Shown here: piece after piece, positions 1 through 64,000 of the stretch | How positions within the stretch are numbered: the first letter of the stretch is position 1 | Layout: each line of letters begins with the position of its first letter | Assembly: GCF_016406085.1 (NCBI RefSeq) | Contig: NZ_JAEHFJ010000001.1 | Coordinates: 62,001 to 126,000, forward strand | DNA: 64,000 bases | Direction of reading: 5' to 3' | From: Aureibaculum flavum | GTDB lineage: Bacteria > Bacteroidota > Bacteroidia > Flavobacteriales > Flavobacteriaceae | Notes under the pieces: model-generated | Told to the model about the DNA's origin: nothing | The model's database searches: none | What the model saw: only the letters and a program-made list of their open reading frames with translations | Position numbers and translations under genes: made by a program

Positions 1-189
1 AGATTCAGAAATTGTTTTCTCTAAACCCATTGCTCTAAAGTCTTGGCCGTCATTCATCAATAAAACAGGAAAACGATCTTCAGAGCTCCTATAATTACCA
101 GGTGCCATCAAACGGAACTTAACCTTTCTGTCGAGATACTTAGAAAAAAAACTCCCATTCAAACTTATGTAATCTATACTAAAACCCAT
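1..189 (-). CDS. Putative esterase (alpha/beta hydrolase), N-terminal fragment cut by the window edge
   Basis: Only the first 63 codons are visible. The ATG is at 187-189 and the frame stays open to base 1, so the gene continues to the left. The segment PVLLMNDGQDF (residues 41-51) resembles the N-terminal strand and turn of PF00756 esterases (Fes, IroE, esterase D type). The catalytic Ser, Asp and His lie outside the window, so activity cannot be judged. The gene diverges from another alpha/beta hydrolase (329-1048) across 139 bases, so the two may share control and may both serve the ATP-grasp/amidoligase cluster to the right. It could equally be an unrelated acyl esterase. Confidence 0.6.
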   Translation of the reverse strand, partial: MGFSIDYISLNGSFFSKYLDRKVKFRLMAPGNYRSSEDRFPVLLMNDGQDFRAMGLEKTISES

Positions 190-328
190 TATTCATTTTA
201 ATGTGTGCAATATTAACGATTAATTAAAAATTAAATGATAAAGAATCCTAAAATAAATTATTTAAATACTAAATAGTCATTGTTTAACATTTTTATTTAT
301 ATTTAACAAACAAAGACTAAACCAACCT

Positions 329-1048
329 ATGGCTCAAGTACAACATACTCAATATTATTCAAACACATTAAATAGAAATATTAATCTTGAAGTAACGGGG
401 CATTGGGGACATCCTATTTTGATGTTTCCATCCTCTGGAGGAAAGTATACGCAAAACAATGATTTTGGCTTAAACGAATCCGTTATGCGATTTGTTGAAG
501 AAGGCAGAATAAAGCTTTATAATATAGAAACACTAGATATGTTAAGCTTTTATGCAGAAGATTTACCTACCGATGTAATCATTCATAATTATGAGTTATA
601 CATGCAATTTCTAAAAAATGAAATGATTCCGTATATACAAAATGAATGTAATACGCATAGAATAGCAGTTGCTGGTTGTAGTTTTGGAGGCTATCATGCG
701 GCAAACACAGCATTTCGATTTCCTGATTTAGTTTCTCATTTATTTTCGTTATCTGGTGTATTTAATATTAGAAATTTTACACCAAATTCAGACGACATGA
801 GAATTTATTACAACTGTCCTAATGAATTTATGGTCGATGAAGAATCATGGAAATACAACCACATGCAAATTGTTTTGAGCACATCTGATTGGGATAGTTG
901 CAAACCTAAAAACGAAAATATGGCAAGTGTTTTAGAGTCAAAAGGAATACCTTATTGGTATGATGAAAAAAAATGGATAGAACATGATTGGCCTTTGTGG
1001 AAAATGGTTTTTCCGGAATATGTAGAAAAGTATTTTCCACAATCTTAG
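329..1048 (+). CDS. Alpha/beta hydrolase (esterase-like)
   Basis: A 239-residue cytosolic protein with no signal peptide. The nucleophile elbow is GCSFGG with Ser118; Asp187 (in STSDWD) and His219 (in EHDW) are plausible partners, giving a complete triad. The N-terminal part (HPILMFPSSGG, about 28-38) fits the oxyanion region of esterase-type hydrolases (PF00756-like). The gene starts a plus-strand series with two ATP-grasp enzymes, a GCS2-like ligase and a glutamine amidotransferase, so it may hydrolyse an ester or amide intermediate of that pathway. This link is inferred from gene order. A candidate -7 box at 1109-1116 suggests the following genes also have their own promoter. Confidence 0.75.
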   Translation: MAQVQHTQYYSNTLNRNINLEVTGHWGHPILMFPSSGGKYTQNNDFGLNESVMRFVEEGRIKLYNIETLDMLSFYAEDLPTDVIIHNYELYMQFLKNEMIPYIQNECNTHRIAVAGCSFGGYHAANTAFRFPDLVSHLFSLSGVFNIRNFTPNSDDMRIYYNCPNEFMVDEESWKYNHMQIVLSTSDWDSCKPKNENMASVLESKGIPYWYDEKKWIEHDWPLWKMVFPEYVEKYFPQS

Positions 1049-1108
1049 AAAGCTTGACAATAAATAATTAAATAAATAAGATTACGAAGACTATTTTTAA
1101 TTAGAATT

Positions 1109-1116
1109 TACATTTG
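1109..1116 (+). promoter_or_regulatory. Candidate -7 promoter box (TACATTTG) for the ATP-grasp/amidoligase genes
   Basis: TACATTTG matches the Bacteroidota -7 consensus TAnnTTTG exactly and lies 62 bases before the ATG of the ATP-grasp gene. No TTG stands at the usual -33 spacing, so the promoter may be weak or regulated. Confidence 0.4.
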
Positions 1117-1177
1117 TAATACAGGTAAATTATGATTGAAAATTAATTAAATTATAAAATCAAAAAAATAAAATATT

Positions 1178-2500
1178 ATGGCAAAAAAAGTTGGAATATT
1201 ATTCGGAATGGAAGATACTTTTCCATGGGCATTCATTGACAGAGTTAATGAATTAGGAAAAGGTAAAGTAGTTGCTGAAGCAGTTATTATTGATAAAGTT
1301 CAGCAAGGTATAGATTATGGATATGATGTCATCATCGATAGAATATCGCAAGAAGTTCCTTTTTACCGTGCCTATTTAAAAAATGCATCATTAATGGGTA
1401 CAGCAGTAATAAACAATCCTTTTTGGTGGAGTGCTGATGAGAAATTCTTTAATAATTGTTTATCACTTCAAATTGGAGTACCTGTACCAAAGACTATTTT
1501 ATTACCCTCTAATGCTAGACCTGATGATACTACTGACAAGTCTTTTAGAAATTTAAAAGCTCCTTTAGATTGGGATTATATTTTTAATTATATTGGTTTC
1601 CCTGCCTATATGAAACCTCATTCTGGAGGTGGATGGAAAAGTGTTTATCGTGTTGAAAATGCAGATGATTTATTTGAAAAACATGGTGAGACGGAACAAT
1701 TGGTAATGATGCTTCAAGAAGAAATTGTATTTGAAGATTACTATCGCGTGTATTGTTTAGGGCAAAAACATGTGCATATTATGCCTTACGAGCCTAGAAA
1801 CGAACCTCATTTACGTTATGTTACCGAACCAAAAACAAAAGGTGAAGAGCACAAGAAGTTAATGAAAACTATTCATGATTATACCATTAAACTAAATGAA
1901 GCCTTAGGTTACGATTTCAATACTGTTGAGTTCGCCATTAGAAATGGAGTTCCTTATGCCATAGATTTTTGCAATCCTGCACCAGATGCAGATATTAATT
2001 CTGTGGGACAAACTAATTTTGATTGGATTGTAGAACATTCTGCTCAATTAGCCGTTGAAAAAGCACTTGCACACAAAGGAAAACAAAATAATACTTCTTG
2101 GGGTACTTTTTTAACGAACGCCATTACACCATTAAAACCAAAGGTTAAAAAATCTAAATTAAAAACAGCAAATCAGATTAAAAAATCTGTAATTAAAAAA
2201 GAAGTAACTGCAGCTGCAAAAAAAGTAAAAAAGGTTTCGGCAAAAAAAACTACACCTAAAAAAGTTGTGAAGCCAGCTCCAAAAGTTGATGCAAAACCAA
2301 AAGTTGTGGTAAAGCCAAAAGCAGCAGCTAAAAAAACAACTGTGGCCAAACCTAAAGCAATCACTAAACCAAAAGTTACTGAGAAGCCAAAGTTAGCAGT
2401 TAAAAAAACAACTGTAGCTAAACCTAAAGCGGTGACTGAACCGAAAGAAACGGTTAAAAAAGCAGTGACTAAACCTAAAATAAAGCCTAAGAAAAAATAG
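1178..2500 (+). CDS. ATP-grasp ligase with a C-terminal lysine-rich, histone-H1-like tail
   Basis: A 440-residue protein in two parts. Residues 1-310 look like a RimK/D-Ala-D-Ala-ligase-type ATP-grasp enzyme: Lys146 in AYMKPHSGGG (nucleotide-binding lysine and glycine-rich loop), Glu181/182 (adenine-side carboxylates), Glu251 in NTVEFAI, and Asp263/Asn266 in AIDFCNPAPD (Mg-binding). Such enzymes join a carboxylate to an amine through an acyl phosphate. Residues from about 318 are almost only Lys, Pro, Ala, Thr and Val with an imperfect 24-residue repeat (KKTTVAKPKA twice), like bacterial H1-like tails. It is the first of four ligase/amidotransferase genes; the next starts 33 bases downstream. 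The substrate is unknown. The tail may bind nucleic acid or polyanions, or be a modification target; both are speculation. Confidence 0.75.
   Translation: MAKKVGILFGMEDTFPWAFIDRVNELGKGKVVAEAVIIDKVQQGIDYGYDVIIDRISQEVPFYRAYLKNASLMGTAVINNPFWWSADEKFFNNCLSLQIGVPVPKTILLPSNARPDDTTDKSFRNLKAPLDWDYIFNYIGFPAYMKPHSGGGWKSVYRVENADDLFEKHGETEQLVMMLQEEIVFEDYYRVYCLGQKHVHIMPYEPRNEPHLRYVTEPKTKGEEHKKLMKTIHDYTIKLNEALGYDFNTVEFAIRNGVPYAIDFCNPAPDADINSVGQTNFDWIVEHSAQLAVEKALAHKGKQNNTSWGTFLTNAITPLKPKVKKSKLKTANQIKKSVIKKEVTAAAKKVKKVSAKKTTPKKVVKPAPKVDAKPKVVVKPKAAAKKTTVAKPKAITKPKVTEKPKLAVKKTTVAKPKAVTEPKETVKKAVTKPKIKPKKK
2329..2470 (+). repeat. Imperfect 72-base tandem repeat coding the lysine-rich tail
   Basis: A run of seven A followed by CAACTG recurs at 2330 and 2402, a 72-base (24-codon) period. 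The two units both code KKTTVAKPKA and differ mainly at synonymous or conservative sites. A third, shorter unit (VKKAVTKPK) follows. Such tracts expand and contract by slippage, so tail length may vary between strains. Confidence 0.6.
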
Positions 2501-2533
2501 AAATTAATTAATAATTAATCCATAACCACAGAT

Positions 2534-3631
2534 ATGCATAAATTCACCCTTGGAATAGAAGAAGAATTTCAAATTCTTGATGGCGATACTTTAAAATTAC
2601 GCTCCCATATGTCTAAAATTTTAGAAGGTGGAAAAGTGCTATTAAAGGAACGTATTAAAGAAGAAATGCACCAATCTGTGGTGGAAATGGGTACAAATGT
2701 TTGTGAAAATATTCAAGAAGCTAGAGACGAAGTTTCGTATTTACGCCAGCAGGTTATTGATTTGGCAGCAAAAGAAGGACTGAAAGTAGCAGCGGCAGGT
2801 ACGCATCCCATCTCAAATTGGAGTGAACAATTAATTACGAACAATCCTCGATATGATGAATTGATTGCTGAAATGAAAGATGTGGCTCGCTCCAATCTAA
2901 TTTTTGGTATGCATGTTCATGTGGGTATTCCTAATCGTGAAGAAGGTTTACATATTATGAATGTGGCTCGGTATTTTTTACCGCATTTATATGCATTATC
3001 TACCAATTCTCCATTTTGGGAAGCCAGAGAAACAGGTTTTAAATCCTTTCGCTCTAAAATATTTGATAAATTTCCAAGAACAGGAATTCCACCTTATTTT
3101 TCTAGTGTTGCTGAGTATGATAAATTTGTAGATATTTTAGTTAAAACACATTGTATAGATAATGGCAAGAAAATTTGGTGGGATATTCGTTTACATCCCT
3201 TCTACCCAACAGTAGAATTTAGGGTTTGTGATATGATGATGACGGTTGATGAAGTAACCTGTATTGCTGCTATTATGCAATGTATTATAGCAAAACTGAG
3301 TAAACTACATTCAAAAAATCAAAGTTTTAGATCATATAGACGTATTTTAATTAATGAAAATAAATGGCGTGCAGCCCGTTGGGGTATAGAAGCTAAGCTT
3401 ATTGATTTTGGTAAAGAAGAAGAAGTACCATTTGCCATATTAATACAAGAATTACTAGAATTTATTGATGATGTGGTTGATGATCTCGGATGCCGGACAG
3501 AAGTAAATTATGTTTATCAAATGCTAGAACAAGGTTCGGGTGCTGATAGACAGCTAAAAGTCTTTGAAGAAACAGGCGATTTAAAAGAAGTTGTTAAATA
3601 TATTGTAGAACAAACGGCAAAAGGTTTATAG
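2534..3631 (+). CDS. Carboxylate-amine ligase, GCS2/YbdK family (COG2170)
   Basis: A 365-residue protein with the family hallmarks: the N-terminal GIEEEFQ motif (Glu9-11, metal and ATP site) and GMHVHVG at 125-131. This family is related to glutamate-cysteine ligase; characterised relatives ligate amino groups to carboxylates with ATP. The length is usual for YbdK proteins. It follows the ATP-grasp gene by 33 bases and precedes the amidotransferase gene by 175 bases, on the same strand. In this setting it probably adds an amino acid or amine to a small acid rather than making glutathione, since no gshB-like partner is evident. The family call is firm; the substrate is not known. Confidence 0.88.
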   Translation: MHKFTLGIEEEFQILDGDTLKLRSHMSKILEGGKVLLKERIKEEMHQSVVEMGTNVCENIQEARDEVSYLRQQVIDLAAKEGLKVAAAGTHPISNWSEQLITNNPRYDELIAEMKDVARSNLIFGMHVHVGIPNREEGLHIMNVARYFLPHLYALSTNSPFWEARETGFKSFRSKIFDKFPRTGIPPYFSSVAEYDKFVDILVKTHCIDNGKKIWWDIRLHPFYPTVEFRVCDMMMTVDEVTCIAAIMQCIIAKLSKLHSKNQSFRSYRRILINENKWRAARWGIEAKLIDFGKEEEVPFAILIQELLEFIDDVVDDLGCRTEVNYVYQMLEQGSGADRQLKVFEETGDLKEVVKYIVEQTAKGL

Positions 3632-3806
3632 AAGCGTAATTTTGCATGCAACAAACAGTTCAACGTATATTAAAGCTTATTTGAAAAGCTAAAAATTTTA
3701 GCAAATGCAATAAAGTTTGAATCTAATACGTATTAGAACTTAGTTTTTAATCGAATCGAAAACAATCAAAAAATTTACGGACTGTTTTTAAATTTAAAGA
3801 AGAAGA

Positions 3807-4643
3807 ATGCGGAGTACTTATAAAATTGCAATTTTAGATATGAATGAAGGTGTACCAAATGAAGGTATGCGTTGTATAAAAATGTTGGTCGGTCAGTTTT
3901 TGGCTCAAGAAGGTATTAAGGGTAATTATGATATTTTTGAAGTAAGAGTTAAGGGAGAAATTCCGAAAATAGATAAATATGATATTTACATATCTTCAGG
4001 CGGTCCTGGTTCTCCAAAATTAACGGGCTCGCAATGGGAAACGGATTATTTTAATTTAATTGATTCAATTTTAAGTCAAAATCTATTCAAGCATCAAAAG
4101 AAACATCTTTTTTTAATCTGCCACTCTTTTCAATTAGCATGTTTACATTGGGATATTGCTAAAGTAACTAAACGAAGATCTACTTCTTTTGGAATACTGC
4201 CTATCCATAAAACAGAAAGTGGATTTAATGAACCTCTTTTTGAAGGTTTAGAAGATCCCTTTTTCGCTGTAGACTCCAGAGACTATCAAGTTGTGATGCC
4301 GAAAGAATGGAAATTGAATAGTTTAGAAGGTAATATTCTTTGTAGAGAAAAAATAAGACCAGATGTACCTTTAGAAAGAGCAGTAATGGCTATCCGATTT
4401 ACCAAGGAAATTTTTGGAACACAGTTTCATCCAGAAGCTGATGCTGAAGGAATGACACGTTATTTTCAACAAGAAGAAAAACGGGCGTTGGTAATCAAAA
4501 AATATGGTAAAAAGAAATACCTGGGTATGATAGATCAGTTAAACGATGATGATAAAATTTTAAGAACAAACAGTATTATTATTCCTCGTTTTTTAAAAAT
4601 GGCAGCTGAAAAAATTAAACAATCAAAATTAGCATCTGTATGA
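3807..4643 (+). CDS. Class I glutamine amidotransferase-like protein
   Basis: A 278-residue protein with the GATase class I fold: an oxyanion-type loop SSGGPGSP (63-70), nucleophile Cys105 in LICHSFQLA, and the His208/Glu210 pair in GTQFHPEAD. The Cys loop reads ICHSFQ rather than the usual GICLGHQ, as in stand-alone GAT1 members that hydrolyse gamma-glutamyl amides (PuuD-like logic) instead of feeding ammonia to a fixed synthase. The C-terminal 60 residues extend beyond the core. Its stop overlaps the start of the next gene by four bases (ATGA), so translation of the two is probably coupled. It could remove a gamma-glutamyl group made by the upstream ligase, or supply ammonia; the sequence does not decide. 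Confidence 0.8.
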   Translation: MRSTYKIAILDMNEGVPNEGMRCIKMLVGQFLAQEGIKGNYDIFEVRVKGEIPKIDKYDIYISSGGPGSPKLTGSQWETDYFNLIDSILSQNLFKHQKKHLFLICHSFQLACLHWDIAKVTKRRSTSFGILPIHKTESGFNEPLFEGLEDPFFAVDSRDYQVVMPKEWKLNSLEGNILCREKIRPDVPLERAVMAIRFTKEIFGTQFHPEADAEGMTRYFQQEEKRALVIKKYGKKKYLGMIDQLNDDDKILRTNSIIIPRFLKMAAEKIKQSKLASV

Positions 4644-5839
4644 TAGCAAAAATTCGTAATGCTTTTAATGAAAATTTTAAAGATGAATACTATGATAACT
4701 TACAGCAAGATGTAAAAGAAACTTTTGGAGAAGAATGTGCTTTTCGTATTTCTGAAACTCCTGTTTTTATAGATGCATCACTAAAAAATAAGATTTTTGA
4801 TGCCTGTGATTCGATAATTGAACAGTTATGGGAAATTGATTTTGATGAAATTCGTCAAAAATTTATACCAAAATCATTACAATCTCCTAGTCCCATGGGT
4901 AAACCTCATTTTCTAGCTATAGATTTTGGACTTTGTGATGATGGAAATGGCAATATTGTACCACAGTTAATAGAATTACAAGCCTTCCCTACCCTGTTTT
5001 TTTATCAACCCTTTTTGGGTAAAGCTGTTTTAAAACACTACAAGAATTTTCCAAAAGGAGATTTTCATTATTTTTTCAGTAAGCTTAATGACAAAACCTA
5101 TATAGAGGAAGTTAGAAAAGTAATTTTAGGTGATGAGAAACCTGAGAATGTAATTTTAATGGAACTCTATCCTGAAAAACAAAAAACCAGAATAGATTTT
5201 TGGGCAACGAAACAAGCCTTGGGTATTGAAGTGGTGTGTATGACCCAAATTATTAAAGAAGGTAAAAAGCTATTTTATATTAAAGACGGAATAAAAACAC
5301 CCATTCATCGTATATATAATCGTGTAATTTTAGATGAATTATTGCAAATAAAAGACTTAAAAACCAACATAAATTTAAATGATGACCTTGATGTAGAATG
5401 GGTTACACATCCCGATTGGTTTTTTATGATTTCTAAGTGTATAATGCCATTATTAAAACATAAATACATACCAAAATCCTATTATTTAAATGACTATCCT
5501 ATTGATTTAAATCTCAATAAATATGTACTTAAACCCCTCTTTTCATTTGCTGGTAAAGGAATAAATCTTTACCCAACGCAAGAAACTATCAATGACATTA
5601 AGGATAAAGAGAATTATATATTACAACAAAAAGTAAACTACGCCTCCTTAGTGAAAACAAATACTGAAAAAAATTCTAAGGTAGAATTACGTATCCTTTA
5701 TATTTGGGACGAAGCAGCTAACAAATTAAAACCTGTTATCAATTTAACCCGAATGAGTAAAGGTGAGCTAATTAACGTTTCTCATTTAACTGAAGACACA
5801 TGGATTGGGTCTTCTATTAGTTTTTTCGAGAACACATAA
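4640..5839 (+). CDS. ATP-grasp-like ligase, apparently circularly permuted (glutathionylspermidine-synthase-like order)
   Basis: A 399-residue protein starting inside the stop of the amidotransferase gene. The order of motifs is unusual: an acidic segment (AIDFGLCDDGNG and IELQAFP, about 93-117, with Glu112) comes before the nucleotide-binding lysine segment YVLKPLFSFAGKG (Lys298), followed by ELRILY (Arg351) and NLTRMS (Asn368, Arg371). This resembles glutathionylspermidine synthase and related permuted ATP-grasp enzymes, where an RFDF...EYNADTP segment precedes the Lys. I infer an amide-bond-forming enzyme acting with its neighbours. It is the last gene of the run; a strong hairpin follows. 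The ATP-grasp fold is likely; the exact family is not recognised. Confidence 0.65.
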   Translation: MIAKIRNAFNENFKDEYYDNLQQDVKETFGEECAFRISETPVFIDASLKNKIFDACDSIIEQLWEIDFDEIRQKFIPKSLQSPSPMGKPHFLAIDFGLCDDGNGNIVPQLIELQAFPTLFFYQPFLGKAVLKHYKNFPKGDFHYFFSKLNDKTYIEEVRKVILGDEKPENVILMELYPEKQKTRIDFWATKQALGIEVVCMTQIIKEGKKLFYIKDGIKTPIHRIYNRVILDELLQIKDLKTNINLNDDLDVEWVTHPDWFFMISKCIMPLLKHKYIPKSYYLNDYPIDLNLNKYVLKPLFSFAGKGINLYPTQETINDIKDKENYILQQKVNYASLVKTNTEKNSKVELRILYIWDEAANKLKPVINLTRMSKGELINVSHLTEDTWIGSSISFFENT

Positions 5840-5855
5840 TAGACCTATATAAAAA

Positions 5856-5886
5856 AGAGTCAAGACAACCTTTTTGTCTTGACTCT
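5856..5886. terminator. Bidirectional intrinsic terminator between the amidoligase cluster and ssb
   Basis: A perfect 12-base stem (AGAGTCAAGACA and its complement) with a seven-base loop, flanked by an A-run on the left and T-rich sequence on the right. It lies between the convergent genes ending at 5839 and 5920 and can serve both strands. Confidence 0.85.
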
Positions 5887-5919
5887 AATTCTTTATTTTT
5901 TAATTCTGAAACTTTGTAA

Positions 5920-6264
5920 TTAGGCACTTTTATTTTTACCCAACATCAAAAGTTCATTAATTACAACCTCAGTGATGTATTTTTTATTGCCTTCTTTATC
6001 ATCATAACTTCTGGTTGTTAATTTACCTTCTACGGCAACTTCATTTCCTTTCACTAAGTATTTTTCAATGATCTCTGCAGTTTTGTTCCAGGCTATTACA
6101 TTGTGCCATTGGGTATCTGTTACTTTCTCTCCGCTCGCATTTTTATAGCTTTCATTTGTAGCTATTGAAAATTTCGCTAATTTCTTACCTGATTCTAAGG
6201 TAATGATTTCAGGATTGTCTCCTAAGTTTCCAATCAACTGTACTTTGTTTCTAAGTGCGTTCAT
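5920..6264 (-). CDS. ssb: Single-stranded DNA-binding protein, short form
   Basis: A 114-residue OB-fold protein. I place the start at 6262-6264 because the homologous segment begins MNALRNKVQLIGNLGDNPEI; the in-frame ATG at 6339 would add 25 residues unlike SSB. Typical SSB features are TQWHNVIAW and the EVAVEGKLTTRSYDDKEG strand. The protein stops right after the OB fold (ending LGKNKSA) and lacks the acidic DDDIPF-type tip through which other SSBs recruit partners. Such short SSBs occur as accessory paralogs in Bacteroidota, so a housekeeping ssb probably lies elsewhere. A decayed second copy of this gene and its upstream region lies at 32104-32357. Confidence 0.88.
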   Translation of the reverse strand: MNALRNKVQLIGNLGDNPEIITLESGKKLAKFSIATNESYKNASGEKVTDTQWHNVIAWNKTAEIIEKYLVKGNEVAVEGKLTTRSYDDKEGNKKYITEVVINELLMLGKNKSA

Positions 6265-6641
6265 AATATTTATTTTAATGGTTAAACAGTTAAGATATAT
6301 CCCCGGACTCGTTCTAGGGCTTTTTAAATAATTTGTCAAATACTATATTTTGATTTCGACACTGCAAACATATAACCAGTAACAAATTATATTCGGTTGT
6401 TAAGTAATTACTTTCGTTTGTAGTCGAATGTAGTCGTTTGTAATTGACTTAAGGTGCTCTTTTAGTGTTTTTTAACTCAACTTACACATATTTAAAAAAA
6501 TTCACTGATCATTTTAATTTTTTAACTTTTTTATTTAAGACATAGAAATGAACTCTTATTAAAGACTCTAACTCGCTCTAAAACACAATAACAATTACTC
6601 ATAACCGTTTTATTTTCACTAATCTATCAATAAGAGAATTA
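6265..6641. other. Divergent intergenic region between ssb and a lipoprotein gene
   Basis: This 377-base stretch holds the leader and upstream element of ssb (see 6365-6420) and, on the plus side, an AT-rich leader for the lipoprotein gene at 6642. A short direct repeat, GTAGTCGAAT / GTAGTCGTTT, lies at about 6420-6440. I find no small gene in it. Confidence 0.5.
6365..6420 (-). promoter_or_regulatory. ssb promoter and conserved upstream element
   Basis: Read on the minus strand: AAACGAAAGTAATTA, five bases, CAACCGAA, a 19-base spacer, then TATGTTTG, an exact TAnnTTTG -7 box about 100 bases before the ssb ATG. The same three blocks with identical spacing stand upstream of the ssb relic before recQ (32303-32357). 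No TTG occupies the -33 position; CAACCGAA sits there instead, which suggests an activator site or a non-standard sigma-factor contact. Confidence 0.55.
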
Positions 6642-7607
6642 ATGAAAAAAATAAATTTATTAGTCATAACTATTATGTCGATATTAGTGTTCTCGTGTGC
6701 CTCAGATGATATTAATCCTGAAATTATTACCAGTGATTTTTTTCAAACTATTGATGAAAACCAATTGATTACTGCTGAAATTGGAAAAATAGAAGCCACT
6801 ACTAACGACGGCAAATTATCCTATACTATAAAGAGTCAATCTCCAAATGGTAGTTTAGCTCTACATAATACTAATGGAATATTAAGTGTTGCTAATGCGA
6901 CCACGTTTGATTATGAAACAAATCAAACAATTACCGCTTCTATAGAAATTAAGAGCAAAAGTTTAACGAAAACTATTAATGCTACGATTACACTTAACAA
7001 TACAGATGACTTGGCGTTTTTTTTATCAGACTCTAAAGCTGCCTATATAGCCGCTGCAGATAATGAATGGATTTATGTAACAGAAAATGAATACAATACG
7101 CTATACAACAATTTAAATAATGTTGCTGTGCATGGTTCAACAAATTCTGAATTTGATTATGCTAGTGATGTACAATTGGGGCCATTTTACGGCTGGACAA
7201 TGGCAAATATAAATCAAGAAACGGCTATGCCTGACCATAGTTATGTATTCGCCTTTAAGTATGAAGTAAAAGGCAATAATATTGCCAACACGCAAGTAAA
7301 GCAATCTAGTACTTCTAATTATTCTGGTTTTAATAATGTTGGTAATACGTTACCAATTCATTCATCTACGACTTCAAAAACATTCTATTTTGTAATTAAA
7401 AACAATAATAACCCAACTACAGATGCTGGTTATATGGGACTTTACAAGTCTGATAATTCTTATTTAAGTTTTAAAAGACAACCGGGAAAATATTATTGGT
7501 CTAATTCAAATGTAAATGATCTTAATGATGACAATTATGGAAGTGATGGAGCGTCAGGCGTTAGATGGCTTCATCAAGGTTTAAGTACAACTCAAAAACA
7601 GTGGTAA
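6642..7607 (+). CDS. Lipoprotein with a cadherin-like domain, function unknown
   Basis: A 321-residue protein with a lipoprotein signal peptide: hydrophobic residues 4-17 and a lipobox ending VFSC (Cys19). The next residues, ASDD, fit the acidic signal that directs Bacteroidota lipoproteins to the cell surface. Residues about 35-115 (IDENQ, the TNDGKLSYTI strand, NGILSVANATTFDYE) look like a cadherin-type beta-sandwich common in flavobacterial surface proteins. The rest is rich in Asn, Ser, Tyr and Gly (FKYEVKGNN, GVRWLHQGLS) and not recognised. It stands alone between the ssb upstream region and pta. It could bind glycans or matrix; nothing in the sequence proves that. Confidence 0.6.
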   Translation: MKKINLLVITIMSILVFSCASDDINPEIITSDFFQTIDENQLITAEIGKIEATTNDGKLSYTIKSQSPNGSLALHNTNGILSVANATTFDYETNQTITASIEIKSKSLTKTINATITLNNTDDLAFFLSDSKAAYIAAADNEWIYVTENEYNTLYNNLNNVAVHGSTNSEFDYASDVQLGPFYGWTMANINQETAMPDHSYVFAFKYEVKGNNIANTQVKQSSTSNYSGFNNVGNTLPIHSSTTSKTFYFVIKNNNNPTTDAGYMGLYKSDNSYLSFKRQPGKYYWSNSNVNDLNDDNYGSDGASGVRWLHQGLSTTQKQW

Positions 7608-7656
7608 AATATTAAGAAAACCTGACAAGTATCATATCTTTAACTAGTTATTTTAG

Positions 7657-7664
7657 TAAATTTG
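7657..7664 (+). promoter_or_regulatory. Candidate -7 box (TAAATTTG) of pta-ackA
   Basis: TAAATTTG matches TAnnTTTG and ends 26 bases before the pta ATG, a normal leader length. No clear TTG is seen at the -33 spacing. Confidence 0.5.
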
Positions 7665-7690
7665 CAGGTATAATTTTTCACGAGAATACA

Positions 7691-9784
7691 ATGAACAAAG
7701 CTGTATATATTGCCACTACTGAAGCCAAAAGTGGTAAGTCAATTATTTCTATTGGTTTAATGCAAATGCTATTAGGCAAAACTGCTAAAGTCGGCTATTT
7801 TAGGCCAATAATTGATGATTATAAAAGTGGAAAAAAGGATAATCACATTGATACCATACTTAGTTATTTTGACATACAAATGAATTATGAAGAGGCGTTT
7901 GCCTTTACAAGAAGTGAGATTATTCATAAAAATAATCAAAATAAGGACGATGAAATCATTACTAAAATAATTGAGAAATATAAAGCTATTGAAGACCGTT
8001 TTGACTTTATTTTGGTTGAAGGTACAGACTTTTCTGGAGAGGGTGCTATAATAGAATGGGATATCAATGTTTTAGTTGCTAAAAATTTAGGAATTCCTAC
8101 AATTTTAATTTCCACCGGTGTAGGAAAATCCTTAGATGATTTAATAGGGAATCTTTATATGGCCTATGATTCCTTTAAAGATAAAGGTGTAGAAGTCTTA
8201 ATGGTAATTGCCAATAAGGTACAACCAGAAAATGTTCAATTGATTCAAAATGAATTGCAAAAAAACCTACCAGAAAAAATACTTTCAGGTGTTATTCCTT
8301 TAAATAAATCTTTAGCAAATCCCACTGTTAAAGAAATTGTTGAAGAACTTAATGGAAAGGTCTTATTTGGCGAAGCTTATATTAATAATGAAGCAGGAGC
8401 CTTTAGCGTTGGTGCAATGCAATTGAGAAATTACCTAACTCATTTAAAAGAAAACAGCCTAGTGATAACTCCTGGAGATAGAGCTGATATAATTTTAGGA
8501 GCATTACAAGCTAACATATCGGCAAACTACCCTCCTATTTCTGGTGTGATTTTAACAGGAGGATTATTACCAGAAGAACCTATCAATAAACTTATTGAAG
8601 GGCTTTCAGAAGTAATTCCAGTAATATCTGTTCAAGGAGGTACCTATTCAATTACCAATAGAATTGGAGCCATACAACCTAAAATATATGCAGAAAACGT
8701 AAATAAAATAACAGCATCTATTCAAGTATTTGAAAAACATATACCAGTTGATGCGTTGGCAGAAAGGTTAATCACCTTTAAAGCCAATGGCATTACTCCT
8801 AGAATGTTTCAATATAATATGCTAAAAAGAGCTTTATCTAATAAAAAACATATTGTATTACCTGAAGGTACAGATGATCGTGTACTTTTAGCTACGAAAC
8901 AGTTAATGGATACCGATGCTGTACATATTACTTTATTAGGAGATAAAACAGAAATTGAAAATAAATTAACACAATTAGACATCTCATTAGATTTACATAA
9001 AATTAATATTATAAATCCAGAAGAATCTGAGCGTTTTGAAGATTACTCTCAAACTTTGTACGAACTGAGAAAACATAAGAACGTTAATCTTGCCATGGCA
9101 AAAGATTTAATGGCAGATGTTTCCTATTATGGAAGTATGATGGTTTACAAAGGTGATGCAGACGGAATGGTTTCTGGTGCGGCTCATACCACACAACATA
9201 CGATAAGACCAGCTTTGCAATTTATTAAAACAAAGCCAGGTGTATCTGTAGTTTCATCTGTATTTTTTATGTGTTTAGAAGACAGAGTTACAGTCTATGG
9301 CGATTGTGCAATTAACCCCAACCCTACTGCAGAACAATTAGCAGCAATTGCAATTTCTTCAGCAGAAACGAGTTTAGCTTTTGGTATTGAGCCAAAAATA
9401 GCAATGTTATCGTACTCTTCTGGTAGTTCGGGTGTTGGAGAAGATGTAGATCGTGTGCGAAAAGCAACAGAGTTAGTAAAAGAAATGAGTCCTAATCTTA
9501 AAATTGAAGGACCAATTCAATATGATGCAGCTGTAGATATGAATGTGGCTAAAAGTAAATTACCAAATTCTGAAGTCGCAGGACAAGCCACAGTATTTAT
9601 TTTTCCTGACTTAAATACTGGTAATAACACTTATAAAGCAGTTCAAAGAGAAACCAAAGCATTAGCTATTGGTCCTGTTTTACAAGGTTTAAACAAACCT
9701 GTAAATGATTTAAGTAGAGGTTGTACAGTAGACGATATATACAATACTGTAATAATTACAGCCATACAAGCTCAAGGGTTTTAA
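7691..9784 (+). CDS. pta: Phosphate acetyltransferase, long form with N-terminal P-loop domain
   Basis: A 697-residue protein of the long Pta type. Residues 1-220 form a dethiobiotin-synthetase-like P-loop domain (ATTEAKSGKS at 8-17); about 225-340 is a DRTGG domain (LVITPGDRADI); the rest is the catalytic PTA domain (HIVLPEGTDDRVL, DGMVSGAAHTT, MLSYSSGSSGVGEDVDRV). It interconverts acetyl-CoA and acetyl phosphate; the N-terminal domains usually act in allosteric control and oligomer formation. ackA follows 49 bases downstream, the usual operon for acetate overflow and substrate-level ATP formation, or for acetate uptake in reverse. Confidence 0.95.
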   Translation: MNKAVYIATTEAKSGKSIISIGLMQMLLGKTAKVGYFRPIIDDYKSGKKDNHIDTILSYFDIQMNYEEAFAFTRSEIIHKNNQNKDDEIITKIIEKYKAIEDRFDFILVEGTDFSGEGAIIEWDINVLVAKNLGIPTILISTGVGKSLDDLIGNLYMAYDSFKDKGVEVLMVIANKVQPENVQLIQNELQKNLPEKILSGVIPLNKSLANPTVKEIVEELNGKVLFGEAYINNEAGAFSVGAMQLRNYLTHLKENSLVITPGDRADIILGALQANISANYPPISGVILTGGLLPEEPINKLIEGLSEVIPVISVQGGTYSITNRIGAIQPKIYAENVNKITASIQVFEKHIPVDALAERLITFKANGITPRMFQYNMLKRALSNKKHIVLPEGTDDRVLLATKQLMDTDAVHITLLGDKTEIENKLTQLDISLDLHKINIINPEESERFEDYSQTLYELRKHKNVNLAMAKDLMADVSYYGSMMVYKGDADGMVSGAAHTTQHTIRPALQFIKTKPGVSVVSSVFFMCLEDRVTVYGDCAINPNPTAEQLAAIAISSAETSLAFGIEPKIAMLSYSSGSSGVGEDVDRVRKATELVKEMSPNLKIEGPIQYDAAVDMNVAKSKLPNSEVAGQATVFIFPDLNTGNNTYKAVQRETKALAIGPVLQGLNKPVNDLSRGCTVDDIYNTVIITAIQAQGF

Positions 9785-9833
9785 AATAACAGGTTGCTAA
9801 TAATCCTTTTTCAATTAAAAAAAATATAAATAC

Positions 9834-11018
9834 ATGAAAATATTAATTATCAATGCGGGTAGCTCATCAATAAAATTTCAATTGATTGAAATGCCATCTG
9901 AAAAAGTACTTTGTCAAGGTATTGTAGAACGTGTTGGAGAAATTGATGCCATTTTTCAATATAAAACTGAAAATCATACTATAAATAATGTTGATAAAAT
10001 AGAGACTCATAAAGTTGGTTTGCAAAAAATTGCAGATTTCTTATTGGATGCCGAAAAAGGGGTTATAAAAGACACCAATGAAATTGATGCAATTGGGCAC
10101 AGAGTGGTACATGGTGGTAATGCATTTTCTGATATTACAATGATTACACCCGAAGTAAAAAATATAATAAAAACTTTAATTCCATTAGCCCCATTACACA
10201 ATCCTCATAATTTAGAAGGTATAATTCTTACTGAAGAAATTTTTCCAAATGCAAAACAGATTGCTATTTTTGACACCGCATTTCATCAAACAATACCGAT
10301 GAAGGCTAAAAAGTATGCCATTCCAAATAAATTTTACGATAATAACAACATTCAACTTTACGGTTTTCATGGTACCAGTCATAAATATGTCACAGAAAAA
10401 GCATCCGCGTATTTACCAAAATCAGCATCTAAAATAATTACAATTCACTTAGGTAATGGCTGTAGCATTACTGCTGTAAAAGATGGTAAAAGTATAGATC
10501 ATAGTCTTGGATTTGCCCCTTCAAATGGATTAATAATGGGATCTAGAAGTGGCGATATTGACCATTCTCTTATATTTTATCTTGTAAATAATTTAGGCTA
10601 TGACTTAGATAAAGTCAACACCATGCTTACAAAAGAAAGTGGTATGTTAGGTTTAACTGGTTATAGCGATTTAAGAGAAATTGAAGAACAAGCAAGTAAT
10701 GGTAATCAAGAATGCTTATTGGCCTTAGAAATGAATGCCTATCGTATTAAAAAATATATTGGTGCCTTTACGGCAGTTTTAAATGGGTTGGATGCCATTG
10801 TTTTCACTGCGGGTATTGGTGAAAATTCTAATACGTTAAGAGCATTGATTTGCAGAGATATGGATTATCTAGGTATTAATTTAAACGAAACTGAAAATGA
10901 TATTCGCTCTAAAGAGCTAAGAGAAATTAACACAAAAGAATCAAGAACAAAAATATTAGTAATTCCGACAAATGAAGAACTTGAAATAGCACAACAAACA
11001 TATCATCTTTGTAACTAA
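9834..11018 (+). CDS. ackA: Acetate kinase
   Basis: A 394-residue ASKHA-fold kinase of normal length. Visible motifs are INAGSSSIKF at the N terminus (Asn7, phosphate-binding), GHRVVHGG, IFDTAFH (catalytic Asp), HLGNGCSI, GSRSGDID and FTAGIGENS. It converts acetyl phosphate and ADP to acetate and ATP. It directly follows pta and is very probably co-transcribed with it. Nothing is unusual apart from a short C-terminal end (TYHLCN). Confidence 0.95.
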   Translation: MKILIINAGSSSIKFQLIEMPSEKVLCQGIVERVGEIDAIFQYKTENHTINNVDKIETHKVGLQKIADFLLDAEKGVIKDTNEIDAIGHRVVHGGNAFSDITMITPEVKNIIKTLIPLAPLHNPHNLEGIILTEEIFPNAKQIAIFDTAFHQTIPMKAKKYAIPNKFYDNNNIQLYGFHGTSHKYVTEKASAYLPKSASKIITIHLGNGCSITAVKDGKSIDHSLGFAPSNGLIMGSRSGDIDHSLIFYLVNNLGYDLDKVNTMLTKESGMLGLTGYSDLREIEEQASNGNQECLLALEMNAYRIKKYIGAFTAVLNGLDAIVFTAGIGENSNTLRALICRDMDYLGINLNETENDIRSKELREINTKESRTKILVIPTNEELEIAQQTYHLCN

Positions 11019-11082
11019 CGTATTGATCTTTAGTCTATATATTTTTTTATTAAATAGGTGAATATGAAAATATAGAATTCAC

Positions 11083-12504
11083 TTATAACAAGGGACTAAA
11101 CAGCCTAGCGAAGCCCTCTATCACTTTACTATAAAAGGGGCGAGAACTATGTTCTTCAATTGTTAATTGAGTACTTTTTTCACAATCTTTTAAAAAATTA
11201 TCTGTGATTTCTTTTGCTATATTCTTATCATAAATAAGTGCATTGGCTTCAAAGTTTTGTTCAAAACTTCTATGATCAAAATTACCTGACCCTACAGATA
11301 CAATTTCAATATCCGTGATAATAATTTTACTGTGTAAAAAATTACTACTTCTATATATTTCAATTCCTACTTCTAACAATTCACGGAAATACGATTTCAT
11401 ACTGTAATGAGCCAATTTAGAGTCGGACTTTGCCGGTACTAAGATTTTTACATTAATGCCTTCTAATGCCGCCATTTTAAGTCCCTCTAACAATGGTCTA
11501 CTCGGCATAAAATAGGGATTTGCAATATATATAGACTTTTCAGCCAAATTAATTAAACCCAAATATTGATACATTATAGTGGGATGTTTTGAATCTGGTC
11601 CACTTGAAACTATTTGTACGGTTGAGTCTCCTTTTTCACTTATTATATCATGAAATTTTTCATCTAAAATAGATTCTTCGTTTGATGCGAAATAAAAGTC
11701 TTTAATAAAAATGTTTTGAAGACTTTCAACAGCTGGTCCTTCTATACACAAATGTTCATCATCCCAAATTCCTAATTCTGACTGCGACTTAACATATTTA
11801 TCACTAATATTGACTCCTCCAGTAAAACCAACATCACCATCAATAACAATAATTTTACGATGATTTCTGAAATTAATCGTAAATATGATTGTTCCAAATT
11901 TAATTGGTAAAACGGGATAAACAGCTACCCCCAAAGCTTTGAATTTTTTTATAGATTTCCTTTTTAAATCAAAACTTCCTATGGCGTCATAAATCATTCT
12001 AATTTTAACACCTTCTGCTATTTTACTTTTAAATATTTGGTATAACCTTTCAAGAATATCTCCATCTTCAAAAATATAAAATTCAATATGAATAAAGTTT
12101 TTAGCTTTTTCTAATTTCTCAAAAATAGATTTATAGGCCATTGCCCCATTACTTAAAACAGTGACCTTATTTCCTGGAATTGCAGGATAGTTAGAACTAT
12201 TTTTTAGTAAGGCCTCTAGTTTCTTTTCTTTAATAGATTTAAAAGAAAACTTTTTTCCTGAAGCACTATGCTTGAGATAATTTTGGTCAAATAATCTCCT
12301 TTTTAAGGTATGCTTTAAGGTGTAAATTTTAAATTCTCTTCGGTTAACACCAAATAATACATAAAAAATAACACCCGCATATGGAACAAATATGATTACT
12401 AATAACCACCCCAATGACCTAGAAGGATTACAGCCATATAAAATTATACTACCTGCTGCAATAAATGCAGAAATAATATAAATAATAAAAAAGATGGTAA
12501 GCAT
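11083..12504 (-). CDS. cls: Cardiolipin synthase, phospholipase D family
   Basis: A 473-residue membrane protein with two N-terminal transmembrane segments (about 3-24 and 33-52), as in ClsA-type enzymes. It has two HKD motifs, His215/Lys217/Asp222 in NHRKIIVIDG and His391/Lys393/Asp398 in LHSKIIITD, so both halves of the active site are present. The reaction joins two phosphatidylglycerols to make cardiolipin and glycerol in the inner membrane. It is the last gene of a minus-strand block of stress and envelope genes; osmotic-stress use of cardiolipin fits the MscS and PgpH neighbours. Confidence 0.92.
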   Translation of the reverse strand: MLTIFFIIYIISAFIAAGSIILYGCNPSRSLGWLLVIIFVPYAGVIFYVLFGVNRREFKIYTLKHTLKRRLFDQNYLKHSASGKKFSFKSIKEKKLEALLKNSSNYPAIPGNKVTVLSNGAMAYKSIFEKLEKAKNFIHIEFYIFEDGDILERLYQIFKSKIAEGVKIRMIYDAIGSFDLKRKSIKKFKALGVAVYPVLPIKFGTIIFTINFRNHRKIIVIDGDVGFTGGVNISDKYVKSQSELGIWDDEHLCIEGPAVESLQNIFIKDFYFASNEESILDEKFHDIISEKGDSTVQIVSSGPDSKHPTIMYQYLGLINLAEKSIYIANPYFMPSRPLLEGLKMAALEGINVKILVPAKSDSKLAHYSMKSYFRELLEVGIEIYRSSNFLHSKIIITDIEIVSVGSGNFDHRSFEQNFEANALIYDKNIAKEITDNFLKDCEKSTQLTIEEHSSRPFYSKVIEGFARLFSPLL

Positions 12505-12555
12505 AGAAAATTAATTATAACTTAAACTAAAGATACAATAAAATACTGATTACTC

Positions 12556-12888
12556 TTATTTTTCACAAAAATCAACATTTTTCTCATTAGAAAATTGTTC
12601 TTTTGGTATTTCAGCAAAAAATTGGGATAATGCACTTTCATTTGAAGGTCCGTAACCAGCCAATACATTTCCTTTATTAAAGTCATTGGTTTCAAATATA
12701 TATAAAATAGATAAATCTGAAGGATTGCTCATACCCTCAAACCGATGCTCCGCAACGATATAGATATCATTCGGACTATATTCTTTCTTTGTTTTTAGAT
12801 CTGTTAAATTTCCATTAATCATTCTATATTCATTGATATAGCCTTTATTTTGATAAATTTTTATGTAATCTCGTTCATTTTTTTCCAT
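12556..12888 (-). CDS. Small uncharacterised protein, stress-cluster member
   Basis: A 110-residue soluble protein without signal or membrane segment. The pattern NPSDLSILYIF followed by KGNVLAGYG resembles a family of small Bacteroidota proteins sometimes labelled, without support, as phosphoribosylpyrophosphate synthetase. Real PRPP synthetases are about three times longer and have PRPP motifs absent here, so no enzymatic role should be assumed. It lies 51 bases upstream of cls on the same strand. The name rests on a remembered pattern and is weak. Confidence 0.5.
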   Translation of the reverse strand: MEKNERDYIKIYQNKGYINEYRMINGNLTDLKTKKEYSPNDIYIVAEHRFEGMSNPSDLSILYIFETNDFNKGNVLAGYGPSNESALSQFFAEIPKEQFSNEKNVDFCEK

Positions 12889-12911
12889 GATGTTCTGATT
12901 TTATAGTAAAA

Positions 12912-12941
12912 GAGAATCTTCAATAATAATTGAAGATTCTC
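12912..12941 (-). terminator. Hairpin between the DUF2383 gene and the small unknown gene
   Basis: A perfect 13-base stem (GAGAATCTTCAAT and its complement) with a four-base AATA loop; on the minus strand it is followed by TTTTACTATAAAAT. It lies about 90 bases past the DUF2383 stop and probably ends that transcript. It could also be part of a leader of the next gene. Confidence 0.55.
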
Positions 12942-13031
12942 AAGGAATTACATTTTCTATTCTCGAGAGATATTATCTCTGAGGATAAAAAGTGCTATTT
13001 AATTTAAAAGTTATAATAATCACTATCCTGC

Positions 13032-13481
13032 TTATTTTAAATCTTCTAATGTTTTAATAGTCGATAGTGTTTTTTCTATTTGTGATTTTTGCTTTAATAG
13101 AATGTTTTGTGTGCTTAGAGGCAAACTTGTTTCCTTTAATACATCATCATATTCTTGAACAGAGGCTTTTTCGCCTCTAATAGCTTCCTCTAGCATAGAT
13201 TCATCATTCTCTGATGAGAATAACGCTTTAACATCCATCCAAGTCCTATGAGCTGCTCCAGTTATTGAGCCACTCGTTTCGAACTTTTGTCCGAACGAAG
13301 CTACTTCAGATTTCAATTCACTTTTAAAGTAATTTCGTTCTTGAGCTTTATTTTTAAAAAAGTTCTTCAATGCCTCATTTTTTGCGTTACTTGCGGCTTT
13401 TGTATATCCATTTTCTGCATCAAAATTCTTTTCAAGAATAGCATTTAATTTGTCTCCTACAATTTCTCTATATTTTGTCAT
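13032..13481 (-). CDS. DUF2383 / PA2169-type four-helix bundle protein
   Basis: A 149-residue, entirely helical, soluble protein with the ferritin-like four-helix layout of the PA2169 family: about 5-27 (LNAILEKNFDAENGYTKAA), 33-63 (FFKNKAQERNYFKSELKSEV), 70-100 (GAAHRTWMDVKALF) and 103-149 (LEEAIRGEKASVQEYDDVL). Proteins of this family are common in stress-induced sets; whether they bind metal is not settled. It sits between cls and the DUF1328 gene on the same strand, which supports a general stress role. Confidence 0.75.
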   Translation of the reverse strand: MTKYREIVGDKLNAILEKNFDAENGYTKAASNAKNEALKNFFKNKAQERNYFKSELKSEVASFGQKFETSGSITGAAHRTWMDVKALFSSENDESMLEEAIRGEKASVQEYDDVLKETSLPLSTQNILLKQKSQIEKTLSTIKTLEDLK

Positions 13482-13606
13482 AATTTTATATTTTTATATG
13501 AGTTGTAAATTATTTTATGATGTTCTACAACATACCATCTACATTAATTTTATATGCATTTAGCACTACTTTCGTTTGCTGAAATTCATCTCGTCATTTT
13601 CTATTT

Positions 13607-13768
13607 CTATATCTTTTTCTTTCCTGTAAATAAGGAAATAACAAAAAGTACAATGAAAATAAAGAATAAAATTTTTGCAATACTAGCTGCTCCTTCTGCA
13701 ATACCGCCAAACCCGAAGATTGCGGCAACTATTGCAAGAATAATAAAACTGATTGTCCAACGTAACAT
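13607..13768 (-). CDS. DUF1328 (YtjA-like) small membrane protein
   Basis: A 53-residue protein read on the minus strand: start [19 protein letters not shown], a glycine-rich turn [11 protein letters not shown] at 19-29, a second hydrophobic helix at about 31-47 and a basic end TGKKKI. This is the full pattern of DUF1328/YtjA proteins, two transmembrane helices and about 55 residues. An overlapping plus-strand frame (13554-13790) is its shadow. The gene is 30 bases from the lipoprotein gene upstream on the same strand. The role is unknown; homologs are common in envelope-stress sets. Confidence 0.85.
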
Positions 13769-13798
13769 AGTTTTTAGATTTAAAGATTAATAAATATT

Positions 13799-14272
13799 TT
13801 ATTTAAGAGTCGTTCTGGTTATTTCAATTCCAGATGGATAGGTAATATTACCCTCGTTTTCTGCTGTAATAAATATTTCCTTAACATCAAATGGTGTTGT
13901 TGTCTCTAGTTCAACTTTTTTAGCATTTTTATTGGATAACTGACCTACATTTTTAATTCCGTTATCCTCAGTGACAATCCACACCACATAATTGTTTTTG
14001 GGAGGATCAAGTCTATCTGCACTTGCTAAGTTTTCTGCAGATACTTCTATAACATAATTGTTATTATTGTCTTGTTTCTTGCTCACTGTAATTTCTGCAG
14101 CTGGAACTAAATCTGATAAAGGAAATTTCTTCGTAGTTCCACAAGAAATAAACATTAAGAAAACCATCGTTATTGTTATAATTTTCATACTCTTATTTAG
14201 AAAGTTCTCATCTACCTTATTCTTCTGTTTTAAATCTTGAAATTCCCTTTTTATTATCTTATTGTGATTCAT
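13799..14272 (-). CDS. Small lipoprotein, function unknown
   Basis: The reading frame codes 157 residues. A typical lipoprotein signal peptide begins at the internal ATG (14186-14188): MKIITITMVFLMFISCG, with the lipid Cys 16 residues in. From the first ATG (14272) there are 28 extra, highly charged residues before it. I keep the longer span because both starts have A-rich leaders and a TATATTTA -7-like box lies about 45 bases before 14272; the 129-residue form (13799-14188) is the likelier secreted product. The mature part (EITVSKKQDNNNNYVIEVSAENL, NYVVWIVTEDN) looks like a small beta-sandwich. It lies among stress genes on the same strand. Confidence 0.65.
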   Translation of the reverse strand: MNHNKIIKREFQDLKQKNKVDENFLNKSMKIITITMVFLMFISCGTTKKFPLSDLVPAAEITVSKKQDNNNNYVIEVSAENLASADRLDPPKNNYVVWIVTEDNGIKNVGQLSNKNAKKVELETTTPFDVKEIFITAENEGNITYPSGIEITRTTLK

Positions 14273-14392
14273 ATATATTGTTTTAAAAGTTAATTATGTT
14301 TTCGTTTTGATTGTGTTTAAATATAAGTTCGATTATCAGTATTCATTTGCTCAAAAGCTAAAAATAGTAACGCTATCGCAAAAAGTATATAT

Positions 14393-15283
14393 TTATTTCG
14401 CTAAGGTTAACATTTTATCCCCTAGTTTCATATCGGGAATATTTAAAGTTCTAATTGGGAAAGGAATATTAATATTATTTTTATCAAATGTATTTTTCAA
14501 TTGAATAATAGCTTCTGTTTTTGATTTGGCAACTTCCAACCCTGATGTGGAATTAATCCAATATCTTAATTCAAAGTTTATTGAGCTATCCCCAAATTCC
14601 CTATATAAAAAAATGACTTCATCTTCACTTTCCACAGAGTCAAAATGCTTTGTTATGGTTTTTACAGCAAGGTTTTTTACAAAATCTAAATCGGACTCAT
14701 ACCCTACTCCGCAATTCAATATAACTCTAGATTGACTTGTCCTTGAGTAGTTTTTTATGGGGTTTTCGACGACTTGTTTATTCGGTATATAAACCAAGTT
14801 ATTATCAACTTGCTTAAGTGTGACAGCTCTTAAGTCTATATTTACAATTTCACCTTCGTAATCATTACTCTTTATCCAATCTCCAAGTTTTACAAATTTG
14901 ATATAAGAAAGTATAATACCAGAGTATGTATTTGCCAAAGCTCCCTGTAAAGCCAAGCCTACAGCTAGACCAGCAACCCCAGCACCTGCCAATATTGTGT
15001 TGAGTGTTTTACTCAAGTCTAAAATCCCTAAGATTAATATGAGTCCAACTAAAACTGTAATCATTGCCATTAATTTGGCAACAACGTTTTTCATACTCTT
15101 TTGTAATTTCCCTTTGTCAAGTATTTTTAGTGTTATTTTATTTACATACTTAGATACAAATAGCACACTTATAAAAACAATTAACGCAATTACAATATTT
15201 GGTAAATTAACGACTAGGCCGTCTAACCAAGATTCTAACTTAGTTATCATTTTGGACCATGCTTCTAAAAATTGTTTTCTCAT
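14393..15283 (-). CDS. Small-conductance mechanosensitive channel, MscS family
   Basis: A 296-residue channel close in length to E. coli MscS. There are three transmembrane helices at about 26-45, 66-88 and 91-118; the last is the pore helix with the Gly/Ala zipper ILAGAGVAGLAVGLALQGALAN. After it come the beta domain (FVKLGDWIKSNDYEGEIVNIDLRAVTLK) and the C-terminal cage. It opens on membrane tension to release solutes on hypo-osmotic shock. It is flanked by minus-strand stress genes, and c-di-AMP phosphodiesterase PgpH lies 1.5 kb upstream, a coherent osmotic setting. Confidence 0.93.
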   Translation of the reverse strand: MRKQFLEAWSKMITKLESWLDGLVVNLPNIVIALIVFISVLFVSKYVNKITLKILDKGKLQKSMKNVVAKLMAMITVLVGLILILGILDLSKTLNTILAGAGVAGLAVGLALQGALANTYSGIILSYIKFVKLGDWIKSNDYEGEIVNIDLRAVTLKQVDNNLVYIPNKQVVENPIKNYSRTSQSRVILNCGVGYESDLDFVKNLAVKTITKHFDSVESEDEVIFLYREFGDSSINFELRYWINSTSGLEVAKSKTEAIIQLKNTFDKNNINIPFPIRTLNIPDMKLGDKMLTLAK

Positions 15284-15445
15284 TATTTTAATATTTTTGT
15301 TTATAGATACATGATACTGCCTTAATAGATAAAAGATGTGCTGTTATACAGAAAATATTAACCCTAACACTATTCTTTATAATCCCTGTTCCAAAAATAT
15401 CTAGATAGCCCCTCATGATACACGAAATGAAATATTTCAATTTAA

Positions 15446-15595
15446 TGGAGCATTTATAGGAAAAATAAAAGAGTAATGATTTTCTTGAAGACCGTTTGTG
15501 ATTTAATTAAGATCAATAATGTGAATACTTCAGAAGTTAGGTATGCCATAGGGTTTAAAACTAAAAGGTCTTTTACTAAAATATTTATAGTGTAA
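15446..15595 (+). pseudogene. Relic of an AraC-type helix-turn-helix domain
   Basis: In the 428-base gap upstream of MscS, one plus-strand frame (open from about 15446, ATG at 15476) ends in DLIKINNVNTSEVRYAIGF followed by KTKRSFTKIFIV and a stop. This matches the second helix-turn-helix of AraC regulators (typical form ISEIAYAVGFSSPSYFTKVFK). No upstream domain or promoter is visible and a TAA lies just before it. I read it as the degraded end of a lost regulator gene, not a working protein. The rest of the gap holds the MscS leader and the terminator at 15650-15682. Confidence 0.45.
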
Positions 15596-15649
15596 TATAA
15601 TATAAGCCCTCATTAATTTAGTACACAATTTAAATTGTTAGAAAAGAAA

Positions 15650-15682
15650 AGGCTGTTTAGATTTAAAAAATCTAAACAGCCT
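15650..15682 (-). terminator. Intrinsic terminator of the YtxH/holin-like/DUF6327 operon
   Basis: A 15-base perfect stem (AGGCTGTTTAGATTT and its complement) with a three-base loop, followed on the minus strand by TTTCTTTTC. It lies 30 bases past the stop of the DUF6327 gene. Confidence 0.88.
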
Positions 15683-15711
15683 AATTAACCAACCAAACTA
15701 ATTTGTTTAAT

Positions 15712-15915
15712 TTATCTTTTAAATAACTTTTTTAATAAAAAGTAAATTCCAAATTTCTTAAACCCACTATAAATTGGCATAATCCAATTATTTGGTGTTA
15801 GATTATTTTGAACTTTATTTCCAGATTGTTTAATCTCTTCCCAGGCAATTTTCCGCTCGAGATTTAATCGTTTAAGTTCAAAGTCTATTTCTTCAAAGGA
15901 ATTATATGTTCTCAT
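15712..15915 (-). CDS. DUF6327-type small protein
   Basis: A 67-residue protein starting MRTYNSFEEIDFELKRLNLE, the opening shared by flavobacterial DUF6327 proteins: an amphipathic, charged first helix, then a Pro/Asn linker and a short hydrophobic, basic end (FKKFGIYFLLKKLFKR) that may touch the membrane. It is the third gene of a tight operon after YtxH and the holin-like protein (gap of nine bases), ended by the hairpin at 15650-15682. The function is unknown; it occurs with these partners in many flavobacteria. Confidence 0.65.
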   Translation of the reverse strand: MRTYNSFEEIDFELKRLNLERKIAWEEIKQSGNKVQNNLTPNNWIMPIYSGFKKFGIYFLLKKLFKR

Positions 15916-15924
15916 ACTTTTATA

Positions 15925-16272
15925 TTAATCAAAAAATGATTTTGAGTATTTACTAATTATGTTTTTATCTATTTTTTTTCTTAGTAAGAAAGCAATAAAT
16001 GCAAATACTAAAAGTATTAGGCCTACTATTAATATTCCTAATGGAACGTTACCTAAAACTTTCCCTAGGGCTATAGCACCTGCAATGGACAAAAAAATAA
16101 GTCCTAAAAAGATGAGTCCTCCTACTAAAGCAATTTTAACCAACATACTTAAAGAAAAAGACAACTGTTGAAATATTTTTAGTTTCAAATATTCTTCCGT
16201 TTTCTTTACGTAATTCTCCCCTGACTTTACAGCATTGGTAGTTGATTCATTTATAGATTCAAAAATATTCAT
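15925..16272 (-). CDS. Holin-like / phage-holin-superfamily membrane protein
   Basis: A 115-residue protein: an amphipathic N-terminal helix (about 1-34), two strong transmembrane helices (about 44-68 and 75-98) split by a short GKVLGNVPLG turn, and a basic C-terminal end. This architecture is usually annotated as putative phage holin family in Bacteroidota, though no phage genes are nearby. Its ATG overlaps the stop of the YtxH gene by one base, so translation is probably coupled. With YtxH and DUF6327 it forms a small stress-type membrane operon. A lytic role is not supported. Confidence 0.65.
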   Translation of the reverse strand: MNIFESINESTTNAVKSGENYVKKTEEYLKLKIFQQLSFSLSMLVKIALVGGLIFLGLIFLSIAGAIALGKVLGNVPLGILIVGLILLVFAFIAFLLRKKIDKNIISKYSKSFFD

Positions 16273-16601
16273 TATGCTTTTTGATATTTTTTATTTTGTT
16301 TTTTTAGCTCTGCTAATTTCTTTTCCAACGTACTTATTACGTCATCTGTTTTATAACTAACATCAGAAACGATAGATTCCATTTGATCCTCTAATGTTGC
16401 TTTTTTGTCCTTGGCAGCATGTACTACTGAATCTTTAATTTCCGTTGCTTTTTCAACAAACGTGTCTTTAGCATCTACAGCTCCATCTGCAATCTTTTTT
16501 CTGGTGTTCACGCCCTTATCTGGAGCATAAAGTATACCAATAGCGGCACCTGCAATTGCTCCTGTCAATAATCCTAATAATGTATTTGATGTGTTACTCA
16601 T
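16272..16601 (-). CDS. YtxH domain protein
   Basis: A 109-residue protein. The N-terminal glycine/alanine-rich membrane segment [20 protein letters not shown] followed by [10 protein letters not shown] is the YtxH signature; the remainder is a long charged coiled-coil-like helix with repeated acidic, basic and Ala residues. YtxH proteins are general-stress proteins in Bacillus (sigma-B regulon); Bacteroidota homologs are common with no defined biochemistry. It is the first gene of the three-gene minus operon, with a good promoter at 16639-16668. Confidence 0.8.
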
Positions 16602-16638
16602 TGTTTGTGTTTTTAAAGTTAATAATTTAAAATTGTAT

Positions 16639-16668
16639 TAAATATACTCTGATTTAATTACAACACAA
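16639..16668 (-). promoter_or_regulatory. Promoter of the YtxH operon (-33 TTG, 19-base spacer, -7 TATATTTA)
   Basis: On the minus strand TTG (16666-16668), exactly 19 bases, then TATATTTA (16639-16646), one base off TAnnTTTG. The -7 box is about 38 bases before the YtxH ATG. Both elements and the spacing fit the Bacteroidota primary-sigma promoter. Confidence 0.55.
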
Positions 16669-16809
16669 AATTGCACATTAATAAAATGAGAGCTTGACTC
16701 AAATAAAAAAAAAATTAACGGATTTGCTAATTTGATCAATTTTAATTGCAACAGTATAGTGGCATAATTAGCATTTAAAAGATAGATGAAAAGAGATTTT
16801 ACTTTTCCT

Positions 16810-18882
16810 TTATTCAGGATATTCTATACGTAAATGATAAATATTATTTAATTTCTTTTTGATTACCTTTTTTATAATTTGTATTTCTTTAAAGGTAATA
16901 TCAGCATTCATAAATTGTCCATTTGCCATTTGACTCGCAACGATTTTCTCTATTAAATCATCAATTAATTGAGCTGTAGGTTCCTTTAAACTTTTAGAAG
17001 CAGCTTCAGCGGCGTCACACATCATTAAAATTGCAGTTTCTTTTGAAAAAGGAATTGGTCCGCCATACGAGAAATCTTCTACATTTAAATCCTGTGGATT
17101 TTCATTTTCTTGCTGCTTATAAAAATAATACACCAATGAAGTACCATGATGTGTTCTAATAAAATCAATAATCCTATCAGGTAACCTATGTTTTTTAGCT
17201 AGTTCTATTCCATCAATAACATGATTAATAATTATTTCAGCACTATCTTTTGGACTTAGTTCATTGTGAGGGTTCACCGTTGTGGTCTGATTCTCTGTAA
17301 AATATTTAGGATTCAACATCTTACCAATATCATGATACAGAGCTCCTGTTCTTACCAACATGGCATTGGCTCCAATTTCATTCGCAGATGCTTCAGCTAA
17401 ATTTGCAACTTGCATGGAGTGTTGAAAAGTACCGGGTGCTTTCTCTGCCAGTTCTCTTAATAATTTAGAATTAGTATTAGACATTTCTAATAACGAAACA
17501 TCAGAAACCAATCCGAATGTTTTTTCATAAATTAAAATAAGAAATAAAGATAAAAAGGATAAGACACCATTCAAAGCAAACATAATAAAATACTGCCAAT
17601 TTATTTTTTCCATATTCCCCTCTTGGATTATTGAAAAGGCGAAATAAGCAATCATATACACTAAGGTAATTTGACTTATTGAAATAAATAAATTAGCTCT
17701 TCTATGCAGTTCAGAAACGGTTAATATGGTAATAATACCAGCAATAATCTGTAAAAAGATAAATTCGAAGCTGTTCGGTACAATAAATCCAAGTAATAAA
17801 ACAGTTAAAACATGGGTAAAAAAGCCCAAACGTGCATCAAAAAAGGCTTTGATTATAATAGGCAATATTGGTAAAGGAATCACATACAGATAATCTACTT
17901 TATACTTCACTACTAATGTTACCAACAATACCATTAGAAAAATATTGAAAAATATAAAAGTTACTTTTGTATTATTCTCATAAATAAATGGTCTGTACTT
18001 TTGTAAAAATAGCAATAGCATTAATAAGTTAAGGGCCACTAACAAAACATAACCAAAAACAATCCAATTATAATTGGATTGATTCCAAACTTGAGATAAG
18101 TATTCTTTTTGTAACGAATTTAAAATTCGCAATTTTTCACCTTCAACAACGTCTCCCTTAGAAATAATTCTTTCATTTTCTGTAACTAAGCCTTCGGTAT
18201 AGGAGATTTTATTCAATTCATCTTGTAATATTTTATCAGTCAACTCTTCATCAAAGAAAATATTAGGTTCTAAGACCTGTTTTAAAAGAGGTATTAAAAA
18301 ATTTGATAATGATTTATATCTAGAATCATTTATATTATTTTCTAAATATTTATTTACTTCATTAGAAGTTAAAAAACGGTCAAATACTAAATCAGAAATT
18401 GTATTCCCTTTCCTTAGAGCGATAAGCTGCTTATCCTCCACTCTATTAACATCACTTTCGTTAATATACCCATATTTATAAATTGCAGAAATTAGGTTAT
18501 TTGAATACTTAACAATTTTTGGGATATTAAAATCATTCAAGATTGAGTCTTGTGATTTATCAGTAAGATCATTTTCTATTTCTGATTTTACTTTTTCAAT
18601 AACTCCCTCTTTTGAAGTGAAGTACTGCTTTTTATTTAAAGTAATATTTTTCTTTTCTTCATCAATTTTTTGTTCTGATTTCTGAATCGCAAAATCAAAA
18701 GGAGCATATAAGTTTTCGTACTGCCAAGGTTTACCATTATGGAATTCATATTTAAAGTGTCCTCCCTTTGGAAACATGTAGACTATAGCAAAAGCAGTAA
18801 CAATAAATAGAACGATTTTATATGCTAATGCGTGATTTTGATATAGGGCATTTAAAAAATTTTTGAAGTTGATTTTTTTCAT
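16810..18882 (-). CDS. pgpH: 7TM-HD phosphohydrolase, c-di-AMP phosphodiesterase PgpH type
   Basis: A 690-residue membrane protein with the PgpH layout: an N-terminal transmembrane helix (about 20-36), a large extracytoplasmic 7TMR-HDED domain (about 45-265), seven clustered transmembrane helices (about 270-455) and a cytosolic HD domain from about 480. HD-site residues include His488 in QHSMQVANLAEA and His517/Asp518 in YHDIGKM, with a later HHG segment. Characterised homologs hydrolyse c-di-AMP. Its neighbours MscS, YtxH and cls point to osmotic homeostasis, the main theme of c-di-AMP signalling. It is upstream of the YtxH operon on the same strand and probably has its own promoter. Confidence 0.88.
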   Translation of the reverse strand: MKKINFKNFLNALYQNHALAYKIVLFIVTAFAIVYMFPKGGHFKYEFHNGKPWQYENLYAPFDFAIQKSEQKIDEEKKNITLNKKQYFTSKEGVIEKVKSEIENDLTDKSQDSILNDFNIPKIVKYSNNLISAIYKYGYINESDVNRVEDKQLIALRKGNTISDLVFDRFLTSNEVNKYLENNINDSRYKSLSNFLIPLLKQVLEPNIFFDEELTDKILQDELNKISYTEGLVTENERIISKGDVVEGEKLRILNSLQKEYLSQVWNQSNYNWIVFGYVLLVALNLLMLLLFLQKYRPFIYENNTKVTFIFFNIFLMVLLVTLVVKYKVDYLYVIPLPILPIIIKAFFDARLGFFTHVLTVLLLGFIVPNSFEFIFLQIIAGIITILTVSELHRRANLFISISQITLVYMIAYFAFSIIQEGNMEKINWQYFIMFALNGVLSFLSLFLILIYEKTFGLVSDVSLLEMSNTNSKLLRELAEKAPGTFQHSMQVANLAEASANEIGANAMLVRTGALYHDIGKMLNPKYFTENQTTTVNPHNELSPKDSAEIIINHVIDGIELAKKHRLPDRIIDFIRTHHGTSLVYYFYKQQENENPQDLNVEDFSYGGPIPFSKETAILMMCDAAEAASKSLKEPTAQLIDDLIEKIVASQMANGQFMNADITFKEIQIIKKVIKKKLNNIYHLRIEYPE

Positions 18883-19076
18883 TAGTCTTTCTTATACTAA
18901 CATATAGCTTAGTGCGTACTGTTAACAATTGTACAAAGTACCGCAATTATTTAATAATAACTGTAAAAATAACTAAATTCGCAGAATCAAACCATTATTG
19001 GTGAATTTAGTATAAAATATTTTATGCTTTTTTATAAATAAAGTGGTTCAATTGAAAATTAAAACCAATTTAAAAT

Positions 19077-20252
19077 ATGCAAGAAGTTGTAATCGTTTCC
19101 GCAGTTAGAACTCCAATTGGGAGTTTTTTAGGTAGTCTATCAAGCATACCAGCTACAAAATTAGGTGCCACTGCTATAAAGGGAGCTCTTGAAAAAATAA
19201 ATTTGGAACCCAATTTGGTTGATGAAGTTCTTATGGGATCTGTTTTACAGGCTAACTTAGGACAAGCTCCAGCAAAACAAGCCGCTTTATATGCTGGAAT
19301 ACCAGATACAGTACCTTGTACAACAGTAAATAAGGTATGTGCATCAGGTATGAAAGCCATTATGCAGGCAGCTCAAGCTATTCAATTAGGTGATGCAGAA
19401 ATAGTGGTTGCAGGCGGTATGGAAAACATGTCAATGGTACCTCACTATCTTAATGGACGAGTTGGAAAAAAAATGGGACCTATAAACATGGAGGATGGAC
19501 TATTAAAGGATGGACTCACGAATGTATATGACGGTAAACACATGGGGACATGTGGTGATTTATGTGCTATCGAATACAAATTCTCCAGAGAAGATCAAGA
19601 TAATTTTGCAATAACTTCTTACAAGAGATCTGCTAAAGCATGGCAAGAAGGTAAATTTAATAATGAGGTTATTCCTGTTGAAGTACCTCAGCGTAAAGGC
19701 GACCCAATTATTATTACAGAAGATGAAGAGTATAAGAATGTGATGATGGATAAAATTCCTAATCTAAGACCTGTTTTTAATAAAGAGGGTACAGTTACAG
19801 CAGCAAATGCTTCTACATTAAATGATGGTGCGGCTGCCCTTGTATTAATGAGTAGGATAAAAGCAGCTGAGTTAAATTTAACTCCACTGGCAACTCTAAA
19901 AGGATATGCAGATGCTTCTGTAGAACCTGAATGGTTTACTATTGCTCCAGCTAAGGCTCTACCTAAAGCAATTTCAAAAGCAAATGTTACTATAGATGCA
20001 ATTGATTATTTTGAATTTAATGAAGCATTTTCTGTGGTTGGTTTAGCCAATACAAAAATTCTAGATTTAGATCCTGAAAAGGTTAATGTAAATGGTGGTG
20101 CTGTATCTTTAGGGCATCCACTTGGCTGTTCTGGAGCTAGAATTATAGTTACACTCATAAATGTACTAAAACAAAATAACGGTAAATTAGGAGCAGCGGC
20201 TATCTGTAATGGTGGCGGTGGTGCTAGTGCTATCGTAATCGAAAACAACTAA
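19077..20252 (+). CDS. Acetyl-CoA C-acetyltransferase (thiolase)
   Basis: A 391-residue thiolase II of usual length. The acyl-accepting Cys88 lies in [11 protein letters not shown]; the catalytic His347 is in [13 protein letters not shown] and Cys377 in [11 protein letters not shown]. It condenses two acetyl-CoA to acetoacetyl-CoA or cleaves beta-ketoacyl-CoA. No other beta-oxidation or polyhydroxybutyrate genes adjoin it. The NlpC/P60-like gene begins 11 bases after its stop, so the two are likely co-transcribed, an order I believe is common in flavobacteria. Confidence 0.93.
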
Positions 20253-20262
20253 GCATTTCTTA

Positions 20263-21033
20263 ATGAAGTACGGTATTTGTAACTTAAGTACGATTCCCTT
20301 GCGTATGATTGCTGATCATACCAGTGAAATGATTTCTCAAATTCTTTTTGGAGATCATTATAAAGTCTTACAAGAAAATAAGGAATGGGTTAAAATTCGG
20401 TTAGAATTTGATCACTGTGAAGGTTGGATTGAAAGCATTCAACACACAGAAGTTTCTGAAGACTACTATGATGATTTAAACAATTCGGAGACTATAGTTA
20501 CAAATGAATTAGTTGATTTTATTGAAGATGAAAAGCATCGGTTATCCTCGGTTCTTTTAGGATCCAGATTACCATTTTATGCAGAACAATCTTTTAACTT
20601 ATTGGATGAAGCATTTATTTTTGAAGGTAATATTACATCACAAAAACGATCTAAAGCATCCATTATAAATTCCGCGTTCTTATACATAAATACACCATTT
20701 TTATGGGGTGGAAGAACATCATTTGGTATTGATAGCTCAGGTTTTACCCAAATGGTATATAGATTAAATGGATATTCACTATTAAGAAAAGCATCTGAAC
20801 AAGCAACACAAGGTGAAGTATTAAGTTTTATTGAGGAGTCAGAACCTGGAGATTTAGCTTTTTTTGATGACAGTGAAGGTGAAATAATTCATGTTGGAAT
20901 TATCTTGGCCAACCATCATATAATCCATTGCAGTGGAAAAGTTAGAATTGACCAACTTGACCATAGTGGTATTTACAATAGTGACCTTAAAAAACATACT
21001 CATAAGCTAAGAGTTATTAAAAAAATATTTTAA
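20263..21033 (+). CDS. NlpC/P60-like protein with Cys-to-Ser substitution at the nucleophile
   Basis: A 256-residue protein without a signal peptide, built like the C40 peptidases of Bacteroidota: two SH3b-like domains (about 1-60 and 75-125) and an NlpC/P60 domain (about 130-256). The motif that should read GIDCSGF reads GIDSSGF (Asp157-Ser158-Ser159; codon AGC at the key site), while His210 in EIIHVGII and His222 in IIHCSG are retained. In C40 enzymes the Cys attacks the gamma-D-glutamyl-diamino-acid bond of murein peptides, so this copy is probably inactive as a cysteine peptidase, or acts as a Ser variant or binding protein. The rest of the domain is well kept, which argues against recent decay. 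Confidence 0.82.
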   Translation: MKYGICNLSTIPLRMIADHTSEMISQILFGDHYKVLQENKEWVKIRLEFDHCEGWIESIQHTEVSEDYYDDLNNSETIVTNELVDFIEDEKHRLSSVLLGSRLPFYAEQSFNLLDEAFIFEGNITSQKRSKASIINSAFLYINTPFLWGGRTSFGIDSSGFTQMVYRLNGYSLLRKASEQATQGEVLSFIEESEPGDLAFFDDSEGEIIHVGIILANHHIIHCSGKVRIDQLDHSGIYNSDLKKHTHKLRVIKKIF

Positions 21034-21101
21034 AAAATTTAACTTCATTCCAATTAGATAGAATGGAAAGATCAAAAGCCCTAGGCTTAAATTTTAAACA
21101 A

Positions 21102-21136
21102 AAAAAATGCCCTCTATTTATAGAAGGCATTTTTTT
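21102..21136. terminator. Bidirectional terminator between the NlpC/P60-like and TPR genes
   Basis: A-run, then TGCCCTCTA, a short loop, TAGAAGGCA and a T-run. The stem has one mismatch plus A/T extension on both sides. It lies between convergent genes and can serve both. Confidence 0.75.
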
Positions 21137-21154
21137 ATTTTAATAATTAACTAA

Positions 21155-22426
21155 TTATTTAGAAGCATCCCAAAGGGCTTTCATTTCTTTGTACTTGTCA
21201 TCCATTTCAAGATTCTCATACATACTCATCAATGTTCTTACAACATCCATATTGTCTTTTTTAACTTCACGAGCCTTTTCAAAATATGGTAAAGCTACTT
21301 TATACAAATCTAATTGCTTAGCTTTAATCTCATCATATTTTTTAAAGTTGCTTAAGTTTTTATTCATTTCTTCAACCAACTCTTTATCTTTCTCTAAAAC
21401 TAATGCCCCCATATTCAAATAAGCATCACCATAATTAGGATCTAACTCAATAGCTTTTTCATAATTAGCTTTAGCTTCTTCTAAACGACCTTGTTCTTGG
21501 TTAATCACACCAACGTTAAAGTGTAAGCTTGGATTATTAGGATCTTTTTTAATAGCTTCTTTCATTAAAGCTGCAAACTCATCCTTATTACCTAACTTCA
21601 ATTGAATATTAGCTTCTGTAAAAATTAAATCAGAATCATCTGGGTTTGCTTTTCTAGCTTCTTTTACCGCAGCAATTGCATTTTTAGTTTCTCCTTTTTC
21701 AACCAAAATCAACGCTATATTTTTGATAATGTCTGCTCTTTTAGATTTTGAAGTTTCTGATTTCGCATCTGTATACTTACCCGTTTTAACCATTAAATCC
21801 ATTTGTGCTTTAGAAGCAAAATTTTCAGTCTCTTTAGATTCAGTATTTAATGCAGAAAACGTTGTTGCGATACCTGTATAACCCAACTCTTTTAACATAT
21901 TGAAATGTGTAAGTGAAGTGTCAAAATCTTTATCTAAATACGCTGCAGTTGCGGCATACTCTAAAAAGACAGTATCTTTTTTACTTAAATTATAAGTTTG
22001 CAAAAGTGTTTTCTTAGCTGTTGCATAATCCTTATCTTGATATTCTTTAATACCTTTATTAGATACATCTGCAACTAAACTATTTAATAACGGTTGAGCT
22101 TCAGCCGTATATTTTGCTTTTCCAGACTTTTTTTCAAAATCAATTAATTCTGTAAAAGTCTGAGCTGCTACGTCATAAGCATCCGCAGCCAAAGCAGGCT
22201 GCTTCTTACCTATTTCATAATAAGCTTTCGCTTTTAAGAAATAAAACTTCGCTTTTAATTTAGCATCAGCATTAGCAATTAATCCTTCTGCTTGATCTAT
22301 AGAAGCTTTAGCTTTAGCTAAATCTTCACCTTTCAGTGCTTTATCCGCAGCCTTTAACTCATCTTTCTGTGCGAAAATTGACATACTAATAGATAGTGCC
22401 AACATCGATAATACTACTTTTTTCAT
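21155..22426 (-). CDS. Periplasmic TPR protein
   Basis: A 423-residue exported protein. The signal peptide is residues 1-19 (MKKVVLSMLALSISMSIFA, cut before QKDE). The mature protein is all-helical with many TPR units, clearest at about 290-350 (NPSLHFNVGVINQEQGRLEE, LDPNYGDAYLNMGALVLEK). Such proteins are protein-protein scaffolds; the partner is unknown. It lies 33 bases downstream of gyrA on the same strand, an arrangement I recall as common in flavobacteria, so it may be transcribed from the gyrA promoter. Confidence 0.82.
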   Translation of the reverse strand: MKKVVLSMLALSISMSIFAQKDELKAADKALKGEDLAKAKASIDQAEGLIANADAKLKAKFYFLKAKAYYEIGKKQPALAADAYDVAAQTFTELIDFEKKSGKAKYTAEAQPLLNSLVADVSNKGIKEYQDKDYATAKKTLLQTYNLSKKDTVFLEYAATAAYLDKDFDTSLTHFNMLKELGYTGIATTFSALNTESKETENFASKAQMDLMVKTGKYTDAKSETSKSKRADIIKNIALILVEKGETKNAIAAVKEARKANPDDSDLIFTEANIQLKLGNKDEFAALMKEAIKKDPNNPSLHFNVGVINQEQGRLEEAKANYEKAIELDPNYGDAYLNMGALVLEKDKELVEEMNKNLSNFKKYDEIKAKQLDLYKVALPYFEKAREVKKDNMDVVRTLMSMYENLEMDDKYKEMKALWDASK

Positions 22427-22459
22427 TTTTGTTTAAAATTTAGTGTTCATTTTTGTTTG

Positions 22460-24979
22460 TTATTCTTCTTGATCACTTACTTGATCGGTTTGGTTATTTT
22501 CAATATCCGTGCCAAGTTCTTGATCATCATCTTCATCCTCTTCCTCACGAACCACTTTAGCCACAGCTGCAATAGAATCATCACCTTTGATATTAATCAA
22601 CTTAACGCCTTGTGTTGCTCTACCCATAACACGCAAATCAGCTACCGCCATTCTAATCGTAATTCCCGATTTATTGATAATCATAAGATCATCCTCATCA
22701 GTTACGTTTTTAATAGCTACTAATTTACCTGTTTTTTCGGTAACGTTTATCGTTTTCACACCTTTACCACCTCTATTAGTGATTCTATAATCATCTAAAC
22801 TTGAACGTTTACCATATCCTTTTTCAGAAACTACAAGTACATCGCTTTCCATGTCATTTAATGAAATCATTCCAATTACTTCATCTTGATCATCTTTTAA
22901 ACGAATACCTCTAACACCCGAAGCATTTCTACCCATTGGTCTAGATTTACTTTCTTCGAAACGGATAGCTTTACCAGATTTTATGGCAATCATTATCTGA
23001 CTATTACCATCAGTTAATTTAGCTTCTAACAACTCATCTCCTTCTTTTATAGTAATAGCATTAATACCATTAGATCTAGGTCTTGAATATTGCTCTAAAG
23101 AAGTTTTCTTAGTTTGTCCATTTTTAGTAACCATTATAATATAGTTGCTATTTACGTACTCTTCATCTTTAAGATCTTGAGTACAAATAAATGCACTTAC
23201 ATTATCATCTGGATCAATATTTACTAAATTTTGAATAGCTCTACCTTTCGAGGTTTTACTACCTTCAGGTATTTCATAGACTCGCATCCAGAATACTTTA
23301 CCTTTTTGAGTAAAGAACATCATATATTGATGATTTGTAGCAACAAACAAATGCTCTAAGAAATCTTCATTTCTAGTAGCAACTCCTTTTTGACCACGTC
23401 CACCTCTATTTTGAACTTTATACTCTTCTAAATTCGTACGTTTTACATAACCCGCATTAGAAATAGTTACAACAACCTGAGAATCAGGAATCATATCTTC
23501 AATACTTACATCACCTCCAGCATATTCAATTACTGAACGACGCTCATCACCATATTTATCTCTAATTTCGATTAACTCATCTTTAATAATGGTCATTCTT
23601 CTAGACTCACTAGCTAAAATATCTTTTAAGTCTATAATTAATTTCATAATATCCTCATACTCACCTCTTAACTTATCTTGCTCTAAACCAGTAAGCTGAC
23701 GCAATCTCATCTCAACAATTGCTTTAGCCTGAATTTCAGAGAGTTCGAAACGTTCAATTAAGTTATTTCTTGCCTCATCTGCATTCTTAGAAGCTCTAAT
23801 AATTTTAATAACTTCATCAATATTATCAGAAGCAATTATTAACCCTTCTAAAATATGAGCACGAGCTTCAGCCTTATTTAATTCATACTTGGTTCTACGC
23901 GTTACAACATCATGTCTATGGTTTACAAAATGTCTAATCAAATCTTTAAGATTCAACATTTCTGGTCGCCCATTAACCAATGCTATATTATTTACACTAA
24001 ATGAAGTTTGTAAAGCTGTATATTTATACAATTTGTTTAAAACAATATTTGGTATTGCATCTCTTTTTAAGACATATACTAAACGTCGCCCTTTTCTACT
24101 CGTTTCATCACGAACAGAAGCAATACCCTCTATTTTCTTATCATTAACCAAGTCAGCCGTTTTCTTCATTAAATCGGCTCCATTCACTTGATATGGCAAT
24201 TCAGTAACGATAATACACTCTCTACCGTTAACTTCTTCAAATACTGTTTTTGCACGCATTACAATACGTCCTCTACCTGTATGAAAGGCATCTTTAACAC
24301 CATCATAACCATAAATTGTTCCTCCTGTAGGAAAATCAGGTGCTTTGATGTGTTGCATTAACCCATCAACATCGATATCATTATCTTCTATATACGCAAC
24401 AGTACCATTAATAACTTCAGTTAAGTTATGTGGAGCCATGTTAGTGGCCATACCTACAGCAATACCAGACGCTCCATTTACCAATAAACTAGGTATACGC
24501 GTTGGTAACACCGTTGGTTCTTGTAAAGTATCATCAAAATTCAAACGATGATCTACGGTATCTTTTTCAATATCAGCGAGCATATCTTCTGATATTTTTT
24601 GCATTCTAACCTCCGTATAACGCATGGCAGCAGGACTATCACCATCGGCAGAACCGAAGTTACCCTGACCGTCAACCATTTGATAACGCATACTCCAATC
24701 TTGAGCCATACGCACCATAGCATCATAAACGGATGTATCACCATGTGGATGGTACTTACCTAATACTTCACCCACTACTCTGGCAGATTTTTTATGAGCT
24801 CCTGTTGCTTTAATCCCTAATTCGTGCATCCCAAACAAAACCCTTCTGTGTACTGGTTTTAAACCATCACGAACATCTGGTAAAGCCCTAGACACAATCA
24901 CTGACATTGAATAATCAATGTAAGATGACTTCATTTCATCCTCAATGTTAATAGGAATTAATTTTTCGCCTTCTTCCAT
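22460..24979 (-). CDS. gyrA: DNA gyrase subunit A
   Basis: An 839-residue protein of normal length. The catalytic Tyr121 lies in [10 protein letters not shown]; the quinolone-resistance region reads [17 protein letters not shown], with Thr at the position of E. coli Ser83 and Asp kept at 87. The C-terminal pinwheel contains the GyrA-box sequence [10 protein letters not shown] at about 525 followed by beta-pinwheel repeats, and the protein ends in an acidic Asp/Glu/Gln-rich tail as in Bacteroidota GyrA. With GyrB it introduces negative supercoils. Thr at 83 occurs naturally in some lineages and should not be read as acquired resistance without phenotype data. Confidence 0.97.
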
Positions 24980-25200
24980 AAAACTTATCTATTTTTTGTA
25001 TTAAATTTAAGAGAGCAATATACAACAAATCTGTTTTTTTTAAGTTATATAAAAATGTATTTATTATCATTATTTATTAACAATTAGCACCAGTAAACAT
25101 ACTGTTTTTCATAAATTTACTGACAACCTAAAAGTTCGGTACAACTTTTGCAATTATTATTAAAAAAAATCTAGTAATTTTACCCTATAAATTTTATAAA

Positions 25201-27759
25201 ATGGACGATAATTTTTCACCTAAAGTAAAAGATGTAATAGCGTATAGCAAAGAAGAGGCATTACGACTAGGTCATGATTTTATTGGTACGGAACATTTAA
25301 TGCTGGGCTTATTACGTAAAGCTAATGGTGATGCAATTGATATTTTAAATGCATTGGATGTTGACTTAGCGATGCTACGTAAGAAAATCGAGAGTTTGAG
25401 TCCTGCCAATACTGACAATGCGGCAGGTAATGATAAAAAAAGTTTACATCTCACAAAACAAGCAGAAAAAGCATTAAAAACAACTTTTTTAGAAGCTAAA
25501 TTGTTTAAGAGTAATGCAGTAAGTACAGCTCATTTGTTGTTATGTGTTTTACGTAACGAGAATGATCCTACCACAAAATTGTTAAATAAATTTGATATTG
25601 ATTACAACGAAGTAAAAGTGTTGTTTTCTCAATTATTTACTGACGAAGTAGACATTATACAAACCCCAACCGCCGAAAGCGATAAGGGTGACGAATTTGA
25701 GGAACCTAAACAAAATCCTTTTGGGAGTTCTGGTGCTAAACCATCAAAAGCAAATACAAAGTCAAAAACTCCTGTATTAGATAACTTTGGTCGTGACCTT
25801 ACTGCGATGGCAGAAGAAGGTAAATTAGACCCTGTTGTTGGTCGTAAAAAGGAAATTGAACGTATTTCACAGATACTGAGTCGTAGAAAAAAGAACAATC
25901 CAATTCTAATTGGTGAACCTGGTGTTGGTAAATCTGCCATAGCTGAAGGTTTAGCTTTACGTATAATACAACGAAAAGTATCACGTATTCTTTTTAACAA
26001 ACGTATTGTTTCATTAGATTTAGCAAGCTTGGTTGCAGGCACAAAATACCGTGGTCAATTTGAAGAACGGATGAAAGCTCTAATGAATGAATTAGAGAAA
26101 AATGATGACATTATTTTGTTTATTGACGAAATTCATACTATTGTTGGTGCTGGTGGAGCTACAGGTTCTTTAGATGCATCTAATATGTTTAAACCAGCGT
26201 TAGCGAGAGGCGAAATTCAATGTATTGGAGCCACTACCCTAGATGAGTTTAGACAAAATATTGAAAAAGATGGAGCCTTAGAGCGACGTTTTCAAAAGGT
26301 AATGGTTGAACCAACTTCTGTTGATGAAACTATTCAAATTTTAAATAATATTAAGGATAAATACGAAAATCACCATAATGTAGTCTATACCGATGAAGCT
26401 ATTGAGGCTTGTGTAAAATTGACTAATAGATATATGACCGATAGATTTTTGCCAGATAAAGCTATTGATGCATTGGATGAAGCAGGATCTAGAATTCATA
26501 TTACCAACATTGTTGTACCTAAACAAGTACTTGAACTTGAAACACAACTAGAAGATGTTAGAGAACTGAAGAACAACGTTGTAAAAAGTCAAAAATATGA
26601 AGAAGCAGCACGTTTACGTGATGATGAAAAACGTATTGAAAAAGAATTAGAAATTGCTCAAAAAGAATGGGAAGAACAATCAAAGTTAAATAAAGAAACC
26701 GTAACTGAAGATAATGTTGCTGAAGTAGTTTCTATGATGACTGGTATTCCTGTAAACAGAATAGCCGAAGCAGAGAGTTCAAGACTTGCAGACTTACCTA
26801 ATATGATAAAAGGTAAAGTAATTGGTCAAGATGAAGCGGTAGGTAAAGTTGTAAAAGCCATTCAAAGAAACAGAGTTGGACTAAAAGACCCAAACAAACC
26901 AATTGGTTCATTTATATTCTTAGGACAAACTGGTGTTGGTAAAACACAGTTAGCAAAAGTATTGGCAAGAGAGTTATTTGACTCTCCAGATGCTTTAGTC
27001 CGCATTGACATGAGTGAATACATGGAGAAGTTTGCAATATCTCGATTAATTGGAGCACCTCCAGGATACGTAGGTTACGAAGAAGGTGGACAATTGACCG
27101 AAAAAATAAGACGCAAGCCTTATGCTGTAGTTCTCTTGGATGAGATTGAAAAAGCCCATCCAGATGTATTTAACATGTTGTTGCAAATATTAGACGACGG
27201 TTTTATTACCGATAGTTTAGGAAGAAAAATTGATTTTAGACATACTATAATAATCATGACTTCTAATATTGGAGCTAGACAGTTAAAAGATTTTGGTACA
27301 GGTGTTGGTTTTGGTACGGCTTCTAAAAAAGAACAAGCGGATTCTGATGCCAAAAGTGTAATTGAAAATGCATTGAAGAAAAGTTTTGCTCCTGAATTTT
27401 TAAATCGTATTGATGATGTTATTGTATTTAATGCTTTAGAAAAAGAAGACATACATGCCATAATTGATATTGAATTAGCTAAATTATTAGACCGTATTGA
27501 TGGTTTAGGTTATAAACTTATGTTAAGCGAAAAAGCGAAAGATTATATCGCTGACAAAGGTTTTGATCGACAATATGGTGCAAGACCTTTAAAACGAGCT
27601 ATTCAGAAGTATATTGAAGATGCTCTAGCAGAAGAAATTGTCAACGCTAAACTGAAAGAAAATGATACCATTTTCATGGATTTAGACGAAGACAAACAAG
27701 AACTGACTATTAAAATTAAAAAAGCAAAAAAGTCAGTTGAAGAAAATAAAGAAGAGTAA
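25201..27759 (+). CDS. clpC: ATP-dependent Clp protease ATP-binding subunit ClpC
   Basis: An 852-residue HSP100 ATPase: an N-terminal Clp_N repeat domain (1-145), a linker (about 150-195), AAA D1 with Walker A GEPGVGKS (238-245), a UVR-type coiled-coil middle segment (about 465-505, YEEAARLRDDEKRIEKELE), and AAA D2 with Walker A GQTGVGKT (about 577). It unfolds substrates for ClpP. The gene is divergent from gyrA across 221 bases and is followed by a strong terminator, so it is a single-gene unit. No ctsR or mcsAB is seen, as expected outside Firmicutes. Confidence 0.96.
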   Translation: MDDNFSPKVKDVIAYSKEEALRLGHDFIGTEHLMLGLLRKANGDAIDILNALDVDLAMLRKKIESLSPANTDNAAGNDKKSLHLTKQAEKALKTTFLEAKLFKSNAVSTAHLLLCVLRNENDPTTKLLNKFDIDYNEVKVLFSQLFTDEVDIIQTPTAESDKGDEFEEPKQNPFGSSGAKPSKANTKSKTPVLDNFGRDLTAMAEEGKLDPVVGRKKEIERISQILSRRKKNNPILIGEPGVGKSAIAEGLALRIIQRKVSRILFNKRIVSLDLASLVAGTKYRGQFEERMKALMNELEKNDDIILFIDEIHTIVGAGGATGSLDASNMFKPALARGEIQCIGATTLDEFRQNIEKDGALERRFQKVMVEPTSVDETIQILNNIKDKYENHHNVVYTDEAIEACVKLTNRYMTDRFLPDKAIDALDEAGSRIHITNIVVPKQVLELETQLEDVRELKNNVVKSQKYEEAARLRDDEKRIEKELEIAQKEWEEQSKLNKETVTEDNVAEVVSMMTGIPVNRIAEAESSRLADLPNMIKGKVIGQDEAVGKVVKAIQRNRVGLKDPNKPIGSFIFLGQTGVGKTQLAKVLARELFDSPDALVRIDMSEYMEKFAISRLIGAPPGYVGYEEGGQLTEKIRRKPYAVVLLDEIEKAHPDVFNMLLQILDDGFITDSLGRKIDFRHTIIIMTSNIGARQLKDFGTGVGFGTASKKEQADSDAKSVIENALKKSFAPEFLNRIDDVIVFNALEKEDIHAIIDIELAKLLDRIDGLGYKLMLSEKAKDYIADKGFDRQYGARPLKRAIQKYIEDALAEEIVNAKLKENDTIFMDLDEDKQELTIKIKKAKKSVEENKEE

Positions 27760-27780
27760 AAATCATTAATATATTTATTA

Positions 27781-27808
27781 AAAAAAGTTGCCAATCGGCA
27801 ACTTTTTT
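27781..27808 (+). terminator. Intrinsic terminator of clpC
   Basis: A 12-base stem AAAAAAGTTGCC with loop AATC and its complement, running into eight or more T residues, 22 bases after the clpC stop. Confidence 0.9.
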
Positions 27809-27913
27809 TTGTTATACTTCGTATTAATAGCATTACTTTTTTCAAATTAATTATCTTTAAAACAAAATATAAACAAAACGTAATTAGTATTAACGAGCAC
27901 TTATAGAGCAGAT

Positions 27914-28642
27914 ATGAAATTATTTCCAACCATAGAAGAAGTATTTACAGACCCAAAAGAGCATTACAAGTACTTGTTCTTTCCATTATTAACTATTGAT
28001 TTGAACGAACATAACCTTGGCGAAGGATTGGTGCACTTTGTTTCTGTTTGGGGAAATGGTGACCCTGATGATGATTTAGACCCCGGTGTTTTCGATTATA
28101 ATTATATAAAATTTGTCCGTGACGGTAATAAATATGTTTTTAATGGCAAACTTGATGGTATAGAAACGTTTAAAAAAGTGGAAAAATGGTACAACGAAGC
28201 CGATAAAGAATATCGTAAAAATAAAACAAGCTTTTTAAAACAACAGCAACGGAATGAAGTTAATGAAAGTGATTTAAACAAAAGTCTTGAAAAAAGAAAC
28301 ACCAACGATTTTGACTATTATCATTATGCAAAAGGACTTTTTAACTATTGGATAACACGCGATAAATACTTAGAAACTGGAAAATTTATTCAAGGTGGAT
28401 TCTATTCAGATGCTAATAGTGGTCACGAAAGAGAGATCTTTGAAAAAATTGGTGGAAAAATTAACTATGATGACTTTGAATATTTCATAGAACTTTTAGA
28501 AAACAATAACGAAACTAAGGAAACTAAACAATTTATTGGTTCTGTAATAGGCTACAATTATATCAGTTTTGGAGAAGATCGTATTCACCTCTTTTTAGAT
28601 AACGATAAAAATGAAGTGCTTTTGTATGCAGATTGGAGTTAA
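27914..28642 (+). CDS. Uncharacterised acidic cytosolic protein
   Basis: A 242-residue protein I do not recognise. It has no signal peptide or membrane helix, is rich in Asp, Glu, Asn, Tyr and Phe, and has a lysine/glutamine-rich, probably helical centre (about 85-125) between two mixed alpha/beta parts. The C-terminal part (KFIQGGFYSDANSG, then YNYISFGEDRIHLFLDNDKNEV) has the look of bacterial DUF1963/YwqG-type or immunity-type folds, but the match is too loose to name. The gene lies alone between the clpC terminator and the DUF2200 gene, with about 155 bases upstream. Composition matches its neighbours, so recent transfer is not indicated. Confidence 0.45.
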   Translation: MKLFPTIEEVFTDPKEHYKYLFFPLLTIDLNEHNLGEGLVHFVSVWGNGDPDDDLDPGVFDYNYIKFVRDGNKYVFNGKLDGIETFKKVEKWYNEADKEYRKNKTSFLKQQQRNEVNESDLNKSLEKRNTNDFDYYHYAKGLFNYWITRDKYLETGKFIQGGFYSDANSGHEREIFEKIGGKINYDDFEYFIELLENNNETKETKQFIGSVIGYNYISFGEDRIHLFLDNDKNEVLLYADWS

Positions 28643-28759
28643 ATAGCTAATCAAAACTAGTGTTACTATTATTTATGTTTTCTCTATATTTATAAAAAAT
28701 AAAAACAACTTAACTGACCATAAACTTCACTTTAAAAACACCATTCAAATTTTAAGTAT

Positions 28760-29125
28760 ATGAAAGACACAAGTCATCATGATGAACGCATTGCCAAAAT
28801 GATATTTGGATCCGTATACCCTCATTATCTTTCAAAAGTTGAGAAAAAAGGCAGAACAAAAGAAGAATTACATTACATAATTGAATGGTTAACTGGCTTT
28901 AATAGTATAAAATTAGAAGAACTCATTGAAAGTAAAATGACTTTTGAATTATTTTTCGAAAAAGCAACATTAAACCCTAATGCTCATTTAATCACTGGTG
29001 TTATCTGTGGCTATCGCGTAGAAGAAATCAAAAATCCATTGACCCAACAAGTCCGGTATTTAGACAAATTAGTAGATGAGTTGGCTAAAGGTCGTAAACT
29101 AGACAAAATAACAAGAAATTCATAA
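28760..29125 (+). CDS. DUF2200 protein
   Basis: A 121-residue soluble protein matching the DUF2200 pattern along its whole length: DERIAKMIFGSVYPHYLSKV, KKGRTKEELHYIIEWLTGF, ATLNPNAHLITGVICGYRV and PLTQQVRYLDKLVDELAKG. The family is widespread, very conserved and of unknown function. It stands between two genes of unknown function on the same strand with ordinary gaps, so no operon role can be read from context. Confidence 0.88.
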   Translation: MKDTSHHDERIAKMIFGSVYPHYLSKVEKKGRTKEELHYIIEWLTGFNSIKLEELIESKMTFELFFEKATLNPNAHLITGVICGYRVEEIKNPLTQQVRYLDKLVDELAKGRKLDKITRNS

Positions 29126-29210
29126 TTCAGTACCCAGTATGACATTTAGTATAAAAAGAGCCAACGAAACGTAAACCTTATAACTGAGAATAAACTAGAA
29201 ACTTTTAAAC

Positions 29211-30119
29211 ATGAGAATTAAAACAATATCAATAGTACTTTTAAGCTCTATTTTACTTTTTAATTGCAATTCAAAAACCACGGACAAACAAGATAATTCT
29301 GAAACAATTATTGTTGTTACGAATGCAACCCCTGCCCTTGGTGAGCCAAGTGTTACTCCTATAAATCACAACGTTACTGATACCACTAATTATCTTGCTG
29401 ATTGTCTTTATGAAACTTTAATTAATGGAGAGCGTTCGTTTAAGGATATTGAAAAATCACTTTTAGATCAGAACATTCTTAAAAACACAACCCCAAAAGG
29501 GTATAAAGATTTTTTTATAACCTATGTGATACCAGAGCAATTTGGTCGTTTTAACAATATGAACACCTACAAAGTTGATAAACAATTCTTTCAAAACAAA
29601 TTAAAAATAGCTACTATTTTAAGAGCTCAATTTAAATCTCCTGAACAAAATACTGAAGATACAAATGCTTGTCCCAACAACCAGTTTAAAAAGAAAGGAT
29701 TTGAAAATAGCTCTGTTAAGGCTTTACTTGACGAAAGTAATGAAATTACAGATCAATTGGTCGCTGGCACATTAGATTCAAAGTACAAAACTGAAACGTA
29801 CAACATGTTAAACAAACATTTTTCAGTTGAATTATTCAAAAATATCGATAGCCGAGTGATAAGTTACGTCCAATTAAATGATATTTTAAAAGAATATGGT
29901 GAGGATCAAATGGATGATGATTATACACGAACTTTAGATTTGTTAGAGGATTATAAAAAAAATGGAGGTAAAGAAATAGCAACTGACTCATCTACAAAAC
30001 AAAAAGCTACAAAAGGAAGTGAAAATCAACCAGAAATAATATTAATGACTACAGAAGAAACTGAAAAATCAATTAAAAATGGAGCTGTTATAAAAAGCAC
30101 TGACCCCGACAATAATTAA
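29211..30119 (+). CDS. Uncharacterised lipoprotein
   Basis: A 302-residue lipoprotein: hydrophobic signal residues 5-18 and lipobox LLFNC (Cys20), followed by NSKTTDKQDN, a low-complexity linker. The mature protein is hydrophilic and mainly helical, with no family I recognise (ADCLYETLINGERSFKDIEK, YKDFFITYVIPEQFGRF, AGTLDSKYKTETYNML). It ends in an acidic, threonine-rich tail. It lies 85 bases after the DUF2200 gene and is convergent with recQ. Confidence 0.5.
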   Translation: MRIKTISIVLLSSILLFNCNSKTTDKQDNSETIIVVTNATPALGEPSVTPINHNVTDTTNYLADCLYETLINGERSFKDIEKSLLDQNILKNTTPKGYKDFFITYVIPEQFGRFNNMNTYKVDKQFFQNKLKIATILRAQFKSPEQNTEDTNACPNNQFKKKGFENSSVKALLDESNEITDQLVAGTLDSKYKTETYNMLNKHFSVELFKNIDSRVISYVQLNDILKEYGEDQMDDDYTRTLDLLEDYKKNGGKEIATDSSTKQKATKGSENQPEIILMTTEETEKSIKNGAVIKSTDPDNN

Positions 30120-30234
30120 TAAAAAAAATTAACCAATCTAATATACAAAAATTTAACAATAAGCTTGTTAAGTGTATCCATCTAAATAAGATAATTAATT
30201 TAGTATTGTTATTTTACGATTTAAAAACTTTAGA

Positions 30235-32013
30235 TTATTGAGCCTGATGTCTTGCAATTACTCCCATAAACCGACTCCCATATTTATCTGTTTTCACTTT
30301 TCCTGCCCCCTGAATTTGTTTAAAATCTGCTTTTGATTTAGGAAGCTTTTTTTCCATATCTTTCAAACTTGCATCACTAAAGATGATGTAAGCAGGAACC
30401 TTTTCTTCCTTTGCAATAACCAATCGAAGTTCTCGTAGTTTCTGAAATAAATTAGATGGAGCTTTTGATGTAATCACCTTCTCCTCTATTTTATCCTCAA
30501 GCTTAGGCAAAATAGCTAATTGCACTTTTTTATCTTTAAATAAAACCTTCTTTGCTAAAGGTGTTAATACGAGACGTCCATTTTCGTGAAAACGGATTTC
30601 TAAAATACCTTGATTAATCATCTGTATTACATATTGCTGCAGGTCAACCCAAGAAGTATCCTTGACTGTTCCGTACGTTTTAATATTCTGATACCCTTTT
30701 TCTAATACTTGTGCATTTTGAGCACCACGTAACACATCAATTACCATTCCCGTAGCTTCTTGTTCCTCCAAACGGGTTACTGCAGAGCATACTTTTTTAG
30801 TTAAAATAGTACCATCAAAATAATTAGGCGGTGATGTACAAATATCACAATTTCCACAATTTTCAGTAAAGTGTTCTCCAAAATAATTAAGTAAAGCAAT
30901 TCTTCTACAACTTAAAGCTTCTGCAAACTGTTGCATTCTTTCAAGTTTGGCAATTTGATATTCTTCATTAGAACTGCCTTTAGCAAATTTCCTAAGCATT
31001 ACCACATCAGCATAACTATAGAACAACAAATTATCCGCTGGGAGCCCATCTCTACCACCACGACCAATTTCTTGATAATAGCCTTCAATATTTTTTGGCA
31101 TATTATAATGGATGACCCAACGCACATTACTTTTGTCAATTCCCATACCAAATGCAATAGTTGCTGCAATTATTGGCGTTCTGTCATTTATAAAATCCTC
31201 TTGAATACTACTACGCTCGTCAGCTGACAGACCTGCGTGATAGGCTTTCGCCTTAAATCCAGTACTATTTAGCTTAGACGCTAATTTTTCTGTACTTTTT
31301 CTACTTAAACAATAAATGATACCACTTTCATCAGGACGTGAATCTAAATATTTTAAAATTTGATCTATTCTATTATTCCCAGGACGGACTTCCAAATACA
31401 AATTTTTTCTATCGAAAGAAGATAAATGCACTTCAGCTTCTGGTATATTTAATTGTGTAACAATATCTTGTTGCGTTGCACTATCTGCCGTAGCCGTAAA
31501 TGCGGCGATTGAGGTATTAGGAAATTGTTTTTTTAAATGTCCTAATTTCGTATAGGCAGGTCTAAAATCGTGCCCCCAAGAAGAAATACAATGAGCTTCA
31601 TCTACAGCAATAAGACTAATTTTTATTGATTCAAAATGGGGTATCAAGTTTTGTAAACTTTCCGGAGCCACATATAATAATTTTAACTCACCAGCTTGCA
31701 AGTTTTTAAGTGTCTCATTTTGTATGTAAGATTCTTGACTGCTATTATAATACGAAGCTGATATTCCATTTGCTAATAAGGAATCTACTTGATCTTTCAT
31801 GAGAGCAATTAGAGGAGAGATTACAATGGTTGTACCTGAAAGTGCTAATGCAGGTAATTGAAAACAAATTGATTTTCCACCACCAGTGGGCATAATGGTC
31901 ATTACATCTTTTCCAGATAAAATATCATTGATAATACTTTCTTGCTGTGGTCTGAAACTGCTGTACCCAAAATGAGTTTTTAAAAGGTTTAAAGTCGTTT
32001 TTGAGGTTATCAT
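30235..32013 (-). CDS. recQ: ATP-dependent DNA helicase RecQ
   Basis: A 592-residue superfamily 2 helicase: Walker A TGGGKS (43-48), the VDEAHCIS Walker B box, the SAT-type motif FTATAD, and helicase C with the GRGGRDG arginine-finger segment. Then comes the RecQ zinc domain (FTENCGNCDICTSPP), a winged helix (about 400-490) and a C-terminal HRDC domain (about 515-590). It unwinds recombination and stalled-fork intermediates. The ATG is preceded by a 475-base gap that holds a decayed ssb copy and its promoter-like element on the same strand; that element may now drive recQ. Confidence 0.95.
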   Translation of the reverse strand: MITSKTTLNLLKTHFGYSSFRPQQESIINDILSGKDVMTIMPTGGGKSICFQLPALALSGTTIVISPLIALMKDQVDSLLANGISASYYNSSQESYIQNETLKNLQAGELKLLYVAPESLQNLIPHFESIKISLIAVDEAHCISSWGHDFRPAYTKLGHLKKQFPNTSIAAFTATADSATQQDIVTQLNIPEAEVHLSSFDRKNLYLEVRPGNNRIDQILKYLDSRPDESGIIYCLSRKSTEKLASKLNSTGFKAKAYHAGLSADERSSIQEDFINDRTPIIAATIAFGMGIDKSNVRWVIHYNMPKNIEGYYQEIGRGGRDGLPADNLLFYSYADVVMLRKFAKGSSNEEYQIAKLERMQQFAEALSCRRIALLNYFGEHFTENCGNCDICTSPPNYFDGTILTKKVCSAVTRLEEQEATGMVIDVLRGAQNAQVLEKGYQNIKTYGTVKDTSWVDLQQYVIQMINQGILEIRFHENGRLVLTPLAKKVLFKDKKVQLAILPKLEDKIEEKVITSKAPSNLFQKLRELRLVIAKEEKVPAYIIFSDASLKDMEKKLPKSKADFKQIQGAGKVKTDKYGSRFMGVIARHQAQ

Positions 32014-32103
32014 TATCGTTTTATGCTATATAATGTTTAATGGGTCTATCCAATTTCTGTTACCTATTTACCATAAACACTTACACAACGCTTATATGTG
32101 GTA

Positions 32104-32203
32104 ATAATAAAATTTTGGGATTTTTTTCTGGATTCAAAGGTACTAATTTCAGAGTTGTTTCCTAAGTTTCATGTCAATTGTACCTTACTTATACTGCGTT
32201 AAA
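32104..32203 (-). pseudogene. Decayed 5' part of a second ssb gene
   Basis: On the minus strand this segment aligns almost without gaps to the first third of ssb (about 6164-6264): AAACTTAGGA, CTGAAAT, TACCTT and GAATC recur in the same order, with roughly three quarters identity by eye over the 70 bases nearest the start. The start codon is gone (ATG replaced by TTT) and TAA follows in frame after four more codons, so it cannot make SSB. Similarity continues upstream through the leader (CTTAACTGTT in both) and promoter (32303-32357), and fades below about 32105, so the 3' two thirds are lost. It lies 90 bases before recQ, on the same strand. Confidence 0.72.
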
Positions 32204-32302
32204 AATATTTGTATTGCCAAAACAACAGTTAAGTTGCTCCTCCACAGAGCTTACTGATCTTTTTAAAATTATCGAAATATATTTTTTTCGATTTCAGCTA
32301 TG

Positions 32303-32357
32303 CAAACATAGAGCTACTTAAGAATAGAATTCGGTTGACAACTAATTACTTTCGTTT
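32303..32357 (-). promoter_or_regulatory. Second copy of the ssb upstream element, now upstream of recQ
   Basis: The three blocks seen before ssb (6365-6420) recur unchanged: TATGTTTG (32303-32310), a 19-base spacer, CAACCGAA (32330-32337), five bases, AAACGAAAGTAATTA (32343-32357), all on the minus strand. Blocks are identical while the spacers have diverged, which suggests selection for function. The -7 box is about 290 bases before the recQ ATG. Confidence 0.55.
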
Positions 32358-32488
32358 ATTGTAGAATGTACTCATTTATTCATAGTCACAAATACATGTA
32401 TTAATTTACGGACAGAAACAGTACTTAGACATTTTAAAACAATCATGGGTTAATCTGATTAAAATGCTAATGCGATTTTACATTTGAA

Positions 32489-34213
32489 TTGAAATTCCAA
32501 AACAATATATTTGCTCAGAATTTTACTCAAACAATTGTGCAAAAATATTTTCAACACTTTTCTACTCCTGTAAACGAATTTGAACTTCCTCGTAAGTTTA
32601 CCTTTCCATTTTATTACGAACCTCATCCATTATGTAAATTAGCGGCAAACGAGGTGCAAAATTATTTAAAAACACAAACGGATTTTCAACATAATTTTGG
32701 ATTGGATACTTCTAAAGAAGGGCTGGCAATAGGAAAAATGTTTGGGGTGATGGTGGTACAAAATCAACAAAACGAAATAGGCTATATCTCAGCGGTTTCA
32801 GGTACGTTGGCAGAAAAAAATAGCCATAAGAAATTTGTTCCACCTGTTTATGATATGCTCACTGAAGATTCCTATTTTCTGCAAGAAAAAAAGGCGTTAA
32901 ACATCATCAGTATAGCTTTAGAAAAATCATTAAACAATACTGAATATTTAGATTTATTAATTCAGTATAAATTTGAAAATAAAAAAGCGGCTATTGACAT
33001 TAGAGAAAAAAAAGAAGCCTTAAAGGCGGCTAAAAAAAATAGAGACTTACGGAGAAGAAAAGCAAAAACCGAATTAACAACAGAAGCTTATACTTCATTT
33101 GAGGAAACATTAAGCAAAGAGAGTTTAGAATCTAAATATTTTTTCAATAATGTAAATCGCTATTGGACACATACCTTAGAACCTATCAAAGAAAAACTCT
33201 CTGTTTTCACTAGTGAAATAGCTCAATTAAAAGAACAACGTAAAGCCAAATCAATAGCATTGCAACAGTACTTATCTGAACAGTATCACTTTTTAAATTC
33301 AAAAAAGGAAGTTAAAAATTTATCCGATTTATTTGCGGATACGTCTGTTGAAAATTTACCAGCTGGCTCTGGAGAATGTGCTGCACCTAAATTACTACAA
33401 TTTGCTTTTTTAAACAATTTAAAACCTATTGCAATGGCTGAATTTTGGTGGGGACAATCACCAAATAAAGAGATAAGAAAACATCAACAATTTTATCCCG
33501 CTTGTCAAGGAAAATGCAAACCTATTTTAACACATATGTTATCGGGTATTGATATGGATACAAATCCTTTATTACAAAACCCTGCTATTGGTAAAGAACT
33601 CGAAACTATATTTGAAGATGAAGAGCTCATTGTTGTTTACAAACCTGCTGAATTTTTATCGGTACCTGGAATCCACATTAAAGATTCTGTATATAGCCGC
33701 GTTAAGCAACAAATAAAAAATATTTCTGGACCAATTATAGTGCATCGATTAGATATGTCTACTTCAGGCTTATTGGTACTTGCAAAGAATAAAAAAGCAC
33801 ACAAATATTTACAAAGTCAGTTCATTAACAAAACGGTACACAAACGTTATACAGCAATGTTAGATGGTATTATAAAGGATAATAAAGGAACAATAAAATT
33901 ACCTCTTCGAGTTGATTTAGATGACAGACCAAGACAATTAGTCTGTTTTGAACACGGGAAACCAGCAGAAACAAATTGGGAGGTTATTGAACGGAATAAT
34001 GGTAAAACAAAAATACACTTCTACCCTATTTCCGGACGTACACATCAATTGCGGGTACATGCTTCTCATTCATTAGGACTAAATACTCCTATAGTTGGTG
34101 ATGATTTATATGGAAAAAAATCTAATCGATTGTATTTGCATGCTGATACCTTAGAGTTTTTACATCCTATAACTAAGCAAAAAATGATATTTCATAAAAA
34201 GGCTGAGTTTTAA
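32489..34213 (+). CDS. RluA-family RNA pseudouridine synthase with a long N-terminal extension
   Basis: A 574-residue protein. The C-terminal 210 residues are an RluA-type catalytic domain, with the catalytic Asp in VHRLDMSTSGLLVLAKN and the later ISGRTHQLRVHASH motif. The first 350 residues form the extension seen in large Bacteroidota RluA proteins, with a coiled-coil, Lys/Glu-rich part at about 165-260 and a Cys-containing segment SGECAAPKLLQFAF. No ATG is available at the N terminus: the frame opens with TTG at 32489, and GTG at 32537 is an alternative that starts nearer the conserved FTFPFYYEPHPL block. The target RNA is not known. Confidence 0.85.
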   Translation: MKFQNNIFAQNFTQTIVQKYFQHFSTPVNEFELPRKFTFPFYYEPHPLCKLAANEVQNYLKTQTDFQHNFGLDTSKEGLAIGKMFGVMVVQNQQNEIGYISAVSGTLAEKNSHKKFVPPVYDMLTEDSYFLQEKKALNIISIALEKSLNNTEYLDLLIQYKFENKKAAIDIREKKEALKAAKKNRDLRRRKAKTELTTEAYTSFEETLSKESLESKYFFNNVNRYWTHTLEPIKEKLSVFTSEIAQLKEQRKAKSIALQQYLSEQYHFLNSKKEVKNLSDLFADTSVENLPAGSGECAAPKLLQFAFLNNLKPIAMAEFWWGQSPNKEIRKHQQFYPACQGKCKPILTHMLSGIDMDTNPLLQNPAIGKELETIFEDEELIVVYKPAEFLSVPGIHIKDSVYSRVKQQIKNISGPIIVHRLDMSTSGLLVLAKNKKAHKYLQSQFINKTVHKRYTAMLDGIIKDNKGTIKLPLRVDLDDRPRQLVCFEHGKPAETNWEVIERNNGKTKIHFYPISGRTHQLRVHASHSLGLNTPIVGDDLYGKKSNRLYLHADTLEFLHPITKQKMIFHKKAEF

Positions 34214-34345
34214 TGCAATAAAATACACTTATCTTTATACTTTAAAATATCAAATATGGTATATAAATTACCAACCTAATCCCGATACTTCGGGGAATTT
34301 TAATGTATAGCCACATTTCAAAATTAGAAACATAAAAATATCAGA

Positions 34346-34969
34346 ATGAGTATCGAGAAATCATATAATAGTTGGGCAAATCAATATGATACAAATAAAA
34401 ATCGGACACGAGATTTAGATCAAACTTCTACCATTGAAACTTTAAGCAAATACAAATTTGAATATGTATTAGAGTTAGGTTGCGGAACGGGAAAAAATAC
34501 AAATTGGTTATTAAAAAAAGCAAAACAAATAATTGGACTTGATTTTTCGCAAGAAATGTTGGCTAAAGCAAAAGAAAAAATAATTAGTGAAAAAGTGATT
34601 TTCAAAAAAGCCGATTTAACTAAAATTTGGGAAATTGAAAATAACTGTGTAGATCTTATAACCAGCAGTTTAACACTTGAACATATAAAAGACTTAGATC
34701 ATGTTTTTAGTGAAGCCAATAAGAAATTAAAGAAAAATGGATTGTTTTTTATTAGTGAATTACATCCCTTTAAACAGTACTCAGGTAGTAAAGCACGATA
34801 TGAAACTGAAAGTGGGACTCAGGAATTAGAAGTATATATTCATCACATTTCAGAATATATTGAGAACGCCAATAGCAATGGATTAAAATTAGTGGAAATA
34901 AAAGAATGGTTTGATAAAAAAAATGAGAGCGAACTTCCTAGATTGATTTCCTTTATATTTAAAAAATAA
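34346..34969 (+). CDS. Class I SAM-dependent methyltransferase
   Basis: A 207-residue protein with Rossmann motif I VLELGCGTGKNTNWL (about 40-54), motif II LDFSQEM and a later ITSSLTLEHIKDLDHVF segment (methyltransferase type 11/25 pattern). The end is Lys/Glu-rich. There is no signal peptide. It is the small free-standing type that acts on diverse small molecules; the substrate cannot be read from sequence. It stands between the pseudouridine synthase gene and katG with sizeable gaps on both sides, so no operon context helps. Confidence 0.8.
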   Translation: MSIEKSYNSWANQYDTNKNRTRDLDQTSTIETLSKYKFEYVLELGCGTGKNTNWLLKKAKQIIGLDFSQEMLAKAKEKIISEKVIFKKADLTKIWEIENNCVDLITSSLTLEHIKDLDHVFSEANKKLKKNGLFFISELHPFKQYSGSKARYETESGTQELEVYIHHISEYIENANSNGLKLVEIKEWFDKKNESELPRLISFIFKK

Positions 34970-37703
<2,734 letters not shown>

Positions 37704-37757
37704 AAACGACAGCCATCAGTTTATATTAGCTGAGATTATATTCTTTAACAATAGTAT

Positions 37758-37815
37758 AGTCCACTAAGGATTAGTAGTAAACTAATGTTTTCTACTTATT
37801 AGTGGGCTTTTATTA
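37758..37815 (+). terminator. Probable terminator of katG
   Basis: Outer stem AGTCCACTAA / TTAGTGGGCT (one G-T pair) with an inner ATTAGT/ACTAAT hairpin, followed by TTTTATTATT, 55 bases past the katG stop. Confidence 0.65.
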
Positions 37816-37928
37816 TTGCACGGAATAATGATTACTAATACTACTTAATTTATAAATTAATTAGTAAAGCAATGAATACATAAAAAACGATAATGTCATC
37901 AAAATTTGTTGCATAATATAATATTCAT

Positions 37929-38720
37929 ATGAAATTCAAATTGTTTTTATCAATTGTTTTAATTACATCTTCTCTTTTGTCTCAAGAAACGGTAGTCTCA
38001 AAAATAAGATTATTACCTAATGAGAACTATTCAATAGAAAAAATTATTAAAATAAATACGACAATAGAGCCTACTTTAAATAAAAAGCAACTAAATAATG
38101 CTAAAGAAAAGAAAATAGACCCTAAAGTAACTAACAAAAGAAGAACACTATCAAAAATTAAATTGACAACAAACGAAATCGATGCTGATGGAAAAATCAG
38201 TTCCAAGATGCAATTTAGCTTTAACACTTCTAGTTCATTAGTTATTAATGGGGAAACGAAGCATAAAGTTGGCCCTACATATTCAGACACAAAGTTCTTA
38301 AAGGAATATAACTATAATTTAAAGTCAAAATTTGAACCCATTGAGTTACCAGAAGGTCAACTTAAAATTGGAGATACATTTGAAACCATCTCAAATGAAA
38401 GATTACAGATTGAAGGATATAGAGAACTGTTTTTTATCAAAAGAAAAACATCTTTTACCGTAACTCATATTAATAAAAGCAGAATGACTTTGAGTTTTAT
38501 TCATGATTTTTATTTGGACGATAAATCAACTAATGAATCTGAATTAACCATAATCAAAAGTAATGGTAAAGGAGTAGCTGAATATAATTGTAAAAAAAGT
38601 TATTTAACAATTTTCAATTCTAAATTTGAAGTAAAATATAGCTTTAAATCTAATGAATTAGGAATAATAATAATCGCTACTATTCAATCAGACATTAAAC
38701 AGACTATAAGTACAGAATAA
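37929..38720 (+). CDS. Secreted protein of unknown function
   Basis: A 263-residue protein with a Sec signal peptide (about 1-18, MKFKLFLSIVLITSSLLS, then QETVV). The mature part is beta-rich, highly basic and Lys/Ser/Thr-rich with no family I recognise. Segments such as KLTTNEIDADGKISSKMQFS and LPEGQLKIGDTFETISNERL resemble the beta-barrel-like repeats of DUF6263-type periplasmic proteins, which is only a loose impression. It is isolated: katG ends 225 bases before it, and hutH is convergent from the right. Confidence 0.45.
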   Translation: MKFKLFLSIVLITSSLLSQETVVSKIRLLPNENYSIEKIIKINTTIEPTLNKKQLNNAKEKKIDPKVTNKRRTLSKIKLTTNEIDADGKISSKMQFSFNTSSSLVINGETKHKVGPTYSDTKFLKEYNYNLKSKFEPIELPEGQLKIGDTFETISNERLQIEGYRELFFIKRKTSFTVTHINKSRMTLSFIHDFYLDDKSTNESELTIIKSNGKGVAEYNCKKSYLTIFNSKFEVKYSFKSNELGIIIIATIQSDIKQTISTE

Positions 38721-38821
38721 TCATTTAGTTACAACTGAATATTCTACTTACTTATAATTATTGGCTGTTTGAAATTAGACAGACCAATTGAACCTTATCA
38801 AACTGATATTTTTTTGGACCT

Positions 38822-40333
38822 CTAACCGAATAACTCTTTACTATCGACATTTAAATTCTGAATAAAAGCAATACTTTTTGCTATAAAATCACGTAACACA
38901 CAATCTTCTTTTATAAAATGTACATCCATTCGATACATACTTAAAAACGATTCTAAAAATTCAGAAGTTTTTAAGGGCCTTCTAAATTCCATAGCTTGTG
39001 ATGCATTTAATAATTCAATCGCCAATATCGTTTCCAAATTATCAACTATTCTTTTGCTTTTTGTAGCAGCATTAGCCCCCATACTCACATGGTCTTCTTG
39101 CCCGTTACTAGAAACTATTGAATCTACTGAAGCTGGTGTTGCCAATTGTTTGTTCTGGCTTACGATACTCGCTGCGGTATATTGCGGAATCATAAGTCCT
39201 GAATTTAATCCGGGATTGGACACTAAAAATGCAGGTAAACCACGTAAACCCGATACTAGTTGAAAAGTTCTACGTTCCGAAATATTCCCCAATTCTGAAA
39301 GAGCAATACCCAGAAAATCTAATCCCAGTGCCAATGGTTGCCCATGAAAATTACCTCCAGAAATTATAGCATCTGAGGCTACAAAAATATTAGGATTATC
39401 AGTAACTGAATTAATCTCTGTCTCTATCGTCTTTTTTACAAAATTTAAGGTGTCTTTACTAGCTCCATGCACCTGTGGCATACATCGAAATGAATACGGA
39501 TCTTGAACATGTTTTTTCTTTTGATTTATAATTTCACTGTCTTCTAAAAATTCCTTTATTTTTTCTGCCGTTTTCAATTGACCATTATGTGGTCTTATGA
39601 TATGAATTAAAGTATTGAAAGGTTCTATTCTACCATCAAAAGCATCTAACGATAGGGCTCCAATAACGTCTGCCAAATAAGACAGTTTATAACTTTTTAG
39701 TAATATGGAAACTCCGTAAGCACTCATAAACTGCGTACCATTGAGTAATGCCAACCCTTCTTTTGATTGTAAATCTATAGTATTCCATCCAAATTTTTGT
39801 AAGATTTCTTTCCCTGTAAATATTTTACCCTTATAGGTTACCTCTCCCTTACCTATTAAAGGTAAAGCCATGTGAGCCAATGGAGCCAAATCGCCTGACG
39901 CCCCTAAAGAACCCTGCGTGTAAATTACTGGAAGTATGTCATTATTATAAAAATCAATTAACCTGTTTACAGTTGCCAATTGAACACCTGAATAGCCATA
40001 GCTTAACGATTGAATTTTTAAAAACAACATTAATTTTACGATAGATTTAGGCACCTTTTCACCCGTTCCACAAGCATGTGACATCACTAAATTCTCTTGA
40101 AGAATTGTTAAGTTTTTTTTAGAAATCTTCACATTATACAAGGCTCCAAATCCAGTATTAATACCATAAATAGGATTTTTATTTTTGGCTAATTTTTCAT
40201 CTAAATACAATCTACATTTGTTAATTTTTTCCACAGAATCATCTGATAAAACTAACTTCATATTAGAATTTATAATCTTATCGATTATTGATAAATTTAA
40301 GTACTTACTGCTTATGCTGTGGGTTTCTGTCAT
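38822..40333 (-). CDS. hutH: Histidine ammonia-lyase
   Basis: A 503-residue MIO-type lyase. The cofactor triad Ala145-Ser146-Gly147 lies in GSLGASGDLAPLAHMAL. The selectivity segment is MSHACGTG at 84-91, the Ser-His form typical of histidine rather than Phe/Tyr lyases; YGINTGFGAL carries the catalytic Tyr. It deaminates L-histidine to urocanate. No hutU, hutI or hutG adjoins it in the window, so the rest of the pathway, if present, is elsewhere. It is convergent with the secreted unknown and divergent from the TlpA-like gene. Confidence 0.9.
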   Translation of the reverse strand: MTETHSISSKYLNLSIIDKIINSNMKLVLSDDSVEKINKCRLYLDEKLAKNKNPIYGINTGFGALYNVKISKKNLTILQENLVMSHACGTGEKVPKSIVKLMLFLKIQSLSYGYSGVQLATVNRLIDFYNNDILPVIYTQGSLGASGDLAPLAHMALPLIGKGEVTYKGKIFTGKEILQKFGWNTIDLQSKEGLALLNGTQFMSAYGVSILLKSYKLSYLADVIGALSLDAFDGRIEPFNTLIHIIRPHNGQLKTAEKIKEFLEDSEIINQKKKHVQDPYSFRCMPQVHGASKDTLNFVKKTIETEINSVTDNPNIFVASDAIISGGNFHGQPLALGLDFLGIALSELGNISERRTFQLVSGLRGLPAFLVSNPGLNSGLMIPQYTAASIVSQNKQLATPASVDSIVSSNGQEDHVSMGANAATKSKRIVDNLETILAIELLNASQAMEFRRPLKTSEFLESFLSMYRMDVHFIKEDCVLRDFIAKSIAFIQNLNVDSKELFG

Positions 40334-40350
40334 TTTATTAATTGATTACT

Positions 40351-40358
40351 CAAAAGTA
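40351..40358 (-). promoter_or_regulatory. Candidate -7 box (TACTTTTG) of hutH
   Basis: On the minus strand TACTTTTG matches TAnnTTTG, 17 bases before the hutH ATG. No TTG is seen at the expected -33 distance. Confidence 0.35.
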
Positions 40359-40483
40359 AAGAAATAAACGACACTAATTTAGATTATTCTAATTACTAAA
40401 AATTGATTGTCTTAACTAAATTTTAAGGTTTAATTGTATGGAAAATAGTATTTTCGCGACTTAAATGCAAAAAAACAGATAAA

Positions 40484-41506
40484 ATGAACAAAATAGCAAC
40501 GGTATTGGTATTATTAATCGTTATGGTTTCTTGTAAAAAAGAAGAAATGGTATCTAAAGATTATGCCAAATTATCAGGAAAAGTAACAAATGTACAAGAC
40601 TCTTTAATCACTATTAGTAGCAGAAACTACGCTAAGAGTATTAAAGTGAGTGATGATGGTACTTTTTCTGACACATTAAAAGTAAGTGAAGATTTTTTTA
40701 TGTTAGTTCATGGTACTGCTCGCACAATTATTAGCATAAAAAATGGGGATAATTTAAACTTAAACTTTGACTCTGAAGATCTTCTAAATACAGCTGAATT
40801 TTCAGGTCAAGGTGCCGGAACTAATAAATATATGGCTTCTAAAATGAAGTTGGAAGATGAATACAGTTTAAGTAACCCTTCAAGCTTTTTTGAATTAGAT
40901 AAATCTCTATTCGACAAAAAAGTAAGTGCTTTATCTACGAAGATGGAAACCCTTTTAAATAATGCTTCAGATTTAGACTCTACTTTTACTGCTCAAGAAA
41001 CAGAAGGCAATAAGCGTTTTATGGAATACTTAAGTTCCAACTATGACGCTCAACATGTTATTTTTGCACCAATTGCAAAAGGTAAACCTTCACCAACTTT
41101 TAGTTACCCTGATACAAACGGAAAATTAGTAGCTCTAGAAGATTTTAAAGGTAAATACGTATATGTTGATGTATGGGCAACTTGGTGTGGACCTTGTATT
41201 CAAGAAATACCTTCTTTAAAAACACTACATAGCGATTTTGAAAATAAAAATTTAGCCATTATTAGTATGTCGATAGATAAAATGGCAGATCAAGAGAAGT
41301 GGAAAAAAATGGTAGCTGATAAAAGCCTTACAGGAACACAAATTATGGCTGATAAAGAGTGGGAATCAGAATTTGTTAAAGGTTATGGTATTACAGGTAT
41401 TCCAAGATTTATTCTTATTGGACCTGATGGTAATATTGTAGATAACAATGCTCCAAGACCATCTGACCCAGCTTTAAGAACTTTATTTGCTGAATTAGAA
41501 ATATAA
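40484..41506 (+). CDS. TlpA/ResA-like thiol-disulfide oxidoreductase, lipoprotein
   Basis: A 340-residue lipoprotein: signal residues 1-16 and lipobox VMVSC (Cys17), followed by KKEEM. Residues about 25-180 are a DUF4369-like beta-rich N-terminal domain and 195-340 a thioredoxin fold with CxxC Cys235/Cys238 in VWATWCGPCIQE and cis-Pro GIPRF. Proteins of this build act on the periplasmic face in disulfide reduction or redox defence. It is single, divergent from hutH, and followed by its own terminator. The partner protein is unknown. Confidence 0.88.
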   Translation: MNKIATVLVLLIVMVSCKKEEMVSKDYAKLSGKVTNVQDSLITISSRNYAKSIKVSDDGTFSDTLKVSEDFFMLVHGTARTIISIKNGDNLNLNFDSEDLLNTAEFSGQGAGTNKYMASKMKLEDEYSLSNPSSFFELDKSLFDKKVSALSTKMETLLNNASDLDSTFTAQETEGNKRFMEYLSSNYDAQHVIFAPIAKGKPSPTFSYPDTNGKLVALEDFKGKYVYVDVWATWCGPCIQEIPSLKTLHSDFENKNLAIISMSIDKMADQEKWKKMVADKSLTGTQIMADKEWESEFVKGYGITGIPRFILIGPDGNIVDNNAPRPSDPALRTLFAELEI

Positions 41507-41527
41507 GCACTTAAAAATATAGAATTC

Positions 41528-41557
41528 AAAAACCTCAAAGTAAATTGCTTTGAGGTT
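41528..41557 (+). terminator. Intrinsic terminator of the TlpA-like gene
   Basis: Stem AAAAACCTCAAAG with its complement around a six-base loop, running into nine T residues, 22 bases after the stop. Confidence 0.9.
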
Positions 41558-41599
41558 TTTTTTTGATTTCTAATATCATTATTTAACTATCTTTACCCT

Positions 41600-42682
41600 A
41601 TGAATTCAAAAATTATAGCCAACGGCATTTTAAGAGCAATCGCAGTGATATTAGGCGTTGCTCTCCTACTCTATTTTTTATATATGATACAATCTGTTAT
41701 TGTATACATTATTATAGCTGCCGTTTTATCGTTAATAGCTAGACCTGTTATTATTTTTTTAAGAAAAAGATTAAAATTCCCCAATACACTGGCGGTCGTG
41801 GTCACAATGATCTTATTTATGGGATTAATTTTCGGATTAATTTCTATGTTTATTCCTCTTATTAATCAACAAGGTGAAAATCTCTCCTTGCTTAATATTG
41901 ATACCTTAGAAACCAATATTGAACAGCTTTTAGTTCAGGTAAATACTTATTTTTCAGAAATCGGTATCAATATTTTTGAACAACTAAAAAGTGCTGATAT
42001 TTTTAAAAACTTTAAAGCAGTGCCCTATTTACTAAATACTGTAGTAAGTGCAGTTGGTAGTATCAGTGTCGGTTTATTTTCCGTATTATTTATTGCTTTT
42101 TTTTTAATGAAAGATAGTCGTCTTTTAAATAAAGGCTTACTCACTTTAGTGCCTAAAGGCAATGAAAGTCGTTTTCAAAAATCAATTGAAAAGATAAAAG
42201 ACTTATTATCTCGTTATTTTTTAGGCTTATTATTACAAATACTTATTCTTTTTATTCTGTATACAGTTGTATTATTGATCTTTGGTATAGAAAACGCTAT
42301 TGTAATTGCATTTCTATGTGCACTTTTAAACCTTATACCTTACATTGGACCATTAATTGCAGGCGTTTTAATGGCTATTTTAACAATGAATAGTGATGTT
42401 ACATTAGATTTTAGAACTGAAATTCTACCTACAACTATTTATGTAATGATTGGATACTTTGTTGCTCAAATGGTAGATAACTTTTTTAGCCAACCAAAGA
42501 TCTTTTCAGAAGCCACAAAGGCTCATCCTTTAGAGATATTTTTAGTGATTATTATTGGCGGATTGTTGTTTGGTGTTATGGGTATGATTGTTGCCGTACC
42601 AGGCTATACTGCTATTAAAGTAATTCTTAAAGAATTTTTATCTGATAATAAAATTGTAAAATCATTAACAAAGGACATATAG
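41600..42682 (+). CDS. AI-2E family (YdiK/PerM-like) membrane permease
   Basis: A 360-residue integral membrane protein with about eight transmembrane helices in the family's pattern: an N-terminal pair (8-30, 34-60) plus a helix at about 62-90, a soluble stretch (about 95-145), then the C-terminal helices with NLIPYIGPLIAGV (about 250-262) and AQMVDNFFSQPKIFS (about 297-311), the best family marker. Members export small molecules or ions; the autoinducer-2 link is historical and not shown here. The THUMP-like methyltransferase gene begins 44 bases after it and may be co-transcribed. Confidence 0.85.
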   Translation: MNSKIIANGILRAIAVILGVALLLYFLYMIQSVIVYIIIAAVLSLIARPVIIFLRKRLKFPNTLAVVVTMILFMGLIFGLISMFIPLINQQGENLSLLNIDTLETNIEQLLVQVNTYFSEIGINIFEQLKSADIFKNFKAVPYLLNTVVSAVGSISVGLFSVLFIAFFLMKDSRLLNKGLLTLVPKGNESRFQKSIEKIKDLLSRYFLGLLLQILILFILYTVVLLIFGIENAIVIAFLCALLNLIPYIGPLIAGVLMAILTMNSDVTLDFRTEILPTTIYVMIGYFVAQMVDNFFSQPKIFSEATKAHPLEIFLVIIIGGLLFGVMGMIVAVPGYTAIKVILKEFLSDNKIVKSLTKDI

Positions 42683-42725
42683 CTCCTTGCCGTAGTATAA
42701 CCATCGAAAAAAATAACTGCTATTT

Positions 42726-43904
42726 TTGAATCCTGCTATTTTAAATACCGAGTCTCAAACATTTATTAATCAACATTTAAATGCTGATATAGCCAAACTT
42801 ATCTTTAAAGGAAGTCCATTTAAAACTATCACAATTCAAGAATTAGCTGTCCAAATTGAAGCTAAAAAGAAAGCTCAACATAAACTACCTACTTGGTTCA
42901 ATACAGAGAACATTTATTACCCTAATAAATTAAATATTGAGCAAACCTCATCTGAAATTACGGCCAATTATAAATCGAGTCTTTTAAAAGGGGAGTCAAT
43001 AATAGACCTTACAGGTGGTTTTGGTGTTGATGTATTTGCTTTTTCAGACCGATTCAAAAAAGTAGTTCATTGTGAAATAAATCAAGAACTTTCTACCATT
43101 GCAACCCATAATTATAAAGCACTAAACAAGGATAACATCCAATTGATTAATAAAGATGGAATCTCTTATTTAAAAGAAAATAAGCAATATTTTGATTGGA
43201 TTTATATTGATCCTTCTCGCAGACACGATGTAAAAGGTAAAGTATTTTTATTAGAAGACTGTGAACCAAATGTTCCGAAACACCTAAACGACCTATTTGA
43301 GTTTAGTTCTAATATAATGATCAAACTATCACCAATGTTAGACATAACATCGGCTTTATCAGAATTAGATTTTGTAAAGAAAATTCATGTCATTGCTATT
43401 CAAAATGAGGTAAAAGAAGTATTGTTTTTACTAGAGAAAGGATTCAAAAATGACGTTAAAATAAAAACTATAAATAGTAAAAAAGATACTATTGAATACT
43501 TCGACGCTAGTTGGGAGAAAAACACTCCTCCTGCTGAACTTTCTGAACCGCTCACTTACCTATACGAACCTAATTCCCCCATTTTAAAGGCTGGCTTATT
43601 TAATGATGTATCACATCAACTAAATGTACTTAAACTGAATGTTAACAGTCACTTATACACTTCAGAAGATTTAATTAAATTCCCTGGACGCCGTTTTAAA
43701 ATCTCCACTAAAATTCCCTATAACCTTAAAGTATTAAAGAATCTTTTTAAGGAAAAAAAAGCAAATATTACAACAAGAAACTTTCCAGAAACGGTGGTGA
43801 AAATCCGAAAAAAAACAAAATTAAAAGAAGGCGGAAATCACTATTTATTTTTCACAACAGATAATAAAGAAAATCTCATTGTGTTAATAACTCATAAAGT
43901 TTAA
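42726..43904 (+). CDS. SAM-dependent methyltransferase with a THUMP-like C-terminal domain
   Basis: A 392-residue protein. The N-terminal part has KLNIEQTSSEITANYKSSL and the SAM-binding loop IIDLTGGFGVDVFAFSD (about 96-112), then the catalytic-type segment YIDPSRRHD (about 159-167). The C-terminal 80 residues, with FPGRRFKISTKIPYNLKVLK, resemble the THUMP-like domain of Bacteroidota methyltransferases. The start must be TTG at 42726, because the conserved opening MNPAILN begins there and no ATG is in frame. It is probably an RNA or small-molecule methyltransferase; the substrate is not known. Confidence 0.8.
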   Translation: MNPAILNTESQTFINQHLNADIAKLIFKGSPFKTITIQELAVQIEAKKKAQHKLPTWFNTENIYYPNKLNIEQTSSEITANYKSSLLKGESIIDLTGGFGVDVFAFSDRFKKVVHCEINQELSTIATHNYKALNKDNIQLINKDGISYLKENKQYFDWIYIDPSRRHDVKGKVFLLEDCEPNVPKHLNDLFEFSSNIMIKLSPMLDITSALSELDFVKKIHVIAIQNEVKEVLFLLEKGFKNDVKIKTINSKKDTIEYFDASWEKNTPPAELSEPLTYLYEPNSPILKAGLFNDVSHQLNVLKLNVNSHLYTSEDLIKFPGRRFKISTKIPYNLKVLKNLFKEKKANITTRNFPETVVKIRKKTKLKEGGNHYLFFTTDNKENLIVLITHKV

Positions 43905-43965
43905 TGTTAGCTCTTTCTTAATGAACCAATATTTTGTATTTTAGTGCTGTTAACCTCAAACGAAA

Positions 43966-45585
43966 ATGGCAAATAAAAATATAAGATCATTATCTTATCG
44001 AAAAGAATTAGACGATAATCTTTTTGAAAATATATCAACACTAGCTAAAAAACCTGCTAATCAAGAAGAATTTCATCAATTAGCGGAACGTTTTATGGTT
44101 GACGACTCCGTCGTTTTAGGCACTGCTTCCTTTTATGATTTTTTACGTCCTGAAAACCAGAACAAAATTGTTCACGTATGCAATGGCACAGCATGCATGG
44201 TCGCTGGCACGCAAGATAGCTTAGTTAAAAAGTTGAATACTATAGTTGGTGAAGAAAAAGTAGGTCACGTACCCTGTCTTGGACATTGCCATAAGAATAA
44301 TGCATTTTTATATGATGATAAAACGTATTCTGAAAACTCCACGGAAGCGTTGCAAGATATAATTACGAATAAACAATCATTAGAGAACCAATACCATACA
44401 GATCATAATTCCACACCTATTTTAACTTTAAAAGTTAAAAATATCACTGAATTCTATAGTTTAATAGAAGATTTCAAAAACGATGCTGATAAAGTAATTG
44501 ATGAGTTAAAAACATCTAATTTACGTGGACGCGGCGGGGCTGGTTTTCCTTTTTTCTTTAAATTAGATACTGTTTCAATGGAAGAATCGGAGCAAAAGTA
44601 TATTGTTTGCAATGCTGACGAAGGAGATCCTGGGGCTTATTCTGATATGTATTTAATGGAGCATCAGCCGCACAAAGTTTTATTTGGTATGATGATGGCA
44701 GGCTTAACTGTCGGTGCTGATACCGGCGTACTTTATATCCGTGGTGAATATCCTGATTCTATAAGAAAAGTAAATGAAGCTATTCATCAATTAGAAGAAT
44801 TAAAATTGCTTCATCACTTTAAATTTAAGATCATTCGAGGTCAAGGTTCTTATGTATGTGGTGAAGAAACTGCATTATTAAGTTCCATTGAAGGCTTACG
44901 CCCTGAAGTAAGGGTACGTCCGCCCTATCCTGCTCAATATGGGCTCTATGGTAAACCAACAGTATTAAGTAATGTAGAAACTTTTGCTAATATTCATTGG
45001 ATTTTACAAAATGGCGGTAATGCATATTCGCAATTAGGTATTGGAAAATCAACAGGCACAAAACTAGTTTCTTTAGATGGTTTTTTTAATCGTCCTGGTA
45101 TGTATGAAATTGAAATGGGAACTCCTTTAAAAACAGTATTTGAAGAATATGGACACGGTTTTAAATCTGATATAAAAGCTGTTCAAATTGGTGGGCCTTT
45201 AGGAGGGATTATTCCAATTCATAAAATAGCGGACTTATCCTTAGATTTTGAGTCATTTACCTCACAGGGCTTTTTACTCGGTCATGCTAGTGTAGTTTCC
45301 ATTCCTGAGCAATTCCCAATGGTAAAATTTATAGAACATTTACTAGAATTTACCGCTGATGAATCTTGTGGTAAATGCTATCCATGTAGAATTGGCTCCC
45401 ATCGTGGTTACGAAATGCTTAAAAAAGCTCAAAACGAAGAGTATAAAATAGACAGACAGTTATTTGATGACCTGATTGAAACCTTAGAAATTGGTTCTTT
45501 ATGTGCCTTAGGCGGCGGTGTTCCATTACCTATTAAAAATGCCTTACAGTATTTTAACGAAGAATTAAAAGAGTATTTTACATAA
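43966..45585 (+). CDS. NAD-linked formate dehydrogenase beta subunit, NuoE-NuoF fusion
   Basis: A 539-residue fusion. Residues 30-125 are NuoE-like with a thioredoxin-type 2Fe-2S site (Cys72, Cys77, Cys104, Cys108). Residues about 150-539 are NuoF-like: NADH/FMN-binding LRGRGGAGFPFFFK, ECNADEGDPGAYSD-type loop (here VCNADEGDPGA) and the 4Fe-4S ligands ESCGKCYPC (about 467-473) plus a Cys near 514. It passes electrons from the catalytic subunit to NAD. In soluble formate dehydrogenases these are usually two proteins (FdsG, FdsB); here they are one. The catalytic subunit gene follows but is separated by a GxxExxY insertion. Confidence 0.9.
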   Translation: MANKNIRSLSYRKELDDNLFENISTLAKKPANQEEFHQLAERFMVDDSVVLGTASFYDFLRPENQNKIVHVCNGTACMVAGTQDSLVKKLNTIVGEEKVGHVPCLGHCHKNNAFLYDDKTYSENSTEALQDIITNKQSLENQYHTDHNSTPILTLKVKNITEFYSLIEDFKNDADKVIDELKTSNLRGRGGAGFPFFFKLDTVSMEESEQKYIVCNADEGDPGAYSDMYLMEHQPHKVLFGMMMAGLTVGADTGVLYIRGEYPDSIRKVNEAIHQLEELKLLHHFKFKIIRGQGSYVCGEETALLSSIEGLRPEVRVRPPYPAQYGLYGKPTVLSNVETFANIHWILQNGGNAYSQLGIGKSTGTKLVSLDGFFNRPGMYEIEMGTPLKTVFEEYGHGFKSDIKAVQIGGPLGGIIPIHKIADLSLDFESFTSQGFLLGHASVVSIPEQFPMVKFIEHLLEFTADESCGKCYPCRIGSHRGYEMLKKAQNEEYKIDRQLFDDLIETLEIGSLCALGGGVPLPIKNALQYFNEELKEYFT

Positions 45586-45593
45586 AAAGCAGT

Positions 45594-45632
45594 ACCGCAA
45601 GGGTCGCAAAGATTTACACCAAGGTCGCAAAG
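45594..45632 (+). repeat. Left inverted repeat of the GxxExxY unit
   Basis: ACCGCAAGGGTCGCAAAG plus an inner AAGGTCGCAAAG copy, ending six bases before the GxxExxY ATG. Confidence 0.6.
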
Positions 45633-45638
45633 AAAAAA

Positions 45639-46016
45639 ATGGATGAGAACGATATTTCTAGGATTATTTTTAATTGTGCGTTAAAAGTGCATAAATCATT
45701 AGGTCCAGGCTTATTAGAAAGTGCTTATGAAGAGTGTTTATTTTATGAATTAAAAAAATCTGGACTAAACATTGTGAAACAAAAAGCCTTACCTCTTATT
45801 TACGAGGAAGTTAAACTAGACATCGGGTACAGGGTTGATATTTTGGTTGAAAATAAAGTAATTATAGAAATAAAATCTGTTGAAGCCTTAAATGATATTC
45901 ATTTAGCACAAGTATTGACATATTTAAAATTATCTGATTGCAAATTAGGGATGCTAATTAATTTTAACGTAACACTAATAAAAAATGGGATAAGAAGAGT
46001 GGTAAACAATCTATAG
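45639..46016 (+). CDS. GxxExxY protein (PD-(D/E)XK nuclease-like)
   Basis: A 125-residue protein with the name-giving motif Gly24-x-x-Glu27-x-x-Tyr30 in LGPGLLESAYEECL and a PD-(D/E)XK-type core: Asp67 in GYRVDILV and Glu77-x-Lys79 in IIEIKS. This is the whole length of the family, whose function is unknown; a nuclease-like fold is likely. It sits inside the formate dehydrogenase operon in the same direction, although it has no obvious link to formate metabolism. Both flanks carry inverted repeats and the right repeat overlaps the stop codon. I infer a selfish or transposable gene unit. Confidence 0.85.
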   Translation: MDENDISRIIFNCALKVHKSLGPGLLESAYEECLFYELKKSGLNIVKQKALPLIYEEVKLDIGYRVDILVENKVIIEIKSVEALNDIHLAQVLTYLKLSDCKLGMLINFNVTLIKNGIRRVVNNL

Positions 46017-46049
46017 CGAACCTCGCGAAACCCTTGCGAACCTTGCGGT
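46016..46049 (-). repeat. Right inverted repeat of the GxxExxY unit
   Basis: On the minus strand ACCGCAAGGTTCGCAAGG then GAGGTTCGC, the partner of the left repeat. Its inner edge includes the last base of the GxxExxY stop codon, and it ends 22 bases before the formate dehydrogenase alpha ATG. Confidence 0.6.
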
Positions 46050-46071
46050 TAAAACTCATGAACAACAAATT

Positions 46072-48783
46072 ATGAAAGCATATATAAACAACATAGCACA
46101 CCCCATAATTCAAGGAGAAACCATACTTGATTTTGTAAGAAGGATTGAAGATAGAAATGCTATTCCTACCATGTGTCAAGATGATAGGCTTGAAAATTTT
46201 GGCTCATGCCGGGTATGTTCTGTTGAAGTAGCAAGACAAAAAGATGGTATTACCAAAACGATGGCCTCTTGCCATACGCCAGTTGCTAACGGTCAATATA
46301 TTTATCACAATACTGATAAAATGAAACGCCTGCGTAAAAATATTGTTGAATTAATCTTGACAGATTACCCTTCTGATAAAATTTTTGCCCCAGATGACAA
46401 AATCCCAACTGAATTCCAAAAAACCATTGCTCAAATAGGAATCCCAAATATCCGATACCCAAAGGGTGATAATCATCTTGATATTGAATCAGATCGGGCA
46501 CATCCGTATATAAAGTCCGACTTATCTCAGTGTATCAATTGTTATCGTTGCGTACGTGCATGCGAAGAAATACAAGGTGAAATGATTTTAAATATGTCGG
46601 GACGTGGTTTCGCTACCAATATAATTAAAGGTTTTGACACCACTTTTGATGAATCTGCCTGTGTCTCTTGCGGTGCTTGTGTACAAACTTGCCCCACTGA
46701 AGCTTTAACAGATACATATGAAACCAAAACACTTATTGCAGATAAAACCGTCCGCACTACTTGTACCTATTGTGGTGTTGGATGTCAGTTAGATGTTTCT
46801 GTGATTGATGGAAAAATTAGAGGTATTCAAGCTCCTGAAACAGCAGAAGTCAATGAAGGGCACACGTGTTTAAAAGGTCGATTTGCTTTTCAATTTTACG
46901 ACCATCCCGATCGTTTACGTGAGCCCATGATTAAGAAAAATGGCAAGTTTGAGATTGTTACATGGAATGAAACTTATGATTTTATAGCTACCAAACTTAT
47001 CCAAATAAAAAATAAATATGGTGTTGATGCTATTGGTGGAATATCATCTTCCAGAGCAACAAACGAAGAGAATTACCTTATGCAAAAAATGATCAGAGTT
47101 GCATTAGGTACAAATAATATTGATGGTTGTGCAAGGGTTTGCCACGCACCTACCGCTTTCGGTATGCAACAGGCATTTGGTACTGGTGCCGCCACCAATT
47201 CTGTTGAAGACTTAAAAGATACTGATGCTATCTTCTTATTTGGTGCCAATCCTGTTAAAGGACATCCAGTTACAGGAGCTAAGATAAAACAAGCATTTAT
47301 GAAAGGGGTTACCTCGATTGTGGTCGACCCTGTAAAAACAAAATTAGCAGATTTAGCAACACATTTCCTTCAAGTTAGACCAGGTACCAACGTTGCTATT
47401 TTAAATATGATTGCTCATTATATTGTTACAGAAAATTTAGTAAATCAAGATTTTATAGATACATATACTGATAAGTATAATGATTTTAAAGATCATGTTA
47501 TTGATTTAGATATGGATGAGTTATCTGAGCTTACAGGTGTTGATAAGGATGTGGTTAAAGCTGCAGCTATTGCTTATGCTAAGGCAGATAGAGCCATGGA
47601 GTTTCACGGTTTAGGAGTTACAGAACATTTTCAAGGTAGCAAAACCGTAATGCTGCTTTCTAATTTAGCAATGATGACAGGAAATGTAGGTAGAAAAGGT
47701 GTTGGATTAAATCCTTTACGTGGACAAAATAACGTACAAGGTGCAGCGGATATGGGTGTACAACCACATCAAGGTGCTGGGTATCTAGATGTAAATGATC
47801 CCAAAATTCAACAATACTATGCCGAAAAATATGGTATTGCTAAAATGCCTGAAAAAGAAGGTTTAAAAATTCCTGACATGTTAGATGCAGCTATTGAAGG
47901 TAAGATAAAAGCCTTATACATTATGGGTGAGGATACAATTATGACAGACCCAAATTCTTATCATAGTATAAAAGCATTTGAAAATTTAGAATTAATTGTG
48001 GTTCAAGAATTATTTATGACCGCCACTTCAGAAATGGCAGATGTAGTTTTACCCGCATCATCTTATTTTGAGAAAAACGGGACATTTACCAATGGAGAAA
48101 GACGTGTGCAACGTGTTAATAAGGTTATTGAACCGATAGGAAACACAAAACCAGATGGTCAAATTATTATTGACATGATGCATAAATTAGGTTATGACCA
48201 ACCCACAGGCTTAACTTATGATGCTGCCAACATAATTGAAGAAATTGCTGATGTTATTCCTTTTATGAAAGGATTGACGTGGGAAGGTCTAGGTACAAAC
48301 GGATTACAATGGCCCATCAAAGAAGATGGTACTGATACGAAAATGTTGCACATTGATGGAGCGTTTAAAAAAGGAAAAGGAACATTTCACCATTTCGATT
48401 TTGAAGAATCACCAGAAATTGTTGAACATGGTGCAAATTATCCTTTTATTTTGACCACGGGTAGAGAATTAGAACACTACAATTCAGGTACGATGACTCG
48501 AAGAACCGATAATCAGAGTATTTTATCTAAAGATTATTTAGAAGTAAACCCTAGAGATGCAAAAATAAAAGGCATTACAGATGAAGATATTGTTCGGATA
48601 TTTTCTGACAGAGGCAGTGTAAATATACCGGTTAAAATATCCAAAAATGTAAAAAAAGGGATTTTAAGAACTACTTTTCATCAACCAGAAGTGTTTATCA
48701 ATATAATAACTGGAAGTGTTGGTGATAAAGAAACGATGACACCTGAATACAAAGTAGTAGCGGTAGATTTTGAAAAAGTTTAA
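46072..48783 (+). CDS. Formate dehydrogenase catalytic (alpha) subunit, Mo/W-bis-MGD, Cys type
   Basis: A 903-residue protein. The N-terminal 2Fe-2S ferredoxin domain has Cys35/46/49/67; two 4Fe-4S sites follow (Cys154/157/160/164 and Cys197/200/203/207). The molybdopterin domain starts with a further 4Fe-4S site (Cys231/234/238 and Cys266 in HTCLKGR). The metal-ligand residue is Cys357 in ARVCHAPTAFG, where E. coli FdhF has selenocysteine, with the following His358. There is no Tat signal, so it is a cytosolic NAD-linked enzyme oxidising formate (or reducing CO2). Its partner is the NuoE-NuoF fusion upstream; fdhD follows within a few bases. Confidence 0.92.
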   Translation: MKAYINNIAHPIIQGETILDFVRRIEDRNAIPTMCQDDRLENFGSCRVCSVEVARQKDGITKTMASCHTPVANGQYIYHNTDKMKRLRKNIVELILTDYPSDKIFAPDDKIPTEFQKTIAQIGIPNIRYPKGDNHLDIESDRAHPYIKSDLSQCINCYRCVRACEEIQGEMILNMSGRGFATNIIKGFDTTFDESACVSCGACVQTCPTEALTDTYETKTLIADKTVRTTCTYCGVGCQLDVSVIDGKIRGIQAPETAEVNEGHTCLKGRFAFQFYDHPDRLREPMIKKNGKFEIVTWNETYDFIATKLIQIKNKYGVDAIGGISSSRATNEENYLMQKMIRVALGTNNIDGCARVCHAPTAFGMQQAFGTGAATNSVEDLKDTDAIFLFGANPVKGHPVTGAKIKQAFMKGVTSIVVDPVKTKLADLATHFLQVRPGTNVAILNMIAHYIVTENLVNQDFIDTYTDKYNDFKDHVIDLDMDELSELTGVDKDVVKAAAIAYAKADRAMEFHGLGVTEHFQGSKTVMLLSNLAMMTGNVGRKGVGLNPLRGQNNVQGAADMGVQPHQGAGYLDVNDPKIQQYYAEKYGIAKMPEKEGLKIPDMLDAAIEGKIKALYIMGEDTIMTDPNSYHSIKAFENLELIVVQELFMTATSEMADVVLPASSYFEKNGTFTNGERRVQRVNKVIEPIGNTKPDGQIIIDMMHKLGYDQPTGLTYDAANIIEEIADVIPFMKGLTWEGLGTNGLQWPIKEDGTDTKMLHIDGAFKKGKGTFHHFDFEESPEIVEHGANYPFILTTGRELEHYNSGTMTRRTDNQSILSKDYLEVNPRDAKIKGITDEDIVRIFSDRGSVNIPVKISKNVKKGILRTTFHQPEVFINIITGSVGDKETMTPEYKVVAVDFEKV

Positions 48784-48793
48784 AGGATCAATT

Positions 48794-49567
48794 ATGCCCA
48801 CATTTAACTACGAAACCTTTAAAGTTAAAGGTACAACTGCAAAAAAGGTATTAGACACCCTTGTGGTTGAAGCTGCTTTACAAATAAATATAAATAACGA
48901 AGCATATACGGTGGTAATGAGAACACCTGGTGACGACAATGCACTTATCAGAGGTTTATTATATGCAGAAGACATCTATAAAAAACCTGAAAACATTGAT
49001 GTAAAGGTTATTGAAACACAAGAAAATGGGTTTTGCATTATAAATGCAACCATTTCGAAAGAAAAACTAGGAAAAGGTTATTTAAACAAACGCACCTTAC
49101 TATCAGTATCATCATGCGGTATCTGTGGCAAACAAAAAATTGACGATATAAAAGTTACTGGTGATAAACTTATAAAAGAAGTTTCTGTAACCCCACATCA
49201 ATTGGAAAAATTACTTCTTCAAATGCAAAAACATCAAGATGTATTCGACAGAACAGGCGGTTCACATGCCGCGGCTATTTTTAATAATAAACATGAAATG
49301 ATTGCTGTGCATGAAGATATTGGCAGACACAATGCTGTTGATAAAGTAATTGGCAGCTTGTTAGATCAAGACAAATTAAAAGAAGCTTCACTGTTAATGG
49401 TGAGTGGAAGGGTCTCTTACGAAATCATATCAAAGGCATTTATAGCACATATCCCAACTGTAGTGTCAGTATCCGCTAGCTCTTCATTAGCTGTTGATTT
49501 TGCTAAAGAATTTGGAATAAAACTTATTGGCTTTTGCAGAGGCGATAATGCCACCTATTATACGTAA
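48794..49567 (+). CDS. fdhD: Formate dehydrogenase accessory sulfurtransferase FdhD
   Basis: A 257-residue protein from the ATG at 48794. An upstream TTG at 48770, inside the alpha-subunit stop region, would add eight residues and is less likely. The sulfur-carrying CxxC pair is Cys108/Cys111 in SVSSCGICGK. DIGRHNAVDKVIG and SGRVSYEIISKA are family markers. FdhD passes sulfur from a cysteine desulfurase to the molybdenum cofactor of formate dehydrogenase, so its place ten bases after the alpha-subunit stop confirms that enzyme's identity. Confidence 0.93.
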   Translation: MPTFNYETFKVKGTTAKKVLDTLVVEAALQININNEAYTVVMRTPGDDNALIRGLLYAEDIYKKPENIDVKVIETQENGFCIINATISKEKLGKGYLNKRTLLSVSSCGICGKQKIDDIKVTGDKLIKEVSVTPHQLEKLLLQMQKHQDVFDRTGGSHAAAIFNNKHEMIAVHEDIGRHNAVDKVIGSLLDQDKLKEASLLMVSGRVSYEIISKAFIAHIPTVVSVSASSSLAVDFAKEFGIKLIGFCRGDNATYYT

Positions 49568-49610
49568 CATAATACAAGTCCTCTTTTAAATAAATTTTAA
49601 AAATCAGAAA

Positions 49611-50564
49611 TTACGCATTAAAAACTCCCATACTATCGTATTTATCCATGCGTTCTTTAATTAATTTTTTAATGGTAAGCTTGCTTAATTCGGCATAGGT
49701 TTTAACAATTTGCTTCTCTACAATTGCAAAAGCTTCAGCTCTATTACTATGTGCTCCGCCAAAAGGTTCTTTGATAATACCATCAATAAGACCTTGCTTT
49801 TTCATGTCTTTAGCTGTTAACTTTAATGACTCTGCAGCTTCTTCTTTATGATCCCAACTACGCCATAAAATTGACGAACAAGATTCAGGTGAAATCACCG
49901 TATACCAAGTATTTTCCATCATATATACTCTATCTCCTACTCCAATTCCAACTGCACCTCCAGAAGCTCCTTCACCAATAACAATTGATATGATAGGCGT
50001 CTTTAAAATGGTCATTTCAAAAATATTTCTAGCAATCGCTTCACCTTGCCCACGTTCTTCGGCTTCTAAACCAGGATAAGCACCAGGAGTATCAATCAAC
50101 GTGACTACAGGAATACCAAATTTTTCAGCCATTTTCATCAATCGTAAAGCTTTACGATACCCTTCAGGGTTTGCCATTCCGAAATTTCTAAACTGACGTG
50201 TTTTGGTATTAAATCCCTTTTGTTGACCAATAAACATATACGATTGATCACCAATCTTTCCTAAACCACCAATCATGGCTTTATCATCTTTTACATTTCT
50301 ATCACCGTGTAACTCCATAAAAGTACCTTTTGTCAATGCTTTTATAAAGTCTAATGTATAGGGTCTAGAAGGGTGCCTTGATAATTGAACACGCTGCCAA
50401 GCAGTCAGATTTTTATAAATATCTGTACGTGTTTTTACTAATTTATTTTCTATCTGCTCACAAGTTTCTGTAACATCTACATCACTTTCCTTACCTATAA
50501 TCAAGCATTTAGATAGCTGTTCTTCTAATTCTTGTATAGGTTGTTCAAAATCTAAGTATTCCAT
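49611..50564 (-). CDS. accA: Acetyl-CoA carboxylase carboxyltransferase subunit alpha
   Basis: A 317-residue protein of normal length from the ATG at 50562-50564 ([16 protein letters not shown]); an ATG three codons earlier is less typical. Motifs are [50 protein letters not shown] and [14 protein letters not shown], the crotonase-fold core of the alpha carboxyltransferase. With AccD it transfers CO2 from biotin to acetyl-CoA for fatty-acid synthesis. It is single and convergent with fdhD; no accD is in the window. Confidence 0.96.
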
Positions 50565-50687
50565 AAAACTCATTTAGTTGATAATACAAATATATAGAAA
50601 CTATTTTACCAACTAATAAAACTGTGAAAAAATACTTTAAATGATTTATTATCAAGTTATACTTTATGAACTATTGTTACATTTGCA

Positions 50688-50695
50688 AAAGCAAT
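50688..50695 (+). promoter_or_regulatory. Candidate -7 box (TACATTTG) of the phosphoribosyltransferase gene
   Basis: An exact TAnnTTTG match 51 bases before the ATG. No TTG is seen at the usual -33 spacing. Confidence 0.4.
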
Positions 50696-50746
50696 GTTTA
50701 GAAAAATACAAATCATTATCTTTGATTTTCATAAAACCTTTAATTA

Positions 50747-51244
50747 ATGGAGCGTTCAATTATACTTAACAATACGGAAATTCAACATAAAATTAGAAGA
50801 ATGGCTTTTCAGATTTATGAATCTAATGCCAATCAAAAAGAAGTTGTTATCGCTGGAATTGCAAATAATGGATTTGTTTTAGCGAATAAAATAAAAACAA
50901 TTTTAGAAGAAATTTCACCAATCAAAGCGACTGTTTGCGAAGTGATTATTAACAAGAAAAAACCATTAAGCCGCGTTGAAACTTCAATTCCCGAAAGTGA
51001 TTATAAAAATAAATCATTAATCTTGGTAGATGATGTTTTAAACTCAGGAACTACGTTAATGTACGCCGTTAAACATTTTCTAGACGTACCGTTAAAGCAA
51101 TTTAAAACTGCGGTATTGGTAAATAGAAACCATAAAAAGTATCCTATAAAGGCAGATTTCAAAGGACTATCACTTTCTACTTCGATACAAGAACATATAG
51201 CTGTTGAAATTGAAGGCGATAAAATGATTGCTTATTTAGATTAA
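50747..51244 (+). CDS. PyrR-like phosphoribosyltransferase
   Basis: A 165-residue type I phosphoribosyltransferase. The PRPP loop LILVDDVLNSGTTL spans 91-104 and the flexible-loop region has KKKPLSRVETSIP. The length and pattern resemble PyrR/hypoxanthine-type proteins, and Bacteroidota carry such short proteins of uncertain substrate. No pyrimidine genes adjoin it, so regulation of pyr genes is not suggested by context. A role in nucleobase salvage is inferred. It is convergent with aroK. Confidence 0.78.
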   Translation: MERSIILNNTEIQHKIRRMAFQIYESNANQKEVVIAGIANNGFVLANKIKTILEEISPIKATVCEVIINKKKPLSRVETSIPESDYKNKSLILVDDVLNSGTTLMYAVKHFLDVPLKQFKTAVLVNRNHKKYPIKADFKGLSLSTSIQEHIAVEIEGDKMIAYLD

Positions 51245-51327
51245 TATAGTGCCCTTTTTGCCATTTAAACTTGCCAGGATGATTAATACTTCTTGTAAGC
51301 TATTCTATTCCTATAGAAGGATATACT

Positions 51328-51867
51328 TTAATGCTTTTTTAAAGCTGGATCATCTAAACGAATCAATATCTCTTCAGCAATTTCGTCCATACCTTTATTA
51401 TCAATTAAAACAGCATGTTGTGCTTGTTGGTAATACGCGGTACGTTCAAATAAATGTTTCGCAATAAACTCTTTTAGTTTTTCATTTGGTATTGCCGATA
51501 TTAAGGGTCTACTTTCTTTATTCTCAGCTTTTGATAATATATTATAGGTGTTTTGCAATGACGATTTTAAATAAACAGAAGTTGAAAATTCATTAACTAA
51601 ATCTATATTTTTTCCATAACAAGGTGTTCCACCTCCTAAAGCGAGCACAAAAGATTCTTCATTTTTCAATAATTCTTCTAAAAACTGTGTCTCTTTTTTA
51701 CGAAAATAGATCTCTCCTTTCGTTTTAAAAAGCTCAACAATACTCAAATTTTCCTTTTTTTCGATGAAATCATCCAAATCGATGAAGGGAATTTGCACTT
51801 TTTTGGCAATAATTCTTCCAATTGAGGACTTTCCACTTGCCATATATCCAATAAAAACTAACTTCAT
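51328..51867 (-). CDS. aroK: Shikimate kinase
   Basis: A 179-residue P-loop kinase: Walker A GYMASGKSS (about 7-15), shikimate-binding Asp in DLDDFIE (31-37), the GGGTPCYG segment (about 78-85) and a lid region with Arg (ESRPLIS). It phosphorylates shikimate in chorismate and aromatic amino-acid synthesis. It is single; tRNA genes lie about 130 bases upstream in the opposite orientation. Confidence 0.93.
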   Translation of the reverse strand: MKLVFIGYMASGKSSIGRIIAKKVQIPFIDLDDFIEKKENLSIVELFKTKGEIYFRKKETQFLEELLKNEESFVLALGGGTPCYGKNIDLVNEFSTSVYLKSSLQNTYNILSKAENKESRPLISAIPNEKLKEFIAKHLFERTAYYQQAQHAVLIDNKGMDEIAEEILIRLDDPALKKH

Positions 51868-51993
51868 AAAAACTTATTTGTCTTATAATATGTAGGTTAC
51901 AAATATCGTGTAAATTTTTTTTAAAAATAGCTTGCAGAATAAATATTAGATATTATATTTGCAACCGCAATCACAAAGATATGCAATTACAAT

Positions 51994-52069
51994 GACCTGG
52001 TAGCTCAGTTGGTAGAGCATCTCCCTTTTAAGGAGAGGGTCCTGGGTTCGAGCCCCAGCCCGGTCACCA
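51994..52069 (+). tRNA. tRNA-Lys (anticodon TTT)
   Basis: A full cloverleaf: acceptor GACCTGG with CCCGGTC (one G-T pair), D-arm GCTC/GAGC, anticodon arm TCTCC-CTTTTAA-GGAGA giving TTT, T-arm CCTGG/CCCAG-type stem with GTTCGAG loop, discriminator A and an encoded CCA at 52067-52069. Confidence 0.97.
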
Positions 52070-52078
52070 TTTATTATC

Positions 52079-52113
52079 AAAAAAGTTAAGCTATTTTAGC
52101 TTAACTTTTTTTT
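52079..52113 (+). terminator. Terminator between tRNA-Lys and tRNA-Leu
   Basis: A ten-base stem AGTTAAGCTA with a three-base loop, extended by A-run/T-run pairs and ending in eight T residues. It makes the two tRNA genes separate transcripts, or attenuates the second. Confidence 0.85.
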
Positions 52114-52119
52114 GTTTAG

Positions 52120-52203
52120 GCACATGTGGCGGAATTGGTAGACGCGTTAGCTTGAGGGGTTAATGTCCATTTGGACGTGCAGGTTCAACTCCTGTCATGT
52201 GCA
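52120..52203 (+). tRNA. tRNA-Leu (anticodon GAG)
   Basis: A class II tRNA with acceptor GCACATG/CATGTGC, D-arm GCGG...GCG, anticodon arm TTAGC-TTGAGGG-GTTAA giving GAG, a variable arm TGTCCATTTGGACG and T-arm CAGGTTCAACTCCTG. Discriminator A; the CCA end is not encoded (the DNA continues CAAAG), unlike the tRNA-Lys just upstream. Confidence 0.95.
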
Positions 52204-52379
52204 CAAAGTTTTTTTTGTATATTAAAGAAGTTAAATTACCTTTATTTTACTGTTTAAATTTAATTGAACTTTAGCAAGATCTAATAAACAATTAAAATAA
52301 AATGTTAATTTATTACAAACGGTACCTTTTTTGTAATCCTTTTAAAAATAATTTATTTAATTATTAGTATTATTGCCTT

Positions 52380-53216
52380 ATGCAAAAACTATTACCCACT
52401 TTACTTTCTCTTTTTTTGTTTGTTAGCTTTTTAAATGCTCAAGATAAAGAAGTTTCAGACACACAGAGCCCTGTTAAAATCTTAAAAGGTAGAATTATTG
52501 ATGTAAATGACAAAACGGCCTTACAAAGTGCCAATATTGTTAATTTAAATACCGCAGTAGGTACAATTACAAATTCAAATGGTAATTTTGAAATTCCTGC
52601 TCATGCAAATGACACTTTACACATTTCCTATCTGGGTTACCAATCCATAAAATTAAAAATCACGAATGATTTACTTAGAGGAAATGAGTTAGAAATTGCG
52701 ATTCATGAAAAAACAATAGATATAGACGAAGTAACGGTAAAAGCTCATAATTTGATAGGGGTTTTAGAAATAGATGCAAAAAATGTACCTATGGATAAAT
52801 TTTCTAGAATTCACATTGAAGGATTGCCACAAACCTATGAAATAGGAAAACCTCAAGGTAAAGAATATACAGGTGTTGGAGGAGCTTTGTTTAATCCTGT
52901 TGACTTTTGGTATACTAAGTTTGGTAAAAAACCAAAAGAACTTAAAAAACTAAGGAAACTAAAAGAGCAAGATAACTCTCGCGACATGATGGAAGGAAAC
53001 TTCAGTAGAGAGATCCTAATGGATTATATGGACATGAGTAGGAAAGAGCTTGATGACTTATTAAAAGAATGTAATTACTCTTCCAGTTTCACAAAAAAAG
53101 CTAGCGATTTACAGATCATTGAAGCGGTGTTAGAATGCTATGAGAATTACAGAGCTATAAAAGAAGGGACGGTCTCTAAAGAAAAGGTAAGGGTTAATAA
53201 CCAAGAGAAGAATTAA
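52380..53216 (+). CDS. Exported protein with a carboxypeptidase-D-regulatory-like domain
   Basis: A 278-residue protein with a signal peptide (about 1-20, ending FLNAQ). Residues about 33-115 are the CarboxypepD_reg-like beta-sandwich usual at the N terminus of TonB-dependent receptors (LKGRIIDVNDKTALQSANIV, GTITNSNGNFEIPA, LHISYLGYQSIKLKI), but no plug or barrel follows. The remaining 160 residues are charged and helical (KKPKELKKLRKLKEQ, YMDMSRKELDDLLKECNYSS). Such proteins are common in Bacteroidota, often facing the periplasm, without an assigned role. It ends at a strong hairpin shared with the SPFH gene. Confidence 0.75.
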   Translation: MQKLLPTLLSLFLFVSFLNAQDKEVSDTQSPVKILKGRIIDVNDKTALQSANIVNLNTAVGTITNSNGNFEIPAHANDTLHISYLGYQSIKLKITNDLLRGNELEIAIHEKTIDIDEVTVKAHNLIGVLEIDAKNVPMDKFSRIHIEGLPQTYEIGKPQGKEYTGVGGALFNPVDFWYTKFGKKPKELKKLRKLKEQDNSRDMMEGNFSREILMDYMDMSRKELDDLLKECNYSSSFTKKASDLQIIEAVLECYENYRAIKEGTVSKEKVRVNNQEKN

Positions 53217-53246
53217 GAACCCACGTTTTCGGTAAATATATAAACA

Positions 53247-53277
53247 AAAAAAAGGAGGTCAATTGACCTCCTTTTTT
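53247..53277. terminator. Bidirectional terminator
   Basis: The palindrome AGGAGGTCAATTGACCTCCT, flanked by an A-run on the left and a T-run on the right, lies between convergent genes ending at 53216 and 53302. Confidence 0.88.
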
Positions 53278-53301
53278 TGTTTACTGTTTAGAATTTTTCA
53301 C

Positions 53302-54129
53302 CTAATTGTTTCCTAATATAAGAGGTAAACCATCTTTACTACTTCCTACAATAACAACCTTCGAATTTGGAGATTTAGATAATTCTAAGGTAGCTTCAAT
53401 ACCTTTATCTTGTAATATTTTATCCGTTAGTGACGCACTCAATATTTTATTAGCATCTGCTTTACCTTGTGCTTCAATAATTTGGCGTTGAGCTTCTTTA
53501 TCGGCTGTAACTAGTCTAAATTCATATTCTAAGGACTCTTGTTCTTGTTTTAATTTACGCTCAATAGCATCTTTAATGGTTGTAGGTAACGTTACATCTC
53601 TTACCAAGATTTCATTAATTAAAATATGCTGATTGTCTATAATTTTTTTACTTTCCTCAAAAATCTCTAATTGTATCGCATCCCTTTTACTAGAGTACAA
53701 CTGCTCTGGTGTATATCGACCAACAACACTTCTCGCCGCCGAACGAATAGTCGGTAACAATATTCTATTTAAATAATCAGTTCCAATTTGTTGATGAAGT
53801 TTTCCTAACTCTGGCACTTCTGGTTGATACCAAATTGAAGTTTCTAATTGAATATCTAGTCCATTAGAAGATAATACTTTCATTTTTTCAAATGCCTCTT
53901 GTCTTCTTATTTCATAAACATATACTTTATTCCATGGTGCTACAACATGAAACCCCTCGCCCATCGCTGGCTCATCGGTTACCACACCTCCACCAAAGCG
54001 TTTCCAAAGTACTCCAGCCTCACCGGCATCTACAGTTACAAAAGATTTAGAAAAAAATATTATGGCTATAATTACTAAAAATATAATTGGTAAAATTGCC
54101 TTGGGTAATTGTAATTGATTACTACTCAT
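53302..54129 (-). CDS. Prohibitin/SPFH-family membrane protein
   Basis: A 275-residue protein: a short cytosolic N terminus, a transmembrane helix (about 10-28), an SPFH/band-7 domain (about 28-190: VDAGEAGVLWKRFGGGV, LETSIWYQPEVPELG, VGRYTPEQLYSSKRDAI) and a C-terminal coiled coil (about 190-245). It resembles prohibitin-type HflC/HflK relatives, which form ring or scaffold assemblies in the membrane, often with proteases or in lipid microdomains. No nfeD or ftsH adjoins it, so the partner is not known. Confidence 0.85.
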   Translation of the reverse strand: MSSNQLQLPKAILPIIFLVIIAIIFFSKSFVTVDAGEAGVLWKRFGGGVVTDEPAMGEGFHVVAPWNKVYVYEIRRQEAFEKMKVLSSNGLDIQLETSIWYQPEVPELGKLHQQIGTDYLNRILLPTIRSAARSVVGRYTPEQLYSSKRDAIQLEIFEESKKIIDNQHILINEILVRDVTLPTTIKDAIERKLKQEQESLEYEFRLVTADKEAQRQIIEAQGKADANKILSASLTDKILQDKGIEATLELSKSPNSKVVIVGSSKDGLPLILGNN

Positions 54130-54203
54130 CGTATTTCGTTTTTTTTATTAAATAATAGTCTATTTTCTTCAAATTTACGATTTTAAAACCATTTCAGAGA
54201 GCT

Positions 54204-55097
54204 TTAACACTTGTCTTTATATTCACAATCCTCAATTGATGAATCTAATTCTAGCGTGATATGTTCTAAATCAAATTCATCATGTAGCAATTTCCTTACT
54301 TTCTTTTTTATAGTGGCTGTTTCTACTAAGGTCAGTAAATCGTTATTCAATGTAAGATGAACCGTACATAAGTTATATTCACCATCTAAACTCCATATAT
54401 GACAATCGTGAATTTCAGTAATTTCTGATAACATTTTTAATTTTTCCCGTACAGCATCTGATGACACATCTCTAGGTGTTCCTTGTAAAATTACGAGTAA
54501 AGCATCTTTTACATTCTTATAAACGTTAAAAAGGATAAAGAGAGCTATTAAAAGAGATAAGATAGGATCTAGAATTGGCACATCCCAAAACTGCATTACA
54601 ATGCTCGCTATCAATACAGCTACCCAACCCAATACATCTTCCAACAAATGAAGTGATACTACGCGTTCGTTTAATGACTTGCCTTGTTGCAGCTTAAATA
54701 CTGCCGCTCCATTGACTATTACTCCTAAAATAGCCAACCACATCATTCCATTGGCATCGGCTTGCTGTGGATCTATTATTCCATATATAGCTTCTCTAAT
54801 TATAAAAATGGAACCTACTACCAAAACTATTGAATTGATAATTGCCCCTAATAAGGAAAATCTTCTATACCCATAAGAATACTTTTTAGTAGCCTTTCTA
54901 TTAGATAATTTTTGAAAATACCATGAAAGTCCTAAACTAAAGCTATCGCCTAAATCATGCAACGCATCTGAAGTGATAGCCAAACTATTGGTATAAATAC
55001 CGCCAATAAATTCTATGATAGTGAATGATAAATTTAGAAAAAAAGCAACTTTTATATTTTCTGTATTGTGATGATGATGAGAATGGTTGTGTGCCAT
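54204..55097 (-). CDS. Cation diffusion facilitator (CzcD/ZitB-type metal exporter)
   Basis: A 297-residue transporter. A His-rich N terminus (AHNHSHHHHN, residues 2-11) can bind zinc or a similar metal. Six transmembrane helices follow, with the transport-site pattern SDALHDLGDSFSLG (about 43-56) in helix 2 and HLLEDVLGWVAVL (about 149-161) in helix 5, and a cytosolic C-terminal domain (about 205-290, IHDCHIWSLDGEYNLCTVHL). It exports divalent metal, most likely zinc, in exchange for protons. It is a single gene with no regulator beside it. Confidence 0.92.
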   Translation of the reverse strand: MAHNHSHHHHNTENIKVAFFLNLSFTIIEFIGGIYTNSLAITSDALHDLGDSFSLGLSWYFQKLSNRKATKKYSYGYRRFSLLGAIINSIVLVVGSIFIIREAIYGIIDPQQADANGMMWLAILGVIVNGAAVFKLQQGKSLNERVVSLHLLEDVLGWVAVLIASIVMQFWDVPILDPILSLLIALFILFNVYKNVKDALLVILQGTPRDVSSDAVREKLKMLSEITEIHDCHIWSLDGEYNLCTVHLTLNNDLLTLVETATIKKKVRKLLHDEFDLEHITLELDSSIEDCEYKDKC

Positions 55098-55153
55098 AAG
55101 TCCTTATTTTTATAACAAGACGTCAATTGTTTGTGAAAGATGCAAAATCGAGC

Positions 55154-56098
55154 TTATTGAGCTGCATAATAATATTCCGAATTTTCCAAAAATGATTTAA
55201 ATGGAATTATCTCATTATAATAATGCACCTTATCTTTTATAATAAAACGACCTTCTTTCGTATTCCAATCCAAAATAACACTTTTAAAAGTTATTATTGA
55301 GCTTAAGCTGTAAATATCATATAAGTGTTTCAAAACCTCACTTACAGCATCCATATTTTCAAATTGATCATCCTTTGAAATAAATTCTTCAATAATTTTA
55401 AAATCTGATTTACTTATATCTTTAAATTTTTTTTCAAGCAAATAGGGTAACGTCTCTTTGTTTTTTATCTTTTTAACCATAGTATTAATAAAACTATGCA
55501 GAAAAACATTATCATCATTATTTTCCAAAAAACTATACGTTAATAAGTCTCCCTTTTTAAATAAACCCAGTGGAATTAATTTAAGATTCAATTGTGTCTC
55601 AGTACCTTTTTGTGGAATCATTGCTTCTATATAAAAGCAACTATACTTTAATAATGGAATACTGGAAAGCTCTGGAAGAAAATCCTTAATACCGAAATTA
55701 TTTGGCAAAACCTGATTCAAATTACGATTTGAAGATAAGCTTCTATTGAAATAACGATTTACCATATTTTTCAACAACGTATATTCATTATTTTTGTCTT
55801 TATATGCCCCAACGACAGCTTTCAAATAGAATCTATTAATTTCTAAATAGCCATTCTTAGTATCATTAATCAACACATTGGAATTCATTTTATCTGACCA
55901 TTCCTCCCACTCTTGCCATCCTTTATTATCTATAAAGTTTTCAATCTTGCCATTATACCCCTCAAGATCATAGGTATCTAAAACCTGTTGCCATAATTTA
56001 ATTTCTAAAGATTCTTTCTGCTGGGAATGAACTGAATTATAAAAAAACAAAATAAATAGTATACTCAACGAGAATTGGAATTGTTTAAATTTTTCCAT
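55154..56098 (-). CDS. Exported protein of unknown function, coupled to the VWA-type protein
   Basis: A 314-residue protein with a signal peptide (about 1-25, with a Gln-rich start of the mature part, SQQKES). The mature protein is helical and charged, rich in Asn, Lys and aromatic residues, and not of a family I know. Its first codons overlap the end of the VWA-type gene upstream by 14 bases, so the two are translated from one mRNA and probably work together in the periplasm. It ends 57 bases before the CDF gene start. Confidence 0.55.
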   Translation of the reverse strand: MEKFKQFQFSLSILFILFFYNSVHSQQKESLEIKLWQQVLDTYDLEGYNGKIENFIDNKGWQEWEEWSDKMNSNVLINDTKNGYLEINRFYLKAVVGAYKDKNNEYTLLKNMVNRYFNRSLSSNRNLNQVLPNNFGIKDFLPELSSIPLLKYSCFYIEAMIPQKGTETQLNLKLIPLGLFKKGDLLTYSFLENNDDNVFLHSFINTMVKKIKNKETLPYLLEKKFKDISKSDFKIIEEFISKDDQFENMDAVSEVLKHLYDIYSLSSIITFKSVILDWNTKEGRFIIKDKVHYYNEIIPFKSFLENSEYYYAAQ

Positions 56099-58112
56099 AA
56101 TATTTTCTTATAAACCACTCTAAACTTAAACTCAATAACGTCAGTGCCAACAGCCATTGCCAATCAATTAATGATTGTATTTTCTCTTTACTTTTCTGAA
56201 TAATTTTATACCTATGGTCACTCGTCAATTTATCAAACAATTTTTCATATTTATCTATATGTGTAAAATCACCACCTGAAGAAGTTGCCAAAAGTTTTAA
56301 ATCTTTTGTATTAGCGGTTGATAACTGCTGTTCAATATCGAATGGTAAAATTAAAAAACTACCATATTTAATGCTACTTTTATCCTCTGTTTGTACAGAA
56401 AAGCTATAATCACCTGGTCTTAAATCTTTAAATAATACTTCATAATGATTCCCCATTAACGTAAATGGTATTTTAGCAGTTTCTTTTGTAGCCTTATTGG
56501 TTGCCGTTAAAACTAAACTTCCCTCTTTGTCAAAAACATAGGTAGCATCAAAATATTGAGCTTTAATAACGACATCTTGATTTGCATAATAAAAAGGAGC
56601 GTACTCAATCTCTAATCGATCATATTTTCTTGTTGATGATAAATATTGGACTAACTTATTAAAGAAATTATCAAACTTCTTAAATGAATTATCCTCCACA
56701 TGTTTTTGCATTCTCCATTTCCAGATATCACTACCTAATAATATTGCCCCTCTTCTATCATCTAAAGAATACGTTGCCAATAAAGGGTTTTTAGTTTCAA
56801 AATTTGAAATACGTTGAAAAAGAATTGTTTTATGTGGTACTTTAAATTTCAGTTCTCCAAAATATCCTTTCAACGGCGTTAGGTCTGCAAACTGAATATC
56901 TTCATTAATAAATTCATCATAATTTTCATTAAAAATAGGTACAAAACTTTCTATTTTTGACACATATTTTTTTGTAAAAAAAGGTTGAGCACTATTTAAA
57001 AAATTCCATTGAGTTGCTGCACCTGTTATTACAAAAACATTGGCTTTAACTGCTTCAATATCTTTAAATATTTTTTTAAACTTATTGTTTGGTTGATATA
57101 ATATAATTAATTGATAGTCTTTGTATTGAATATTTTTATTTAGATTATTTTCTACAACAACCTCATGCTGTTTGTTAGAAGATATAGACCTACTTATCAT
57201 ACCTATATCTGGATGATTAACAGCACTTAAAACTAAAATTTTAGCTTGCTCATTTACAACTTCTAAGCTAAAATTTTTATTATTATTAATTGTATTTTTT
57301 TCATTATTTAGGGGTGATATGGCACACCTATAATTCTGTATTCCTATATGGTTGGCTCCTAAATTAAATTGAACTTTCTGAGAAGAATTCTCACTAGAAA
57401 AATTTAATACTTTTCTAAAAATCACCTTACCATTTTGCGATACTGTAAAGTTTTGTTTTACATTTTCACTTCCATCATAATTGACAAAAATCTCTACAGG
57501 GAAATTATTATTAAGATTAGCGTATGAATTTACATTTACCTGAGTGATTTTTAAATCATCGTATTGCAAAGTGTCACCAACCACTACGGAATAAATAGGG
57601 TGTTTCGCCTTATAATAGGCGTAATTTGATCCTTGTGTTTGATTTCCATCGGTAATTAAAATAGTTGGGGCAACAATTTCCTTATGCAGTGCTTGAAGCT
57701 CTTGCAACGGCTTTACGATATTCGTTTCCGAAATATTAAAAGCAAAACTATCTTGCTCTTTTAATATATCTGAAAAGGCATAAAAATTAATATCAAACTT
57801 TTCGTTAAGAGCCTTGTTCCCTTTAATTTCAGAAACAAATGATGCCACTTTTTCTTCTGCCTTGGCATATGCTATAGAAGTAGAATTATCTACCAACACA
57901 TTTAATACAGGTTGAACATTTTCGATTACATTCGATTTAATCTTTGGATTTATCAATAGAACCAACAAAGAAAAAACAGATAAGAATCGCAAAAAGGTTA
58001 ATACAATATTAGTTCTACTGCGATCTTTGTTCTTATAATAATACTGAAAAAAAGCCATCATTAAAGCAATGATGGCGGCTAGAAGTATTAAAAAAATAGT
58101 GTTTGATGACAC
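56085..58112 (-). CDS. Membrane-anchored VWA-like protein
   Basis: A 675-residue protein with two N-terminal transmembrane helices (about 5-25 and 38-60) and one at the C terminus (about 650-668, WLLALTLLSLSLEWFIRKYYG). Between them lies a von Willebrand A-like domain (about 85-185) whose MIDAS sequence is VDNSTSIA (Asp-x-Ser-x-Ser) with a later TDGNQTQGSN loop. After it come beta-rich domains and a second alpha/beta part (about 290-460). The layout resembles Bat/YfbK-type inner-membrane proteins with a periplasmic metal-binding A-domain. It overlaps the next gene by 14 bases; fabG is upstream on the same strand, 62 bases away. Confidence 0.75.
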   Translation of the reverse strand: MSSNTIFLILLAAIIALMMAFFQYYYKNKDRSRTNIVLTFLRFLSVFSLLVLLINPKIKSNVIENVQPVLNVLVDNSTSIAYAKAEEKVASFVSEIKGNKALNEKFDINFYAFSDILKEQDSFAFNISETNIVKPLQELQALHKEIVAPTILITDGNQTQGSNYAYYKAKHPIYSVVVGDTLQYDDLKITQVNVNSYANLNNNFPVEIFVNYDGSENVKQNFTVSQNGKVIFRKVLNFSSENSSQKVQFNLGANHIGIQNYRCAISPLNNEKNTINNNKNFSLEVVNEQAKILVLSAVNHPDIGMISRSISSNKQHEVVVENNLNKNIQYKDYQLIILYQPNNKFKKIFKDIEAVKANVFVITGAATQWNFLNSAQPFFTKKYVSKIESFVPIFNENYDEFINEDIQFADLTPLKGYFGELKFKVPHKTILFQRISNFETKNPLLATYSLDDRRGAILLGSDIWKWRMQKHVEDNSFKKFDNFFNKLVQYLSSTRKYDRLEIEYAPFYYANQDVVIKAQYFDATYVFDKEGSLVLTATNKATKETAKIPFTLMGNHYEVLFKDLRPGDYSFSVQTEDKSSIKYGSFLILPFDIEQQLSTANTKDLKLLATSSGGDFTHIDKYEKLFDKLTSDHRYKIIQKSKEKIQSLIDWQWLLALTLLSLSLEWFIRKYYGKI

Positions 58113-58174
58113 CGATTTTAATTATTAGTTATTTAAAAGTATTGAATATGCTATTAATGTAATTAAAACGCCAC

Positions 58175-58921
58175 TTATGTTAGCATTCCGCCATCAACAT
58201 TCAACGTTTGACCTGTGATGTAACTAGACATATCAGAAGCTAAAAAGACACATGCATTAGCAATATCTTCTGGCGTTCCTCCACGTTTCAATGGAATACC
58301 TTCTCTCCATCCCTTTACAGTCTCTTCCGGTAACGCTGCTGTCATTTCTGTTTCAATAAACCCTGGAGCTATAGCATTACAACGTATATTTCTAGAACCT
58401 AATTCAAGAGCAACGGACTTTGTAAAACCTAAAATTCCTGCTTTTGATGCTGCGTAATTTGATTGTCCCGCATTACCTTTTACTCCAACGACAGAACTCA
58501 TGTTTATAATTGACCCCGAACGCTTCTTCATCATAGGCTTTATAACTGCCTTAGTCAAATTAAAAACTGACTTTAGGTTTACTTCAATTACTTTATCGAA
58601 ATCTTCTTCAGAGATACGTAGCAAGAGATTATCTTTAGTAATACCTGCATTATTTATTAAGACATCTATAGTACCAAACTCACTAATAACATCAGCGGCT
58701 AATTGTTGAGCGGCATCAAAGTTTGCAGCATTTGACTGAAAACCTTTAGCTTTTACACCATAAGATTGTAATTCCTTCTCTAATGCATTGGCAGCTTCAA
58801 CTGAAGCGTTGTACGTAAACGCTATATTAGAACCTTGTTTTGCAAAAACTTCAGCGATACCTTTTCCTATACCTCGTGAGGCTCCTGTAATTAATGTAGT
58901 TTTATTTTCTAGTAGTTTCAT
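58175..58921 (-). CDS. fabG: 3-oxoacyl-ACP reductase
   Basis: A 248-residue short-chain dehydrogenase of the FabG type: the cofactor loop TGASRGIGKG (12-21), NNAG (90-93), and catalytic Ser143, Tyr156 and Lys160 (YAASK). The C-terminal IAPGFIETEMTAALPEE and YITGQTLNVDGGM are FabG hallmarks. It reduces beta-ketoacyl-ACP with NADPH in fatty-acid elongation. The next gene downstream on the same strand is the VWA-type gene, 62 bases away; the M16 gene upstream ends at its own terminator, so fabG probably starts the transcript. Confidence 0.95.
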   Translation of the reverse strand: MKLLENKTTLITGASRGIGKGIAEVFAKQGSNIAFTYNASVEAANALEKELQSYGVKAKGFQSNAANFDAAQQLAADVISEFGTIDVLINNAGITKDNLLLRISEEDFDKVIEVNLKSVFNLTKAVIKPMMKKRSGSIINMSSVVGVKGNAGQSNYAASKAGILGFTKSVALELGSRNIRCNAIAPGFIETEMTAALPEETVKGWREGIPLKRGGTPEDIANACVFLASDMSSYITGQTLNVDGGMLT

Positions 58922-58973
58922 TTAAATATTTTTATAACATTCAAATATAAGAAAATACTTTAGCTTGAAATAA

Positions 58974-59010
58974 AAAAACCATCATCTAAATAGATTAGAC
59001 AATGGTTTTT
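58974..59010 (-). terminator. Terminator of the M16 peptidase gene
   Basis: AAAAACCAT ... ATGGTTTTT with an inner ATCT/AGAT pair. It lies 17 bases past the M16 stop on the minus strand and is followed by T-rich sequence. Confidence 0.7.
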
Positions 59011-59026
59011 CTTAGAATAAATATTG

Positions 59027-61994
59027 TTATTGCTTTACAGGCGTTATTTTATAATTAAATAAATAATCTACATCAAGCTCTGTAACTTTACCTAACTTCT
59101 TCAAGTCCTCTACATTTAAATCTTTTTTATTACCAATTACCAATGTGGTATATTTCTTTCCTTTAATATTCGTGTTAAAGAAATTAGACAAATCTTTTAA
59201 AGTAATATTTTGTACTTCATTATAAATTTCCTCTCTATTATCATAATCTAAACCTCTATTCTTTAATCTTTCGTAGCTCCAAAAAATATTAGATTTGGTA
59301 ATACGTTCCGCTGCAATTTGTTTTAACACAGCTTCTTTAGCGGAATTAAACTGCTTATCTGCTTCTGGCATATTATTCATTAATTCTAACATAGCATCAA
59401 CCGCTTGAGGCAACTTATTCGCTTGCGTACCTACATAACCATAAATATAATTAGAATCACCTTTTTTGTTTGCATCTGAATATGCTGCAAAAGCAGAATA
59501 AGCTAATGATTTAGATTCTCTAATTTCTTGAAAAACAATAGACGACAAACCACTGCCAAAGTAAGAATTAAAAACCCTGGATAAGGCCAATTCTTTTGGA
59601 TCAAACTGCTTTCCTTTAGAAAGAAAAATCAATTCAGATTGTACCATATCATAATCTGTAAAATAGACTTGGTCTCCTGTTTCTTTTTCAACGTACTCAA
59701 TGGGTTTTGGATACTCTTTCAAATTTTCAGGTACGATATGAGCGGTATTCATGGCTACAACAGTAGCATCTACATCTTTACCATAATAAAATACACGTTG
59801 CTTATAATTTTTTAAGTCTTTTAATAAGTTTACCAAATCCGTTGGACTAATTGCATACAACTCCTCAGCTGTGTATATATTTCTTAAACGAGAATTTTCA
59901 CCATACTTAGCGTAGCTGTACAATCCATTCCATAGGATATTTCCTTTTTGAGTTTTACTATCTACCCTATCTTTTAATATCTTTTCTACATACTTCTTAT
60001 ACGTTTCTTCATTCGCTTCTGAATGATCCCATAAGTCTTCTAACAAACCTAAACCTTTATCTAGGTTTTCATTTAATCCTGATATATAAACATAAGATTT
60101 ATCCCCTTGTGCTTGTACTCCGTAAGATACTCCAAGTTTATAAAATTCTTTTTTAAGATTTTCTGGTGACAACTTCTCCGTTCCTAAAAAATCTAAATAA
60201 CCAACAGCTAATGACAATTGTTTATTACTATCACTTCCCATATCAAAAATAATATTCAAGTCAAAAAGGTCATTATTTTTGTTCTCTACGTAATCAACAT
60301 TTATTCCACTGGATAGGGATGTATGTTTTATTTCATTTTTGTAATCGACAAATCTTGGTTTTAAATCCTGTGATACTTCAGTATTAAATTGCTTTACATA
60401 ATCAGATTGCATATCTCTATTTACTTCTATAGGTGTAATACCAGGGTTTTCAACTTTTACAATTGACTTATCTTCACCTTTACGCTTATAAGTAAGCACA
60501 TAATTATTAGTATAGAAATTATTTGCAAAATCAACCAATTGTTGCTTTGAAATCTTTTTAAGATCGTCTAAAAACTTTACTTTGTTAGCCCAATCTTCAT
60601 GATGTATAAAAGCATCATAGTACATTGAAGCTAATGCACTATTATTTTCGTATTGCCTTGTTCTACTTAATTTTAAATCATTTACCACAGCCTCAATCAT
60701 CCATTCTTCGAATTCACCTTTTTTTAATTTTTCAATTTGTTCTAAAAGTAAATCTTTTACTTCATCTAATGTCTGCCCTTCTTTAGGGCTACCTGTAAAT
60801 GAATGATAGCCATAATCATTTAAAAAAGTTGGTGAACAACTTGCATTTTGAACAGCCTGTTTTTGATTTAAGTTTAAGTCAATTAAACCTGCTTCTCCGT
60901 TTGCCAAAATCATATCGGCAAGCGTCATTAATTTCTCCTCTTCGGTTCCTACTCCTTGAGATCGAAAGGCTACAGAAACACTTTCTGATGTTGGCCCAAA
61001 CACTTCATTAACAATAGGAGAAGTTATAGGGTCTTCTTTAGGTAAAGTGGGATGAGTAACCTCTTTATTTTCTAATTTCCCAAAAGTCTTATTAACATTT
61101 TTAATCGTTTCTTCAAAATCTATATCACCAACCAATATCAATGCCATATTATTTGGGACATAATACGTATTAAAATAGTTGTGAATAGCAATCATGGAAG
61201 GATTTTTTAAATGCTCTGCCGTTCCAATAGTCGATTGTTGACCATAAGGATGATTTGGAAACAATCCCTTTAACATGGATGCATAAACTTTTCTATAATC
61301 ATTATCTTGACCTCTATTAAACTCTTCGAAAACAGCTTCAAGTTCTGTATGAAATAAACGCAACACCAATTGACTGAATCGCTCTCCTTCTAAGTTTAAC
61401 CATTTATTCAACTCATTAGAAGGAATTTTATTATGATAGACCGTTTCCTCAAACCAAGTATGTGCATTTGTACCTTGTGCACCAATAGAAGCAGTCATCT
61501 TATCATATTCATTCGCTATCGCAAATTTTGAAGCTTCCTAAAGAAACACTATCAATTTTCCTATAAACGTCCTTTTTCTTATCAGCGTCCGTTTCAGCTT
61601 TATGCTCCTCATATAAATCTGAAATTTGAGATAAATATTCTTGTTCTGTTTTCCAATCAGCCGTTCCAAACTCTTCTGTTCCTTTAAACAGCATATGCTC
61701 TAGATAATGAGCTAAGCCTGTAGTCTCTTTGGGGTCATAATTTGAACCCGCTCTTACCGCAATGTACGTTTGTATTTTAGGTTCGTCTGTATTTTTACTT
61801 AAATAAACTTTTAATCCATTTTCTAAGGTATATAAGCGTAACCCAGTCGGATCGTTACTAACTGTTTCGTAATTAAAATTGTTGGCATCCGTTTGTTTTT
61901 CAGCAGTATAATCGCCTTTTTCACTTGAATTACCTTTACAACCAATTAATACAGTTAAAAAAGCAAACATAAATAAAAGATGTATTCTTCTCAT
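59027..61994 (-). pseudogene. M16 (insulinase-type) metallopeptidase lipoprotein, broken by one frameshift
   Basis: Two frames, 61509-61994 (N-terminal) and 59027 to about 61536 (C-terminal), join into one M16 protein of about 988 residues if one base is removed from the CC at 61537-61538. Then TCTTTAGAAGCTTCA reads SLEASKFAIANEYDKMTAS in one frame. The N-terminal piece has a lipoprotein signal (MRRIHLLFMFAFLTVLIGC, Cys19) and the zinc motif HYLEH (His96, Glu99, His100). The third zinc ligand, probably a Glu in ELEAVFEEFN, is on the other piece, so neither half can be active alone. A later ATG (61498) is not a natural start. The cause could be a true mutation, a sequencing error or, less likely, programmed frameshifting. 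Confidence 0.85.
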
Positions 61995-62121
61995 TTTAAA
62001 AATTTTAGTTTGTTGAATGTGTTTCCCAAATATACTCAATAGTATTAATTAGAATTAAAAATTTAACATAAACAGCCTAATTTTAACGATTTACGTGTCA
62101 CAATTTATAAAAAATCATAAA

Positions 62122-62154
62122 AAAAGCCTGTTTGAGATATTCAAACAGGCTTTT
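62122..62154 (-). terminator. Intrinsic terminator of sucD
   Basis: A 14-base perfect stem (AAAAGCCTGTTTGA and its complement) with loop GATAT, 22 bases past the sucD stop on the minus strand. Confidence 0.9.
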
Positions 62155-62176
62155 ATATATTTTAACTGGAATAATT

Positions 62177-63055
62177 TTAGAGCACTCCTAAAACTTCCGC
62201 AACTTTTAATCCAATTTCAGCTGGAGAATCCACAACGTGAATACCATTTTCTGCCAAAATTTTCATTTTAGCTTGAGCAGTATCATCACTTCCTCCAACA
62301 ATAGCACCTGCGTGCCCCATAGTTCTTCCTTTAGGAGCAGTTTGCCCTGCAATAAATCCGATTACCGGCTTTCTATTACCATCTGCTTTAATCCATCTCG
62401 CAGCATCAGCTTCTAATTGACCTCCAATTTCACCAATCATAACTATACATTCAGTTTCATCATCATTCATCAATAATTCAACTGCCTCTTTAGTTGTTGT
62501 ACCAATAATTGGATCTCCACCTATACCAATTGCTGTTGTAATACCTAAACCTTGTTTTACAACTTGATCTGCTGCCTCATAAGTTAAAGTACCTGATTTA
62601 GATATAATACCTACTTTACCTTTTTTAAACACAAAGCCTGGCATAATACCTACTTTAGCTTCACCTGGAGTTATAACACCTGGACAGTTAGGGCCAATTA
62701 ATCTACAATCTCTATCTTGGATATACGCCTTTACTTTTACCATATCTGCAACAGGAATTCCTTCCGTAATACAAATAATTACTTTTATTCCCGCTTCGGC
62801 AGCTTCCATAATTGCGTCCGCAGCAAAAGCTGGCGGTACAAAAATGATACTGGTATCAGCATTTGCTTTTGCGACTGCTTCTGAAACTGTATTATAAACA
62901 GGTCTATCTAAATGTTTTTGCCCTCCTTTACCTGGAGTTACACCACCAACTACATTGGTACCATATTCTATCATTTGAGTAGCATGAAATGTACCCTCAC
63001 TACCTGTAAATCCTTGGACAATTACTTTTGAATCTTTATTTACTAAAACGCTCAT
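62177..63055 (-). CDS. sucD: Succinyl-CoA ligase, alpha subunit
   Basis: A 292-residue protein of usual length with a CoA-binding Rossmann domain ([19 protein letters not shown]), [20 protein letters not shown] and the phosphorylated His248 in [14 protein letters not shown]. With SucC it converts succinyl-CoA to succinate with ATP or GTP formation in the citric acid cycle. The lpxD-type gene upstream on the same strand ends 93 bases before its start, so it may share a transcript. sucC is not in the window, as in other flavobacteria where the subunits are apart. Confidence 0.96.
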
Positions 63056-63148
63056 TTTTAGTTATTGGTTATTAATTATTATATCAATTGCTTCAAATTC
63101 TTTAACACAAAAGTAATTCTTACAACTAACTTTAAAAAATTATTAGGA

Positions 63149-64000
63149 TTAAATATTATTTACTTTACTAATTAGTTCGGGTAACAACCTTATTCCTGCC
63201 AATTCTCTGTATTTCTTCCTTGCCTCGTCACATGGTGATCCAAAATAAGATTTACCACCTTCTAAATCTCCGCCCACACCAGATTGTGCATAAACAATTG
63301 CTTTCTTCCCTATAGTAATTCCACTAATAACACCTACTTGGCCCCATAAGGTAACTTCATCTTCTAAAACAGTACAACCTGCTATACCAACATGCGAAGC
63401 TATCAAACACTTTTTTCCAATTACAGTGTCATGTGCAATTTGAACCTGATTATCAATTTTTGTTCCTTCCTTGATATGTGTATTACCTGTAACCCCTCTA
63501 TCAATGGTACATGAAGCTCCAATATCTACATTATCTTCAATAATTATACTTCCACAGGATATTAATTTATCAAATCCCGTTTCCCTATTTTTATAATAAA
63601 ATGCATCTGAACCCAAAATAGTACCCGCATGTATAGTAACGTTATTACCAATAGTACAACCGTCATAAATGACAACATTGGGATGGATAAGGCAGTTTTT
63701 ACCAATTATTACATTATTACCTAAAAACACATTCGGTTGAATAATTGTTCCCTCACCTATTACTGCCGTTTCTGAAATAGCTTTATCTGCTTTTTGAAAA
63801 GGATTAAAATATTTGGCAAGCTTACTGAAGTCGCGAAAAGGATCGTCAGATATCAATAACGCTTTTCCTTCTGGACAAGCGACATTTTTATTAATTAAAA
63901 CTACGGATGCCGCAGAATTTAATGCCTTATCATAATATTTAGGATGGTCTACAAATACAATGTCACCTTCTTCAACAACATGAATTTCATTCATTCCTAA
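63149..64000 (-). CDS. LpxD-type UDP-3-O-acylglucosamine N-acyltransferase, cut by the window edge
   Basis: The frame is open to the last base; the residues before MNEIHVVE (Leu-Gly) continue it, so the true start lies beyond 64000 and the internal ATG at 63994 should not be used. About 283 residues are visible: an N-terminal uridine-binding-like part and at least six left-handed beta-helix hexapeptide turns (IIQPNVFLGNNVIIGKN, VTIHAGTILGSDAFYY, HDTVIGKKCLIASHVGIAG), with a catalytic-type His in the IAHDTVIG segment. It belongs to the LpxD family and would add a hydroxyacyl chain in lipid A synthesis. Flavobacteria often have a second LpxD-like protein next to sucD, so this may be the paralog rather than LpxD itself. 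Confidence 0.8.
   Translation of the reverse strand, partial: LGMNEIHVVEEGDIVFVDHPKYYDKALNSAASVVLINKNVACPEGKALLISDDPFRDFSKLAKYFNPFQKADKAISETAVIGEGTIIQPNVFLGNNVIIGKNCLIHPNVVIYDGCTIGNNVTIHAGTILGSDAFYYKNRETGFDKLISCGSIIIEDNVDIGASCTIDRGVTGNTHIKEGTKIDNQVQIAHDTVIGKKCLIASHVGIAGCTVLEDEVTLWGQVGVISGITIGKKAIVYAQSGVGGDLEGGKSYFGSPCDEARKKYRELAGIRLLPELISKVNNI

Follow-up and report, generated by a model that had tools for sequence, protein, structure and literature searches.

A conserved cluster of amide-bond ligases and hydrolases in Bacteroidota that may build and recycle a small glutathione-like pseudopeptide

What could be made, or unmade, by a run of plus-strand genes in which amide-bond ligases lie side by side with hydrolases? 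The question is raised by a locus at the start of the window, that is, the whole stretch of 64,000 nucleotides that was analysed. A preliminary description had placed five plus-strand genes here, with a 4-base overlap between the last two and a terminator behind them. All of these elements were recovered, the genes as ORFs from 329-1048 through 4640-5839, the overlap as ATGA at 4640-4643 (GAT/GRASP2), and the terminator as a stem of 13 pairs. The features are listed below.

1-189, minus strand: divergent esterase gene (PF00756), 5' part; 272 aa in full, remainder upstream (L002:9371-10189)
329-1048, plus strand: HYD (P0001), ORF of 239 aa with a PF00756 esterase match
1178-2500, plus strand: GRASP1 (P0002), ORF of 440 aa, ATP-grasp peptide-type ligase by predicted fold
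2132-2497, plus strand: Lys-rich low-complexity tail of GRASP1, 122 residues with 45 Lys
2534-3631, plus strand: GCS2 (P0003), ORF of 365 aa, YbdK-type carboxylate-amine ligase by profile
3807-4643, plus strand: GAT (P0004), ORF of 278 aa, class I glutamine-amidotransferase-like (PF00117)
4640-5839, plus strand: GRASP2 (P0005), ORF of 399 aa, permuted ATP-grasp of the eukaryotic-type glutathione synthetase/GspS/YgiC superfamily by predicted fold
5856-5886, reported on both strands: terminator-like stem-loop 3' of GRASP2

Inside the cluster there are intergenic gaps of 129 bases (1049-1177) and 175 bases (3632-3806), and since the latter is wide in this window GAT and GRASP2 may have a separate promoter. 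The divergent esterase continues for 630 further bases upstream of the window (PF00756, E 4.9e-25), and a homologue is found immediately upstream, also in divergent orientation, in 33 of the 76 examinable loci from the best 80 of 589. The five genes are real, but to call the cluster a five-gene one, as had been done, is too narrow, because this divergent sixth gene is present and because modules are exchanged between lineages.

The families that had been proposed for the hydrolase, the GCS2/YbdK protein and the class I GATase were borne out by profile matches above cut-off. HYD matched PF00756 with 39.1 bits (cut-off 22, E 9.7e-10), and its Ser118, His219, Asp189 and Asp212 are invariant in 17 sequences, the catalytic Asp being either Asp189 or Asp212. 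HYD is an esterase-fold alpha/beta hydrolase with the catalytic residues kept. GAT matched PF00117 with 30 bits (cut-off 22.8, E 5.1e-7); Cys105, His208 and Glu210 are invariant in 28 sequences, and hydrolases of the class I glutamine amidotransferase fold have the same kind of triad. Judged by its sequence, GAT is a class I glutamine-amidotransferase-like protein with a Cys-His-Glu triad. Among proteins of known structure, a single-sequence search found no relative of GAT at E <= 0.01, and its profile matches were weak. GCS2 gave 211 bits against PF04107 (cut-off 21, E 2.7e-62) and 546 bits against NCBIfam PRK13515, carboxylate-amine ligase (cut-off 371). The motif GIEEE at its residues 7-11, with Gly7 and Glu9-11 unchanged across 15 sequences, fits the GhExE signature that passages of PMC2588565 describe at the Mg-ATP site of GCS2/YbdK ligases. 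GCS2 can accordingly be classed from its profile and motif as a YbdK-type carboxylate-amine ligase, with ligation between glutamate and an amine as the predicted reaction.

Both ATP-grasp calls were upheld by predicted folds. GRASP1 reached no Pfam cut-off in the profile search and fell outside the R2K clade (R2K_2, 12.5 bits, cut-off 26.2). Its model (pLDDT 85.5) has an ATP-grasp fold of the Ddl/LysX/RimK type, with 469 PDB matches at E <= 1e-3, the best being Ddl and LysX/ArgX; among the 50 matches listed, all at 11-17% identity, Ddl, LysX/ArgX, RimK and graspetide ligases predominate. The Lys-rich tail of GRASP1 is not conserved but variable among relatives.

GRASP2 matched PF03738 (GSP_synth) weakly (E 3.7e-5), its 23.5 bits lying under the profile cut-off of 29.3 for membership of that Pfam family. 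Its model (pLDDT 90.2) folds like members of the glutathione synthetase/GspS/YgiC superfamily, and at E <= 1e-3 the PDB matches, 18 in all, fall within it without exception, among them glutathione synthetases, homoglutathione synthetases, Gss, YgiC and YjfC; the name permuted ATP-grasp therefore stands. The only solved sequence relative found was YgiC, with E 0.024 for the single sequence and 0.0022 for a profile. Two PF02955 (GSH-S_ATP) matches are present elsewhere in the same genome, on other contigs.

The distribution of the families was surveyed in a sample of 198 Bacteroidota genomes, with presence scored at E <= 1e-10 (E <= 1e-30 for the third ATP-grasp, GRASP3, and for CP_ATPgrasp_2, another family of permuted ATP-grasps; E <= 1e-20 for the M29 peptidase). 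GRASP1 was found in 72 genomes, GCS2 in 62, GRASP2 in 60, GAT in 50 and HYD in 81, the HYD count taking in paralogues. All five occurred together in 34 genomes, and within 8 kb in 16. GCS2 and GRASP2 were both present in 56 genomes, with GCS2 alone in 6 and GRASP2 alone in 4. GRASP1 is the hub of the system: 69 of its 72 genomes also had a permuted ATP-grasp ligase, and every one of the 42 genomes with GRASP3 had GRASP1. All 50 GAT genomes likewise carried a permuted ATP-grasp, which was GRASP2 in 39, CP_ATPgrasp_2 in 11, and both in none. Tests stratified within families gave z values of 4.8-7.2 over 5-11 informative families for GRASP1, GCS2, GRASP2, GAT and GRASP3, HYD being left out; genomes unlisted under other families were pooled in f16, which held no matches and lay outside the tests. 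The simple rule was broken by 5 of the 74 genomes with GRASP1 or GRASP2. Two of these (G154, G144) had GCS2 and GRASP2 without GRASP1, and in three (G007, G087, G160) GRASP1 was divergent, at 33-44% identity, and both families of permuted ATP-grasp were missing. Since four genomes of one family (f5) had GRASP1, GAT and GRASP2 without GCS2, GCS2 does not open the pathway in every case. GRASP2 occurred without GAT in 21 genomes, and M29 accounts for just 2 of these.

Gene order was followed in the best 80 of 589 confirmed loci, which we take from their titles to be from Bacteroidota and which, being the best matches, lean to close relatives. The simple ORF caller performed poorly in some loci (L051, L060, L070), and absences at those loci were not counted. 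All five genes were present in 69 of the 80, in one order and on one strand in 69 of 69, with median intergenic gaps of 7-46 bases. In the wider sample, linkage among the cluster genes is often lost: of the genomes with both partners, those with the two within 8 kb were 38 of 58 for GRASP1-GCS2, 34 of 56 for GCS2-GRASP2, 33 of 49 for GRASP1-GAT, 27 of 39 for GAT-GRASP2 and 34 of 70 for HYD-GRASP1. The optional extras of the cluster are GRASP3, M17 and M29 peptidases and an ArgD-like transaminase; an M17 aminopeptidase was a partner in 28 of the best 80 of 589 loci. At seven unlinked GRASP2 loci, the neighbour was Amidohydro_3 in two and an M16 peptidase in one, and in the other four the scanned neighbour or fusion was a symporter, aminotransferase, tRNA synthetase or SDR, not a hydrolase. 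An S10 carboxypeptidase adjoins GCS2 in the one unlinked GCS2 locus that was scanned likewise (L155).

Co-conservation in relatives, on which the preliminary description had staked its proposal, was found for both presence and linkage (198 genomes; best 80 of 589 loci), and the co-occurrence, the fixed order, and the nesting and displacement of components give good support to a single pathway in which amide-bond ligases and hydrolases act together. The families, their intact catalytic motifs, their co-occurrence and order, and the swap of permuted ATP-grasp families are established. None of the five cluster proteins matched a PADLOC model at E <= 0.001, and a role in anti-phage defence was rejected. 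A mobile or phage origin of GRASP1 and GRASP2 was set aside: tblastn gave no match of GRASP2 in plasmids or of GRASP1 in phages, and neither matched PHROGs.

We put at roughly one in two the probability that the cluster is a chromosomal operon whose enzymes build a small, soluble, glutathione-like pseudopeptide without ribosomes and also recycle it. GCS2 would ligate an amine to the gamma-carboxylate of glutamate or of a comparable acid. GRASP2 would then activate the free carboxylate of this product as an acyl phosphate and couple a second amine or amino acid, and the Ddl/LysX/RimK-like GRASP1 would form a further peptide bond. One of the linkages would be hydrolysed by GAT, through its Cys-His-Glu triad, and by the esterases, through Ser-His-Asp, either to remove a gamma-glutamyl or capping group or for turnover. 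In this scheme we infer all substrates, the order of the steps, the direction of the GAT reaction, co-transcription and the small-molecule product. The partners that cleave amide or peptide bonds (M17, M29, Amidohydro_3, M16 and S10) speak for it; the frequent loss of linkage, the five exceptional genomes, the f5 genomes without GCS2, the 21 genomes with GRASP2 and no GAT, the four unlinked GRASP2 loci with other neighbours and the wide gap before GAT speak against it. A wider version is put forward more tentatively, namely that a modular family of glutathione-like metabolites exists in Bacteroidota beside bacillithiol, with a core of GRASP1 and esterase, exchangeable ligase modules, and amide or peptide hydrolases. 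The modules would be GCS2 plus GRASP2, or CP_ATPgrasp_2 as a substitute for GRASP2, optionally joined by the third ATP-grasp, and a conserved cycle of ligases and hydrolases would assemble and dismantle related products.

The preliminary description had left the choice between a metabolite and a protein tag, and we favour the former, chiefly on two grounds: the gaps leave no room for a small precursor or tag gene, and GCS2 together with a glutathione-synthetase fold would mirror two successive steps of the glutathione type. The gaps 1049-1177 and 3632-3806 hold no plus-strand ORF of at least 30 aa for a graspetide precursor, other RiPP or Pup-like tag, and median gaps are 7-46 bases in the 69 five-gene loci (from the best 80 of 589); a graspetide (RiPP) system or Pup-like tag was rejected. 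It is nevertheless conceivable, if unlikely, that GRASP1, whose fold neighbours LysX/ArgX and RimK have protein carriers or proteins as substrates, attaches amino acids to a protein and that the hydrolases take this tag off. The Lys-rich tail, at least 20 aa long in 33 of 65 scored loci from the best 80 of 589, agrees with this, but it measures just 5-18 aa in 26 of the 65. Characterised GCS2 and glutathione-synthetase-fold enzymes, moreover, act mostly on small molecules, which counts against a protein substrate; the GCS2 relative PafA (PMC2588565) is an exception. Amidation is a rather doubtful alternative, in which the permuted ATP-grasp would form a terminal primary amide with ammonia that GAT releases from glutamine. 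It would account for the presence of a permuted ATP-grasp in each GAT genome (39 + 11 of 50, never both families) and for the median gap of 7 bases between the neighbours GAT and GRASP2 in 69 loci from the best 80 of 589. Against it are the 21 genomes with GRASP2 and no GAT, the 12 of 39 genomes in which the two are unlinked, and an M29 metallopeptidase that occupies the GAT position in two genomes without GAT and suggests hydrolysis. We also know of no ammonia partner for the ATP-grasp fold of GRASP2, which weighs the same way.

The place of GRASP2 beside YgiC raises a further alternative, that it is a peptide-polyamine ligase with GAT or the esterase as the matching amidase, giving a reversible conjugate like glutathionylspermidine. 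YgiC is its only solved sequence relative found, and YgiC, YjfC and Gss are among its fold matches; YgiC and YjfC are named peptidylpolyamine synthetases in a passage of PMC12568646, and YgiC is a 'peptide--spermidine ligase' in E. coli annotation. In a MAFFT alignment Glu330, Lys498 and Lys533 of Gss are kept in 33 of 33 GRASP2 sequences, which also speaks for a polyamine ligase, and Asn332 is replaced by Gln. However, of Glu391 and Ser337, given as spermidine-site residues of Gss in a passage of PMC6272389, the former is opposite Lys in 27 of 33 GRASP2 sequences and the latter opposite Leu in 29 of 33, in a region of low identity where the alignment is not final. Arg316 and Asp318 are changed as well, standing opposite Asp95 and Gly97 of GRASP2, whereas YgiC has the same residues as Gss at positions 316 (Arg), 318 (Asp) and 391 (Glu). 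This recheck of the Gss site residues led us to rate the polyamine ligase lower, as distinctly unlikely, and glutathione and homoglutathione synthetases fit the GRASP2 fold equally well. That the cluster supplies the cell's main thiol in place of glutathione, as GCS2 plus a glutathione-synthetase fold might suggest, is very improbable, since the bacillithiol family BshC is present in 196 of 198 genomes, the window's own included, whether the cluster is present or absent. A chance neighbourhood of unrelated genes would fit the gaps of 129 and 175 bases, but is next to impossible given the co-occurrence, the fixed order and the displacement of components.

The fixed operon, the displacement of permuted ATP-grasps and the hydrolase partners give a clear prediction of a conserved small molecule, and 72 of the 198 Bacteroidota sampled, more than one third, carry the hub ligase. 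If found, the product would point to the functions of YbdK-type GCS2 proteins, of bacterial glutathione-synthetase-fold enzymes, and of an ATP-grasp family that lies below every Pfam cut-off. Among the open-licence papers listed by literature searches, we recognised none as about this cluster, and to our knowledge no product has been assigned to the hub-ligase arrangement.

Among known systems, Iyer et al. 2009 (Mol Biosyst 5:1636) reportedly found ATP-grasp and glutamine-synthetase-like ligases clustered with peptidases and predicted them to make peptides; these amidoligase neighbourhoods resemble the cluster in placing ligases with peptidases. A published pairing of a ligase with a GATase-fold peptidase, proposed for glutathione-type peptide metabolism, is also similar, yet the ligase family there, similar in size to GCS2, is a separate one, and the passage mentions no ATP-grasp. 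The predicted fold of GRASP1 is shared by LysX/ArgX, Ddl, RimK and the graspetide ATP-grasps. Unlike the LysX/ArgX and graspetide systems, the cluster has no carrier or precursor-peptide gene in its gaps, and GRASP1 shows 11-17% identity in the 50 matches listed. Glutathione synthesis likewise combines a gamma-glutamyl ligase with a eukaryotic-type glutathione synthetase, whose fold GRASP2 has, and E. coli Gss, according to passages of PMC6272389, pairs a ligase with an amidase, as the cluster may do. The cluster differs from glutathione synthesis, Gss, YgiC and YjfC in that its GCS2 is YbdK-type, its GRASP2 scores under the GSP_synth cut-off and its host has BshC, and from Gss in that GRASP2 lacks Arg316, Asp318, Ser337 and Glu391 in a low-identity alignment. 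To the scheme of glutathione synthesis and Gss, the cluster adds a second ATP-grasp and a GATase.

The proposed gene cluster is genuine and strongly co-conserved, and it proved to be larger and more modular than stated in the preliminary description. The five plus-strand open reading frames lie exactly where they had been placed (window positions 329-5839). The reported 4-base overlap of the last two genes was confirmed (ATGA), and a stem-loop matching the suggested terminator follows the last gene. The features are:

329-5839, plus strand, the five cluster genes, in order:
HYD (P0001), plus strand, PF00756 esterase by family scan
GRASP1 (P0002), plus strand, ATP-grasp enzyme with no Pfam family above cut-off
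GCS2 (P0003), plus strand, GCS2/YbdK by family scan
GAT (P0004), plus strand, class I GATase by family scan
GRASP2 (P0005), plus strand, sub-threshold GSP_synth match
Start at 189, continuing upstream of the window, minus strand, divergent PF00756 esterase by family scan

GRASP1 ends in a C-terminal tail (window 2132-2497) of 122 residues, 45 of them Lys. Among relatives scored from the best 80 of 589 confirmed loci, 33/65 have a tail of at least 20 residues with at least 18% Lys, and 26/65 one of only 5-18 residues. Other contigs of the window's genome carry two GSH-S_ATP (PF02955) matches, at G000:C27:115597-116061 and G000:C20:139920-140375.

The co-conservation called for in the preliminary description was assessed in 198 Bacteroidota genomes with each protein as query (E <= 1e-10). 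Matches were found in 72 genomes for GRASP1, 60 for GRASP2, 62 for GCS2, 50 for GAT and 81 for HYD; 34 genomes hold all five, 16 of them within 8 kb. GCS2 and GRASP2 occur together in 56 genomes, GCS2 without GRASP2 in 6 and GRASP2 without GCS2 in 4. Linkage within 8 kb, in genomes with both genes, was 38/58 for GRASP1-GCS2, 34/56 for GCS2-GRASP2, 33/49 for GRASP1-GAT, 27/39 for GAT-GRASP2 and 34/70 for HYD-GRASP1; presence is thus kept while linkage is often lost. Since related genomes share genes, co-occurrence was also tested within families for GRASP1, GRASP2, GCS2, GAT and the optional third ATP-grasp, GRASP3, and every pair gave z values of 4.8 to 7.2 from 5 to 11 informative families. 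In family f15 each of these genes is present in 7/15 genomes; in the window's own family GRASP1 is present in 4/19, and GRASP2, GCS2 and GAT in 5/19 each.

Gene order was examined in named genomes, using the best 80 of 589 confirmed loci, a set that leans to close relatives; the closest listed is Aureibaculum luteum SM1352 (99% with the GRASP1 query; L073). All five genes are present in 69 of these 80 loci, in all 69 on one strand in the order HYD-GRASP1-GCS2-GAT-GRASP2, with median gaps of 46, 30, 43 and 7 bases. Six of the 11 incomplete loci are short or at contig ends (L080, L111, L115, L116, L124, L135), and in L111 a different gene already lies downstream of GCS2. GRASP2 was not found at L092, nor GCS2 at L112; GAT and GRASP2 are absent from L113 and L114 (Runella), and L146 holds only HYD and GRASP1, plus the divergent esterase. 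The cluster in genome G154 (L057) looks partly lost; GCS2-GAT-GRASP2 are retained, HYD and GRASP1 have no match, and the gene families flanking the full cluster in G142 (L043) come directly after. An apparent insertion, a DUF1016/YhcG PDDEXK nuclease-like gene, lies between GAT and GRASP2 at L118:13088-13960, and a second alpha/beta hydrolase (Abhydrolase_1/S33 kind) between HYD and GRASP1 at L040:9074-10033 and, in a Cyclobacteriaceae MAG, L132:9065-9988.

DISPLACEMENT GAT is always accompanied by one of two permuted ATP-grasps: 39/50 GAT genomes have GRASP2 and 11/50 instead CP_ATPgrasp_2 (PF14403, assigned by scan of the L058 protein), none both and none neither. In 11/11 genomes the CP_ATPgrasp_2 gene sits between GRASP1 and GAT. 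When GRASP2 and the L058 protein were compared as profiles, no confident match emerged (probability 2.6%), though both show features of the ATP-grasp fold family. Among the 72 GRASP1 genomes, 57 have GRASP2 alone, 11 CP_ATPgrasp_2 alone, one both (G137, where the match has 37% identity and lies elsewhere) and three neither, these last having divergent GRASP1 homologues (33, 34 and 44% identity). Fisher's test for the two families gave p 1.4e-9, but the 11 genomes fall in only five families (f17, f20, f24, f28, f30).

Further modules are optional. GRASP3 occurs in 42 of the 198 genomes, all within the GRASP1 set, and is absent from the window's genome. An M17 leucyl aminopeptidase homologue (query from L081, 60% identical to the family-scanned L035 protein) is found in 28 of the best 80 of 589 loci, in 27 of these within two ORFs of GRASP3, and an ArgD-like class III aminotransferase, scoring below the NCBIfam argD cut-off, directly follows GRASP2 in 14 of the 80. 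In two genomes without GAT an M29 peptidase occupies its position; no further member of this subfamily was found in the 198 genomes, the next matches being at most 31% identical.

The GRASP1 AlphaFold2 model (pLDDT 85.5) is closest to the PDB folds of Ddl, LysX/ArgX, RimK and graspetide ligases. The GRASP2 model (pLDDT 90.2) has 18 PDB fold matches at E <= 1e-3, comprising glutathione/homoglutathione synthetases, nematode glutathione-synthetase-like effectors, putative GspS, YgiC, YjfC and the E. coli glutathionylspermidine synthetase/amidase Gss. In an alignment that includes YgiC and Gss, the Gss residues Glu330, Lys498 and Lys533 are present in each of the 33 GRASP2 sequences, which have Gln in place of Asn332; at low alignment identity, Arg316 is Asp (33/33), Asp318 Gly or Ala, Ser337 Leu (29/33) and Glu391 Lys (27/33), whereas YgiC has the same residues as Gss at 316, 318 and 391. 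As far as such a low-identity alignment can tell, this pattern suggests a conserved ATP side and an acceptor side unlike that of the spermidine enzymes. Invariant residues are Cys105, His208 and Glu210 in GAT (28 sequences), Ser118, His219, Asp189 and Asp212 in HYD (17) and Gly7 and Glu9-11 in GCS2 (15).

A GATase fold can either supply ammonia or hydrolyse gamma-glutamyl amides. Ammonia transfer by GAT fits its strict dependence on a permuted ATP-grasp (50/50 genomes), but because an M29 peptidase replaces GAT in two genomes, and because peptidases or amidases are also found among the other partners, we favour hydrolysis. Among seven unlinked GRASP2 loci, two have an Amidohydro_3 neighbour and one an M16 peptidase; in the remaining four, GRASP2 is either fused to a symporter or lies beside an aminotransferase, a tRNA synthetase or an SDR. 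Both genomes with an Amidohydro_3 gene beside GRASP2 (L159:4931-6388 and L161:2957-4426, the latter overlapping GRASP2 by 4 bases) are in family f23. A fusion of GRASP2 to a sodium:solute symporter (SSF) at its N-terminus, in a single 867-aa frame, was seen once (L153:2637-5240).

Among the open-licence papers listed in literature searches, none was recognised as dealing with this cluster. A role of its product as main thiol is disfavoured, since the bacillithiol gene family BshC is present in 196/198 genomes. The folds of GCS2 and GRASP2 are those of two successive enzymes in glutathione-type synthesis and, given the close pairing of the two genes, we infer a gamma-glutamyl-X pathway in which GCS2 would make gamma-glutamyl-X, GRASP2 would extend it and GRASP1 would add a further bond. 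A precedent in which a GCS2-like ligase is paired with a thiol peptidase resembling a GATase is published in PMC2588565, and the cluster is a variant of the known amidoligase-peptidase kind of neighbourhood.
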